A stretch of DNA of 64,000 bases from Methanoregulaceae archaeon UXB-2016 (GTDB lineage: Archaea > Halobacteriota > Methanomicrobia > Methanomicrobiales > Methanospirillaceae): assembly GCA_004332335.1 (NCBI GenBank), contig SISS01000015.1, forward strand, positions 103,218-167,217, read 5' to 3'. Positions 1-64,000 of this stretch are shown in pieces. Every line of letters begins with the position of its first letter. Position 1 is the first letter of the stretch. The notes under the pieces were generated by a model that made no database searches, was not told the DNA's origin, and was given only the letters and a program-made list of their open reading frames with translations. The position numbers and the translations under genes are program-made.

Positions 1-2
1 AC

Positions 3-251
3 GAGTTCCCGACCTCCCGACCGAACCGGAACGAACGCGGCACCATCTCGATGGCGAACGCTGGCCCGAACACAGGCTCTTCGCAGTTCTTTATCAACCT
101 CGTCGACAACGCCTTCCTCGACACCAAGCACCCCGCCTTCGGCCGTGTCGCCAAGGGCATGGAGGTCGTCGACGCGATCGCCAAGGTCCCGACCGACCGG
201 GGCGACAAGCCACTCACCCCGGTCACGATCACCTCGGCCGAGATGATCTGA
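3..251 (+). CDS. peptidyl-prolyl cis-trans isomerase, cyclophilin type (C-terminal part, truncated by window start)
   Basis: Open frame from base 3: [33 protein letters not shown], the cyclophilin core motif. Confidence 0.93.
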
Positions 252-461
252 ACTCCTCCTTTTTCTTCGACCATCTTCTCCCGATTCATCACCCCTCGTC
301 ACCTCCGGGTACATCTTCACCGCTGTCACCGAGCATCCGGTCGACGCTTTCCGCGAGTCTGCACCCACCCTCGTCTTCGGGATCGGCCGCGATCCCCCGG
401 TGAGGAGAGGGAATCTTTATCACGTCGTTCGGCAACAGATCCAGAGAACGAGGCGATTATC

Positions 462-737
462 ATGGGCAAACCGGTACTGATCGACTTTTATGCTGAATGG
501 TGTGGACCCTGCAAGATGCAGACCCCGATCCTCGAGAAGCTGAAGGAGAAGATGGGCGACCGGATCGAGGTCCGCAAGCTCGATGTCGACCAGAACATGA
601 AGGAGGCGACCGACTATCGGGTCAGCGTGGTCCCGACCCTCGTGATCGAGAAGGACGGCAAGGTCATCAAGCGGATCGAGGGCGTGACCGGCGCGGCCGA
701 ACTCGAACAGATCCTTGCTCCCCTGGTGGCAGAGTGA
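462..737 (+). CDS. trxA: thioredoxin
   Basis: FYAEWCGPCKMQTPIL active site, VVPTLVI cis-Pro motif, 91 aa. Confidence 0.93.
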   Translation: MGKPVLIDFYAEWCGPCKMQTPILEKLKEKMGDRIEVRKLDVDQNMKEATDYRVSVVPTLVIEKDGKVIKRIEGVTGAAELEQILAPLVAE

Positions 738-1381
738 GGATCGGGATCGTCGGCGGGACAGGCGGAATCGGCGAGGGGATGGCCATGCGCCTCTCGCAGA
801 CCCACGAGGTCCGGCTCGGATCCCGCGACCTTTCCAAAGCGGACGAAGCGAGCCGCGAGTGCCGGCTCGCGGTCGAGGAGCGAGGCCTCCCCTGCACCCT
901 CGGCGGCTGCTCGAACCAGGTGGCGGCCGACTTCGGGGAGGTCGTGGTCCTGGCCATTCCCTTCAAGCATCTGATCGGCACGATCGAGTCCCTCTCGGGG
1001 CTCGAGGGGAAGGTCGTGGTCTCGCCGGTCAACCCGATGGAGCGGCGCGAGTTCTTCACCTACGTCCCTCCCGAGGAGGGTTCGGCCGCCCAGCTCGTCC
1101 AGCGGCTCCTCCCCGAGTCGAAGGTCGTGGCCGCGTTCAACGTGATCGCGGCGAACCGGTGGAAGGCGATCGACGAGGAGCTCGACTACGCGGTCCCGGT
1201 CTGCGGCGACGACGCCGGGGCCAAGCAGACGGTCCTCAACCTGATTCGCGGCGTCCCCCAACTGAAGGGCTACGATGCGGGCCCGCTCGCAACGGCCTGC
1301 ATGGTGGAGTGCATCACCCCGCTTCTTCTCAACGTGGCCCGGTACAACAAGATGCACGATGTCGGGATCCAGTTCCACTAG
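734..1381 (+). CDS. npdG: NADPH-dependent F420 reductase
   Basis: GTG start overlapping the trx stop; MRIGIVGGTGGIGEGMAMRLSQTHEVRLGSRD Rossmann motif typical of F420:NADP oxidoreductases. Confidence 0.88.
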   Translation: MRIGIVGGTGGIGEGMAMRLSQTHEVRLGSRDLSKADEASRECRLAVEERGLPCTLGGCSNQVAADFGEVVVLAIPFKHLIGTIESLSGLEGKVVVSPVNPMERREFFTYVPPEEGSAAQLVQRLLPESKVVAAFNVIAANRWKAIDEELDYAVPVCGDDAGAKQTVLNLIRGVPQLKGYDAGPLATACMVECITPLLLNVARYNKMHDVGIQFH

Positions 1382-2000
1382 GGACCGGGTCCGGCTCATT
1401 GTCGACCGACTGGAGGACCGATACGGCACGATCGACTGGTGGCACGCGCCGCCGGACGAGGTGATGGTCGGGGCGATCCTGACTCAGCAGACCCGCTGGG
1501 AGAACGTGGAGCGGGCCCTCGACCGCCTCCGGGCCGGCGATCTCCTGTCGATGGCGGCGATCGAGGCCGCGCCGGCCGATCTGATCGAGGAGGCGGTCCG
1601 CTGCACCGGGTTCTTTCGCGTGAAGACGTGCCGGCTGCAGGCGCTCGCCCGGTTCGTGATCGACGAACACGGCTCGGTCGAGGCGATGGCCGCCGCCGGC
1701 ACGGACGAGCTCCGACGGGATCTCCTGGGCGTGCCGGGCATCGGTGAGGAGACCGCCGACTCGATCCTCTGCTACGCGTTCTCTCGCTGCTCGTTCGTGA
1801 TCGACGCGTATACGCGCAGGCTCTGCGCCTGCGCCGGGGTCGATGAGCCCGTCGAGGGCTACCGCCACCTCTTCGAGTCCGTGCTGCCCCCGGTGAACGT
1901 CCGGTACCGGCAGACCCATGCACATATCGTGGAATACGCTAAAAGTCAATGCAGCAGAAAGCGGTGTGAGGAATGCTCGATCAGGAGTTTGAACGCATAG
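1359..2000 (+). CDS. endonuclease III-related HhH-GPD base excision repair protein
   Basis: ILTQQTRWENVERAL, LLGVPGIGEETADSILCYA HhH motif, Cys cluster CSRKRCEECSI at the C-terminus. Confidence 0.88.
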   Translation: MSGSSSTRDRVRLIVDRLEDRYGTIDWWHAPPDEVMVGAILTQQTRWENVERALDRLRAGDLLSMAAIEAAPADLIEEAVRCTGFFRVKTCRLQALARFVIDEHGSVEAMAAAGTDELRRDLLGVPGIGEETADSILCYAFSRCSFVIDAYTRRLCACAGVDEPVEGYRHLFESVLPPVNVRYRQTHAHIVEYAKSQCSRKRCEECSIRSLNA

Positions 2001-2512
2001 GCCGGCGGCTTCGCGGCGAGGGGCTCGTCGGCGGCAGCTTCGGCAACATGTCCGTGCGCGATGGGAACGCGATGCAGATCACCCAGACCGGCTGCTATCT
2101 CGACGAACCCGGGAGCCCGGTCCGCCTGCCCCTGATCGGGCAGGCCCCGTCGAACGCCTCGTCCGAGTACCGCGTCCATCGGGCAGTCTACCTCGAGAGC
2201 CCCCACCGCGCGATCGTCCACGCCCACCCGGTACACGCGGTCGCGGCCTCGCTCCTCTACGACGAGATCGAACCGCTCGACTCGGAGGGGCAGATGCTCT
2301 GCCCGCGGATCCCGGTCGTGGAGGGGATGCCGGGCAGCCCCGAACTCGCCAGGGCCGTGGCGGATGCGCTCCGGCTCCGGAGCCTCGTCCTCGTGCGGGG
2401 TCACGGCACCTTTGCCGGCGGCGCGAACCTCGACGAGGCATGCCTCTATACCTCGCTTGCCGAACATGCCTGTCGCGTGCTCCTCCTGGTCGAGGCGCAC
2501 CGGCGCCGCTGA
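1973..2512 (+). CDS. class II aldolase/adducin family protein (fuculose-1-phosphate aldolase-like)
   Basis: GGSFGNMSVRDG and HAHPVHAVAAS metal-binding His motif. Confidence 0.85.
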   Translation: MLDQEFERIGRRLRGEGLVGGSFGNMSVRDGNAMQITQTGCYLDEPGSPVRLPLIGQAPSNASSEYRVHRAVYLESPHRAIVHAHPVHAVAASLLYDEIEPLDSEGQMLCPRIPVVEGMPGSPELARAVADALRLRSLVLVRGHGTFAGGANLDEACLYTSLAEHACRVLLLVEAHRRR

Positions 2513-3197
2513 GGAGGGATCGGCACTGCTCGCGATCATCGGTGGCACAAGCCTGCTCGACTGCCCGTTTCCCCCGCTGGTCCCGCGGCCTATCGCGACC
2601 CCGTTCGGGACCGCGACCGTGCTCGCCGGGGACGGGGCTCTGCTCCTGCTCCGGCATCAGGGGGACCGGCCTCCGCACCGGATCAACCACCGGGCGCATC
2701 TCGCCGCCCTCGCCCTGGCGGGTGCGGACCGGGTCGTGCTGATCGGCTCGACCGGCTCCCTCCGGCCCGAGCACGCCCCGGGTTCGCTCCTGGTCCCGGA
2801 CGACTACGCGACCACAGCGCCCGTGCCGACAATCCACGACCGGGCGATCGTGCACGTCTGCCCGGGGTTCTCCGAGGCCATGAGGGCGCAGCTCGCGGCG
2901 ATCGTGCCCGAGGCGCACCACGGCGGCGTCTACGTCCAGACCCCCGGTCCGCGCCTCGAGAGCCGAGCCGAGATCCGTGCCATCGCCGCGTACGGCGACG
3001 TGGTCGGGATGACCTGTGCCTCCGAGGCGACGCTCGCGAACGAGCTCGGCCTCGAAGTGGCCGCGCTCTGCACGGTCGAGAACTACGCCCACGGCCTCGA
3101 GGAGGGCCGGGTCTCGTACGAGGCGATCGTCGAGGCCGCAAAGGCGAACCGCGACCGGATGGCCCGGCTTGTCAGCCGGATCATCGAGAGGATGTGA
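2466..3197 (+). CDS. S-methyl-5'-thioadenosine phosphorylase-like nucleoside phosphorylase
   Basis: IIGGTSLLD, RHQGDRPPHRINHRAHLAAL, VYVQTPGPRLESRAEI, VGMTCASEATLANELGL; exact start uncertain. Confidence 0.88.
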   Translation: MPVACSSWSRRTGAAEEGSALLAIIGGTSLLDCPFPPLVPRPIATPFGTATVLAGDGALLLLRHQGDRPPHRINHRAHLAALALAGADRVVLIGSTGSLRPEHAPGSLLVPDDYATTAPVPTIHDRAIVHVCPGFSEAMRAQLAAIVPEAHHGGVYVQTPGPRLESRAEIRAIAAYGDVVGMTCASEATLANELGLEVAALCTVENYAHGLEEGRVSYEAIVEAAKANRDRMARLVSRIIERM

Positions 3198-3204
3198 GAC
3201 GACA

Positions 3205-4521
3205 ATGGAGACCGAGATCTTCGAGAAGCGGGTGCCGCTCCTGATCAGGGGCGTGTGCCATGGGGGCCGGACCGTCGATGTGGCGATCGCCGGAGACGGG
3301 ACGATCGCCGAGATCGGCGAGCGGGTCGGGCGCGAGCACGAGCACGACTACGTGATCGAGGGGCGGGGCCGAGTGCTTCTGCCCGGGCTCGCGAACACAC
3401 ATACGCACGCGGCCATGACCCTCCTCCGGGGGTACGCGGACGACATGCTCCTGCAGCCCTGGCTCTCCGAGCGGATCTGGCCGCTCGAGGCCCACCTGCA
3501 GGCCGACGACGTCTACTGGGGCACGCGCCTCGCCTGCCTTGAGATGGTCATGACCGGCACGATCGGGTTCAACGACATGTACTTCTTCATGGAGTCGGCC
3601 GCCCGGGCTGCGGACGAGGCAGGCCTTCGTGCGATCCTGAGCTACGGCTTCATCGATCTCGGCGACCCAGAGAAGCGCGAGCACGAGTGCAGGGCGACCG
3701 AAGGGCTCGCCGATCACGTCGCGCGGATGGCGAACCCGCGGATCGGCGCGGCCGTCGGCCCTCACGCGGTCTACACGGTCTCGGCGGAGGGGCGGGCCTG
3801 GTGCGCCGGGTTCGCGAAGGAGCACGGCCTCGGGGTCCACGTCCACCTTGCCGAGACCCGGACAGAGGTCGACGACGCGGTCACGGCCACGGGGAAGCGC
3901 CCCGTGCAACACCTGGACGAGGCGGGGCTCCTGGGGCCGCGCACGGTCGTGGCCCACGGCTGCTGGCTCGATGACGCCGAGTGCGGACTGCTCGCCGAGC
4001 GGGGCACGACCATATCGCACAACCCGGCCTCGAACATGAAGCTCGCGACCGGGCGCGCCATGCCCTACCCGGACCTGAAGGCGGCCGGCGCCAGGGTCGC
4101 GCTCGGCACGGACGGCTGCGCCTCGAACAACAACCTCGACCTCTTCGAGGAGATGAAGACGGCGGCCCTCCTCCAGAAGTTCGCCTGGAACGACCCGACC
4201 ACGCTCCCTGCGGCCGAGGCGCTCGAACTCGCGACGGTCCACGCCCACGCCGCGCTCGGGTGGGCCGGCGGCCGGCTCGAGGCCGGGGCTCCGGCCGACC
4301 TGATCCTGCTCGAGATCGCGACGCCCTGCAACACCCCGCTTCATCACCCGGTCTCGAACGCGGTCTACGCCTGCTCGGGCAGCGCGGTCACGACCACGAT
4401 CTGCGACGGGCGCGTGCTCATGCACGAGCGCGTGGTCCCGGGCGCGGCAGAGGTTCTGGCAGGGGCGCGGCAGGCAGCCACCTCGCTCCTGGGCAGGGCG
4501 GCCGCGGCGCGCGGGGATTAA
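3205..4521 (+). CDS. dadD: 5'-deoxyadenosine deaminase / MTA-SAH deaminase (amidohydrolase)
   Basis: LLPGLANTHTHAAMTLLRGYADDMLLQPWL, HVHLAETRTEV, LGTDGCASNNNLDLFEEMKTAALLQK. Confidence 0.9.
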   Translation: METEIFEKRVPLLIRGVCHGGRTVDVAIAGDGTIAEIGERVGREHEHDYVIEGRGRVLLPGLANTHTHAAMTLLRGYADDMLLQPWLSERIWPLEAHLQADDVYWGTRLACLEMVMTGTIGFNDMYFFMESAARAADEAGLRAILSYGFIDLGDPEKREHECRATEGLADHVARMANPRIGAAVGPHAVYTVSAEGRAWCAGFAKEHGLGVHVHLAETRTEVDDAVTATGKRPVQHLDEAGLLGPRTVVAHGCWLDDAECGLLAERGTTISHNPASNMKLATGRAMPYPDLKAAGARVALGTDGCASNNNLDLFEEMKTAALLQKFAWNDPTTLPAAEALELATVHAHAALGWAGGRLEAGAPADLILLEIATPCNTPLHHPVSNAVYACSGSAVTTTICDGRVLMHERVVPGAAEVLAGARQAATSLLGRAAAARGD

Positions 4522-4528
4522 AAAAGAG

Positions 4529-6229
4529 TTACGCGGTCTGGATCCGCGAGGCGTTCTCGAGGCCGAGCTCGGCGATCGAGACCTCGCGCATTTTGTATTT
4601 CTGGATCTTGCCCGAGACCGACATGGGAAAGTCGTCGGCGAATTTTACATATCTCGGGATCTTGAAGTGGGCGATCTTTCCACGGCAGAAGTCGCGGATC
4701 TCGTCCACGGTCGCGGTCTCGCCCTCCTTGAGCGCGACCCAGGCCATCAGCTCCTCGCCGTACTTCTCGTCGGGGACGCCGATCACGTAGACGTCGCGGA
4801 CCTTCGGGTGGTGGTGGAGGAACTCCTCGATCTCGCGGGGATAGAGGTTCTCGCCGCCCCGGATCACCATGTCCTTGAGCCGTCCCTCGATCTTGAAGTA
4901 GCCCTCCTCGTCCATCACCCCGAGGTCGCCCGTGTGGTTCCAGCCGTTCCGGTCCAGGGTCAGGTGGGTCGCGGAAGGGTTGTTGTAGTAACACTTCATG
5001 ACCATGTAGCCCCGTGCGCAGATTTCGCCGATCTCGCCGCGCGGCAGGATCCGGCCAGTGACCGGGTCGATGATCTTCAACTCGGCGTGAGGGAAGGCCT
5101 TGCCGATGGTCGAAACGCGCCGCTCGACCGGGTCGTCGGTCGTGGTCATGGTGACCCCGGGGGAGGTCTCGGTCTGGCCGTAGACGATCACGATCTCGGA
5201 CATGTTCATGCGGGTGTTGACCGCCTTCATCACCTCGACCGGGCAGGGCGAGCCGGCCATGATCCCGGTCCGGAGCGTGCCGAGGTAGTAGTTCTTGAAG
5301 TTGGGGTGCTCGAGTTCGGCGATGAACATGGTTGGGACGCCGTGAAGGGCCGTGCATCCCTCGTCCTGGACCGTTCGGAGGACGGCCTCGGCGTCGAAGG
5401 CCGGCCCCGGCAGGACCATGGTCGAGCCGTGGGTCATGCTGGCCATGTTCGAGAGAACCATGCCGAAGCAGTGATAGAACGGCACGGGAATGCAGAGCCG
5501 GTCCTTCTCGGTAAAGCGCATCCCCTCGCCGATGATGTAGCCGTTGTTCAGCACGCCGTGATGGGTCAGCACCACGCCCTTCGGGAAGCCGGTCGTGCCG
5601 CTCGTGTACTGGATGTTGATCGGGTCGTCGAAGTCGAGGGTCTCAGCGCGCGCCGCGAGGTCGTCGTGGCTGATCACCTCGCCCTTCTCAAGCACCTCGC
5701 TCCAGCGGAACATGCCATTGTACGGGATCTCTCCGGCAAAGATCGCTGTCTTGAGGAACGGATATTTCTCGGACCGGATCCGGCCGGCCTTGCACTCGTA
5801 GGCCTCGGGGCAGGCCTCGTAGAACATCCCTACATAGTCCGAGGTCTTGAACCGGCCCTGGACGATCAGGGTCTGGATCTCGGCCTGCTTGAGCGCGTAC
5901 TCGAGCTCGTATGTCCGGTAGGCCGGGTTGATGTTGACAAGGATCGCGCCGATCTTGGCAGTCGCGAACTGCGTCACGATCCACTCGGCGTGGTTCATCA
6001 TCCAGATGCCGACGCGATCGCCCTTCTCGACACCGAGGGCCATCAGGCCGCGCGCGAGCCCGTCGACCCGCTCCTTCAGCTCCCGGTAGGTCCAGCGGAT
6101 CCCCTGATGAACCGAGACGATCGCCTCGTTCTCGGGGTATCGGGTGGCAATCTCATCGAACATCTCCCCCATCGACTTCCCGATCAGGGGGATCTCGGCC
6201 GATCCGGTCGCGTAGCTGATCAGCACCAT
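4529..6229 (-). CDS. AMP-binding acyl-CoA synthetase (medium/long-chain fatty acid-CoA ligase-like)
   Basis: YTSGTTGFPKGVVLTHHG AMP-binding motif, GWNHTGDLGVMDEEGYFKIEGRLKDMVIRGGENLYPREIEEFL. Confidence 0.93.
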   Translation of the reverse strand: MVLISYATGSAEIPLIGKSMGEMFDEIATRYPENEAIVSVHQGIRWTYRELKERVDGLARGLMALGVEKGDRVGIWMMNHAEWIVTQFATAKIGAILVNINPAYRTYELEYALKQAEIQTLIVQGRFKTSDYVGMFYEACPEAYECKAGRIRSEKYPFLKTAIFAGEIPYNGMFRWSEVLEKGEVISHDDLAARAETLDFDDPINIQYTSGTTGFPKGVVLTHHGVLNNGYIIGEGMRFTEKDRLCIPVPFYHCFGMVLSNMASMTHGSTMVLPGPAFDAEAVLRTVQDEGCTALHGVPTMFIAELEHPNFKNYYLGTLRTGIMAGSPCPVEVMKAVNTRMNMSEIVIVYGQTETSPGVTMTTTDDPVERRVSTIGKAFPHAELKIIDPVTGRILPRGEIGEICARGYMVMKCYYNNPSATHLTLDRNGWNHTGDLGVMDEEGYFKIEGRLKDMVIRGGENLYPREIEEFLHHHPKVRDVYVIGVPDEKYGEELMAWVALKEGETATVDEIRDFCRGKIAHFKIPRYVKFADDFPMSVSGKIQKYKMREVSIAELGLENASRIQTA

Positions 6230-6334
6230 TCGTTACCTGTTTATGACGGCAGGAATATAGCAGTGCTGATAGGCCTCGTCGGGTTCGAGAGAAGAAGAAA
6301 TTTAAGCTCGGCGACCAACAAAATATACTGCATT

Positions 6335-6484
6335 GGGGTCGTGGCCTAGTCCGGAATGGCGACGGGCTCCAGCGGTTTCGTGCGGGTGATGAACAATGGG
6401 TCTACTGATTGGTGATGACCCGTTGGAGCACTGACGCACATCGGAGAGACCCGTCGATCGTGAGTTCAAATCTCACCGACCCCA
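6335..6484 (+). tRNA. tRNA-Trp(CCA) with a 76-nt intron after position 37
   Basis: Acceptor GGGGTCG/CGACCCC; D stem GCC/GGC; anticodon stem ACGGG/CCCGT with loop CU-CCA-GA after intron removal; T arm GTGAG-TTCAAAT-CTCAC; discriminator A. Bulge-helix-bulge: CTCC/GGAG central helix with AGC and AGA bulges. Confidence 0.95.
6373..6448 (+). ncRNA. box C/D guide RNA forming the tRNA-Trp intron
   Basis: C GTGATGA (6386-6392), D' CTGA (6405-6408), C' GTGATGA (6412-6418), D CTGA (6431-6434); terminal stem GTGCG/CGCAC; guides complementary to the tRNA anticodon arm. Confidence 0.92.
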
Positions 6485-6490
6485 CATTTC

Positions 6491-7031
6491 TCAGGTCATC
6501 TGGCTCTTCTTCCGGTGAGACTGTTCCATCGCGTTCTGATCGCCGGCCTCCGCCTCGCGGTAGAGGGGCGCCGATATCTCCCCGTCGTCCTCGAGATAAC
6601 CGAGACGGACTCTCTCGATCGAGTCGATCCCCCTCGCCCGCAGCGAGGACTTGATATCGTCCATGGTCATGCGCTCTTTCTGCATGACCTGCCGGCCCGG
6701 CTTCCCGTCCCGGATCAGCTCCATCGCCTCGCCCGAGACGAGCTTCTTGAACCCCGGAGAACGGTACTGGGCGAGTGACATCAGGTAGTTCGTCGCGAAG
6801 AGAGTTGCGGCCACGATCCGGCCGGCCGTGATGGACCGGTCGTTCGCGTTCAGGGCGGTCGAGACTGACTCGGAGATAATCAGGAGGAGAACGAGGTCGA
6901 ACGGAGTCAGCTGGCTGAACTATGCTTGCCGATCAGCCGGAACGCCACCAGCAGCGTAAGTAGATCACGACGCCGCGGAGGACGAGCTCGTAGACGGGAG
7001 ACTCCGGCATGAGCAGTTGTTCAAGCGACAT
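6491..7031 (-). pseudogene. DUF421 (YetF-like) membrane protein, frameshifted
   Basis: Intact C-terminal frame ...FSQLTPFDLVLLLIISESVSTALNANDRSITAGRIVAATLFATNYLMS...RSPGFKKLVSGEAMELIRDGKP; N-terminal MSLEQLLMPESPVYELVLRGVVIY and LTLLVAFRLIGK lie in other frames. Confidence 0.75.
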
Positions 7032-7193
7032 GGTGAGCAGAAGAGTGGGATGTGTTTAAACCTTTCTGCGAATTGGCCCCCATCAATCTCTATGTAGCAC
7101 CATTGGTCCTCTTTCTGACATCAGGGATCGGGCGCGGGGCGATTTTTTTAATACTGCCCCCCAACTAATGAGAGCACGCAGGGGTAATTGTCG

Positions 7194-8375
7194 ATGTATC
7201 TTATTGGAGAAGCACTGGTGGGCGACGGCCCCGAACTCGCCCATGTCGACCTGATGGTCGGAGACAAGAACGGCCCGGTCGGGCAGGCGTTCGCGAACGC
7301 CCTCTCGCAGCTCTCGGCCGGCCACACGCCGCTCCTCGCGGTGATCCGTCCGAACCTGATGACCAAGCCGGCGACGCTCGTGATCCCGAAGGTGACCATG
7401 AAGAAGGGCGAGCAGGTCCGAGAGATGTTCGGGCCGGTCCAGGCCGCCGTGGCCAAGGGGATCGCAGACGCCCTCGAGGAGGGGGTCTTCGGTGATATCG
7501 ACGTGGACGACATCGTCATCCTCGCCTCGATCTACCTGGCCCCCGACGCCGTGGACTACAACCGGATCTACCGGTACAATTACGGCGCGACCAAGCTCGC
7601 GCTGACCCGGGCCCTCGAACGCTTCCCGCCGACAAAGACCCTGCTCTACGAGAAGGACCGCGCCGCCCACGCCGTGATGGGTTTCAAGGTCCAGCGTCTC
7701 TGGGACCCGCCGTACCTGCAGGTCGCGCTCGACCTGGTGAGCATGGACAAGATCCGGCAGGTGCTCGAGGAGCTCCCCGATTCGGACCACCTGATCATCG
7801 AGGCCGGCACCCCGACGATCAAGCAGTTCGGCCTCTCGGTGATCTCCGAGATCCGGAAGATCCGGCCGAACTCCTTCATCATCGCGGACATGAAGACCCT
7901 CGACACGGGCAACCTCGAGGCCCGGATGGCCGCCGATGCGACGGCCGACGCCATCGTCGTCTCGGGGCTGGCACCGCTCGCGACGATCGAGAAGGTGCTG
8001 GCCGAGGCGAAGAAGACCGGGATCTACTCGGTGATCGACATGCTGAACGTCACGGACCCGGTCGCCATCATCGCCGCTCTCAAGATCAAGCCCGACATCG
8101 TCGAGCTCCACCGTGCGATCGACTGCGAGGAGTCCTGCCACGTCTGGGGCAACATCGAAGGGATGCGCCAGGCGGCCGGCGGCAAGCTTCTAGTCGCGAC
8201 GGCCGGCGGGATCCGGGCTGAGAAGGTGCGCGAGGCGGTCTCGCTCGGCGCAGACATCCTGGTGGTCGGGCGCGCGATCACGGCCTCGAAGGACATCCGC
8301 CACTCGGCCGAAGAGTTCCTCGAGCAGCTCAACCGTGAGGAGATCGACCAGTTCCGGATCATGACCGATTTTTAG
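7194..8375 (+). CDS. fae-hps: bifunctional formaldehyde-activating enzyme / 3-hexulose-6-phosphate synthase
   Basis: Fae domain MYLIGEALVGDGPELAHVDLMVGDKNGPVGQAF fused to an HPS domain LQVALDLVSMDKIRQVLEEL...FIIADMKTLDTG. Confidence 0.95.
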   Translation: MYLIGEALVGDGPELAHVDLMVGDKNGPVGQAFANALSQLSAGHTPLLAVIRPNLMTKPATLVIPKVTMKKGEQVREMFGPVQAAVAKGIADALEEGVFGDIDVDDIVILASIYLAPDAVDYNRIYRYNYGATKLALTRALERFPPTKTLLYEKDRAAHAVMGFKVQRLWDPPYLQVALDLVSMDKIRQVLEELPDSDHLIIEAGTPTIKQFGLSVISEIRKIRPNSFIIADMKTLDTGNLEARMAADATADAIVVSGLAPLATIEKVLAEAKKTGIYSVIDMLNVTDPVAIIAALKIKPDIVELHRAIDCEESCHVWGNIEGMRQAAGGKLLVATAGGIRAEKVREAVSLGADILVVGRAITASKDIRHSAEEFLEQLNREEIDQFRIMTDF

Positions 8376-8581
8376 GTCACGTGTTCCTAACCCTTCAAAA
8401 AATTTCTTTTTTATACCTGGGTAATACATACGACCGATTCTGTCTCCCCACGCATCGAAAGGCGAGAGGGCCCACAGAGATCCATCATATACTCGAATCC
8501 GCCACGAGATTCCTCATTTCTCCTTTCCTGTCACTTTCAAACCATTAAGGATATAATCTCTATATTCTAACATTTTTGATC

Positions 8582-9337
8582 ATGGATGTAACACTTATCT
8601 CAAAAATGTTTGAGGAATTGCCCAGACAAGGTCCCGGATCGGATGAATCAACTGCTCATGCATATTCTCAGATTCCCACAATTCCCAAAGGGGGGAAAAT
8701 ACTTGATATCGGGTGTGGATCGGGTATGCAGACTCTAACTCTTGCAAGGCTCTATCCCGATTGTATGATCACGGCAGTAGATGTCCATCAGCCATTTCTC
8801 GATGATCTTGAACTCCGGGCAAAGAATGCAGGATTCGATGGCAGAATTGTTCCTCATCGAGCGTCAATGGATAACCTCTCATTCGAAAAGGCCTCATTCG
8901 ATATCATCTGGTCAGAAGGTTCTGCATTTATTATGGGATTATCTCCCGCTCTCAGGTACTGGAAAAATTTTTTGAAACCTGATGGATGCCTGGTCGTATC
9001 GGATTGTACCTGGTTTACTGATTCGGCATCCGAAGAATGCAAGGAATTTATGGGTGCATCGTGCCCTGATATGAAATCAGAACCCGATACTGAAGAAGTA
9101 ATCCGGGATGCCGGGTATTCTATCATCAGCACATTCCGGCTTCCTGATTCAGGCTGGTGGGATCACTATTACTCTCCGTTAACCGAAAGGATTCCATTTT
9201 TGAAAGAGACTCATGCGAAAAACAGTGATGCGCAGATGATCATCCGTGGATTAGAAAAGGAGATGGAGATTCATCGGAAGTATTCGAATGAATATGGGTA
9301 CACTTTTTTTGTTCTCAAAAACAGGTGTACGGATTGA
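8582..9337 (+). CDS. class I SAM-dependent methyltransferase
   Basis: ILDIGCGSGMQTLTLARLYP motif I, acidic loop ITAVDVH, IIWSEGSAF; AT-rich gene in GC-rich surroundings. Confidence 0.88.
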   Translation: MDVTLISKMFEELPRQGPGSDESTAHAYSQIPTIPKGGKILDIGCGSGMQTLTLARLYPDCMITAVDVHQPFLDDLELRAKNAGFDGRIVPHRASMDNLSFEKASFDIIWSEGSAFIMGLSPALRYWKNFLKPDGCLVVSDCTWFTDSASEECKEFMGASCPDMKSEPDTEEVIRDAGYSIISTFRLPDSGWWDHYYSPLTERIPFLKETHAKNSDAQMIIRGLEKEMEIHRKYSNEYGYTFFVLKNRCTD

Positions 9338-9508
9338 GGTAGAGCGAGAGGTACGAGAGATCCTGATTGCCGGAATTATTCGATGGACCATACCAGTTCT
9401 CTCTCCTGGCAGATGTCAAGGCCTGAATAGAGATACAGATGGATGGTCTCGGGATGGAGTCTGGGAGAACCCACCCGACCATTCCATCTCACAATGAAGT
9501 CCTTTTTC

Positions 9509-9547
9509 ATGACCGACGTTTTAGTCGGTCATCTCTTCTATATTTTT
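9509..9547 (+). terminator. hairpin followed by a T-run between convergent genes
   Basis: ATGACCGAC-GTTTTA-GTCGGTCAT perfect 9-bp stem (9509-9532), followed by TATTTTTTT. Confidence 0.5.
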
Positions 9548-9680
9548 TTACTGGCCGGCTCGAGACGCGGACAAGGACAGATTCTGAACGGACGAGCGCC
9601 AGGTCCTGCCCGAGCTCGCGACGGAGAACGGACGTCGCCCTCATGCCTTCCTTCACACGAAGTGAACCAAAAAAGGGGTC

Positions 9681-10157
9681 TCAGGACATCAGGAGCGACG
9701 CCCCGACGAACCCGAGCATCGCGAACGCGAAGACCAGGGAGAAGATGGCCCGACCGCGCCTTGAGCCGGCATCGGGTCCGATCGAGAGCCGCGCATGGAG
9801 CAGACCGGCCTGGAGAAGGTAGACGGCGTACCCGAGGATCACGGCCGCGCCCGCGCGGGGACCGAACGAGGCGAGCACGGCGACCAGCGCTGCGACTGCG
9901 AATGCGAGGTTCGCAAACCCGACCTCGTACTGGAAGTAGGGGACCGGCACCGCCCACCCGAGCCGGGCGGCATCTTCGCGATGGAGGAGCACATGCGAGA
10001 CGAAGGCGATCAGGCCGACGATGCCGACGGCGAGCACGGCAACGAGCGATACGCCGAGGGACTGGTTGCCGGAGAAGAGGAGATAGAAGCCGAAGAAGAT
10101 GCCGACTGTTGCGATGAGGTTTCTCACGATCGAGAGGCTCTGGATGAACGAGGCCAT
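9681..10157 (-). CDS. small polytopic membrane protein, conserved hypothetical
   Basis: 158 aa with about 4 hydrophobic helices; GC-consistent open frame. Confidence 0.65.
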   Translation of the reverse strand: MASFIQSLSIVRNLIATVGIFFGFYLLFSGNQSLGVSLVAVLAVGIVGLIAFVSHVLLHREDAARLGWAVPVPYFQYEVGFANLAFAVAALVAVLASFGPRAGAAVILGYAVYLLQAGLLHARLSIGPDAGSRRGRAIFSLVFAFAMLGFVGASLLMS

Positions 10158-10190
10158 GCATTACTTCTTCTATGCTGTGAGTTAAAGCCT

Positions 10191-11322
10191 GAGGAGGATA
10201 GCTCATAACGGCCGGTTATCCGTCGCTTCTCATGGATCCACCTGGGCTCTTCGTCGCTTCCGTCTCTTCTGGCCCTGTTTCCCCTTGACCCCCTCGTCGA
10301 ACGCGAGAGCTACCGCTCTGCCCGTGTCCTTCGTTGGATGGTCCGGAGCTGGATGAGGTTATAGTCGAGACAGGATATGACGTTCATCAGATGCACCCGG
10401 GCCTCGGTCGTGACCAGAACGTGTCCCGCGTGAAACTGTCGTTTGATCACGGCATACGGTCGTTCGACGAGGGCTCGGGTACGACCGATCGCCCGGTTCC
10501 GTCGTTTCTCTTTGATGGAGAGGGGATGTCCCCGAACCGCACGATGCATCGTTTTATCCATTGATGCCGCCGGCTTCACGCCGAAATAGCCTTTATCCCG
10601 GTAGACGGTCTCTCCGGATTTCGAGAGGTCGATACGACTGTCATGCGTCGATGCCGTCGTCGTTGCCAGGCGGCGGATCAGCTGATACTCTGTGTCGATG
10701 AGGGTGTGGAGTTTGTACCCGAAAGGCGATTTCTTTCCCTTCTTCGCCCAGGTACCGTCCCGGCTTCGCCGGGTGCGTGCCTGATCGCCGCGAGGAGTAT
10801 CGGCCGATGCGTGGCCGGGATCGGCAGTGATGAACGTGGCATCCTGGATCACCCCCCGATGGTTCTTCAGACCGCGGGCATCGATCTGCTGCTGGAGGTC
10901 GGTCCAGAAGTCGTCGATCACCCCGGCGTCGACCAGGCGATTCTTGAAGGCCCAGATCGTCGAACGGTCGGGGATCGTGGCAGGAAAGCCAAGGAAATGA
11001 CGGAACGAGATCCGATCGCCCGCCTGGCGTTCGAGCTCGTAATCGGAGAGGCCATACCACTGCTGCAGCACGAGCAGCTTCCTGAGCACGATCACATCGG
11101 TATGAGGACGGCCCCCCTGATCGGTATCACTCTGGAACAGAGCGGATAACCGAGGACGAAACGGTTCCCAGTCGATCAGACCGTCGACCTCACTGAGCGG
11201 GTCACCACGGGCAGCGATGGCCGCATACTCCTGGTGGAGAAAGTAATTCCCGAACGTGCTCATCCAGAAAGATCGATCAATCACCAGATAAAGGTGAGCT
11301 GGGGTTTGTAGCTATTCTCCTC
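10191..11322. mobile_element. IS5-like insertion sequence
   Basis: Transposase flanked by imperfect terminal inverted repeats GAGGAGGATAGCT (10191-10203) and AGCTATTCTCCTC (11310-11322; reverse complement GAGGAGAATAGCT), 12/13 identical. Confidence 0.75.
10310..11284 (-). CDS. IS5 family transposase
   Basis: DVIVLRKLLVLQQWYGLSDYELERQAGDRISFRHFLGFP, IQDATFITADPGHASADT, VYRDKGYFG, RALVERPYAVIKRQF DDE signatures. Confidence 0.92.
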   Translation of the reverse strand: MIDRSFWMSTFGNYFLHQEYAAIAARGDPLSEVDGLIDWEPFRPRLSALFQSDTDQGGRPHTDVIVLRKLLVLQQWYGLSDYELERQAGDRISFRHFLGFPATIPDRSTIWAFKNRLVDAGVIDDFWTDLQQQIDARGLKNHRGVIQDATFITADPGHASADTPRGDQARTRRSRDGTWAKKGKKSPFGYKLHTLIDTEYQLIRRLATTTASTHDSRIDLSKSGETVYRDKGYFGVKPAASMDKTMHRAVRGHPLSIKEKRRNRAIGRTRALVERPYAVIKRQFHAGHVLVTTEARVHLMNVISCLDYNLIQLRTIQRRTRAER

Positions 11323-11686
11323 TAATTGTTCTTGCGTGATGTTAAAAGGGGCGTAGTGAGATTGAGCAAGAGGAATATCATCCATATTGAGAAATTTAGG
11401 GTTCTCTCCACTATACTATTACGCTCTTCTAGTCCACCCCACTCTTCCTTTTTCCTCCGCGCCACTGGTTGAGGCAGAGAGAATCATCTGTTTCATAACA
11501 TTAGTCTCAATCAATGAGAGCCCGAGCGCTCCTCGCTCCCCTGGTCTTCGCCGCGATACCGTGTGTCTCAGCCGAAGAGGTGTAGAGTCTCCTGAGAATC
11601 GCTTATAACGAGCGCTTCCCTGTCATCCCCGAAGCATACCCTCTGAGGCGGGGTCGGTCCCCTGGACACCCTGGATCGGCGCTGCC

Positions 11687-12880
11687 TCACCGTCTCGCTC
11701 CAGGATACCCCCGGACAAAGCGTGTAAAGGGCGAGCCCGCAGCAGCGTTCCACCCGGTCCTTCCGAACCCGTCGGGCCGGGAGGGCGAGGGCTGGATCAT
11801 CGGCCCGATCGTCGGAGATCGGCCGAAGGCGTCGGCGGGGGTGCCGCCGGCCACGTACCGACGCACGCCGAACGAGCGCCCAGGTCTCTCCGGGGGCGTG
11901 GGCTCGATGGGGGGAGTCGCGGGCGCCGTGAGGGTGGGCGTGATCGTGGGGAGAGGGCCGGTCACCATCGTCATGGCGAGCGAGACCGACCAGGGCATGG
12001 ACGGCCCCTCCACGTTCAGCACATAGGCCCCGCCCGGCACCGCGAGTTCTCCTGTCACTCCGCCACCCGCGACGCCGGTCGAGGCTCCCGACCAGACGAC
12101 AGAGCCCGATTCATCCAGCATCACGACCTGGAGGGCCGGCATGGCCGGCACGACAAGACGGAGAATCCCCGCCGGGAGGAGGAACGGACCGCTCGCCCGG
12201 TCCTTTATCCCCTCGATGGTGAGTCCACCTGAGGCGTCCTCGGCGGACGTCCACAAAACGGGGGCCAGGAAGGCCGACCATGCGGCGCTGTCGAACCCGT
12301 CCAGGTTCAGGTAGTAGAGGCCGTCGGTGGGAATGGCGGCGTACCACGAGGTGTTCCCACCGGTTAGGGTGTTCACCCAGGTCGTGGCGACCGAGTAGCC
12401 CCGTGGATCCATGAGCTGCGCGCGCGCCGCGCCGTTCGAGCTGAGTTCCAGGCGGACGACTCCCGCTCCAAGCCAGATCGGGCCGCTGCCGAGGTCGCCG
12501 TTTCCGGACCATGCGGTCCGGTTCCCGAGCTCGATGGCCGACTCTGAGGCGAGCGACGTGAGCTGAGCGGACCACGCTCCTCCATGCCCCTCCACCACCA
12601 GGGTGTGACGACCCTGGGTGGTGACCCCAATGTCGACCGAACCTGAACCGCCGTGCATGCTCGGGACGCCGATCGAACCGACCATGAACCCCGCCGGATC
12701 GACGACCTTTGCGAAGAGGTTCGTCTCTGATGAGACCGTGAGGCGGTAGACACCGGTCTCCAGCGGGAACGGATCCGTGGCGTGGTCACCCGTCGCGGAC
12801 CATTCGAACGCGGAGACGGCGCCGGAGAAGGAGACGAAGAGGAGAAGGAGGACGAAGACGGGCCTGCAGGAGCGGGACAT
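11687..12880 (-). CDS. exported protein with three tandem repeat domains and a Pro/Thr-rich segment
   Basis: Signal peptide MSRSCRPVFVLLLLFVSFSGAVSA; three diverged repeats with G..(G)PF.L..G..RL.V...DP.G...WS..L pattern. Confidence 0.7.
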   Translation of the reverse strand: MSRSCRPVFVLLLLFVSFSGAVSAFEWSATGDHATDPFPLETGVYRLTVSSETNLFAKVVDPAGFMVGSIGVPSMHGGSGSVDIGVTTQGRHTLVVEGHGGAWSAQLTSLASESAIELGNRTAWSGNGDLGSGPIWLGAGVVRLELSSNGAARAQLMDPRGYSVATTWVNTLTGGNTSWYAAIPTDGLYYLNLDGFDSAAWSAFLAPVLWTSAEDASGGLTIEGIKDRASGPFLLPAGILRLVVPAMPALQVVMLDESGSVVWSGASTGVAGGGVTGELAVPGGAYVLNVEGPSMPWSVSLAMTMVTGPLPTITPTLTAPATPPIEPTPPERPGRSFGVRRYVAGGTPADAFGRSPTIGPMIQPSPSRPDGFGRTGWNAAAGSPFTRFVRGYPGARR

Positions 12881-12970
12881 GATCAGTGGGGACCGGATAG
12901 ATGGATAAAAGTTGTGGCCACTGCACCGGCGGTGCCGGCGCAGGTGGAGGCGTCCCGTCTCTCGTTGAGC

Positions 12971-13627
12971 TCAGGGCAGTTCGATCGACTCGCCCGGCGC
13001 GAGCACGGCCACCCGCACGTCCGTGGTCCGCTCGAGCGCCGCCTTGAATGCCTGCGGATCCTGGGCGATCACCGGCCAGGTGTTGTAGTGGATCGGCACC
13101 ACGAGCGGCGCGCCGATCCACCGGGCCGCGCACATCGCGGCGGCGGGATCCATCGTGAACCGCCCGCCGATCGGGAGGAGGGCCACGTCGGGGGAGTGGA
13201 GCGCGCCGATCACCTTCATGTCCGAGAAGAGGGCCGTGTCGCCCGCATGATAGACCGTCAGGCCGTCCATCTCGATCACCATGCCGGCCGCGTCCCCCCC
13301 GGGCAGGCGCTCGCCCTCCAACTCCAGCATATGGGAGTGGACGGCCTGGGTCATCGTGACCCGGACGCCGTCGACCTCGACTCCGCCGCCCGTGTTGATC
13401 CCCTGGGTCGGGACGCCGCGGCGCGCGAGCTCCTTTGCGATCTCGTTCGTCGTGATCGTCGGGCGTGCAAGGGCGACGGTCTCCCCGATGTGGTCGTGGT
13501 GGCCGTGCGTGACCACGACCAGGTCGGGGTCGGCGGGGAGGCGTTCGTTCAGGACGTACGGGTCGACCAGGACCCGGCGAGAGCCCTCAAGGAGGACGCA
13601 GGCATGTTCAACATAGGTCAGCCGCAT
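12971..13627 (-). CDS. metal-dependent hydrolase, beta-lactamase fold (UPF0173/UlaG-like)
   Basis: VVVTHGHHDHIGETVALA, YHAGDTALFSDMKVIGAL, LLPIGGRFTMDP. Confidence 0.9.
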   Translation of the reverse strand: MRLTYVEHACVLLEGSRRVLVDPYVLNERLPADPDLVVVTHGHHDHIGETVALARPTITTNEIAKELARRGVPTQGINTGGGVEVDGVRVTMTQAVHSHMLELEGERLPGGDAAGMVIEMDGLTVYHAGDTALFSDMKVIGALHSPDVALLPIGGRFTMDPAAAMCAARWIGAPLVVPIHYNTWPVIAQDPQAFKAALERTTDVRVAVLAPGESIELP

Positions 13628-13681
13628 GAGGGATGGATCGGCGGCGGGCGGATATGGAAGTTGCGATCAAAAAGGGGGGGT

Positions 13682-14293
13682 TCAGGAGATCTCGGCCAGT
13701 TCGGCCTCGGTGGTATCGATCGAGTCGCCGAGCCCGTCGTTGGTGGCAGAGCGGGTCATCTGCTCCGAGAGGTCGCGGTCCTCCATGATGTCCTTGATCC
13801 GCTCGAGATAGAGATCGAGCGTGTGGTCCTCCTCCTGCTCGAGCACGTGCCTGTACTCACGGAGGGTCGAGGGCGAGACATTGAGCCGGTCCGCGATGTC
13901 CTTCATATTCAGGCTGGCGTCGACCATGTCTTTCAGTTCCTGCTTCTCGAAGGGCATGCGGAAGTCGAGGTCGCGGAAGAGCTTCAGCCGGATCCGTGCG
14001 CGTGCTACCGTCTTCGAGAGCTTCTCGTCTCCGAGGTCGCGGGCGATCTCCGTATCGTTTCGTCCCACGTGGAAGTCTGATACGAGCTTGGCGAGCTGGA
14101 GGGGCTTGAGCTTCGTCTTGAAGAACCCCTGGTCGAGCACTTCGCGCATCACCAGTGCGATCTCGCGCTCGACGGCATCGCGGTCACGCAGCGACCCGTG
14201 GATCTTCTTCATGGGCTCCACTATCTTGGTCTTACTGGTTATGTTCGAGAACAGCTGCAGGAGCTGTGCTTTGCGTCGGTCGTCAGCCACCAT
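13682..14293 (-). CDS. helix-turn-helix protein, possibly conditioned-medium-induced protein 4-like
   Basis: Highly charged 203 aa protein with SLNMKDIADRLNVSPSTLREYRHVLEQEE HTH segment; family name is recall only. Confidence 0.6.
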   Translation of the reverse strand: MVADDRRKAQLLQLFSNITSKTKIVEPMKKIHGSLRDRDAVEREIALVMREVLDQGFFKTKLKPLQLAKLVSDFHVGRNDTEIARDLGDEKLSKTVARARIRLKLFRDLDFRMPFEKQELKDMVDASLNMKDIADRLNVSPSTLREYRHVLEQEEDHTLDLYLERIKDIMEDRDLSEQMTRSATNDGLGDSIDTTEAELAEIS

Positions 14294-14607
14294 GATTCAT
14301 CACTGCCGGATACGGTATTATAAGATTATGTATGGTATTTATAGATGATCCTCGTGCATAAGTGAAAGGGACCAAAATTTTTGGTATTATCCGGTAATCT
14401 CCTCAATTAGGGCATATACCGCGCATACCATTGCCATGCGGCAGCCTTATATGAAAGTCACCCTGAATGCCTGACTTCATAGTCGGGGCTACAATATATC
14501 CTTTCTGGTCGTTATGGGCCCTTTCGACGTCGCGCAGGGTCTCGGCGGTGCGGTGCTGCAAATCATCCTTAATATGGTGCGGTCGACTAATGATGGGAGA
14601 CGCGATC

Positions 14608-16344
14608 ATGGCAGGAGATGTATACGAGCGGGTGATGGACCTTGCCCGCCGGCGGGGTTTTGTCTGGCCGACCTCGGAGGCCTACGGTGCGGTCGCGGGG
14701 TTCATCGACTATGGCCCCCTCGGCGCGATGATGAAACGTCGGATCGAGGATGCCTGGCGAGGCTTCTATGTCGTCCGCGAGGGGTTCTACGAGATCGAGT
14801 GCCCGACGATCGGCCAGGAGGCGATCTATCTTGCCTCGGGCCACGTCAAGGGGTTCACGGACAAGATGTTCCAGTGCCCTCACTGCAACGAGTACCTGCG
14901 GGCCGACCACGTGGTCGAGGGCGGGGGACGATGTGCGAACGCAGCCGTGCTCGACGAGGAGGCGCTCTGCCGCGAGCTCGAGGACCTGGCCTGCCCGGCC
15001 TGCGACGGGCGGATCGGCGAGGTCCAGGTCTTCGGCTTCTCGCTGATGTTCCAGACCTCGATCGGCCCAGGGTCCCAGCGGACCGGGTATCTCCGGCCCG
15101 AGACGGCCCAGGGAATCTTCACCGACTTCGCCCGGCTCCTCCGGTTCTACCGCGACAAGCTCCCCTTCGGCGCGACCCAGATCGGCAAGTCTTACCGGAA
15201 CGAGATCTCGCCCCGGCAGGGCATGATCCGGCTTCGCGAGTTCACCCAGGCCGAGGCCGAGATCTTCGTCCACCCGGCCAAGAAGGAGCACCCGAACTTT
15301 GCCCGCTATTCCGGGTACCGGATGCCGCTCCTCGGCCACCCCGCGCAGCAGGCCGGCACGCCGGCCGTCGAGATGAGCATGGCCGAGGCGGTCGCATCGG
15401 GCACGGTCGCGAACGAGTACGTGGCCTACTACCTCGCGCTCACCCACGAATTCCTGACGCAGGTCGGGGTCGCCCCCGACCGGCTCCGCTTCCGCCAGCA
15501 CCTCCCCGACGAGCGGGCCCACTACGCCTGCGACTGCTGGGACGCGGAGTGCCTCTCGGGCCGGTTCGGCTGGGTCGAGACGGTCGGGATCGCCGACCGG
15601 ACCGACTACGACCTCCGGGCCCACGCGGCCCACTCGGGCCAGGCCTTCACGGTCTTCATCCAGTATCCCGAACCGATCCGCCGGAGCGAGACCCGGGTCG
15701 TGCCCCGCATGGGCGCCCTGGGCCCGCGGTTCCGCGGCGGGGCCAAGCAGGTCGCAGACGCGATCGCGGCGACCGATCCGGCTACGGCGTCCGCCCCGGC
15801 CGGGTTCACGATCGAGGTCGACGGTAAGCCCATCGAGATTACGCCCGACCTCTACGATGTTCGCGAGATCGAGGTCGAGGTGCAGGGCGAGGAGGTGATG
15901 CCCCACGTGATCGAGCCGAGTTACGGGATCGATCGGATCCTCTACGCGGTCCTCGAGCACTCGTTCGATGAAGAGGCGGTCGAGGGCGAGACCCGGACAG
16001 TGCTCCGGCTCTCCCCAGCCGTCGCCCCGATCCAGGTCGCGGTCTTCCCGCTGATGAGCCGCGACGGCATGGACGAGGTCGCCATGGCGATCACGGACGA
16101 GCTCAAGGCCGCGGGACTCATGGCCGAGTACGACGATTCGGGCGCGATCGGGCGGCGGTACCGCCGCCAGGACGAGATCGGGACGCCACTGGCGATCACG
16201 GTCGACTATGACACCCTCGACGACGGCACGGTCACGCTCCGCGACCGTGACTCGATGCGCCAGGTCCGGCTCTCGACGGCGTCCCTTGCCGAGACCTGCC
16301 GGGCGCTCTGCAGGGGCCGGCTCCGATTCGACGGGCTCGAATGA
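14608..16344 (+). CDS. glyS: glycyl-tRNA synthetase
   Basis: RRRGFVWPTSEAYGAVAGFIDYGPLGAMMKRR, YLRPETAQGIFTDF, QIGKSYRNEISPRQGMIRLREFTQAEAE. Confidence 0.96.
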   Translation: MAGDVYERVMDLARRRGFVWPTSEAYGAVAGFIDYGPLGAMMKRRIEDAWRGFYVVREGFYEIECPTIGQEAIYLASGHVKGFTDKMFQCPHCNEYLRADHVVEGGGRCANAAVLDEEALCRELEDLACPACDGRIGEVQVFGFSLMFQTSIGPGSQRTGYLRPETAQGIFTDFARLLRFYRDKLPFGATQIGKSYRNEISPRQGMIRLREFTQAEAEIFVHPAKKEHPNFARYSGYRMPLLGHPAQQAGTPAVEMSMAEAVASGTVANEYVAYYLALTHEFLTQVGVAPDRLRFRQHLPDERAHYACDCWDAECLSGRFGWVETVGIADRTDYDLRAHAAHSGQAFTVFIQYPEPIRRSETRVVPRMGALGPRFRGGAKQVADAIAATDPATASAPAGFTIEVDGKPIEITPDLYDVREIEVEVQGEEVMPHVIEPSYGIDRILYAVLEHSFDEEAVEGETRTVLRLSPAVAPIQVAVFPLMSRDGMDEVAMAITDELKAAGLMAEYDDSGAIGRRYRRQDEIGTPLAITVDYDTLDDGTVTLRDRDSMRQVRLSTASLAETCRALCRGRLRFDGLE

Positions 16345-18584
16345 GCCAGATCCAGCACCCGCTGATCCGCCCGGGCGCGCTCGAGGCGCGACAGTACCAG
16401 CTCGCGATCGCAATGCAGGCGCTCGACGGGAACACGCTGGTCGTTCTCCCCACGGGCCTGGGCAAGACCGCGATCGCCCTCCTCGTCGCGGCGGCCCGGC
16501 TCAAGGAGGACGGGGCGCGGGTGCTGATGCTCGCGCCGACCAAGCCGCTCGCCGAGCAGCACTACCGGTTCTTCAAGGACTTTCTCCAGCTCCCGGACGA
16601 GGACCCGTTCGTGCTCTTCACGGGTGAGACCCCGCCGGCCGAACGGGTGCGGGGCTGGGAGCGGTCGCGGGTCTGCTTCGCGACCCCCCAGGTGATCAAG
16701 AACGACTGCCTCGCCGGCCGGTACTCGCTCGAGGACGTGGCCCTGCTCGTCGTGGACGAGTGCCACCGCGCGGTCGGCAACTACGCCTACACCTTTCTCG
16801 CGGAATGGTACGCCCGGACGGCCGCGCACCCCCTCGTCCTCGCCATGACCGCTTCGCCGGGCGGGGACCAGGAGAAGGTCCGCGCCGTCTGCACGACCCT
16901 CGGGATCACGCGGGTCGAGACCCGGATCGAGACCGACCCCGACGTCGCCCCCTACGTCCACGAGCGGACCCTCGAGTACGTCAAGGTCGAGCTCCCCTCC
17001 GAGCTCGTCGAGGCCCGGAGCCGGCTCCACCACCTCGTCGACCAGCGGCTCGAAGCCCTCCGTCGGCTCGGTTTCCAGGTCCCCGACCGCGAGCGCCTCT
17101 CGATGCGGGTCCTGAACTACCTGAACGCGACGATCCAGGAGCGGATCGCCGACCGGGATGCGGCCGCGTTCCAGGCGGCATCTATCCAGGCCGAGCTGAT
17201 GAAGCTTCGCCACGGGCTCACCCTCTGCGAGTCCCAGGGCTCGGAGGCGCTCTCCCGGTTCCTCGAGCGGCTCGCTATCGAGGGCGCCTCGGGCTCGGGG
17301 ACGAAAGCGAGTCAGCGGCTCGCGGCGGACCCGGTCTTCGGCGAGCTCGTGGCCACGGCCCGCGCCTGGGAGGGCGAGCTCCATCCGAAGTACCCGCTCG
17401 TCCGGGCCGTGGTCGAAGAGCAGCTCCGAAAAGACCCCGAGAGTCGGATCATCGTCTTCGCCTCGTACCGGGATACGGTCCAGGCGCTCGCGGCCCACCT
17501 CACGGCCTGCGGTATCCCGTCCGAACGGTTCGTGGGCCAGGCTTCACGCGATTCGGAGAAGGGGCTCTCGCAGAAGCAGCAGATCGACGCGCTCCGGCGC
17601 TTTCGCGCGGGCGAGTTCCGGGTCCTGGTCGCGACCTCGGTCGGGGAGGAGGGGCTCGACATCCCCTCGACCGACCTCGTGGTCTTCTACGAGGCGGTCC
17701 CGTCCGAGATCCGGTCGATCCAGCGCAAGGGAAGGACCGGGCGCTCGGGCGAGGGCAAGATCGTGGTGCTCGTCACCAGCGGCACCTCGGACGAGACCTT
17801 CCGCTATGTCTCGCAGTCGCGCGAGAAGTCAATGCAGAAGGGCCTCGCCCGGCTCCGGGCCCCGGCGCCTCCCGTCCAGGTCGAGCTCGACACGGGCGGG
17901 ATCCCGGGCGAGGACCGGCTCCAGCAGCGGCTGGCCGAGTTCCTGCCCGAGGGGCCGCGCGTGGTCGCCGACGACCGCGAGACGTCGTCGCGGGTGGTCG
18001 AGGGCCTCCGGCTCGCGGGCGCGGCCCTCGAGATCGCCCATCTCGAGAACGGCGACTACGCGATCGGCGAGCGGATCCTGGTCGAGCGCAAGACAGCGCG
18101 CGACTTCGTGGACACGCTCGTCGAGCGCGACCTCCTGGGACAGGTCCGGGCGCTCGCGGACGCGGTCCCGCGGCCGATCCTCGTGATCGAGGGGGGCGAC
18201 CTCTATGCCCAGCGGAACATCCACCCGAACGCGATCCGGGGCGCGCTCGCCGCGATCGCGGTCGACATGGGGGTCACGCTCTTCTTCACGGCCGACGACC
18301 GCGAGACGGCCGAGCTCCTGCTCGTGCTCGCCCGGCGCGAGGAGGGTGCGCGGGGCGAACACAAGGTCCACCCCCGGAAGACCCACCGCTCGGTCCGCGA
18401 ACAGCAGGAATACGTGCTCTCGTCACTGCCCGATGTGGGCCCTCGAACCGCCCGGGCTCTGCTCGAGGAGTTCGGCTCGATCCTCGGGGTCATCACTGCG
18501 GATTTGGCGGCGCTCGAGGCCGTCCCGGGGGTCGGCGAGAAGACGGCCGAGCGGCTTGTTGCGTTCGTGCGCGAGGGCGCCTGA
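16341..18584 (+). CDS. hef: Hef-like helicase/nuclease (archaeal FANCM homologue)
   Basis: SF2 motifs PTGLGKTAIALL and DECHRAVGNY; ERCC4 nuclease VERKTARDF; C-terminal HhH DVGPRTARALLEEFGS. Confidence 0.94.
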   Translation: MSQIQHPLIRPGALEARQYQLAIAMQALDGNTLVVLPTGLGKTAIALLVAAARLKEDGARVLMLAPTKPLAEQHYRFFKDFLQLPDEDPFVLFTGETPPAERVRGWERSRVCFATPQVIKNDCLAGRYSLEDVALLVVDECHRAVGNYAYTFLAEWYARTAAHPLVLAMTASPGGDQEKVRAVCTTLGITRVETRIETDPDVAPYVHERTLEYVKVELPSELVEARSRLHHLVDQRLEALRRLGFQVPDRERLSMRVLNYLNATIQERIADRDAAAFQAASIQAELMKLRHGLTLCESQGSEALSRFLERLAIEGASGSGTKASQRLAADPVFGELVATARAWEGELHPKYPLVRAVVEEQLRKDPESRIIVFASYRDTVQALAAHLTACGIPSERFVGQASRDSEKGLSQKQQIDALRRFRAGEFRVLVATSVGEEGLDIPSTDLVVFYEAVPSEIRSIQRKGRTGRSGEGKIVVLVTSGTSDETFRYVSQSREKSMQKGLARLRAPAPPVQVELDTGGIPGEDRLQQRLAEFLPEGPRVVADDRETSSRVVEGLRLAGAALEIAHLENGDYAIGERILVERKTARDFVDTLVERDLLGQVRALADAVPRPILVIEGGDLYAQRNIHPNAIRGALAAIAVDMGVTLFFTADDRETAELLLVLARREEGARGEHKVHPRKTHRSVREQQEYVLSSLPDVGPRTARALLEEFGSILGVITADLAALEAVPGVGEKTAERLVAFVREGA

Positions 18585-18947
18585 TCAGCCGAGGAGCTCC
18601 CACCCGGCCGCCACGCACTTCATGAGCGTGCGGCAGCGCTCGGGGTCGGGCTCGGCCCGGACCCGCTCGAGAAGGCAGGCGAGGGTGGTCCGGAGCTCGT
18701 CGTCCAGGGGGCCGTGCATCCGAGCGTCCCCGCTCTCCTTCGGAGCCGTCGTCGTCGTCGGTGCTGCCATGACGGTCTCCGGGGCCTCGGCGGGCTGCTC
18801 TGCCTGGCGGGCCGTGCAGACCACGCAGCTCGTCTCGCCCTTCATCTCGAAGAGGGGACAGCCGCAGTCGGGGCAGGCCCGGGCGAGCATCTTTCCGCCG
18901 CGGAGCAGGTGATCGGCCATGATCTCGTCTTCGTTCTTCATTCGCAA
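18585..18947 (-). CDS. zinc-ribbon protein, Sjogren's syndrome/scleroderma autoantigen 1 family
   Basis: ADHLLRGGKMLARACPDCGCPLFEMKGETSCVVC. Confidence 0.82.
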   Translation of the reverse strand: MRMKNEDEIMADHLLRGGKMLARACPDCGCPLFEMKGETSCVVCTARQAEQPAEAPETVMAAPTTTTAPKESGDARMHGPLDDELRTTLACLLERVRAEPDPERCRTLMKCVAAGWELLG

Positions 18948-19011
18948 GAGATAGATTTATCAACTTATTTATGGTTGTATGGGTCACCTAGTACGACGGT
19001 ATCAGGGGGAC

Positions 19012-19281
19012 ATGAGAATGACCGCACAGGACGAACGGATCGGCACCTGCATCCAGATGCTTCAGCATATCATGGAGGACTCCTCCATCCCGCGCAACAT
19101 CCGACGTGTCGCCGACGAGACGAGGAACGTGCTGCTCGACACCTCGAAGACCGTCGGCCTCCGCGCCGCGACCGCGATCTCGAAGATCGACGAGATCAGC
19201 AACGACCCGAACATGCCGGTTCACGCCAGAACGCGTATCTGGGAACTGGTCTCTCAGCTCGAGTCGATTCCGCTCGACTGA
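19012..19281 (+). CDS. UPF0147 family protein
   Basis: [25 protein letters not shown]...[39 protein letters not shown]. Confidence 0.88.
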
Positions 19282-19532
19282 GCATACGACTGCCCCGCCT
19301 CCCACACACTCTCCGCCCCCATTCCTCTTCTGACGTCGCATCCGCTCCGGTGGAGAGACGTGCAGCCCGGCGGGCCGGTGATGGACGGCGGGATCTCGAT
19401 CATCGGACGAACCCTTCGCCTGTTGCCTGCCAGCCCGGGGTCCGGCCGGACACGCGCTACGGATCCCGATGGAACGCCCGTCGTTTTGGAGTGGGATCGG
19501 GGGCGCCGCGTCACCGCATCGGCCCATCCGTT

Positions 19533-19576
19533 GACCGGCCCGGCGGTCAATCAATCAATTTATTGTCGGGCCGGTC
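19533..19576. promoter_or_regulatory. 10-bp inverted repeat flanking an AT-rich TATA-like core upstream of the RND gene
   Basis: GACCGGCCCG (19533-19542) ... CGGGCCGGTC (19567-19576) surrounding GCGGTCAATCAATCAATTTATTGT, 2 nt before the ATG at 19579. Confidence 0.45.
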
Positions 19577-19578
19577 GA

Positions 19579-21864
19579 ATGATCGAAGTAGGAGACCACG
19601 ACGTGAAGGCACCGTTTGAAGCGATCGCCGGTGCGATCAACGCCCATCCCCGGGTCGTCCTGGCCATGCTCGCGACCGCGATCCTCCTCGCACTCGCCGG
19701 CACGACCATGATCACGATGGCGACCGGTAACGACACCTACCTCGACAAGGACTCGCCCCGGGGTATGCTGCTCGCGAAGTACATGGACACCTTCCAGTCG
19801 GACGCGACCATGGTCCTGATCGAGGCCGACGACGTCCTGAATCCCTCGATCCTCGCCTACATCGATCGGCTCCAGGGCGAGCTCAGGACCGAGGCCCACG
19901 TCACCTCGGTCGCCTCCGTCGTGGACATGGTCCGTCAGATGAACGGCGGCGCGCTCCCGACCTCGACGGCCGAGATCCAGGCCGCCCAGGACCGGGTGCC
20001 GGCCGATCTGCTCGCGCGCTACCTCCCGTCGCGGACCATGACGATCTCGATCGTCACGCTCGATCCGGGCCTGGACGAGCAGACCCAGTACAACCTCCTC
20101 GACTCGGTCCGGGAGCGGGTCCGCCTCTCGAACCCGCCGCCGGGCGTCACCGTGACCGTGACCGGCAACGCCGCTTTCAGCCAGGAGATGGGCGCGGAGA
20201 TGGGCTCCTCGATGGGGATGCTCGTCTTGGCGGCCATGGTCCTGATGGTGATCGCGGTCGGCCTGCTCTTCGGCCATGTCCGGCACCGGTTCCTCTCGGT
20301 CGGGATCGTGGCCACGGGGCTGATCCTGACCTTCGGGATCATCGGGTGGGCCGGGATGTCGATCGACATGGTCACGATCGCCGCCTTCCCCGTGCTGATC
20401 GGGATCGGGATCGACTACGCGATCCAGTTCCACTCCCGTTTCGACGAGGAGGCGCGCCGTGGCACTTTGCCCGAGGCTGTTCGGATGACCGTGACCCGGT
20501 CCGGCCCCTCGATCCTCTACGCGATGCTCGCGACCTCGATGGGCTTCATCGCCCTGCAGGTCTCGCCCCTGCCCATGATCCGCTCCTTCGGCCAGGTCTG
20601 CATCATCGGCGTGCTCGCCTGCTACCTCGTCACCCTCATCGCGGTCCCGACCTTCGGCCTCCTGATCAACTACAGGCCCAAGGCCATCAGGCATCCCACG
20701 GGCACCCACGGCGAGCCGAAGAGGAACGCGGAGGAGGTCTACAACCACCTGCTCGGCCGGCTCGCCTCGAGGGTCGCGCGGAACCCGGTCCCGGTCCTGC
20801 TCTTCGTGGGTCTGATCGCCTTCATCGGCTTCCAGATGGACGGCGAGATCATCATCACGACCGACGAGGATACGTTCGTGCCGAAGGATATGCCGGCCAA
20901 GGTGAACCTCGAGAAGGTGAGCCGGACCATGGGCTCGACCGACTCCACGCCCATCTTTGTCCGCGGAAGCCAGGTGCTCTCACCCGAGAGTTTGCGATGG
21001 ATGGCCGAGTTCCAGGCGTACGAGGAGACCCACAACGACAAGGTGACCGGGACCAGCTCGATCGCGACCGCGATCCGGGAGGCGAACGGCGGCGTGCTGC
21101 CCACCATCCGGGCCGAGATCGATGCGGCCCTCGCGCTGATTCCCGAGGAGACGAAGAGCCGGTTAATCTCGGGCAACACCGAGGCCCTGATCACGATCAA
21201 CACCGTGGCCATGACCAACACTCAGGGGCTCTCCATGATCGACCAGCTCCGCAGGACGCTCGAGTGGACGGCCCCGCCGCCCGGGATCACGGCGTCCCTC
21301 ACGGGTCAGGGCGAGATGTTCACGAACCTGATCAAGGAGATCGAGGACGGCAAGCTGACCATGACCCTGCTCGGCTTCGGCCTGATCTTCGGGTTCCTCC
21401 TCCTGGTCTACCGCCGGCTGGGCAAGGCGATCACGCCGCTCGTGCCAATCGCGTTCATCGTCGGCTGGAACGGCCTGATCATGTACGTGCTCGGGATCGA
21501 TTACACGCCCCTGACTGCGACCCTTGGTTCGCTCTCGATCGGGGTCGCCTCGGAGTATACGATCGTGATGATGGAGCGGTGCTACGAGGAGTGGGAGGAG
21601 GGGCTCGGCCTCTTCGAAGGGATTGTCCACTCGATCCGGCAGATCGGGACCGCGATCTCGGTCTCAGGGCTCTGCACGGTCTTCGGGTTCTCAGCCCTGA
21701 TCCTCTCCAACTTCAACATCGTCTCGAACTTCGGGCTCGTGACCGTCCTCTCGGTCGGCTTCTCGCTGATCGGCGCGATCACGATCATGCCGGCTGTTCT
21801 GGCCCTGATCGGCAGTCGTGGGAAGAATGCCCCGCACCGCGAGGCCGAGGTCCAGCCGGCCTGA
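19579..21864 (+). CDS. RND superfamily exporter (HAE3-like)
   Basis: Two MMPL/SSD-type halves; GIGIDYAIQFHSRFDEEAR and SIGVASEYTIVMMERCYEE TM4/TM10 motifs. Confidence 0.9.
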   Translation: MIEVGDHDVKAPFEAIAGAINAHPRVVLAMLATAILLALAGTTMITMATGNDTYLDKDSPRGMLLAKYMDTFQSDATMVLIEADDVLNPSILAYIDRLQGELRTEAHVTSVASVVDMVRQMNGGALPTSTAEIQAAQDRVPADLLARYLPSRTMTISIVTLDPGLDEQTQYNLLDSVRERVRLSNPPPGVTVTVTGNAAFSQEMGAEMGSSMGMLVLAAMVLMVIAVGLLFGHVRHRFLSVGIVATGLILTFGIIGWAGMSIDMVTIAAFPVLIGIGIDYAIQFHSRFDEEARRGTLPEAVRMTVTRSGPSILYAMLATSMGFIALQVSPLPMIRSFGQVCIIGVLACYLVTLIAVPTFGLLINYRPKAIRHPTGTHGEPKRNAEEVYNHLLGRLASRVARNPVPVLLFVGLIAFIGFQMDGEIIITTDEDTFVPKDMPAKVNLEKVSRTMGSTDSTPIFVRGSQVLSPESLRWMAEFQAYEETHNDKVTGTSSIATAIREANGGVLPTIRAEIDAALALIPEETKSRLISGNTEALITINTVAMTNTQGLSMIDQLRRTLEWTAPPPGITASLTGQGEMFTNLIKEIEDGKLTMTLLGFGLIFGFLLLVYRRLGKAITPLVPIAFIVGWNGLIMYVLGIDYTPLTATLGSLSIGVASEYTIVMMERCYEEWEEGLGLFEGIVHSIRQIGTAISVSGLCTVFGFSALILSNFNIVSNFGLVTVLSVGFSLIGAITIMPAVLALIGSRGKNAPHREAEVQPA

Positions 21865-21872
21865 ACCTCTTT

Positions 21873-22286
21873 TTAGCCGAACACGGTCACCGTGACTCGT
21901 CGCGAACGCGTGGGACGGATATCGAGCTCGAGCAGGACCACCTGCTGCCAGGTGCCGAGCAGGAGCCGACCGTCGGCGATCGGTATGGTGAGGGACGGAC
22001 CCACGATCGCGGCCCGGACGTGCGACCGGCCGTTGCCGTCGCCCCAGGCACGGTCGTGGGCGTACACGCTCTCCCGAGGCGCGATTACGTCAAGGGCGCG
22101 GGCGAGGTCCTCGAGCACCCCCGGCTCGTTCTCGATCGTGGTCACGGCGGCTGTCGATCCGCCGACGAAGACGTTCGCAAGACCGGACGAAAGACCGCTC
22201 TCCGCGACGGCGCCGGCCACCTCCGCCGTCAGGTCGACGACCTCGCCCTCGCCGTGGGTCTGCACGGCAACCTCCTTCTGAAACAT
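21873..22286 (-). CDS. YjbQ family protein (UPF0047)
   Basis: GLANVFVGGSTAAVTTIENEPGVLEDL, HVRAAIVGPSLTIPIADGRLLLGTWQQVVLLELD. Confidence 0.88.
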   Translation of the reverse strand: MFQKEVAVQTHGEGEVVDLTAEVAGAVAESGLSSGLANVFVGGSTAAVTTIENEPGVLEDLARALDVIAPRESVYAHDRAWGDGNGRSHVRAAIVGPSLTIPIADGRLLLGTWQQVVLLELDIRPTRSRRVTVTVFG

Positions 22287-22384
22287 TGGTGCTCCGCACT
22301 CGTTGTGGCCGCGCGGCTGTAAGCACCTGTCGGTCCGCAGGGCCGTTCGAAACCTTATTATTGCATAACGAATTATCGTTTCAA

Positions 22385-24342
22385 ATGCCCGAGCGCTTGA
22401 CCCAGAAGGCAGAGATCGTCGCCGAGCTGGGCGAGCAGGCCGTTCTCCTTCCCGCGCTCGTCCAGCAGGCGCTCGCCGCAAACGACCGGACCAAGTACTA
22501 CTTCTCCCTGCTCCAGACCGCGCGGCAGCAGGCCGAGCGCCCGGACAGGACCGTCCCGCTCCTTCGCGTCGAGCGTGAGGCCGCCGGGATAGAGGACGCC
22601 GCGCTCGACAGGGTTGTGCTGGGAGCAGCCCGGATCGGGGACGAGCGGTACCGGGTCCCCCACCTCGGCCGCATCCTCGAGGGGATCGGGCAGGCAATGG
22701 ACGAGATGGTCAGGCCGTTCGCGATCTCGAACGCGCGCCCGAGGCCCTCGCCTACCGGGCCCGCCTGGAGGTGCTCACTGCCGTCCTGGGCGCCGAGGGC
22801 CTGGACGAGATCGACGGGGCGCGGATCACGGCGATCACCTCGGGTGACCGCTCCGCAGGGGACAGTCTGCACCTCCTCGTGATGGATCTCCACCGCGCCC
22901 TGAACACTCTCCTCGAACAGCTCGCCAACGTGACGATCGACGGTGCCCGCACCTACCTGCTCGGCGATGGGGACCGGGAACTCGTGCAGGCCTTCATGAA
23001 GGGTCTGAACCGTACGGCCCCCCTCAAGTTCAATCATCCCGGCCTCGGCACGACTGTGACACGCGCCGGCGAGCGACTCGTGATCCAGAATGACATCGGC
23101 GTGACCGACGCCCACGTCCTCGTCGTCGCGGTGACCTCGGAGACGGTCACCGTCACCTACACCGACGTGCACATGGCGCGCCTCGCGTTCTTCCATTCGC
23201 TCTTCGATGACTGGGTCGTCGAGTGGTCGGACACCCTCTCGCGGCGGACCACCAGAAAGCAGAGCGGCGGGATCTACCACCTCTCGGTCGGGACGTTCGC
23301 CGTGCCCGACCGGGAGAGGTGCTGCGCGTTCCTCGCCCACCTCGGCTCGCGCCTGGTCTTCCTGATCGACTGGAACAAGGCCCGCAAACAGCTCCGCAAC
23401 TTCCTCCTCAACAAGGATGCCGTGGCCGTGATCCAGCAGGCCGCGCGGCAGGAGACCGGGCACCGCGGGTTCCTCGAGCTCGGCGGCGACCAGCTGATCT
23501 ACGCAGCCCTCGACCTCGCCACCAGGGTGCCCCTCCGCTACGGCGAGCCCCTCCACCAGATCCTCGGTCGCGAGAAGACCATGGAGTACCTCTCGTGGGT
23601 CCTCCAGGCCTCGGCCGAGGGGCTGCTGCGGGGCGAGTCCCGCCTGCTGATCCAGGACCGGTGCCGCGGGGAGCTCCTCCGATACTTCAGGACTGCCCAG
23701 GTCGAGCTTCTCGAGCGTGCCACCGCCCACGCAACCCTGCTGATCGACGTCGCGCTCACACTCCAGACCTCGGTGATCGCCCTGCGGTCCGGCTCCGGGA
23801 CAGATCGCCTGCCGCGGAACGCGACCCGGGCCAAGCGCTGGGAGCGGGAGGCGGACCAGATCGTCTCCGAGGTCCGGACGCTCTCAAGAAGGACCGAGGA
23901 GATCGAGTTCTTCTCGAGCCTGATCACGGCCCAGGACGACGCGCTCGATTACCTCGAGGAGGGCTGCTTCTACTCGACTCTCCTCACGGACGCCACCCGA
24001 TACCCGGAGAGCAGCTCCGGTCTCGAGGAGATGGCCGCCCTCTCGGTCTCCGCCGCACGCGAGTTCATCCGCGCCCTCTCGGCCGCGCAGTTCACGCGCT
24101 CGGGCTCGAGCCGCGAGGAGATGCAGGAGTTCTTCTCCGCGGCCAACCGGGTGATCGCGATCGAGGAGGAGTGCGACGACGCGTATCGTCGGACCGAGCA
24201 CTGCCTGATCCGGGAGGTGGACAACGACGGCCCGCTCTACGCCTGCACCCGGCTCTCCCTCGCGATCGAGGAGTCGACCAACTCCCTGATGAAGGCCGTC
24301 TACGTCCTCCACGACAACATCCTCGAGGAGCTCCGGCGATGA
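22385..24342 (+). CDS. conserved protein with DUF47/PhoU-like helical C-terminus, apparent frameshift near 22.73 kb
   Basis: Frame 2 ORF MPERLTQKAEIVAELGEQAVLL...GQAMDEMVRPF continues in frame 1 as DLERAPEALAYRARLEVLTAVLGAEG...ILEELRR. Confidence 0.65.
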
Positions 24343-25925
24343 CGGGGACGATCGCGGTCTTCGGGACCAATCGCGACACGGGTGCCGTATCGCGCGACAG
24401 ATACGGGAACAAGGCCGCGGTCCTGGCCGAGATGACCGAACTCGGGATCCCCGTCCCGCCGGGCTTCGCACTGCCGGTCGAGGTCTGCGAGGAGTATTAC
24501 TCCGTGGATCGGCAGCTTCCGGCGTGGGCGCACGACCAGCTCGCGCTCGGGATCGGGAAGCTCGAGAACACGACCGGCCTCGGGTTCGGGTCGCCTCGCC
24601 GCCCGCTCATGATCTCGGTCCGATCCGGGGCCGCGGTCTCAATGCCGGGGATCATGCAGACGATCCTGAATGTCGGCCTCTCCAGGGAGACCGTCGGCGG
24701 TCTCATCTTTCGCACCGGGAACCCCCGCTTCGCCTGGGATTGCTACCGCCGGCTCCTCGCCCAGTTCGGGGAGGTCGTCCGGGGGCATGACCCGATGCGA
24801 TACGGGGTACTCCTTCGCGAGGCGATGGAGGAGGAGGGAGTTCCGGACGAGGCAGAGCTTGGCACCGCGAGCTTCAGAGCGCTCGCAGGCCGGTACGAGC
24901 GGGTGCATGCAGAGCTCGGAACGCCCTTTCCATCCGATGCGGTAACCCAGCTTAAGGAATGTACCGTAGCCGTGCTCGAGTCCTGGGGAGGACCCCGTGC
25001 GGACGCCTTCCGGCGCCTGGGGATGGCCGGAGCGGCCCGTGGCACGGCCGTTACGGTGCAGGCGATGGTCTTCGGCAACCTCGGGTCCGCCTCGGGGGCG
25101 GGAGTGGCCTTCACGCGGAATCCCTGGAGCGGCGAGCCCGGCCTCCTCCTCGACTTCCGCTTCGGGGCGCAAGGCGAGGAGGTCGTCTCGGGAGAGCAGT
25201 CCGGCCTCGACCAGGAGACGTTCGCGCGCGTGATGCCCGAGCAATACGAGGCACTCGGCAAGATCGGGACGCAGCTCGAGCGACACTACGGCGACATGCA
25301 GGACGTCGAGTTCACGATCGAGGAAGGGCTGCTCTTCATCCTCCAGAGCCGGACGGGCAAGCGTTCCCCGCTCGCGGCGCTCCGGATCGCGGTCGACCTC
25401 GTCGCCGACGGTCTGATCGGCCCGTCCGCGGCGCGCGACCTGCTCGCCGGGATCGACCTCGGCGGCATCCGGATCCGTCGCGTGCTGGGGGGCGGCGACC
25501 CGCTTGGGGTCGGTACACCCGCCTCCGGCGGGGTTGCGTCGGGCACGATCGCCTTCACCGGCGACCGGGCCGAGGCGGACGGCGCTGACGGAGCCGTGAT
25601 CCTGGTCCGGCCGACCGCATCGCCCGACGATATCGCCGGGATACATGCTGCCTCGGGCCTGCTCGTAGCGCGGGGCGGCCGGACCTCGCATGCGGCCGTG
25701 GTCGCGCGCCAGCTCGGCAAAGTCTGCGTGGTCAACTGCCGGACGCTCTCCTTCGATCCCCTCCGCCACCGGTGCACGATCGGGGAGACCGTCCTCCGCG
25801 AGGGCGACCTGATCTCGCTCGACGGCGACACCGGGCGCATCTACCGCGGCGAAGTCACCACCGTCGAGGAGAGGCCGAGCGCGCTCGTGCGTGCTGCCCG
25901 TGCCTGGGACTCGCAGCACCGCTGA
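24339..25925 (+). CDS. PPDK/PEP synthase-like protein: ATP-grasp plus phosphohistidine swivel domains, no TIM barrel
   Basis: RPLMISVRSGAAVSMPGIMQTILNVGL (PPDK N-terminus) and GLLVARGGRTSHAAVVARQLGKVCVV (catalytic His); protein ends about 70 aa later. Confidence 0.88.
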   Translation: MTGTIAVFGTNRDTGAVSRDRYGNKAAVLAEMTELGIPVPPGFALPVEVCEEYYSVDRQLPAWAHDQLALGIGKLENTTGLGFGSPRRPLMISVRSGAAVSMPGIMQTILNVGLSRETVGGLIFRTGNPRFAWDCYRRLLAQFGEVVRGHDPMRYGVLLREAMEEEGVPDEAELGTASFRALAGRYERVHAELGTPFPSDAVTQLKECTVAVLESWGGPRADAFRRLGMAGAARGTAVTVQAMVFGNLGSASGAGVAFTRNPWSGEPGLLLDFRFGAQGEEVVSGEQSGLDQETFARVMPEQYEALGKIGTQLERHYGDMQDVEFTIEEGLLFILQSRTGKRSPLAALRIAVDLVADGLIGPSAARDLLAGIDLGGIRIRRVLGGGDPLGVGTPASGGVASGTIAFTGDRAEADGADGAVILVRPTASPDDIAGIHAASGLLVARGGRTSHAAVVARQLGKVCVVNCRTLSFDPLRHRCTIGETVLREGDLISLDGDTGRIYRGEVTTVEERPSALVRAARAWDSQHR

Positions 25926-25931
25926 CCTGTC

Positions 25932-27044
25932 TCACGCCTGCACTTTGGCCCTGCGGAGGGCCGTGAGTCCCATCACCACGATCAGGTAGAACGCGAGCGA
26001 GAGCAGGATCACCTCGACGAAGATCAGGCCCCAGCGGAACAGCGCGGCCTCGAAGGCAAGGGTCTCGGCATAGAGCGGCCCGAACGCGTTCAGACCCGCG
26101 ATCGTCATCTGCCGGGTCAGGATGAAGGAGACGAGGGGGAAGGTCACTAGTGCGGAGACCACGACGGCGATTCCCTCGCGTCGGGTTAGGACCTGTGGCT
26201 CGAGGAGCACGAACGGCACCAACACGGCGAGCGCCGGGACGAGAAGTGGGAGCACGATCGCCTCGGTCCCGGCCATGCCGGGGTGTGCCTGCGTGAACGC
26301 GGTCACGGCAAGGGCGCCGGCGACGGCTGGGAAGAGCAGGAGCATGTGAACTCCCTTCTCGGGGACGATCCGGATGAACTGGAGCAGGGCGAGCGCGAGG
26401 AGCCCGCCGGCAACCGCTTCGCCGATCGCGAGCCCGGCGAGCAGGAGGAGGGCGCCAAAGAAGAGGCCCGAGACGATCGAGGACATCCGGTCCCCGATCT
26501 CGTCCACGAAGAGGGCGAGTGCGTACCCGATCCCGGCCGTGAGCAGGCCGAAGAGGAAGAGAGCGAGCCCGGCGATCGGCCAGGCTACGGCCGCCTCGAT
26601 CCCGAGCAGACCGGCCAGGAGCACGCCGAGGCCGGTCAGGGGTGTCGATGCGAACAGGAAGAGGAGGCCGATCGAGACCGCGCTGGCGACGAGGATCGCC
26701 GCCGTCGACGAGAGCCGGTCGAGGGCGTACTCGAAGGCGGGACGTGCGATGAGGGTCGCGAGCGATGCGATCACGGCGAGAAGCAGGAACCCGACCCCAT
26801 CGCGGCCTGTCGGCGGGGCCGCGTACAGTGCGAGAGAGAACGCGAATGTGAGCAGGAGCGGGACCAGCTGCTGCCAGCGCTCGGTCACGCTTCGCTGGAG
26901 GGCCTGGTAGAGGACGGGCGGGACAAGGACCACCGGTGCGAACCAGATCCAGGAGAGGTCGGGCGTGAGCGAGACGAAGAGATCGGGTGTCGTAGAAGAG
27001 AGCTCATCGGGGGAGGGTAAAATGATTGGCTTTTCTATCTCCAT
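25932..27044 (-). CDS. polytopic membrane protein, hypothetical
   Basis: 370 aa, more than 9 hydrophobic helices. Confidence 0.7.
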   Translation of the reverse strand: MEIEKPIILPSPDELSSTTPDLFVSLTPDLSWIWFAPVVLVPPVLYQALQRSVTERWQQLVPLLLTFAFSLALYAAPPTGRDGVGFLLLAVIASLATLIARPAFEYALDRLSSTAAILVASAVSIGLLFLFASTPLTGLGVLLAGLLGIEAAVAWPIAGLALFLFGLLTAGIGYALALFVDEIGDRMSSIVSGLFFGALLLLAGLAIGEAVAGGLLALALLQFIRIVPEKGVHMLLLFPAVAGALAVTAFTQAHPGMAGTEAIVLPLLVPALAVLVPFVLLEPQVLTRREGIAVVVSALVTFPLVSFILTRQMTIAGLNAFGPLYAETLAFEAALFRWGLIFVEVILLSLAFYLIVVMGLTALRRAKVQA

Positions 27045-27116
27045 GCGCGCTCATCGGACTCGGACGGGAGAAAAAGAGAGATCGTTTCGATCGCTCTCCC
27101 GCCACGGCGAGCGAAT

Positions 27117-32080
<4,964 letters not shown>

Positions 32081-32170
32081 GTGATACAGTGATCCCTGAA
32101 GCATAAAAGGGCTGTCGGCGGGTCAGGCGGGGCCTGGGGAGACTCCCCACGCAATCGGATCATCGCCTCC

Positions 32171-32923
32171 TCAGGAACCCGGGGTCGGCCGAGCCTCGTC
32201 GGGCACGTCGACCACGACCACCGTGATGTTGTCGAGTCCGCCGCGGTCGTTCGCGCGGTTCACCAGCTCGCGGCAGCACCGCATGGGCTCCGCGAACCGG
32301 GCGAGCACCTGCTCGATCTCTGGGTCGTCGAGCATCCCTGAGAGGCCGTCCGAGCAGAGGAGGAGCCGGTCTCCGGGCTGATGGGGGATCGTTCGGAACT
32401 CGGGGGCCTCGCCCCCGGCATGTCCGAGGGTGCGGGTCACCACGTTGCGCTGGGGGTGATGTCGGGCGCCCTCGGCGCTGATCCGGCCGGAGGCGAGGAG
32501 CTCCTGGACCACCGAGTGGTCCCGGGTCAGGGACGAGAGGCGGCCCTCCCGCAGCAGGTAGGCGCGGCTGTCCCCGACATGGGCCACCAGAAACGAGTCC
32601 TCGAGGCCGACCGCGAGCACCACGGTTGTGCCCATGCCGGTGAGGCGCGGGTCCGCGGCCGCCTTCTCGATGACGGCCCGGTTCGCCCCGGCGACTACGG
32701 CCAGCACCCCGGGCTCTGCCGGGGGTGCGCAGGAGAGGCGAACGAGGGCGTCGCCGATCTGCCGTGCCGCGATCCGGCTCGCGACCTCCCCGCCCGGGCA
32801 GCCCCCGAGGCCGTCGGCCACGACGAAGACCTGTCGGCCTGCGTCCGCGTAGACCGCGTCCTCGTTCTTCGTCCGCGTTCGCCCCTGATCGGTCAGCCAA
32901 CCGGCCCTGAGAGCCCGCATCAT
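32171..32923 (-). CDS. PP2C-type serine/threonine protein phosphatase
   Basis: TKNEDAVYAD, VFVVADGLGGCPGGEVAS, LVAHVGDSRAYLLREGRLSSLTRDHS, LLLCSDGLSGML, DNITVVVVDV. Confidence 0.92.
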   Translation of the reverse strand: MMRALRAGWLTDQGRTRTKNEDAVYADAGRQVFVVADGLGGCPGGEVASRIAARQIGDALVRLSCAPPAEPGVLAVVAGANRAVIEKAAADPRLTGMGTTVVLAVGLEDSFLVAHVGDSRAYLLREGRLSSLTRDHSVVQELLASGRISAEGARHHPQRNVVTRTLGHAGGEAPEFRTIPHQPGDRLLLCSDGLSGMLDDPEIEQVLARFAEPMRCCRELVNRANDRGGLDNITVVVVDVPDEARPTPGS

Positions 32924-32987
32924 ACCTCCCTCCGCTGCATGGTGAGGGTGGGGACGTCGTGTATATGAACCCTTCAGCCCGGGTGCG

Positions 32988-33803
32988 TCACGAGAACAGG
33001 AGCACGGCCGCCGGCCCCCCGATCACGACGGCCATGCAGGCGGCCAGGGTCCCCCATTCTGGGGCAGTGAGCGGCTTCCTGGGCACGAAGAGGAAGGCGT
33101 CCTTGCCGTACCCGCGACAGAGCATGGCCGTGTAGGTCCGCTCCCCCTGTTCGTACGAACGGATGAACATGGTCCCGATCGTGTTGCCCATCTGCCGGAT
33201 GCGGTAGGCGTACGGCAGGGACCGATCGAAGGGGTCGAAGCACCGGGTTGCGAGGGCGTTTCGGACCCTGAAGAACATCTGGCCGAAGACGAAGAGGTAC
33301 CGGGTCATCATCCCGAGGATCAGGGTGAACTCCGAAGGGAAACCGAGCCGGCGAGCTCCCATCAGCAGGTCCTGGATTGTCGTGGTCGAGGAGAGAAGAA
33401 TGATAAAGCCGATGCAGAGCACGAACCTGATCCCGACCTGGGCGGCCAGTTCGAGCGCTTCTGCCGTCAAGGCGATCCCGAACGGCAACGTGGCGACGAC
33501 GATCGGCGAAACAACGGGCGTCGCCGGGAAGAGCACCTGAAAGAGCAGGATCGAGAGGCCGAAGGGGAGGATCGCGAGCATCCGGAGGAGGAAGGTTCGG
33601 ACCCGGACCCGCGAGACGGCGAGGAGCAGCGCGAGCAAACTGGCGAAGGTGAGGGCGAGCATAAACGTCCCCTCCCCCCGCGGGAACGAGACCAGCGCGA
33701 CAATCGCGCTGAAGCAGATCACGATCTTGACCCGGGCGTCGAGCCGGTGTACCGGACTATCGCCGTACGCAAGCCGCTCGATCTCAAAGAGGTCCTCGAT
33801 CAT
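32988..33803 (-). CDS. cbiQ: cobalt/nickel ECF transporter T component
   Basis: SPVHRLDARVKIV start, LGFPSEFTLILGMMTRYLFVF, SYEQGERTYTAMLCRGYGKDA. Confidence 0.92.
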   Translation of the reverse strand: MIEDLFEIERLAYGDSPVHRLDARVKIVICFSAIVALVSFPRGEGTFMLALTFASLLALLLAVSRVRVRTFLLRMLAILPFGLSILLFQVLFPATPVVSPIVVATLPFGIALTAEALELAAQVGIRFVLCIGFIILLSSTTTIQDLLMGARRLGFPSEFTLILGMMTRYLFVFGQMFFRVRNALATRCFDPFDRSLPYAYRIRQMGNTIGTMFIRSYEQGERTYTAMLCRGYGKDAFLFVPRKPLTAPEWGTLAACMAVVIGGPAAVLLFS

Positions 33804-34639
33804 GGGGAGAGGCGCACCTTCAGTGCAGTGGCGAGGTTCCTCTCGACCTCGTCGAAGGCATAAGCCACGGGCAGGTCCGCCCCCCGCCGGCGGAGCGAAC
33901 GGCAGAGCCTCGGGAGGACCGGGATGTCGAGCCGGGCCCGGTGGAGCATCTCCTCCTGCTCGAAGATCTCGGGCACCGTTCCCTGCGCCTGGATGGATCC
34001 CTGGTCCATGACATAGACGTAGTCGGCGAACTCGGTCACAAGGTCGAGCTCGTGCGTCGAGATGATCACGGTCATGCCGTACCGCTCCGCAAGGGAGTTG
34101 ACGAACCGGATCAGGTCGTCACGGCCCCTCGGATCGAGGCCGGCCGTGGGCTCGTCCATGACCAGGACCTCGGGCTCCATCGCGAGCACGCCCGCGATCG
34201 CGACCCGCTTCTTCTCGCCGCCCGAGAGGTGGTGCGGGGCGCGGTGGCGCAGGTATTCGATCCCGAGAAGCCCGAGGACCTCGTCGACCCGATGTATCAC
34301 GGTCGTCTCGTCGAGCCCGAGGTTCGTCGGACCGAAGGCGACGTCCTGCTCGACCGTCGGCGCGAAGATCTGATCGTCCGGGTTCTGGAAGACGACGCCC
34401 ACGAACTTCCGAACCTCCTTTATATTCTTCTTCGTAACCGGCTCGCCTCTGACCAGCACCTGCCCCTCCTTGGCCAGAAGAACCCCGTTGAGGTGACGGA
34501 AGAGCGTCGACTTGCCCGCTCCGTTCGGGCCGATCACCGCGATCCTCGCGTTTCGCGGCGCGACGAAGTTGACGCTGTCGAGGGCGCGGACGCTGTCGCG
34601 GTAGGCAAAGGAAAGGTTCTGCGTCTCGATCAGGTGCAT
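33800..34639 (-). CDS. cbiO: cobalt/nickel ECF transporter ATPase
   Basis: GPNGAGKSTLFRHLNG, VFQNPDDQIFAPTVEQDVAFGP, LSGGEKKRVAIAGVLAMEPEVLVMDEPTAGLDPRG. Confidence 0.95.
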   Translation of the reverse strand: MHLIETQNLSFAYRDSVRALDSVNFVAPRNARIAVIGPNGAGKSTLFRHLNGVLLAKEGQVLVRGEPVTKKNIKEVRKFVGVVFQNPDDQIFAPTVEQDVAFGPTNLGLDETTVIHRVDEVLGLLGIEYLRHRAPHHLSGGEKKRVAIAGVLAMEPEVLVMDEPTAGLDPRGRDDLIRFVNSLAERYGMTVIISTHELDLVTEFADYVYVMDQGSIQAQGTVPEIFEQEEMLHRARLDIPVLPRLCRSLRRRGADLPVAYAFDEVERNLATALKVRLSP

Positions 34640-34678
34640 GGTGGATGCCGTTACACAATCGGAGACAAAAAAGATAAA

Positions 34679-35026
34679 TTATGGGGTGTCGGACCGGCCG
34701 ATCTTCTTGATGCCGAAGCCGAGCCCCAGCACTACGACGAGGGCAAGGAAAATGCCGCCCACCATAAGAGCGACGTCTGTCAGCTTGGACGCCCCTTCGA
34801 CTGTGTAGTCTGGGAACGGTGCCTCGTACTCGAACGAACCGGGGAGGGACGCCTCGTCAACCTCGGCGTCGGGATTCGCAGGCTGGGTCAGCTCCTTCTG
34901 GCCCTGGACGATCAGGGCCGTGCTGTCGAGCCCGTCGGGATCGCCCGATGCGAAGAAGACCGCAGCTGCACCGATCACCAGGGCAAGGACTATCCCCCCG
35001 ACGACGAATCCCATCTTCGAGATCAT
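34679..35026 (-). CDS. PDGLE-domain protein / CbiN-like component
   Basis: ASGDPDGLDSTAL...PFPDYTVEG between two TM helices, within the cbi operon. Confidence 0.85.
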   Translation of the reverse strand: MISKMGFVVGGIVLALVIGAAAVFFASGDPDGLDSTALIVQGQKELTQPANPDAEVDEASLPGSFEYEAPFPDYTVEGASKLTDVALMVGGIFLALVVVLGLGFGIKKIGRSDTP

Positions 35027-35661
35027 GTGGGTACCCCCACCGACTTATCCAGGATATCCGGGCGCGAGCTCGCGATCAGGGCGAGGACCACGGCCGTGAT
35101 CAAGGCCTCGATAACCCCGATCAGGGCGTGGTAGAGGCCCATACTGATCATCCCGGGGACGAGGGGGAAGGTGCCGGCGACAAAGAGCTCCACCGAGGCG
35201 GCGAGCGCGGGAATCAGGCAGGCGAGCCAGGCCGCACCGGCTGCTGATGCGTACATGCTCTTCGTGAGCCGCATGAGACCATGGTACCCGTAGTACCCGA
35301 CGAAGCCGCCGATCACTCCCATGTTGATGATATTCGCGCCCATCACCGTGATCCCGCCGTCGCCGAAGAGGACACCCTGAACGATCAGGACCAGCGACAG
35401 GACGATGATCGCCGCAAAGGGTGATCCAAGTGCGATGGCAACGAGTGCGCCTCCGACGAGGTGTCCGCTCGTGCCCATCGTAACCGGGATGTTGAAGGCC
35501 TGGAGAGCAAAGACGCCAGCGGCCAGAACCGCAAGGAGTGGAAGCTTCTCCTCGTTCATCTCGTTCCTGACCCAGCGAAGGGCGAGGGCGATAAAGACTA
35601 GGGCGATCAGCCAGTAGATGGCGCCCTGCCAGATAGGGATGAATGCATCGGGGATGTGCAT
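35023..35661 (-). CDS. cbiM: cobalt/nickel ECF transporter S component
   Basis: MHIPDAFIPIWQGAIYW; NIPVTMGTSGHLVGGALVAIALGSPFAAIIV. Confidence 0.93.
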   Translation of the reverse strand: MHIPDAFIPIWQGAIYWLIALVFIALALRWVRNEMNEEKLPLLAVLAAGVFALQAFNIPVTMGTSGHLVGGALVAIALGSPFAAIIVLSLVLIVQGVLFGDGGITVMGANIINMGVIGGFVGYYGYHGLMRLTKSMYASAAGAAWLACLIPALAASVELFVAGTFPLVPGMISMGLYHALIGVIEALITAVVLALIASSRPDILDKSVGVPT

Positions 35662-36116
35662 GATGTCACCAAATCGTGTTACTATTCTGGTAATTAGTAT
35701 TATCACGTGGTTAAAAAACGTTGCCTTTCGATATTACCTCCGTCCAATCCAGAAAAAAGTTATATCTCATCCCCATCTTCGGACGACCCTTTCCGTTCAG
35801 GAGGTTGATGTGATCATATCAGGGAACTCAAAAGATGCCGCGATACCGACCAAGCGGAATCCGGGTCTGATCGATACAATGAGGGGCGTCTCCAGTTCTG
35901 CACCACGGTCTGTTTACGGAGTGGGCCCAGCCGTGACCTCCATGTCGAACCCCCCTTGCTCCGGTCGAAACCCTCTCGACAGTATGAGCCTCTCGATAGA
36001 TACCGTCGCCGCACATAAGGGTCACGAACAGGTCGGACGGGGTTACCGGGTAATCGGCCTCTTGCCGCCAAGCACCTCAGGGATTAAGACGACGACATCA
36101 GGGGATCCAACAATCT

Positions 36117-36365
36117 CCTTACGAAGTGTCGGTCCCGAGGGGCGCCGCGGTCAAGTTCACGGTGACGCCGGCGGCCGGCAAGACCGTCAAGTCGGCCTGG
36201 TGGTCGTTCGACGCCCCGGCCCACCTGAAAACCTGGAACTCGCGAAGCATCAACCCGACGTTCTTCTACCCGATCAAGGGCACCTTCAGCCCGTTCCTCC
36301 GGATCACCTACACGGACGGGACGATCGAGGAGGTCCACCGGGTCAGCTACATCACGGTCGTCTGA
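36117..36365 (+). pseudogene. PKD-domain surface protein C-terminal remnant
   Basis: YEVSVPRGAAVKFTVTPAAGKTVKSAWWSFDAP...FFYPIKGTFSPFLRITYTDGTIEEVHRVSYITVV*, with no start or signal peptide upstream in frame. Confidence 0.5.
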
Positions 36366-37038
36366 CCCCCGGGCATTTCCCGCCTGAACTTTTTTCGAAC
36401 ATCTCCTAAAGCGAGCCTGCTACAATAGGCCCCGCTGATCTACGTGTGACCACGAATCCGGGCATACTCCAGGGAGAACGATATGGGCTGTGATGCCGAG
36501 AAACAGCCAATACAGCGGCGAGCTCAACTCCGGCGGAACGTTCACGATCACAGCACTGGCTCAGGTGCCGACCGGGGAAACGGTCAGGGACGCAATCCTG
36601 TTCTTCTTCCATACCTGGAGTCACGCGGAAAATCGGAGAATCGAGCTCGAGAGGCAGACCGAGATCGGTAACGCGCCCCCTTCATCCCTCCGTTCCTGCT
36701 CCGACTGGGAGCGGATGCTACTGAACGATTGTCCGAGCGGAACCAGGGCATCGATCTCTAGGAAGAATACGCGTCAGTGAGCCGATGAGGATAACAGTTG
36801 GGAATATTATGATAGAACTCCCTGTTCGCCAGAGCGGGCTATGTGCTGGTCGTCGGGTACGAGTCGGGCGGGGAGGCGGTGGAGTACTGAGTCGTCGAGG
36901 GGGCGGACATATTCATTGCGATGACGGGGAGACGGATGAGCAGGCGACGACTCGCGTCTTGTTCGAGGGCCTGCATCCGTATGAGACAGCGCCATACGGT
37001 CATCGGTTGCGCACACCTGTATCCTGTGCCCGTCTTCA

Positions 37039-38205
37039 TCAGGAGGAATCCCGGCCGACGATCTCGGCGATCCCGAGGCGCATCAGGATCGGCAGGACCG
37101 ACCAGAGGGACGGCATCCGGCAGAGCCGGGAGAGGAGGGCGCTCGGTCGGTCCATGTCGCCGGACTCCACGATCGCCTGGATCACTTTCGGGCTGCCGAA
37201 GGCCCGGATGAGCCGGTCGATCTCCTCGGGCGTCACACGGCGGCGGGCGAGCTGGAGGCGGTAGCCGAGGGCGAGCTCGCGCCCGTAGTCGGCCTTCCAG
37301 CGGACCTCGTACGCTGCAAGGGCCTCGTCCGAGAGGTCCCCGGCCTCGAGGCAGGCCGCAGCGGTCTCGGCCGCGTACCGGCCCGAACGGACACCTGTGT
37401 AGATCCCTCCGCCCGAGGTCGGCTTGGCCAGCCCGGCCGCGTCCCCGACGAAGAGCGTTCTTTTCCCGTAGGTCCGGGGCATGGTCCCGAGCGGGATGGT
37501 GCCCGAGACATGGTGGATGACCGAACCGGGCCACCGCGAGAGGAATGCCTGGAACTGCTCGCGGACCCCGGTCTCGCCGCAGAGGCCGACCCGGACCACC
37601 CGGTCCGAGACCGGGATGCGCCAGGCAAAGAACTCGGGTGCGGCGTTCGGATAGAGCTCGACGAACCGGGTGTCGACCGCCTCGGGGAGCAGGACGTCAG
37701 CCTGGACCCCCGCGAGGTGCGTCGGCGACCGATCCATACCGAGCGAGCGGGCGACCGTGCCCTTCGGGCCGTCGGCCGCGATCAGGATGCCGAAGCCGAT
37801 CTCGGTCGCGTTGGGGCCGCCCGTGACCACGCGGTCGTCCACGACCTGCCGGACCGGGCTCTTCAACCGGAACTCAGCCCCGGCATAGGCGGCAGCGCGG
37901 GCCATCTCCAGGTCGAGGTCGCCCCGATCTACGATGAGCGCCTTGGTGCAGCCCGCATCGAAGAGGAGCTCGCCACCGAGGTCGGAGACGATCCGCGCCC
38001 CCTGGACACGGTTCCGGACCGGGCGGTCGGAGACCAGGCACTCGGCGAACGCGGCGGTCGAGAGAAGCCCGGCACACTGGACCGGGTGGCCGATGCTCGC
38101 GTGTTCCTCGAGAACCAGGGTTGAGAGCCCGAGAGATGCGGCCCGCTCCGCAGCGGCCGATCCCACCGGGCCCGCGCCGACCACGACGCAGTCATAGCGC
38201 TCCAT
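37039..38205 (-). CDS. geranylgeranyl reductase family FAD-dependent oxidoreductase
   Basis: YDCVVVGAGPVGSAAAERAASLGLSTLVLEEHASIGHPVQCAGLLS; LFVGDAAGLAKPTSGGGIYTGVRSG. Confidence 0.92.
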   Translation of the reverse strand: MERYDCVVVGAGPVGSAAAERAASLGLSTLVLEEHASIGHPVQCAGLLSTAAFAECLVSDRPVRNRVQGARIVSDLGGELLFDAGCTKALIVDRGDLDLEMARAAAYAGAEFRLKSPVRQVVDDRVVTGGPNATEIGFGILIAADGPKGTVARSLGMDRSPTHLAGVQADVLLPEAVDTRFVELYPNAAPEFFAWRIPVSDRVVRVGLCGETGVREQFQAFLSRWPGSVIHHVSGTIPLGTMPRTYGKRTLFVGDAAGLAKPTSGGGIYTGVRSGRYAAETAAACLEAGDLSDEALAAYEVRWKADYGRELALGYRLQLARRRVTPEEIDRLIRAFGSPKVIQAIVESGDMDRPSALLSRLCRMPSLWSVLPILMRLGIAEIVGRDSS

Positions 38206-38214
38206 CTGCCTCAA

Positions 38215-38943
38215 TTATTGGCGTTCCTCCTCAATAACGGTGTGTGATGCCTGCTCTTCGTTTCCCTGGGACTCCCGGTCGCGCTCGACGAAGATCGAGG
38301 CGAGGGCCGCGGTCACGTACCCGAAGACCGAGAACGAGTAGAGGCCGAGGAGAAACGCGAGGATCCGGCCGGCGCCCGTCGTGGGCCAGGTCGACGATCC
38401 GAGCGTGATCAGCATCATCCCGCTCCACCAGAGGGCGTCGCCGAAGCTGGTGAAGCCGGGGTTCGTCTCGTGCTCGAAGGTGAAGATCCCGGCCGCGCTG
38501 GCCAGGCCTACCATCCCCGAGACGAGGACCACGTAGGGTAGGCGCCGGTTTCCGATCGTCCCTCGCCAGGAGCGCATACCCCGGTTCAGCCCAGTGACGA
38601 TCCGCGCCAACCGGAGGCCCCGGATAACGGACGCAGCCCGGAGGACCGCGGCAAACCGAATGAGCCGGAAGGCGGGCACGATGAGCGAGATGATCGTGAG
38701 CCAGTTCGCGACGAGGAAGCCCCGCCGGTCCGTGGCCAGCGAGAGCCGGACGGCGAATTCGATGAGGAAGACGGCCCAGATGGCGTTCGTCGCCGTCTCG
38801 ATCAGGGGCGAGGGATACCCGATGAACTCGAGGACCAGCAGCACGATCCAGCCGATGGCCAGGAATGCCATGGGCCACTCGGTCCAGATCTCGAACTCCT
38901 CGAGCAGCTCCTGGCGTTCCTGGAGGGGGTCGTCCGGGTCCAT
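38215..38943 (-). CDS. voltage-gated-like ion channel with atypical pore motif
   Basis: S4-like RLIRFAAVLRAASVIRGLRLARIVTGLNRGMRS; pore DALWWSGMMLITLGSSTWPTT; S6 AFLLGLYSFSVFGYVTAALASIFVERD. Confidence 0.87.
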   Translation of the reverse strand: MDPDDPLQERQELLEEFEIWTEWPMAFLAIGWIVLLVLEFIGYPSPLIETATNAIWAVFLIEFAVRLSLATDRRGFLVANWLTIISLIVPAFRLIRFAAVLRAASVIRGLRLARIVTGLNRGMRSWRGTIGNRRLPYVVLVSGMVGLASAAGIFTFEHETNPGFTSFGDALWWSGMMLITLGSSTWPTTGAGRILAFLLGLYSFSVFGYVTAALASIFVERDRESQGNEEQASHTVIEEERQ

Positions 38944-38986
38944 CGCATCGCAATGGTCCCGGACAGAGAAAAAGTTTGAGCCCGGA

Positions 38987-40597
38987 TCAGCGCGTGACGG
39001 TGATCCCCCGGCCCTTGATCCGGCGGTGGGACATGATCTCGATGACGCGGTCAGCCTCGGCCTCCGGGACTTCGATGGAGGAGCGGTCGTCGTCGACCTG
39101 GATCAGCCCGAAGCTCTCTCCGGGAATTCCGGTCTCTCCGGCAAAGGCCCCGAGGATATCGCGCGGCCGCACGCTCTGGTTCCGGCCAGCTCCGATCACC
39201 AGCCGGACCGTCCCGGGCGTCGCGCGCGAGCGTCCGCCCTGTTCGGTCGGTCCGGCCGCCTCGTCATTCTGGAGGCGGAGGAGGGCGGCCGCGATCTCGA
39301 GGGAGCTAAAACCCTCGAGCATCAGCCGCTCGAGCCGGGCGACGTACCGCTCGAGCCCGCCTTCGGCGATCGCGCGGCGCAGCCGCTCCTCGAACATGTG
39401 GGTCCGGACCTCCTCGACGTCGGCTAGGCTCGGCACCTGCCGCTGGACGATCTTCGTCTTCGTGTACTTCATGATGTCGCGCAGCTTCCAGTGCTCGCGG
39501 CCCGTGACGAAGGTGAACGCCTGCCCGGTCCGCCCAGCCCGGCCTGTCCGGCCGATCCGGTGGACGTAGTACTCCTCGTCCTGGGGGAGGTCGAAGTTGA
39601 AGACGGTCGTGATCTCCTCGACGTCGATCCCGCGAGCGGCCACGTCCGTCGCGACGAGAACATCGATGGCTCCCGCGCGGAAACGCGCCATCACGCGGTC
39701 GCGCTGGCTCTGCTTCATGTCGCCGTGCAGCCCCTCGGCCGAATAGCCGCGTGCGCGGAGCTGGGAGACCACCTCGTCGACGTTCCGCTTGGTGTTGCAG
39801 AAGACGAGCGCCCGGCCCCCTTCGCTCAGGTCGAGTAGACGGGAGAGAGCCTCGATCTTCTCGCTCTCCCGAACCTCGAAATAGACCTGCTCGGTCAGGG
39901 GGACGGTCAGCTCTCGGTGCACGGACCGGACCTCGACAGGGTCGTGCAGGTATCGCTGCGCGAGCGCGCGGATCTCGGGCGAGATGGTGGCCGAGAAGAG
40001 GAGGGTCTGCCGGTCGGACGGAGTCTTATCCAGAATCTCGGTGATGTCGTCCCGGAAGCCCATGTCGAGCATCTCGTCGGCCTCGTCGAGGACCGCGAAG
40101 CGGACCTTGTCGAGCAGGAGGGTGCCGCGGTGGATGTGGTCGAGGACGCGGCCGGGCGTGCCGATCACCAGCTGGGCCCCTTTGCGAAGGACGGTCATCT
40201 GGCGTTCGATCGGCTGACCTCCATAGATCGGCACGACCGTGATTCCCCGGCGGAACCGCGCGAGCTTGAAGAGCTCCTCGGCCACCTGTACGGCGAGTTC
40301 GCGGGTCGGGCAGAGGATGATGGCCTGCACGTTTCGGTCTGCGGGGTTCACCTTCTCGACGAGCGGCATGCCGAATGCCGCCGTCTTCCCGGTTCCGGTC
40401 TGAGCCTGGCCGATCACGTCGCGACCCGCGAGGGCTGCGGGGACCGCCTGCTGCTGTATCGGGGTGGGCTCCTCAAACCCAAGGGCTGTGATCGCCTTGA
40501 TTACGGACTCCGAGAGACCGAGCGCCGTAAAACGGTCGGTCGGTCCGGACTCCGGGGCGGTCTCATCTTCGCGCCGTTCGGGCGCCGTATCTGTCAT
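38987..40597 (-). CDS. DEAD-box RNA helicase with C-terminal RNA-binding domain
   Basis: AQTGTGKTAAFGMPLVEK, VLDEADEMLDMGF, SAT, HRIGRTGRAGRTG. Confidence 0.95.
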   Translation of the reverse strand: MTDTAPERREDETAPESGPTDRFTALGLSESVIKAITALGFEEPTPIQQQAVPAALAGRDVIGQAQTGTGKTAAFGMPLVEKVNPADRNVQAIILCPTRELAVQVAEELFKLARFRRGITVVPIYGGQPIERQMTVLRKGAQLVIGTPGRVLDHIHRGTLLLDKVRFAVLDEADEMLDMGFRDDITEILDKTPSDRQTLLFSATISPEIRALAQRYLHDPVEVRSVHRELTVPLTEQVYFEVRESEKIEALSRLLDLSEGGRALVFCNTKRNVDEVVSQLRARGYSAEGLHGDMKQSQRDRVMARFRAGAIDVLVATDVAARGIDVEEITTVFNFDLPQDEEYYVHRIGRTGRAGRTGQAFTFVTGREHWKLRDIMKYTKTKIVQRQVPSLADVEEVRTHMFEERLRRAIAEGGLERYVARLERLMLEGFSSLEIAAALLRLQNDEAAGPTEQGGRSRATPGTVRLVIGAGRNQSVRPRDILGAFAGETGIPGESFGLIQVDDDRSSIEVPEAEADRVIEIMSHRRIKGRGITVTR

Positions 40598-40757
40598 GTT
40601 CCATATACTCGCGCTGCAGCTACTTTTTTGTTTTGAGCAGAAAGGGGGCAAAGGAGGATGATCCTCGAACGTAACCTTCTTCAGCCTACAGAAAAACTCT
40701 TTTATAACGTATGTGCACTCGGCCGGGTCCAGGATGGGCGCTGGTCAGGAGCCGGTT

Positions 40758-42062
40758 ATGAACAGTCGCTGTCTACCACTCATTCTTCTGCTGCTCTGCT
40801 GCTCTGTCTCCCTCGCATCTGCCGGAGGCATGGCGAAGATCTCAGTCTCTCCAGCCGAGGCCAACTGGAAGACCGGCCAGACGGTCGAGGTCAACGTAAT
40901 GCTCGACAACAACCTCAACCCCCTGGCCAAGGATATCTCGATCTACCTCGACTGGAACGCGGAGATGCTCAAGTACGATAGCTGTGACTTCAAGGTCGGC
41001 CACAGCACGGCCTCCGGGCTCCTCTCGTCGCACGAGCTCAACCTGATGGTCGGCGATTTCACCGACGGCTATAAGAACGGCGACTATCCCCTTGCCGCTC
41101 TGAAGTTCCGCGTGATCGGCCCGGGCGACACCCCGATCCTGGTCAAGGTCGCCAGGTTGAACGACATGGAAAACAACCCCGTGAAGTTCGTGACCGGCAA
41201 GGGGATGTACTCGATCATGGGTGACGCGGTTGACAAGCCAAGCACGCTTCCGACCTCGGTCGCGACCACGTATGTGCCTTCCAACGGGCAGCCCACCGTG
41301 ATCGTCGTCACGCCGGGCACCTTCACGGTCCCCCCGACGGTCGTCGCTCCACCGACGGTCCTGCCGACCACGTACCAGGCACCCACCGTAATCCCAGTCC
41401 AGCAGAACACCGTTGCGCCCGGCAGTGTCCCGGCCTGGCCGGTGCTCACGGCCGGCGCCACGGTCCCGACGACCCTGCCGACAACCCAGATGACCACAAT
41501 CCCCACAGCGATCCCCACGACCGTGGTCACGACCGTCATCACGACCGTGCCCACGCAGGTCTTCACGACCGTGCCGACCCGGGCTCTCGTTACCACAGCT
41601 CCGACGACGACCGTGCCGACCACGACCGTCACCACGACGGTTCCGACGACCACCGTGACGGAGGAAGAGACCTGGACCCCGATCCCGACGACGTTCGGGC
41701 AGATCGCCTACCAGACGGGTGGCATAGGCATTGAAACGCCGACTCCTGAGGAGACGCCCGAGGAGACGCCGTCGATCGGTCGGACCCTTCCCTCTCCTCT
41801 CGGCGGAGCCTCGAACTGGACGGACGAGGACGAGGAGGTCGACGGTGCGGAGTGGCCTGCAAACGAGAACCCGACCCAGACGCCGGCGTTCGGCGGCAGG
41901 ACCGGCAATGACTCCGTGGTCAACAACACCTCGGCCTCTCTCGGACCGGTCGGATCGATCTTCGGCGATGCCTGGATGATCATTCTCGCGGGAGTCGCGG
42001 GTATTGCCCTGGTAACGGTCGGCGTGGTTGCGGTCCGGCGGACGCGCGACGACGAACTCTGA
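40758..42062 (+). CDS. cohesin-domain-like surface protein with Thr/Pro-rich linker and C-terminal TM anchor
   Basis: Signal peptide; KISVSPAEANWKTGQTVEVNVMLDNNLNPLAKDISIYLDWNAEML...YPLAALKFRVIG cohesin-like fold; long TTVPTT stretch; C-terminal IILAGVAGIALVTVGVVAVRRTRDDEL. Confidence 0.75.
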   Translation: MNSRCLPLILLLLCCSVSLASAGGMAKISVSPAEANWKTGQTVEVNVMLDNNLNPLAKDISIYLDWNAEMLKYDSCDFKVGHSTASGLLSSHELNLMVGDFTDGYKNGDYPLAALKFRVIGPGDTPILVKVARLNDMENNPVKFVTGKGMYSIMGDAVDKPSTLPTSVATTYVPSNGQPTVIVVTPGTFTVPPTVVAPPTVLPTTYQAPTVIPVQQNTVAPGSVPAWPVLTAGATVPTTLPTTQMTTIPTAIPTTVVTTVITTVPTQVFTTVPTRALVTTAPTTTVPTTTVTTTVPTTTVTEEETWTPIPTTFGQIAYQTGGIGIETPTPEETPEETPSIGRTLPSPLGGASNWTDEDEEVDGAEWPANENPTQTPAFGGRTGNDSVVNNTSASLGPVGSIFGDAWMIILAGVAGIALVTVGVVAVRRTRDDEL

Positions 42063-42156
42063 TCACCTCCTTTTTTCCGTAAGATCTATTGCGGCAGCTC
42101 AGTATCGAGCTCCCTGAGGGATCGGCTATGGCCGACGAACGCTCTAAAAAAGAAGA

Positions 42157-44001
42157 TTATCTCGGGGTGGGCGTCGCGAGCTCGGCGCTCTCGATCTTCG
42201 CGATCAGCCCCTCGAGAACCTCCTCGCGCATCCCTTCGACGAACTTGATCGAGCCGACCACGAGGTGGCCACCCCCGCTGATCCCGCCGCCGGTGATCTC
42301 TACCCGGAGTTCGCGGACCATGCGCGGGATATTCATCAGGACTCCACGGGACCGGAGGACTGCGAAGTCGGGGCCGAACCCGATCGTGACCACGGGCTCG
42401 CCCGGGTGCGCCCGGCAGAGCCGGTCGTGGACCTCGCCCGAGGTCTTGCCGGGGGGCGGGAACGTGAACTTGTGGGCGTGGATCTCCACATCGAGCAGGA
42501 AGAGGTGGGCCCCGTTCTCGAGGACCCGCTCGCGCACGTGGGGCATGGTCGCCTCCATCTGGTCGGCGATCATCGCGTTCGCTCCCTCGACGAGGAGGCC
42601 GACGAACTTTGCGTGTCGGTCGTGGTCGGGCCCGAGGTCGAGGATCTCCTTCACGATCTCGCGACCGTCGTTGAACCGGAGCCAGAACTGCTCGAAGTCA
42701 AGCGCCAGCGCCATCTGCTTGCACTCGTCCTCGGTGTAGCGGTCGGCGACGAGGTCCAGGTATCGCTGCCGCTCGGGAGCCTCGGAACGGTCTCCTACCG
42801 CGGCCACGGCCGGCAGGTGCTTGATCGCGTCCTCGACCGCGGGGTTGATCATCCGGGCGAGCTCGGTCCCGAGCATCCCAGCCGTGATCCCGAAGTCGCC
42901 GCCGACGTGGTACGGGTTGACATGGCCGACCAGGTACTGGTCGATCACGGCGTCGGGGTGGTGGTGGTCGACGACGAGGACCTTGAGGCCGAAGACCTGT
43001 GCCTGCTTGAGCGCAGGCTCGTCCTCCTCGGTCGAGCCATTGTCAGTCAGCAGGATCAGGGGCATCTTCTGCCCGTAACGGACCAGGTCCTTGGTCGCGA
43101 AGTCGAGGTCTCGCGTGATGTCCTCGATCTCGTAGAACGGCGCCTTTGACGGAGCGCGCTTGAAGAGGAAGTAGTCGGCGTCGAAGTCGCCGCCCGACTC
43201 CCGGATCAGGGAGACGACGGCCTGTTCGATCGCGACGGCCGAGCAGATTCCATCCGCGTCAGCGTGGTGGCGGAGTACGATCGGCTGCGAGACGAAGACC
43301 GCCTTCCGAATCACCTTCGCGACCTCGCGCAGCTGCGGCCGGAGGAGGGTCATCACCTCGGACTCGACCAGGAGCGGGACCTCGGGGGGCTCGGCCCGCT
43401 TTTCCAGGGCCACCTCGATCCGGTTCCGGATCTCGTCGGCCTCGGTGCCCGTGAGGACCGAGAGGGACGCGATCTCGATCTGGACCTGTGAGTTGCGCTG
43501 CATCACCTGGCCATAGACCTGGACCATGTCGCCGAGGTTTGCCTCGGGATAGGCCCGGACCCCTGCCTCGACGAAGGCGGCCCCGTTCTCGGTCCCGCTC
43601 TCGTCGACGAAGGTGAAGATCGTCGGTCCGCTTGTCTGCTTGATCTGGGCGATCTCGGCCATGACCGTGACCGTTCTCCCGATCCGGCTGCCGAGCTCCC
43701 CGAGCCGGGTCGAGGTGACCTTCCGGGTCACGTCCTTGACCTCGTAGTCGGGGAGGATCACCTCTTCGAGATCGATATTTCCGTTCGGCCGGATCTGCTT
43801 GACACGGACCAGGATCTCGGACTGCTCCTCGTGGTCGGTGCGGACGTTCGACTTGTGGACCAGGCCCTTGAGCCGGTCGGTGAGCTGGACGAAGGTCCCG
43901 AAGGCGGCAAAGCCCTGGACCCGTCCGATGTAGATGTTCCCGACCTCGACATCCGAGATGTCGCAGGCGGGACTGAGGCGGTATACGGTGACGTTGGACA
44001 T
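42157..44001 (-). CDS. DHH-family phosphoesterase with S1 and OB domains (archaeal RecJ-like)
   Basis: S1 VGNIYIGRVQGFAAFGTFVQLTDRLKGLVHKS; RHHADADGICSAVAIEQ; VLVVDHHHPDAVID. Confidence 0.93.
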   Translation of the reverse strand: MSNVTVYRLSPACDISDVEVGNIYIGRVQGFAAFGTFVQLTDRLKGLVHKSNVRTDHEEQSEILVRVKQIRPNGNIDLEEVILPDYEVKDVTRKVTSTRLGELGSRIGRTVTVMAEIAQIKQTSGPTIFTFVDESGTENGAAFVEAGVRAYPEANLGDMVQVYGQVMQRNSQVQIEIASLSVLTGTEADEIRNRIEVALEKRAEPPEVPLLVESEVMTLLRPQLREVAKVIRKAVFVSQPIVLRHHADADGICSAVAIEQAVVSLIRESGGDFDADYFLFKRAPSKAPFYEIEDITRDLDFATKDLVRYGQKMPLILLTDNGSTEEDEPALKQAQVFGLKVLVVDHHHPDAVIDQYLVGHVNPYHVGGDFGITAGMLGTELARMINPAVEDAIKHLPAVAAVGDRSEAPERQRYLDLVADRYTEDECKQMALALDFEQFWLRFNDGREIVKEILDLGPDHDRHAKFVGLLVEGANAMIADQMEATMPHVRERVLENGAHLFLLDVEIHAHKFTFPPPGKTSGEVHDRLCRAHPGEPVVTIGFGPDFAVLRSRGVLMNIPRMVRELRVEITGGGISGGGHLVVGSIKFVEGMREEVLEGLIAKIESAELATPTPR

Positions 44002-44116
44002 ATGGATCTATCCGGCGAGTTGATGGGGTATTCGATATTCTGTGCGCGGTTCTTCAGGTATTGGGCGGCGGCATATATAGATGCCGTTGAAACGACCGCA
44101 GGAAAAAGGGGGATGG

Positions 44117-44704
44117 TCAGGGCTTCGGCGAGGTGCGGTCAAGGGGGATGAATCTGAACGTCCCGCTCGTCCACTCGGCCGACCAGCCCGCTTTCTCCCA
44201 GCGGGGAATTCCGTCGAGGGAGCCGACAACCCAGAAGTCGTAGATCGGGATCAAGCGGTCGCCTTCGGACGTGAGCGCGCACTCTCCCGAGGCCCCTGTG
44301 AACCGGTCTGCGGTCTCGACAAACGACTCCTTCACCGCCGGGGCTGTTCTGCCTGTCCCTTGATCGGCGACACTCGCAGCGATCCAGGCCGCATCGTAGC
44401 AGCCGAGCGCCTGTACATCCGGGGTCCGGTTCAATGCGACCCGGAGGTCATCCCCGACCCGGGATCCTGCGGAGGCGCTCCCCACCGTTCCCATAATCGG
44501 CGCGACGAACCGGGTCTTCTCAGCGAAGGCGACGACCGTAGGGTCGGCGGTCACGTCGACCAGGGCGTGGATCAGGATCGGGCCCGGTGCGCCGGGTACG
44601 GCTGAGGGGGTGGCGTTCGCTGCAGGTGTCGTCGCACAGCCGGCTGCGAGGAGCAGGGCCGAGAGGATCCCGATCAGACCGAACGGCCAGCGTAATGCAG
44701 TCAT
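44117..44704 (-). CDS. lipoprotein, apparently truncated periplasmic-binding (LivK-like) protein
   Basis: Lipobox LLLAAGCATT; ILIHALVDVTADPTVVAFAEKTRFVAP; GCYDAAWIAASVADQG...FTGASGECALTSEGDRL. Confidence 0.55.
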   Translation of the reverse strand: MTALRWPFGLIGILSALLLAAGCATTPAANATPSAVPGAPGPILIHALVDVTADPTVVAFAEKTRFVAPIMGTVGSASAGSRVGDDLRVALNRTPDVQALGCYDAAWIAASVADQGTGRTAPAVKESFVETADRFTGASGECALTSEGDRLIPIYDFWVVGSLDGIPRWEKAGWSAEWTSGTFRFIPLDRTSPKP

Positions 44705-44804
44705 GGTATTGGCGAAGGATCGCGCGCCTGACAAGAAAAATCTTGCGCAACCCCCGTCAAAAAGATGGGCCGGGATGGCCCGGGCACCGAACGAAAAAGG
44801 CTAT

Positions 44805-45320
44805 TCAGGCGACCGGCGCCTTGTTCTCGATGATCAGGCGGGAGGGCGACGGAAGTTTGTAACCGCCCTTGCGCATGGCCTCTTTCGCCTTGTCGATGTT
44901 CTGCTCGCTCGTGTAGACCGTGAAGATCTTCTGCTTCGAGGCGACACGCGCGGCCGTCCCGACGGCCTTGCCGAATGCGAGCCGCATCCCTTCCGAGACA
45001 CGGTCGGCGCCGGCACCAGTGGCCTGCTTGTTCTCACGCAGCACATGGTGGGGGTAGGTGCGGATCTTCAGGTGGAAGTTCTGCCGGCCGATCTCGGACA
45101 TCAGCTTCCGGTTGATCGAGACGCGGGCCGCTTCGAGTGCCGTGTGGCGGATCTGGCAGGCCTCCTCGACCACGAGCGAGACCTGGACAGGAAAGTCCGT
45201 CGAGAGGTTGCCCATCTCGAACTGAACGATCTTCGAGCCGGGAACGCCGCCCATGTATTCACGCCGCGTATATGCCTTCTTTGAAAGATTCCTGTACATC
45301 TTGCCGGGTTTTCGAACCAT
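44805..45320 (-). CDS. rpl10e: 50S ribosomal protein L10e (L16 family)
   Basis: [37 protein letters not shown]. Confidence 0.97.
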
Positions 45321-45384
45321 GGTATATACTCCTCGTTAGCGCTCCGTGCTCTATAAAATTGAGACGAAGGCTATTAAACCTTCC

Positions 45385-46139
<755 letters not shown>

Positions 46140-46143
<4 letters not shown>

Positions 46144-46943
46144 CGTTCGAGCTCCCTCCACCGGAACCGCCGCTCCTCGATCCAGCGCAATGCGATATCG
46201 ATCCCGAGCCCGATGATACCGATCATGATCATGCCCGCGATGATCACCTGCACCTGGCTGAAGTTGTAGGAGTAGAGGATCAGATACCCGAGACCCGAGT
46301 TCGTGCCCGGCATCATCTCGGCTGCAACCACGCACATCCAGGCGATTCCGAAGCCGACCCGCATTCCGGTCCAGATGGTTGGGAGGGCGCCGGGCAGGAT
46401 CACCTTGGTCAGCACCTGACGCTCGGTCGCCCCGAGGGTCATCGCGGCCTCGATCCAGGTCCGCTTGACCGACCGGACCCCGTCGAGCGTGTTCAACAGC
46501 ACGGGGAAGAACGACCCGAGGGCGATGATGAAGACCATCGAGGTCAGGCCGATCCGGAACCAGGCGAGGGCGAGCGGGACCCAGGCAAGGGGAGGGATCG
46601 GCCGGAAGATCTGAACGAGAGGATCCATGAGTTCGTCCACGCGGGGCCAGCGCCCCATCGCGACCCCGAGGGGGATCGCGAGGGCCGCTCCGACGGCGAA
46701 GCCGATCAGGACCCGCTCGAGCGAGACGAGGGCGTTCTCCACGAGCGAACCCGTCCCGAGGATCGATGCGAACGGCGTGGCGAGCACGGCCGCCACCGAC
46801 TCCAGGCTCGGCAGGACGAACTGGTTATTGATGACAATCGCCGCGATCTCCCAGGCGATCAGAAAAAGGACGGGCATGACCGCCCAGCGGAGCCCCCGGG
46901 CCACGCGCTGGTACCGGCGGCGCTTCTGAACGGTCTCCCTCAT
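46140..46943 (-). CDS. ABC transporter permease (SsuC/NitT type)
   Basis: EAAMTLGATERQVLTKVILPGALPTIWTGMRVGFGIAW EAA loop; 6 TM. Confidence 0.94.
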
Positions 46944-46967
46944 GCTCCTCCACTAGAACTCTGTTGA

Positions 46968-48194
46968 TTACCCCTCGGTGACGGTGAAGCCCGAGTCCTT
47001 CAGGGAGAACCGGAACATCACGTCCTGGATCGAGCCTTTTGAGGGGGCGGCGATCTTCAGGGGCTTCCCTTCGAACGAGCGGGTTCGGGCCCAATCGGCA
47101 AAGGAGGGCCAGTCCGTGGCCGGTGAACCGGCGACCGCGACAATTCCCGATCCCTCAGTATTGATGGGCTGGAGTACCTTAATAGGAGTTCCCCTGTCGA
47201 TCGCGGCGATCGCGGGGGGCACGCCGGCAAAGCCCATCTGGGCGTTGTTCGTCGCCTCCATCTGCATCAGCTCGGGACCGGCATTCGCCGAGATCAGGCG
47301 AACCTCGGCCACGCTCTCGCCGTTTACGACGAGGTCGCAGACCTCGGGCTTGGCCTGGGTCGGGTCACGGGGCTTGAGCATGATCCCGTAGTTGTCGTTC
47401 ATCCACTGGTGCTTCTTGATCGCAACCAGCAGGCCGCCCGAGTGCATGTCGGCCTTGAGGTAGCCGAGCGTGACCGGGCTCGACAGCTTCGCCGGGGTGA
47501 CGATCTTCTTCTGGGCGATCATCTGTGACGCGGACTCGTACGGTCCGACATCGAAGAGGATCTCGTCCAGCTCGGCTCCGGTGGCGTTGCCCAGGCGTCC
47601 CTGCACGATCCCCAGGCTCTTCTGGGCCGCGACGAACTGACGGGTTCCGTTTCTCCAGCCCTCGGTCGGTTCGGAGGTATACCGGACGGTCTTGATTGCA
47701 TCGGTCGTCACGCCGACGGACCCGACCGAGACGTTGCCGTAGGTGAAGTTGGCCTTGCCCACGAGCCAGTCGGCCAGGATATCGGCGGCCTCATCGGGGT
47801 GCTCGGTGGTGTAGGTGTTGCCGAGGATCGTGACGGCCGAGATCGCGTTGACGAAGTCGGGGTTCGCGGCGAGCAGGTCGTCACGGGCCGTGATTACGCA
47901 GCACGGGTGATTCTCCCACATCCCGGTGGGCGGCATTTCGGGCGAGTATGCCACGACCTGGCCGATCTTCGACTGGGTCGCGATCGACACGAACGGCTGC
48001 CAGGCGATGTATCCGTCGACCTGCTTGGTGGCCAGCAGGTTCGGCATGGGGCCGACGCCCTGGCTGTAGAGGATGCCGACTGTTGCATTCTTCGCCGTCT
48101 GGTTGCCCCCAGACGGAGTCGTGGTGCAGCCGGCGATGCAGAGGCCCGCGACGGCCAGAACGGCCAGCGCGAGCATCATCGTACGTGAGTCCAT
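46968..48194 (-). CDS. ABC transporter substrate-binding lipoprotein (SsuA/NMT1-like) with apparent swapped half-domain order
   Basis: Lipobox AGLCIAGC; typical C-terminal-half motifs (TKQVDGYIAWQPF, NHPCCVITARDDLLAANPDFV, HPDEAADILADWL) precede N-terminal-half motifs (VTLGYLKADMHSGGLLVAIKKHQW, AQMGFAGVPPAIAAIDRGTPIKVLQPINTEGSGIV, LKIAAPSKGSIQDVMFRFSLKDSGF). Confidence 0.88.
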   Translation of the reverse strand: MDSRTMMLALAVLAVAGLCIAGCTTTPSGGNQTAKNATVGILYSQGVGPMPNLLATKQVDGYIAWQPFVSIATQSKIGQVVAYSPEMPPTGMWENHPCCVITARDDLLAANPDFVNAISAVTILGNTYTTEHPDEAADILADWLVGKANFTYGNVSVGSVGVTTDAIKTVRYTSEPTEGWRNGTRQFVAAQKSLGIVQGRLGNATGAELDEILFDVGPYESASQMIAQKKIVTPAKLSSPVTLGYLKADMHSGGLLVAIKKHQWMNDNYGIMLKPRDPTQAKPEVCDLVVNGESVAEVRLISANAGPELMQMEATNNAQMGFAGVPPAIAAIDRGTPIKVLQPINTEGSGIVAVAGSPATDWPSFADWARTRSFEGKPLKIAAPSKGSIQDVMFRFSLKDSGFTVTEG

Positions 48195-48433
48195 GACAGA
48201 ACGATGTGAGGGGCGGGATGATATACGTTTTCCTGTTAGCCTGTGAATTTCTCTTTTAAGCCCACTCTTCATTGGAAAATTATCCTTATGTAAAATTATT
48301 GGCAGGATCATGTCCACATATCCTCCAGAAGGACGGTAGTTTGGGCCGAGCGGCCGCACGGTCTCTATCTCCGCTTGTTCGATCCGGCTCCGACATCCTC
48401 ATCTCGCCTCATGCCGACCTAGTAGGGAACGGC

Positions 48434-49912
48434 ATGGCTCGGGACGTGGTACGGAGCGGGCGCCTTGCGGGGGAGCGGGCCGGCGATATCGCCCGGTACC
48501 TCTCGTCCTCCTGGGCGGATCGGTGGATCGGCGAGGCGGACCTGCTCGTGGACATGGCGCATGTGCTGATGCTCGGGCAGCAGGGGATCATCGGGGACGA
48601 GCACGTCCGGGCGCTGCTGCAGGGGCTCGTCCGGCTGCACGACGACGGTCTTCCGGAGTCGGTCTATGATCCCGTGTACGAGGACGTCCACGCCGGGATC
48701 GAGACCCACCTGACGGCGATGGTCGGGGAAGAGGCCGGTGGGCGCCTCCACATCGGCCGGTCGCGGAACGACGAGGTGGCGACCTGCATGCGCCTGCGCC
48801 TGCGCGATGAGCTCCTGGCGCTCGCGGACGAGGTCTGCGCCCTGCGGCGTGTCCTCACAGAGATCGCGTCGGCGCATGAGGAGAGCGTGATGCCCGGCTT
48901 CACCCATCTCCAGCACGCCCAGCCCACCACCCTCGCCCACCACATGCTCGCCTATGCGTCGGCCTTCGAGCGGGACTGGGGCCGGCTCATCGACGCCTAC
49001 GGCCGCGTGAACCGCTCGCCTCTCGGCGCTGCCGCCTTCGCCTCGACCGGGTACCCGATCGACCGCGAGTCGACCGCGGCCCGGCTCGGGTTCTCGGATC
49101 TCGTCGAGAACTCGATGGACGCGGTCTCGGGGCGCGACTTTGCCCTCGAGCCCCTCTCGGCCGCAGCCGTCCTGATGGCAACGGCCAGCCGACTCGCGGA
49201 CGAGCTCGTGCTCTGGTCCTCGTCGCTCGTGGGCTTCGTCGAGCTCGACGATGCCTACTGCTCGACCTCCTCGATCATGCCCCAGAAGAAGAACCCCGAC
49301 ACACTCGAGCTCCTCCGGGCGAAGGCGGCCTCGGTCGCGGGCGAGCTCGGGGCCGCGCTCGGGATCGTCAAGGGGCTTCCGCAGGCCTACAACCGCGACC
49401 TGCAGGAGCTCTCGCCCCACCTCTGGCGCGGGATCGACGAGGCCCGCACCTCGGTCCGCATCCTCACGGGGGCGGTCGGGACGGCCCGCTTCGAGACGGA
49501 GAGGATGGCGGCCCAGGCCGGTCTCGGCGGCTCGACCGCGACCGAGCTCGCGGACACGCTCGTGCGCGAGTTCGGGCTTCCCTTCCGCACAGCCCACCAC
49601 GTGGTCGCTCGAGCCGTGCGCGAGGGCCGGCTCGACCTGGCCGGGCTCGAGGCCGCAGGGGTGACGATGGCCGGGCTCTCACTCGTCGAGCGGGGCCTCG
49701 ACCAGGCCCGTGTGGACCGGGCCCTCGACCCCCGTGAGTCGGTCCGCGTCCGGGGAGCCCCGGGCGGGCCGGCGCCGGCCGCAGTCCGGGCACAGCTCGA
49801 GACCCTCTCGGCCGGCCTGCGCCGTGACGGGATGTTTATCGATCAGGAGAAGAAACGGGTCGAAACCGCGATCGACGGGCTGCTCGCGTCGGCCCGGGAG
49901 GTAATAGGGTGA
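48434..49912 (+). CDS. argH: argininosuccinate lyase
   Basis: HIGRSRNDEVATCMRLRLRDEL, GFTHLQHAQPTTLAHHMLAYA, STSSIMPQKKNPDTLELLRAKA; start codon uncertain. Confidence 0.95.
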   Translation: MARDVVRSGRLAGERAGDIARYLSSSWADRWIGEADLLVDMAHVLMLGQQGIIGDEHVRALLQGLVRLHDDGLPESVYDPVYEDVHAGIETHLTAMVGEEAGGRLHIGRSRNDEVATCMRLRLRDELLALADEVCALRRVLTEIASAHEESVMPGFTHLQHAQPTTLAHHMLAYASAFERDWGRLIDAYGRVNRSPLGAAAFASTGYPIDRESTAARLGFSDLVENSMDAVSGRDFALEPLSAAAVLMATASRLADELVLWSSSLVGFVELDDAYCSTSSIMPQKKNPDTLELLRAKAASVAGELGAALGIVKGLPQAYNRDLQELSPHLWRGIDEARTSVRILTGAVGTARFETERMAAQAGLGGSTATELADTLVREFGLPFRTAHHVVARAVREGRLDLAGLEAAGVTMAGLSLVERGLDQARVDRALDPRESVRVRGAPGGPAPAAVRAQLETLSAGLRRDGMFIDQEKKRVETAIDGLLASAREVIG

Positions 49913-51147
49913 TACAGGAGTTAGCCCCGGGGGACCGGGTCGCCTGCACGGTCGGCGACACGGAGCTTACGGGCACATACATAACGGACCGCGCGGGGAT
50001 GCGCGTGGTCAAGCTCGACAGCGGCTACAACATCGGGGTCGGTCCCGAGCGGGTCGACCTGGTCGAGCATATCCCGCTCGCGCCGCAGCCGGCCCTCGAG
50101 GTCGAACAGGACCCGAACCTTCCCGAGCTCGCGATCGTCTCGACCGGCGGCACTATCGCGAGCCGGATCGATTATCGGACCGGGGCCGTGACCAGTCAGT
50201 TCACGGCCGCGGACATCCTCCGTGCGATCCCGGGCCTGGCCGAGATCGCCCGCTACCGGACCCACGTCCTCGCGACCATCCTCTCGGAGAACATGACACC
50301 GGCCCTCTGGCAGGAGCTCGCCCGCGCCGTCCATGACGCGATCGCAGACGGAGCGTCCGGCGTGATCGTCACTCACGGCACGGACACGATGTCCCACTCG
50401 GCCGCGGCCCTCGCGTTCATGCTCCAGACGCCGGTCCCGGTCGTCTTCGTCGGTTCCCAACGCTCGGCCGATCGCCCCTCGTCGGACAACGTGATGAACG
50501 GGATCTCGGCCGCGGCGGCCGCGGTCTCTGACCTGGGCGAGGTCGCGGTCGTGATGCACGAAGGGCCTTCGGACGACCGCTGCGCCCTCCACCGCGCGGC
50601 ACGGGTGCGCAAGCTCCACACCTCGCGGCGGGACGCTTTCCAATCTGTGGAGTCGTCGCCGATCGGGCACGTCGACTACCCGGCCCGTACAGTCCACCTC
50701 TCCCGCGATGCGGTCCGACGCGGAAGACGGGCTCTCGCGCTCGACGACCGGCTCGAGCCGCGCTGCGGCCTGATCCAGTTCTATCCCGGGATGGAGCCGG
50801 CCCTGCTCGACTCCTTCGCCGGCTATAAGGGACTCGTCGTGGCCGGGACGGGCCTCGGGCACGTCTCGACCCCGTGCATCGAACGGCTCGGCGCGCTCGT
50901 CGCGAACGGGACCGCGGTCGTGATGACCTCGCAGTGCCTGTACGGTCGGGTCTGCGACCGTGTCTACGACACGGGGCGGGACCTGCTCGCCTGCGGCGTG
51001 ATCGAGGGGGCCACCATGCTCCCCGAGGTCGCGCTGGTCAAGCTGATGTGCGTGCTCGGCAGGACGCGGGACCCGGACGAGGTCCGGCGGCTGATGCAGG
51101 CCGATCTCGCCGGAGAGGTCCTCGGGAGGACGCCGCATGGACTCTGA
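49909..51147 (+). CDS. gatD: Glu-tRNA(Gln) amidotransferase subunit D
   Basis: IVSTGGTIASRIDYRTGAVTSQFTAADI, VIVTHGTDTMSHSAAAL. Confidence 0.96.
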   Translation: MIQELAPGDRVACTVGDTELTGTYITDRAGMRVVKLDSGYNIGVGPERVDLVEHIPLAPQPALEVEQDPNLPELAIVSTGGTIASRIDYRTGAVTSQFTAADILRAIPGLAEIARYRTHVLATILSENMTPALWQELARAVHDAIADGASGVIVTHGTDTMSHSAAALAFMLQTPVPVVFVGSQRSADRPSSDNVMNGISAAAAAVSDLGEVAVVMHEGPSDDRCALHRAARVRKLHTSRRDAFQSVESSPIGHVDYPARTVHLSRDAVRRGRRALALDDRLEPRCGLIQFYPGMEPALLDSFAGYKGLVVAGTGLGHVSTPCIERLGALVANGTAVVMTSQCLYGRVCDRVYDTGRDLLACGVIEGATMLPEVALVKLMCVLGRTRDPDEVRRLMQADLAGEVLGRTPHGL

Positions 51148-52969
51148 ACTCACCGGCCTTGTGGCCGGCCTCGAGATCCACCAGCAGCTCGACACGGCCT
51201 GCAAGCTCTTCTGCGGCTGCCCGACCCGGATCCGGCCGGTCGAGGAGCACGACGGCGAGTTCTTCCGGTACCTCCGCGCGACTGCTTCCGAGCTCGGTAA
51301 GATCGACCGGGCGGCCGAGGAGGAGATGAAACAGGTCCGGCGGTTCCGGTACCTCGCCTACGACACGACCTGCCTGGTCGAGAACGACGACGAGCCCCCA
51401 TCACCCCTGAACGATGAGGCGCTCGAGTGCACACTCCAGGTCGCCAAGACCTTCGGCATGACCCCGATCGAGCAGGTCCACGTGATGCGGAAGCTCGTGA
51501 TCGACGGCTCGAACACGAGCGGGTTCCAGCGGACGGGCCTGGTCGCGGTGGGCGGCACGCTCCCGAACGGCGGGAGGATCGAGTCGATCTGCCTCGAGGA
51601 GGAGGCGGCCCAGCGGGTCGAGGAAGCCTGCTTCTCGCTCGACCGGCTCGGGATCCCGCTGGTCGAGATCACGACCTCGCCCTGCCTCCGGTCCCCCGAG
51701 GAGGTCCAGGAGACGGCCGCATACATCGGGATGGTGCTCCGGTCGACGGGTAAGGTCAAGCGCGGGATCGGCACGATCCGGCAGGACCTGAACGTCTCGA
51801 TCCCCGAGGGCGCCCGTGTCGAGATCAAGGGGGTCCAGGAGCTCGACCTGATTGCCGAGGTGGTCCGGCGCGAGGTCCGGCGGCAGCAAGGCCTCCTGGC
51901 GATCCGTGCCGAGCTCCTCTCTCGCGGGGCCGGAATCGATGAGGAGCCGGTCGACGTGACCGGGCTCTTCAAGAACACGGGATCGGCGATCCTGAAGAAG
52001 GCCCCCGTCATCCTCGGGGTCCGGCTCCGGGGCTTTGCGGGCCTCGTGGGGCAGGAGCTCCAGCCAGGCCGGCGGCTCGGGTCCGAGCTCTCGGACTACG
52101 CGAAGCGCTGCGGGGTCGGCGGGATCTTCCACACGGACGAGCTCCCGGCCTACGGCGTGACAGGTGAGGAGGTGACCTCCCTCCGGGGAGCGCTCGAGGC
52201 TCAAGACGACGACTGCGTCGTGATCGTCGCGGCGGATCGGAAGCGCGCCCAGTGCGCTGTGCGCCAGGTGGTCCGGCGGGCGCAGCTTGCGCTCGAGGGC
52301 GTGCCCGAGGAGACGCGGAAGATGCTCGAGGGCGGCTCGAGCGCGTACATGCGCCCGCTCCCGGGCGCGGCCCGGATGTACCCCGAGACCGACGTCCTCC
52401 CCGTGGCGATCACGGCCGAGCGGTGGGCCGGGGTCGCCGTCCCCGAGCTTCTGACCGAGAAGGCGCTCCGCCTCAAGCGAGAGTCGGGGCTCGACCCGGC
52501 CGTCGCCCGCCAGCTGGCCCACTCGGACCGGCTCCCGCTCTACCTCCGGGCGGTCGAAGCCGGGGTACGACCGACCCTCGCAGCTCGGACCGCCCTCGCG
52601 ACCCTGAAGGAGCTCGGGCGGGACGGGGTCCCGGTCGAGCGGCTCGAGGACGAGGACGTGACTGCGATCCTCACGGCGGTCGAGGAGGGGCGGGCTGCGA
52701 AGGAGGCTGTGCCCGACCTCCTCCGGGCCGTGGCCGCAGGCTCGAGCGTCAAGGATGCTCTGGCCACCCTCGCTCCGACCGTCGGAGCCGACGAGCTTGA
52801 GGCCATCGTCGCCCGGATTGTCGGGGAGAGAACCGAGTTCGTCCTCGAACGGGGCATGGGGGCGCTCGGGCCCCTGATGGGGCTCGTGATGGCCGAGGTC
52901 CGCGGCTCGGTCGACGGAAAACGGCTCTCGGAACTGCTCCGTTCGGCCCTCAAACACGCGCTTGAATAA
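51137..52969 (+). CDS. gatE: Glu-tRNA(Gln) amidotransferase subunit E
   Basis: GLVAGLEIHQQLDTACKLFCGCPT; VEITTSPCLRSPEEVQETAAYIG; GTIRQDLNVSIPEGARVEIKGVQELDLI. Confidence 0.96.
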   Translation: MDSELTGLVAGLEIHQQLDTACKLFCGCPTRIRPVEEHDGEFFRYLRATASELGKIDRAAEEEMKQVRRFRYLAYDTTCLVENDDEPPSPLNDEALECTLQVAKTFGMTPIEQVHVMRKLVIDGSNTSGFQRTGLVAVGGTLPNGGRIESICLEEEAAQRVEEACFSLDRLGIPLVEITTSPCLRSPEEVQETAAYIGMVLRSTGKVKRGIGTIRQDLNVSIPEGARVEIKGVQELDLIAEVVRREVRRQQGLLAIRAELLSRGAGIDEEPVDVTGLFKNTGSAILKKAPVILGVRLRGFAGLVGQELQPGRRLGSELSDYAKRCGVGGIFHTDELPAYGVTGEEVTSLRGALEAQDDDCVVIVAADRKRAQCAVRQVVRRAQLALEGVPEETRKMLEGGSSAYMRPLPGAARMYPETDVLPVAITAERWAGVAVPELLTEKALRLKRESGLDPAVARQLAHSDRLPLYLRAVEAGVRPTLAARTALATLKELGRDGVPVERLEDEDVTAILTAVEEGRAAKEAVPDLLRAVAAGSSVKDALATLAPTVGADELEAIVARIVGERTEFVLERGMGALGPLMGLVMAEVRGSVDGKRLSELLRSALKHALE

Positions 52970-53017
52970 CAGTACATTTATGCGACGGAGCACGCAATAG
53001 ATAAAGGAGTTCGATTC

Positions 53018-53329
53018 ATGGGAAAGACAGGCACGACCCAGTGGGTCCAGATCAAAGGCGTCAAGGGGCAGCTCCGGCTCGTCCCGGCCAAGGAGGGCGA
53101 GCTCAAGAAGCCCGGCCCGAACCAGCGCTTCAAGACGGGTATCAACCTCAAGAAGCTCGAGGCCGCCTCTGACAGCCGCGGCGGGCAGCGCCGTGGCGGC
53201 CGCCGCGGCGGTCGCGGCGGTGCGCGTGGGCGCGGCCGGCCCGGCGAGACCGAGGAGAAGCTGACCCGGATCCGCGTGCAGCGTGCAAAGGTCTCGGTTG
53301 TGGGCGCGAAGGCCCGCTCGGGCCGCTAA
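53018..53329 (+). CDS. small basic RGG-rich protein (DUF5350-like)
   Basis: MGKTGTTQWVQIKGVKGQLRLVPAKEGELKKPGPNQRFKTGINLKKLEAASDSRGGQRRGGRRGGRGGARGRGRPG. Confidence 0.75.
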   Translation: MGKTGTTQWVQIKGVKGQLRLVPAKEGELKKPGPNQRFKTGINLKKLEAASDSRGGQRRGGRRGGRGGARGRGRPGETEEKLTRIRVQRAKVSVVGAKARSGR

Positions 53330-53359
53330 CTAACCTTTTTTAGGGATCCCCGCATCCTA

Positions 53360-53722
53360 ATGGGCATGGACCTCAAAGTTGCCCTCGCGTCGTACACGGC
53401 GGCCGAGCACCTGAAGAACTCGCTGATCACGGTATCGCAGCTTCTCGCGACGGTCCCGTCCTATCCCGAGGCCGAGCGGCCCGGTGCGGCACGCATGCTC
53501 GTCTCCCTGCTCGGGGTCGTGCGCGGCGACGCCCACCGCGCGTACCAGGTGACCGGGGAGCAGCCGTTCCAGCGCACGACAGAGACCCTCTCTGAGGCGA
53601 TCAGCCTGACCGAGAGCCGCGAGTACGATCAGGCCGCGGAACGGGTCGGCGGCGCGATCTCGCAGGTGACCACCGCGGCACAGGGAGCGTGGGGGCAGCT
53701 CTCCGCCAATGGACTCGTCTGA
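53360..53722 (+). CDS. hypothetical alpha-helical protein
   Basis: 120 aa ORF, overlaps the following start; GC3-consistent. Confidence 0.65.
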   Translation: MGMDLKVALASYTAAEHLKNSLITVSQLLATVPSYPEAERPGAARMLVSLLGVVRGDAHRAYQVTGEQPFQRTTETLSEAISLTESREYDQAAERVGGAISQVTTAAQGAWGQLSANGLV

Positions 53723-54236
53723 GTTTTACGGATTCCTGGCGAACCGGGCGTCGATCCGGTCGTACTCGGGCGACGCCCTGGAGCCGGAGGCTCTCGCCTA
53801 CATCCTCTCCTGCGCCTCGACGGCGCCGAGCGCGGGCAATCTCGAGTCGTGGGATGTTGTGGTCGTGACCGACCCCGAGCAGCGCAACCAGCTCGCGGAG
53901 GCCGCCCTCGAACAGGCGCATGTGAACGAGGCCCCGACGGTCCTGGTGGTCTGCGCCAACTACGTTCGGGCGATGTCGCGGTACGGCGACCGCGGGATCC
54001 TCTACGCCCTCTGCGACGCCTCGATCGCGGCCACCTATATGATGCTCGGGGCGCACGCCCGCGGGCTCTCGTCGTGCTGGACCGGGGTGTTCGACGACGA
54101 TGACGTACGGACGGTCCTCGGACTGCCTCAGCATATCCGTCCGCTCGTCCTCCTGACGGTCGGACCCGGCGAGCAGACAACCGGCATGACGGCGCGTCTG
54201 CCGGTCGAGGAGCATGTTCATCTCGATTCCTGGTAG
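53709..54236 (+). CDS. nitroreductase family protein
   Basis: SEFYGFLANRASIRSYSGDALEPEALAYILSCASTAPSAGNLESWDVVVV. Confidence 0.9.
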   Translation: MDSSEFYGFLANRASIRSYSGDALEPEALAYILSCASTAPSAGNLESWDVVVVTDPEQRNQLAEAALEQAHVNEAPTVLVVCANYVRAMSRYGDRGILYALCDASIAATYMMLGAHARGLSSCWTGVFDDDDVRTVLGLPQHIRPLVLLTVGPGEQTTGMTARLPVEEHVHLDSW

Positions 54237-54242
54237 GACCCA

Positions 54243-54737
54243 ATGACAGATTACCTGATAACGATGGAGTCGGCCTGGATCATTCATGATGCCCGGTCGC
54301 TCGACGATGCGATCTCGATCGCGATCGGGGAGGCCGGAAAGAGGCTCAACCCGACGGCAAAGTACGTGGAGATCGAGACGGGGCTGATGGGCTGCCCGTA
54401 CTGTGAGGAGTCGCTCAACTGCGCCCTCGTGGTGGCGAACACGGGCCTGGTCGGGCTCGTCCTGGAGATGAAGGTCTATAAGGCCGAGTCCGAGGAGCAC
54501 GCACAGCGGATCGCGAGGTCCGTGGTCGGCAAGGCCCTGCGCGACATCCCGCTCAAGGTCCTGGAGACACGGGTGCTCGGGGAGACGAAGACGAAGCCTG
54601 AGACCAGAGGGAAGCCCGAGGCCAGAGCGCAGTCTGAGACCAAAGAGAAGCCCGAGGCGAAGCCGAAACCCGAGACGAAGGCGGACCGCCCGGCCGCCCC
54701 GAGACCGCCGGCAGGACAGCACCCCTGGCGGAGATGA
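54243..54737 (+). CDS. UPF0212 (DUF555) family protein with extra K/E/P/T-rich C-terminal tail
   Basis: [54 protein letters not shown]; tail [37 protein letters not shown]. Confidence 0.85.
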
Positions 54738-54741
54738 TCCG

Positions 54742-55632
54742 GTGATCACCGTTGTCGGGCACACAGCTGTCGACCATATCAGCTGTGTGACCGCCCTGCC
54801 GGGCTCGAACGGTTCGACCTCGATCACGGACCGGCAGATCCTCTTCGGCGGCGGTGCCGCGAACATCGCGGCCGGGATTGCCCGTCTCGGCGGCGAGGCA
54901 GAGCTCCTTTCGGCGGTCGGCGGCGACTTTGCCGGATCCGAGTACGACCGCTGGCTCAGGGAGCTCGGCGTACACGAGCGCTTCTACACGGTCGAGGAGG
55001 CCCATACGGCCACTGCGTTCATGTTCACCGACGGCATGGGCGCCCAGATGACCTTCTTCGAGTGGGGCGCCTCGGTCGCGTTCTCGCGCGAGGAGGCGCC
55101 GGCCCTCGACTTCGTTCATATGGCGACGGCCGATCCGACCTTCAACCGGCAGGTGGCCGAACGGGCGCGGTTTGCCTCGTTCGATCCGGGCCAGGACCTG
55201 CACCGCTACTCGGCCGAGGACCTCGAGGCGATCCTCGACGAGATCGACATCCTCTTCGCCAACCACCACGAGGTCACGGAGATGTGCCGGCTCCTCGGCC
55301 TCTCCCGGGCCGAGCTGATCGCCCGGGTGCCGATCGCCGTCTTCACCGAGGGGCCCGAGGGCTCCTGCCTGGCCACCGACGGCACGGAGATCCACGTACC
55401 CGTCGTGCCGGTCAGCATGGCCGACCCCACGGGGGCGGGCGACGCTTACCGAGCGGGGTTCCTGACGGCCTACACAAGGGACCTCCCCCTCGAGACCTGC
55501 TGCCGGGTCGGGACCGTGACCGCGTCGTTCACGGTCGAGCACCCGGGCTGCCAGACGAACCTGCCCGACTGGGAGACGATGCGTGCGCGGTACGAGCGGC
55601 ACTTCGGTGCGCTTATCCCGTCTCCGCCATGA
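54742..55632 (+). CDS. PfkB family carbohydrate kinase
   Basis: ILFGGGAANIAAGIARLGGEAELLSAVGGDFAG; DPTGAGDAYRAGFLTAY. Confidence 0.93.
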   Translation: MITVVGHTAVDHISCVTALPGSNGSTSITDRQILFGGGAANIAAGIARLGGEAELLSAVGGDFAGSEYDRWLRELGVHERFYTVEEAHTATAFMFTDGMGAQMTFFEWGASVAFSREEAPALDFVHMATADPTFNRQVAERARFASFDPGQDLHRYSAEDLEAILDEIDILFANHHEVTEMCRLLGLSRAELIARVPIAVFTEGPEGSCLATDGTEIHVPVVPVSMADPTGAGDAYRAGFLTAYTRDLPLETCCRVGTVTASFTVEHPGCQTNLPDWETMRARYERHFGALIPSPP

Positions 55633-55652
55633 TACTTCTGTAGAGGTCACCC

Positions 55653-56309
55653 ATGGTCTATGCCGCACTCTCATCCGGGGGCAAGGACTCGATCCTGGCC
55701 TGCCAGAAGGCCCTCGACGCAGGGCTTGAGGTCGGGTACATGGTCACGGTCCGTCCCCGAAACCCGGACTCCTACATGTTTCACTCGGCCAACCTCGATG
55801 CGGTCCCGGCGATCGCCCGATCGGGCGGCCTGGAGTACGTCGAGATCCTGACGAGCGGAGAGAAGGAGGCCGAGCTCGTCGAGCTCGAGGCGGGCCTCGC
55901 CGCCCTCGATTGCGAGGGGATCGTGACCGGGGCCGTCGGCTCGGTGTACCAGCGCGACCGCCTGGCCGCGATCGCGGACCGGCTCGGGCTCGCACTGCTG
56001 TCGCCGCTCTGGGGCATGGACCCGGAGGCGCTTCTCTGCGAGGTGGCGGCCCGAATGGACGCGATCATCGTGGTGACCGCTGCCGACGGCCTCGACGCCT
56101 CGTTCCTCGGCGCTCACTTCGATGCGGACCTGATCGCACGCCTGCAGGCTGTGGCCGTGGTCCACCACATCCATCTCGCCGGCGAGGGCGGCGAGTACGA
56201 GTCGCTCGCCCTGAACGCTCCCTTCTACCGCCGTCCGATCACCTACGGGTCGGCCGAAGTGCGGGTCTCACCGGGACGGAGCGAGCTCCTGCTGCGGGGC
56301 TTTGCTTGA
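55653..56309 (+). CDS. dph6: diphthine--ammonia ligase
   Basis: ALSSGGKDSILACQKALDAGLEV PP-loop; HIHLAGEGGEYESLALNAPFY. Confidence 0.92.
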   Translation: MVYAALSSGGKDSILACQKALDAGLEVGYMVTVRPRNPDSYMFHSANLDAVPAIARSGGLEYVEILTSGEKEAELVELEAGLAALDCEGIVTGAVGSVYQRDRLAAIADRLGLALLSPLWGMDPEALLCEVAARMDAIIVVTAADGLDASFLGAHFDADLIARLQAVAVVHHIHLAGEGGEYESLALNAPFYRRPITYGSAEVRVSPGRSELLLRGFA

Positions 56310-58051
56310 CCGAGACGGACGACGCGGCCGATGTACGGCTTGCCGGCCTGGCCCGGTTCGTCTTCTCGGCCCCTTCGTGGCGCCGGTCGCTCGTGATCGC
56401 GCTCGTCCTCGGGCTCGCGGTCGACGTCGGCTCGTACTCGCTCGGGGGCCCGGTCCGGCTCTTCGGGAGCCTGGCGTTCACGCTCCCGGCCTTCGTTGCG
56501 TTCATCCTGACCAAGCCGATCGTGGAGCTGGCCGAGCGCCCCCTGACCTGGAACCGCTCGGCCCTGCTCGGAGCGGCCTGCATGGTCTTCATGGTCCTGA
56601 TCACGATGCCGGCCATCCTGCCGGCGCGGGGCATGGTGCCGCTCGTCTACGCCTGCGCCCTCGGTTTCATATTCGGCCTGCGCCTCCTGGTGCTGGTTGC
56701 GATCTCGGACTACCGGGTGCTGCACATGGTGATCCCGGCCTCGATCCAGTCCGTGGTGGGCGTGGGGGTCGGGACCGTGCTCTTCGGGCTCTCGTTCCTT
56801 CCCTTCGCCGTCCTGCTGATGGGTGTCTTCCTGCTCGGGTTCTCGATCCTGATCTGGCTGATCGAGCGGCCGCTCGACCGCGCCTTCGGCATCCGGGGAC
56901 TCTCGTTCCTGAACGCCTTCATCGCCCACCTGACCGACGGGTCGCGCGCGATGGAGACCTTCTTCCGGGAGATCGGCGAGGCCGTGACCGTGCCCCAGAT
57001 GAGCCTCTTCTTCAGACGCGAGGGGCGGCCGGACCTGGTCTTCACCATCCCGAATGTCCACCCAGGCCCGATGGGGGAGATCGGCGGAGGCAACCTGCCG
57101 GTCCGGTTCGTGGCCGCCTTCGAGGAGTCGGTCATGGTTCCGCACGGGTGCGCGACCCACGACTTCAACCTGGTCTCCGAGGACGAGATCCAGAAACTGA
57201 TCGAAGGGGTCGAGGCGACCAAGGCCGGGCTCGTTTTCGGCGAGCACGCCTCGCGGTCGGTCCGGCACGGGGTGGAGTCGGTCCGGCTCCTCTGCCAGCA
57301 CTTCGGGGACGCGCTCCTCCTGGTCTCGACCCGGTCGCCGCTCACGACCGAAGACCTGGACTTCTCGTTCGCACAGACCTTCGAGGCCGAGGGGCGCCGG
57401 CGCTTCGCCCACCTCGGCTTCGTCGACGCCCACAACTGCATGGCCGAGATCTCGGCCCCGGTTCTACCGGGCACTCCCGTCGGCGCCGAGTACCTCCGGT
57501 CCGTCCGGGGGGCCGTGGATGCGATGCCTGCCGAGCCGGCCGGCGCTTTCTCCGTTGGGTACGCGCGCAAACCGATCCCGTTCACGCGCTCACAGGGCTT
57601 CGGCGACCTCGGGGTCCAGGTGCTCGTGGTCGAGGCCGGCGGCCAGCGGACGGCATACGTGCTGATCGACGGCAACAACATGGTCGAGGGGGCCCGGGAG
57701 GCCCTGATCTCCCGCTGCCTGAAGATCGTGGACGAGGCCGAGATCATGACGACCGACTCGCACGTGGTGAACACGGTCACGGGCAAGAACCCGATCGGTA
57801 TGAGGGTTCCGGTCGAGGAGATCGCGCCCGTGGTCGAACGGACGGTCCGGGCGGCCTCGGCCGACCTCGCGCCGGCACGGGTCGCGGCCTCGACGGCCTG
57901 GTGCGAGGATGTCGTGGTCTTCGGGTCGACCCGGATCACGCAGCTGGCCTGCACCGTGAACGCGATGCTGGTCTTCGTCGCGCCCCTCTCGCTCGCGATC
58001 CTCCTGCTCGCGTTCGTGCTCTCGGTCGTGACCTACCTGGTCCTGCTCTGA
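56306..58051 (+). CDS. DUF2070 family membrane protein
   Basis: TTG start overlapping the dph6 stop; about 7 TM N-terminus then PNVHPGPMGEIGGGNLPVRF and GCATHDFNLVSEDEIQKLI. Confidence 0.85.
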   Translation: MTETDDAADVRLAGLARFVFSAPSWRRSLVIALVLGLAVDVGSYSLGGPVRLFGSLAFTLPAFVAFILTKPIVELAERPLTWNRSALLGAACMVFMVLITMPAILPARGMVPLVYACALGFIFGLRLLVLVAISDYRVLHMVIPASIQSVVGVGVGTVLFGLSFLPFAVLLMGVFLLGFSILIWLIERPLDRAFGIRGLSFLNAFIAHLTDGSRAMETFFREIGEAVTVPQMSLFFRREGRPDLVFTIPNVHPGPMGEIGGGNLPVRFVAAFEESVMVPHGCATHDFNLVSEDEIQKLIEGVEATKAGLVFGEHASRSVRHGVESVRLLCQHFGDALLLVSTRSPLTTEDLDFSFAQTFEAEGRRRFAHLGFVDAHNCMAEISAPVLPGTPVGAEYLRSVRGAVDAMPAEPAGAFSVGYARKPIPFTRSQGFGDLGVQVLVVEAGGQRTAYVLIDGNNMVEGAREALISRCLKIVDEAEIMTTDSHVVNTVTGKNPIGMRVPVEEIAPVVERTVRAASADLAPARVAASTAWCEDVVVFGSTRITQLACTVNAMLVFVAPLSLAILLLAFVLSVVTYLVLL

Positions 58052-58157
58052 CGGTGAGATTCGGCCGGCTCAGACCCTCTCTGGGAGCTGGGGTGCCGTG
58101 GGCTGGCGACTACGGCCGTAAACCATTAACGCTTGCGGTGGGATTAAGTAAGACTGA

Positions 58158-58242
58158 GCGAAGGTATCCAAGCCCGGCCAACGGAGACGGACTTAAGATC
58201 CGTTCCTGAAGAGGTTCGCCGGTTCGAATCCGGCCCTTCGCA
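58158..58242 (+). tRNA. tRNA-Leu(UAA)
   Basis: Acceptor GCGAAGG/CCTTCGC; anticodon arm ACGGA-CTTAAGA-TCCGT; long variable arm; T arm GCCGG-TTCGAAT-CCGGC; discriminator A. Confidence 0.95.
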
Positions 58243-58342
58243 TCTGATTCTCCGAGATGGTCATTCTCCTTAGAGATTTGACCCTCATTCCGTTTTGTAC
58301 TCCAATGTGCATTTCAATCTGTGGAGTGACTGCATGTTACGA

Positions 58343-59080
58343 TCACGGTTTTTTATTACGGCGTATCGTGCATTCGGTTATTTCGCAAGTTTCGGGACAG
58401 ACCGGGAGCTCGACCGACTCGCCCCTCTCTCTCTCAGCCAATCGCCGGCCCATCTCGTCCGTCCACGGGCACCCCTCCGAGCAATCCGCTAGGGCGACGG
58501 CCGGTTCGAGCAGGATCTTCCCCATCTCCAGCCACCGTTCCCGGATCTCCCCGGGGTCGACACCTGCGACCGAGAGGCACTGGAAACCGAAGAAGAGGGC
58601 TACCAGGCTCAGCGCAAGCGTATGCGGATCGGCGTCGTCCCGGATAAGTCCCTGTCGTTGCTGGGCTGCAATACCATGAGCAGCCATCTCATACCCGATA
58701 AGAATGTTCTCCGACAGATACCTCCCCACTGCAGGATTCCTTCCGACCATTGCCACGATCTCGAGGATAAGCGAATCCTGGTTGCCATCCATAGAGAGCT
58801 GTGAGTCGAGCATGGATGTCCAGCCCTGAAGGGGTGTCGCGTTCGGGAAACTCTTCACCGCCTGCTGGCGAACCAGTGCCGGGATCATCTTCACGATCTC
58901 GCCGACGAGAGCGTCTTTATTCTTGAAATAAAGATACAGCGCACTCTTTGTCACTCCAACCTGGGCCGCGATGTCGTCCATCGTTGTCGCGCAGTACCCC
59001 TTCCTGCTCATGACATCCCAGCCTGCAGCGATGATCTTTTTCCGGGCTTCTTCCTTGTATTCCGGTACGACTTTGGGCAT
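58343..59080 (-). CDS. TetR family transcriptional regulator with Cys-rich C-terminal extension
   Basis: ARKKIIAAGWDVMSRKGYCATTMDDIAAQVGVTKSALYLYFKNKDALVGEIV; tail DCSEGCPW...LPVCPETCEITECTIRRNKKP. Confidence 0.92.
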   Translation of the reverse strand: MPKVVPEYKEEARKKIIAAGWDVMSRKGYCATTMDDIAAQVGVTKSALYLYFKNKDALVGEIVKMIPALVRQQAVKSFPNATPLQGWTSMLDSQLSMDGNQDSLILEIVAMVGRNPAVGRYLSENILIGYEMAAHGIAAQQRQGLIRDDADPHTLALSLVALFFGFQCLSVAGVDPGEIRERWLEMGKILLEPAVALADCSEGCPWTDEMGRRLAERERGESVELPVCPETCEITECTIRRNKKP

Positions 59081-59109
59081 CTTGTTCCGAATAGTGTGGA
59101 GCGATCTCT

Positions 59110-59154
59110 AATAAAACAGACTGTGGGGTAAAAATAATAACTGATTAGTAAGTT
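59110..59154 (+). promoter_or_regulatory. copy A of a 45-nt repeated promoter/operator-like element
   Basis: AATAAAACAGACTGTGGGGTAAAAATAATAACTGATTAGTAAGTT, in the tetR/PNPOx divergent intergenic region. Confidence 0.65.
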
Positions 59155-59195
59155 GTATCATTTACGACGGAGAGTAGTGATCCGAGGACGACTCC

Positions 59196-59594
59196 ATAGT
59201 TACACTGACAGAGGAGATCGAAGAATCGCTGCGAGAAGCGAAGACCGCTTTCCTTGCAACATCGTCAACAGACGGCATTCCCAATGTAGTCCCGATCGCG
59301 GCGTTCACGATACTGGATGACGGGACGATGCTCATCTCGGATCAGTACTTCAACAAGACGCTGCAGAACATGAAGGAGAACCCGCAGATCGCCCTGTCGT
59401 GGTGGGGGGCCAGAGGCGGTTTCCAGATCAAGGGTACAGTCACTATTCACACGAATGAAGAGGTCTTCGGACAGAACGTTGCCTGGATGAAGGAGCGCTG
59501 GCCCAAGTTCGTGCTCAAATCCGCAGTGCTCGTGACGATCACCGATGTGTACATCGTTAAACCGGACCCCGAACCCGGGAAGAAGATCCTCTGA
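59196..59594 (+). CDS. pyridoxamine 5'-phosphate oxidase family protein (no ATG/GTG/TTG start for the full domain)
   Basis: IVTLTEEIEESLREAKTAFLATSSTDGIPNVVPIAAFTILDDGTMLISDQYFNKTLQNMKENPQIALSWWG; in-frame stops at 59175-59180, possible ATA at 59196. Confidence 0.75.
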   Translation: MVTLTEEIEESLREAKTAFLATSSTDGIPNVVPIAAFTILDDGTMLISDQYFNKTLQNMKENPQIALSWWGARGGFQIKGTVTIHTNEEVFGQNVAWMKERWPKFVLKSAVLVTITDVYIVKPDPEPGKKIL

Positions 59595-59797
59595 TTCGGC
59601 GGTTGAAAGCCGCCGGCCTTCAGCAGCGAATATATCCAGAATTCTCTTTTCCGCCCTTCTTCGGTATCAACACTCTTCAGGGGGGTACCCAGGGCGACAA
59701 CCGTCATCGGGACAGCTCGTCGAGCCGAACGGGGTATCGGCCGATCGTTCTCGTTATCGCTCAAGGCTCTTTTCCGGAGAGGATGAAGTCATTCCGC

Positions 59798-59842
59798 AAT
59801 AAAACAGACCATGTGGTAAAATCAAAGACCAAGTAGTAAGTT
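59798..59842 (+). promoter_or_regulatory. copy B of the 45-nt repeated promoter/operator-like element
   Basis: AATAAAACAGACCATGTGGTAAAATCAAAGACCAAGTAGTAAGTT, upstream of the iron-sulfur flavoprotein gene. Confidence 0.65.
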
Positions 59843-59968
59843 TTATTAATTTATAGTCAGCATTCTTTGTACGCGAAGCGGGATCTTCTGCAAAAATGTG
59901 AGTCGGAAGCCGATCGTCGCCTTACCGAAACCTCCGAGACGCGAATCGTGGAAAAATAACGGTGAAAA

Positions 59969-60574
59969 ATGATGAAAAAACTGAAAGTCGTCGCATTTAA
60001 CGGAAGTCCCCGGAACGATGGCAATACGTCCATCCTGATCCGGCACGTCCTTCGCGAACTCGAGAACGAAGGCATCGCCACAGAACTCGTCTCGATCGGC
60101 GGGCAGACGCTCCGGGGATGCATGGACTGCCGAAGATGTTTCGAGAACAGGGACCGGCGGTGTGTCTTTGACGACGATATCGTGAACGACTGCGTTGAGA
60201 AGATGATCGACGCCGACGGGATCATCCTCGGCTCACCGGTCTATTTCCTTGACGTGACAGCCAGGATGAAAGCCCTGATCGATCGGGCAGGCATCGTATC
60301 CCGGGCAAACGGGGGTCTCTTTCGGCGCAAGGTAGCGACTGCCGCAGTGGCGGTACGGAGGTCCGGTGCAAAACATGCCGTTGATACCATTCTCCATTTC
60401 CTGCTCTACAGCGGGATGACCATCTCGGGAACCCCGGTGATCGGGGTGGGGAAGGAGATCGGAGACGTCCTGAAGGATGAAGAAGGCCTGATGCGGGCGA
60501 GAGCTGCGGGAAAGGACATGGCCTGGCTGCTGAAGACGATCGCATTCGCAGATCACCTGGAGGAGAGCACATGA
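59969..60574 (+). CDS. iron-sulfur flavoprotein / NADPH-dependent FMN reductase family
   Basis: VVAFNGSPRNDGNTSILI FMN loop; CMDCRRCFENRDRRC = CX2CX2CX7C cluster motif. Confidence 0.92.
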   Translation: MMKKLKVVAFNGSPRNDGNTSILIRHVLRELENEGIATELVSIGGQTLRGCMDCRRCFENRDRRCVFDDDIVNDCVEKMIDADGIILGSPVYFLDVTARMKALIDRAGIVSRANGGLFRRKVATAAVAVRRSGAKHAVDTILHFLLYSGMTISGTPVIGVGKEIGDVLKDEEGLMRARAAGKDMAWLLKTIAFADHLEEST

Positions 60575-61371
60575 AAATTAAATCACTGAAACTGGTCTGT
60601 TTCTCGCCCACGGGAACAACAAAAGCGGTTGTTCAGGGAATTGCACGCGGAATCGACCACAGCAGTGTGGAACTCATAGACATCACCAGACCAGATGCGA
60701 GAAAGAAGTCGTTACAGACATCGGAAGACGGGTTGCTGGTCATTGCAGTGCCGGTGTATATGGGAAGAGTGCCGGCACTATTGATGGAATGGCTCCAGGG
60801 GATTAATGCTCAAAAAACGCCTGTGGTATGCGTTGTCGTCTATGGTAATCGGGTCTATGAGGATGCCCTCCTCGAACTGACAGATATCATGACGCAATGT
60901 GGATGTAAACCGATCGCCGGTGCGGCATACCTCGGGGAACATTCCTTTTCCAATCCCGAAACACCAACTGCAGAGGGTCGTCCTGATGCCCAGGATCTGC
61001 GTCATGCAGAATTGTTCGGCCGTAAAATTGACGAAAAGCTTCAGTCTGTGCTGTCAGTCGATCAGATCTCTGAGGTCGACGTACCCGGCATCTATCCCTA
61101 CAGGGGAGACTCGACACTTTGGGTTGTCGACTTTATCGCGGTCAGTGACGAGTGTACGCAATGTGGGGTCTGTGCGGAAGGGTGCCCTACAGGCGCTATC
61201 GATCCGGAAAACATTGCTGTGATCGACACGGGAAAATGTATCACGTGTTGTGCCTGTATCAAGCACTGTCCCAATAAAGCCAGAACCATGAAAGCCGGAC
61301 TGGTCAGAGACGCTTCAATACGTCTCAGTACACTCTATAAAGAGCGAAAGGAGCCGGAGTTCTTTTTATAA
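60571..61371 (+). CDS. EFR1 family ferredoxin (flavodoxin-like domain plus 2[4Fe-4S])
   Basis: CFSPTGTTKAVVQGIARG; CTQCGVCAEGCPTGAI and CITCCACIKHCPNKAR. Confidence 0.93.
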   Translation: MKIKSLKLVCFSPTGTTKAVVQGIARGIDHSSVELIDITRPDARKKSLQTSEDGLLVIAVPVYMGRVPALLMEWLQGINAQKTPVVCVVVYGNRVYEDALLELTDIMTQCGCKPIAGAAYLGEHSFSNPETPTAEGRPDAQDLRHAELFGRKIDEKLQSVLSVDQISEVDVPGIYPYRGDSTLWVVDFIAVSDECTQCGVCAEGCPTGAIDPENIAVIDTGKCITCCACIKHCPNKARTMKAGLVRDASIRLSTLYKERKEPEFFL

Positions 61372-61407
61372 TCAGAGGTGGTCTCAATTTTTGTTATCCT
61401 GCGTGAA

Positions 61408-62156
61408 CTATGGGCCGGCGTATACGTTTTCTTGAGGTGATCGATGCTCAGTGGCGGGTAAGTGCACCGTACCTTCCCCCTCCGAGATCGCACATCGGTC
61501 GACCCCGCGTCGACGGACGCCTACGATGCCGGATAGGAGGCTCGATCCGGCTTCTGCTCGTGCCCCGCCGCGCGACAATAGCCCTGCTACGGCACCGCCG
61601 ATGAACCCGAAGATCACAAGCCATTGATACGGGCCGAGCTCCCCCATTCGGTTCGCGATCTCCGCTATCGGAAATGCGATGATAATAAAGAGAGCCCCCA
61701 CGGCGATCCCGACCCACTGTCGCAGCTCGGGCGTCCAGCGGAGCGCCTGTGTCATGGATGCGGGGTGGGGAAAATCTGGCGAGGCGAGACCGAATGGCCG
61801 CACCGATGGCGCCTGAGATCGCATACGCAGGCATATAGAGGATGGCAGACGTCAGGGCGACCAGTGCGAACGGAAAGGGAGAGAGGAACCGTTCAGGGTC
61901 GGGGTGCCACTGGACGGACAGCACGATCGTCAGCAGGACCGCGGCGAAGACGCCGGTCGCCGCGCTGAGCAGGGCGCCCGTCGTCGGCCTGACGGGCGCG
62001 GCCAGGCCGGCCGCGAGCCCCCCCCGCGAGCAGGAGGAGCGGCGTGCTCGCCCACGCCGGCAGGAGGCCCGTCGCGCTGAGGGCGACGGCACCCGTGGTC
62101 GTCAGCAGGCCCGCGAGCAGGCCGATCCCCGCCTGCGGGATCGTGCCGTGGTGCAT
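61408..62156 (-). pseudogene. polytopic membrane protein, frameshifted at least twice (DUF5518-like guess)
   Basis: Hydrophobic segments continue across three frames: MHHGTIPQAGIGLLAGLLTTTGAVALSATGLLPAWASTPLLLLAGG / LAAGLAAPVRPTTGALLSAATGVFAAVLLTIVLS...YAISGAIGAAIRSRLARFSP / MTQALRWTPELRQWVGIAVGALFIIIAFPIAEIANRMGELGPYQWLVIFGFIGGAVAGLL. Confidence 0.6.
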
Positions 62157-62180
62157 GGAGAGAGATGCGGGGGACACGGG

Positions 62181-62450
62181 TTAGTCCTTCCGAAATGATC
62201 GTGTCGCGAGGTCAGCGGCAGAAACTGGCAGACCAAAAATGGTCACTGTGCCCAGACAGCTGTCATAATTGAGAAGATGGCAGACATCGGTCATCAGGTT
62301 GCGGAGATCCACGACGTCGCGATAGGTCACCTCCGGATACTCTTTGAACAAGACGAAAATCAGGTGTTGCTGTTGGGCATAGGCATACCGGGAAGAGCGA
62401 TGGGAATGCCGCAGAAGGAGAAGTTGACGGACCTGGGCATGGGGCGGCAT
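62181..62450 (-). pseudogene. possible IS5-type transposase N-terminal remnant
   Basis: MPPHAQVRQLLLLRHSHRSSRYAYAQQQHLIFVLFKEYPEVTYRDVVDLRNLMTDVCHLLNYDSCL resembles IS transposase N-termini; no DDE domain follows. Confidence 0.35.
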
Positions 62451-62716
62451 AAGGGAAACCGGAGATACCGGTTTGATAACTCTGCGGACGCCTCCTGCTT
62501 GTCCAGGATATGCTATACAGGGGGCGTGATCTATACTGGTTCCGACTTTCAAGAAATGACTCCAGGGGGTTTCTACAGAGCCCCCTTTCTACACCCATCA
62601 TCCAGACTCCACTCGTTCACAGTCCATGCTACCTTGGGACCTGCACCAAAGTCAGTGCCCGTGTGATTGACCGGGATCAAAGGCAGGGTAATTGACGAAA
62701 TAAAAAGAGGGGAGGG

Positions 62717-63379
62717 CTAACGGACCCAAACGTAAACAGGACGGGTCCTGGTAGCCGATTTACCGTTCGTGAACTTCACTGTGAGTTTCACCGTCTTCCA
62801 GCCGGTACTATAATAACGGTGGTATACGGTCTGTCCAGAGCCGGACCCGCCGTCGCCGAACGACCAGGTGTATTTGGACGGCGTGGCGCCCGAGCTACGA
62901 CCGACGAACTTGAGGCCTTGGCCTGGACCCCCCATACCCGAGAAGTCTGCGCTAACACTCGAAGTACCACCATTTCTATCGTAAAACGTAAACGTCTTGA
63001 TGCTTGAATAGTGCCCGTTGACGACCGTGCGGTAGCGATAGGTGCCGGCGGCGAACTCCATCACCCTCCACGAGGTAACTCCCTGCGCATTGGTATACGA
63101 ACTCCCGATCTTCCCCCAGGGACCACCGTTCCTGGAGTGCTGGAGATCCACGCGAGCGTATCTGCTAGACCACGTCCAACTCCCGATACTGGTCCACGTA
63201 TGGGAGTACGCGTTTGTTAACGGCCCACCGACAGCGTTGACAACGGGCGAAGCTACCGTTGAATCGGCGGGTTTCGCATCACTTACGGCGGCGATTCCTA
63301 GGGCACCTTCGGCGCTGACGACTCCCACGGCACCGAGGCCGAGGAGAAGCACAAGGAAAATGGGCAAAATTTTATGCAT
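62717..63379 (-). CDS. exported PKD-domain protein
   Basis: MHKILPIFLVLLLGLGAVGVVSAEG signal; PKD motif SKYTWSFGDGGSGSGQTVYHRYYSTGWKTVKLTV. Confidence 0.85.
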   Translation of the reverse strand: MHKILPIFLVLLLGLGAVGVVSAEGALGIAAVSDAKPADSTVASPVVNAVGGPLTNAYSHTWTSIGSWTWSSRYARVDLQHSRNGGPWGKIGSSYTNAQGVTSWRVMEFAAGTYRYRTVVNGHYSSIKTFTFYDRNGGTSSVSADFSGMGGPGQGLKFVGRSSGATPSKYTWSFGDGGSGSGQTVYHRYYSTGWKTVKLTVKFTNGKSATRTRPVYVWVR

Positions 63380-64000
63380 GACCTTCTCTATTTGTACAAA
63401 AACAAATAAAATCATCCTATTTTTAATTTTGAGGTTGTCCCAAAACTTCCCTTTGCACCTCATAGGTCTAAACACGACCCATTTCATTGATAATCTCGAG
63501 GATGTGATCGGTTTTGGGATAACCTCTTTGAAATATGGACGCGATTCAGCCATTTTCCCCGTGCGTGGACATACCTGGAGAATCCGGATGCACACGATGC
63601 CGGGAGATGCAGGAACCCCGATCTCCGGGATAAAACGGCACCCGTTGCGGTCAATTTCTTGCCTCAGCCGAGTTTACGCGAAGGTGAACGATCAGGTAAG
63701 GCCACCGCGTGCCCGGCAAAGCGCCCCCCGGACAAGGCAACCCGGTAATTATTCATATTCTGGCTCTGTAGAAAAGGTAGGATGCTTCTTAGAATAGCGA
63801 GCATTCCGAGCATCTCCAGTGCATAGACTCAGTACTTCGCTAATTTCCCTCCGCGACTATTTTCATTCATTCGCGCTCCAGGTTTCCTTCGGCTATCCCG
63901 GGTTTCTGAGTGCAGGAATGGTCCGCACGATCTTCAAGGTCGATCGCACCGCTTCCCAGATGAATAGTCGGAACTGGCCAAACCGAAACGCGCGCATCTC

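Follow-up and report, generated by a model that had tools for sequence, protein, structure and literature searches.

The 64,000-nucleotide stretch of DNA analysed here (the window), from Methanoregulaceae archaeon UXB-2016, contains one minus-strand gene whose product raises a question of chain order. A first-pass annotation had proposed, from the order of its motifs, that the encoded solute-binding protein (SBP) carries the two halves of an NMT1/SsuA-type protein in exchanged order. The questions are whether this circular permutation is real, how widely it is shared, and how many times it has arisen. The open reading frame, its coordinates, the signal peptide and the lipobox were all found on the minus strand, and every motif quoted in that annotation is present there in the order claimed. 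The features considered below are the following:

46968..48194 (stop codon included), minus strand: circularly permuted NMT1/SsuA-type solute-binding lipoprotein, 408 aa (sequence, profile and model)
48129..48194, minus strand: signal peptide, residues 1-22 (read from sequence)
48126-48128, minus strand: codon of the lipobox cysteine, residue 23 (read from sequence)
47526..48083, minus strand: equivalent of the canonical second half, placed first, residues 38-223 (alignments)
47898..47912, minus strand: NHPCC motif, residues 95-99 (alignments and sequences)
47481..47525, minus strand: linker bridging the former C- and N-termini, residues 224-238 (alignment to the canonical protein L112)
46971..47480, minus strand: equivalent of the canonical first half, placed last, residues 239-408 (alignments)
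47286..47342, minus strand: beta-hairpin insertion, residues 285-303 (model strands 285-290 and 293-303)
46140..46943, minus strand: ABC permease, NitT/TauT type, PF00528 (profile match; adjacency conserved)
45385..46143, minus strand: ABC ATPase, NitT/TauT type (profile match; adjacency conserved)

Evidence for Exchanged Halves

The half-swap in the window SBP is far above chance. The Pfam NMT1_2 profile (PF13379) matches the native protein in two separate stretches (72.6 bits, against a gathering score of 24.7), the best of which places residues 50-143 on profile positions 164-250, so that the profile's C-terminal region covers the protein's N-terminal region. A single collinear match is absent natively and is obtained only after rotation of the sequence, when residues 71-290 align to profile positions 35-250 with 81.3 bits. 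Similarly, canonical paralogues from within the taxonomic order align by BLASTP as pairs of segments in reversed order (for instance, query 205-403 on subject 11-176, and query 54-222 on subject 196-341). Since a phmmer search of the PDB with the single window protein matched nothing, a family profile was needed for the comparison with known structures; with it, residues 276-353 fall on positions 12-91 of the TauA chain and residues 54-133 on positions 145-219, and the same half swap is seen against 3un6 and NrtC. The NCBIfam model SsuA_fam (TIGR01728) scores 57.5 bits on the native protein and 65.6 on the rotated one, both below its cut-off of 163.5. Each half is present once, and the first-half equivalent stops in the loop where canonical proteins carry on.

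The predicted structure agrees with this order. AlphaFold, with 48 relatives in the input, gave one confident fold for the window SBP (pLDDT 93.1, pTM 0.87), and as a control the canonical Methanococcales relative L112 was also modelled (pLDDT 88). When the window SBP is rotated, 350 positions align to L112 with 34% identity and 90% agreement in predicted secondary structure; without rotation the alignment covers just 175 positions, half of the protein. With a cut-off of E<=0.001, Foldseek, which demands sequential order, gave 1235 PDB matches for L112 (best 6.9e-16) and not one for the permuted window model, which is the signature expected of a permutation. The top matches of L112 are of the CmpC/NrtA, 3un6 and TauA types, with SsuA types also found. 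The canonical relative matches the type II SBP fold of TauA, NrtA and SsuA at about 1e-15, and its elements agree with those of the rotated window model. The predicted fold does not appear to have the linear canonical topology, and sequence, profile and predicted structure together support the permutation proposed in the first-pass annotation. According to the family layout, the swapped sequence halves would not coincide with the two lobes of the protein, and the cut would lie within lobe 2, about 30 residues past the first lobe crossing.

Some local features accompany this order. The N-terminal lipobox of the window SBP reads GLCIAGC, and an AGC or SGC lipobox is kept in most members of the family. 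The beta-hairpin is common to the window SBP and its Methanococcales relatives (the L112 model has matching strands at 80-85 and 88-97) and was not seen in the Archaeoglobus-type or Methanocella-like relatives. The adjacent cysteines of the NHPCC motif are common to permuted and canonical members, and the motif could possibly be a ligand or metal site.

The Importer Operon

The first-pass annotation had also noted that cognate permease and ATPase genes directly follow the SBP gene. They do, in that order and of the type expected for a NitT/TauT importer, and the arrangement is conserved: the three genes are adjacent in most of the loci examined, and the operon is conserved across the Methanomicrobiales. 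The best NCBIfam matches of the permease and the ATPase are Sao/Tau/Ntr models, all under their cut-offs. The operon lies amid housekeeping genes (argH, gatD/gatE, L10e, fumarase and korA/B-like genes are nearby), so that the neighbourhood gives no clue to the substrate.

An HTH regulator of about 150-180 aa, transcribed divergently and located upstream of the SBP gene (in L085, L174, L176-L179 and other loci), is kept beside the operon in several groups; the window and its nearest relatives lack it. In five Methanococcales loci (L165, L166, L171, L167 and L168) the SBP gene stands apart from the permease and ATPase genes, and a permease 51-57% identical to that of the window is encoded elsewhere in the genome. 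With either SBP order, the Methanococcales genomes checked encode a single such close permease homologue, with the exception of one draft genome that has none. The window genome itself encodes a second permuted SBP (L002, G000:C15:9272-10477); neither a permease nor an ATPase gene lies next to it on its 15 kb contig, and this protein may share the permease of the window.

Distribution of the Permuted Order

The first-pass annotation had left to a homologue search whether the swapped order is conserved in related methanogens, and such conservation was found. The permuted order is present in about 95 genes: among all the open frames fetched, 75 distinct genes were classified as permuted and 41 as canonical, and 18 further permuted genes were found later. 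Homologues in genomes of the same genus are permuted (67-82% identity), as is the paralogue L002 on another contig of the same genome (53% identity to the window SBP), and the order occurs in most of the sampled genomes of the Methanomicrobiales. It is also found in single-contig genomes, among them that of Archaeoglobus fulgidus (G151, whose DsrA is identical to 3MM5), in whose class a third permuted group was found.

Two further observations concern permuted genes. A divergent subfamily (L062-L069 and L192) shows about 30% identity, and several of its members lack the lipobox cysteine and are seemingly anchored by an uncleaved N-terminal helix. On a 6.5 kb contig (G238:C58), a permuted SBP gene (L173) is accompanied by permease and ATPase genes of its own, in a metagenome-assembled genome placed outside the Methanomicrobiales; this placement may reflect either transfer or misbinning.

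Three Permuted Clades and One Cut

The permuted genes form three clades, namely the Methanomicrobiales, one subclade of the Methanococcales and the class containing A. fulgidus, each with canonical relatives nearby. These relatives are methanococcal, Methanocella-like and from the Desulfobacterota; the Methanocella-like family (f14, G068 and G077) we take to be Methanocella, partly from McrA. The Methanococcales contain both orders (permuted in 9 genomes, canonical in over 20), with halves 50-83% identical between permuted and canonical proteins. For the Archaeoglobus-type group, the closest canonical relatives found are those of the Desulfobacterota, with 45-52% and 33-41% identity by half.

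Three trees, each sampled differently, were built from concatenated halves set in canonical order. The permuted Methanomicrobiales are sister to the Methanococcales (support 100/99), the permuted Methanococcales genes are nested among the canonical ones of that order, and the permuted Archaeoglobus-type genes are sister to the canonical Desulfobacterota (100/99). All three trees agree on at least three changes of chain order, and in all of them every permuted clade has canonical nearest relatives. AU tests, set up after the groups had been seen, reject the union in one clade of the Methanomicrobiales with the permuted Methanococcales (p = 0.0003) and with the Archaeoglobus-type genes (p = 0.0005). 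The monophyly of the permuted Methanococcales has moderate support (91-97% bootstrap, SH-aLRT 50-77). Trees of single halves, obtained by a quick method, imply four changes and are weakly resolved because the half sequences are too short.

The methanococcal genes also offer a comparison at a single locus. In G207 (canonical) and G208 (permuted), presumably Methanococcus aeolicus and Methanothermococcus okinawensis, respectively, the two SBPs are 80% and 62% identical by half, and each is followed by the same four downstream genes, collinear and in the same orientation (68, 61, 56, and 74% identity). The canonical methanococcal chain reads ITYTE-KTDDSA-MVKLINCKGQ at the site of the cut, and the permuted chain ends in ITYTE and starts, after the lipobox linker, with MVKLVNCKGQ. 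In the window SBP (ending FTVTEG, starting ATVGILYSQG) and the A. fulgidus SBP (ending GLEITT, starting VKVVTMSPRDM), the cut falls in the equivalent loop. In all three permuted clades, the cut lies in one short loop.

According to these data, the window gene very probably encodes a circularly permuted SBP of a NitT/TauT-type importer, and in this family the same permutation, at the same loop, has most likely arisen on three independent occasions. The broader statement, that at least three permutations at this loop have occurred within one archaeal importer family in which permuted and canonical orthologues share a locus, is also likely.

Alternative Explanations

An error of assembly, misbinning or a chimeric gene call would be conceivable, given that the window genome is a draft of 45 contigs. 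However, it is refuted by the sharing of the same order among about 95 genes, including the same-genome paralogue, the same-genus homologues and the single-contig genomes, and the probability left to it is negligible; the assembly error that the first-pass annotation had named as a possible source of the order can be set aside. The family is longer than SsuA (408 vs. about 320 aa), which might suggest that two different proteins were fused, or that a partial duplication kept both canonical copies. Nonetheless, each half occurs once, the flanks contain no extra half, the rotated window sequence matches a canonical orthologue from one end to the other, and the additional length is made up of the linker, the beta-hairpin and a longer second half; the existence of methanococcal orthologues in both orders refutes this origin, which deserves practically no credence.

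The history of the permutation leaves more room for discussion. The identical loop in the three groups might be taken as the mark of a single permuted ancestor whose gene was spread by horizontal transfer, a process that is plausible among these groups and of which the permuted gene on the short G238 contig could be an instance. This history is nevertheless improbable: both AU tests oppose it, as do the canonical nearest relatives of each clade and the fact that the permuted Methanococcales gene keeps the locus of its canonical orthologue, and the beta-hairpin unites the Methanomicrobiales with the Methanococcales whatever their chain order and was not seen in the Archaeoglobus type. The counts of changes, when unrooted, give no direction by themselves, so that the permuted form could also be the older one, with a return to the standard order in the canonical proteins of the Methanococcales or of the Methanocella-like group. 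With a canonical outgroup, however, the simplest history consists of three independent permutations, while reversion needs four changes; all the distant NMT1 relatives sampled outside these groups are canonical, and in the loci checked no permuted remnant lies beside a canonical gene. A permuted ancestor is, on this evidence, quite improbable.

A Model for the Permutation

Under the preferred reading of three independent permutations, one event each would have taken place in the ancestral Methanomicrobiales protein, in a subclade of the Methanococcales and in the Archaeoglobus-type class. In each, the old N- and C-termini, which would be neighbours in lobe 1, would have been joined by a short linker, and a break in a lobe 2 loop, which separates the helix after the GSIQDV motif from the beta strand that comes next, would have created new termini, with the signal peptide and lipobox placed ahead of the new N-terminus. 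Since the lipobox precedes this new N-terminus, the lipid anchor would tether lobe 2 rather than lobe 1; that lobe 2 carries the anchor is what the family layout suggests. The permuted SBP is predicted to fold still as a two-lobed type II binding protein, which would close on a small solute between the lobes and hand it to the adjacent permease and ATPase. Binding function is presumably preserved, and the substrate is probably anionic.

Regarding the genetic route, the first-pass annotation had suggested a tandem duplication followed by loss of the outer halves. Duplication, fusion and trimming would fit an orthologue rearranged in place and are the putative route, but a scan of the flanks of the loci checked found no leftover halves, tandem or fusion intermediates or other remnants. 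If the model holds, selection, perhaps on the site of the lipid anchor, would repeatedly favour lobe 2 over lobe 1 as the place of the termini, and the case bears on whether the attachment point of the anchor matters for docking to the transporter.

Comparison with Known Systems

As a rule, a natural circular permutation is a single event of great age, pieced together by comparing distant folds. In this family, orthologues of the two orders that are 60-80% identical share a locus, and three events at one loop are indicated, so that why and how proteins permute becomes directly testable. The larger result, beyond the single case first pointed out, is that a single importer family appears to have been permuted repeatedly in the same way. 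The open-access literature searched yielded no description of such a permutation in SsuA/TauA-type or methanogen proteins, which is not proof of absence. As permuted SBPs give partial or fragmentary scores in collinear profile and structure searches, they are easily mis-annotated.

Compared with the type II SBPs of the NMT1_2/SsuA/TauA/NrtA-CmpA group (PF13379, PF09084), the window SBP has the same elements after rotation and differs in its exchanged halves, its longer chain and the extra beta-hairpin. The canonical Methanococcales orthologues (for example, L112-L122 and L114) belong to the same family and share the hairpin, with halves about 30-49% identical to those of the Methanomicrobiales; they differ in having the standard order, with the lobe-1 motifs first.

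The nearest precedent is Tp0684/TpMglB-2 of Treponema pallidum, which, with its relatives, forms a clade-conserved group of naturally permuted, membrane-anchored ABC SBPs with the type I (cluster B) sugar-binding fold, for which the name "Type Ic" ligand-binding proteins has been proposed (PMC4990184). The window SBP is likewise rotated, membrane-anchored and made of both halves once. It does not belong to Type Ic, which is defined by MglB/type I homology: its family matches are to NMT1/SsuA-type models, with none to type I sugar-binding families. Fold and cut are also different, and the consulted portion of that work describes neither a canonical orthologue at the same locus nor recurrence (PMC4990184). 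Its authors consider anchoring or tethering a possible reason for the altered topology (PMC4990184), and the lipid-anchored archaeal proteins would, by analogy, fit this tethering idea rather than prove it.
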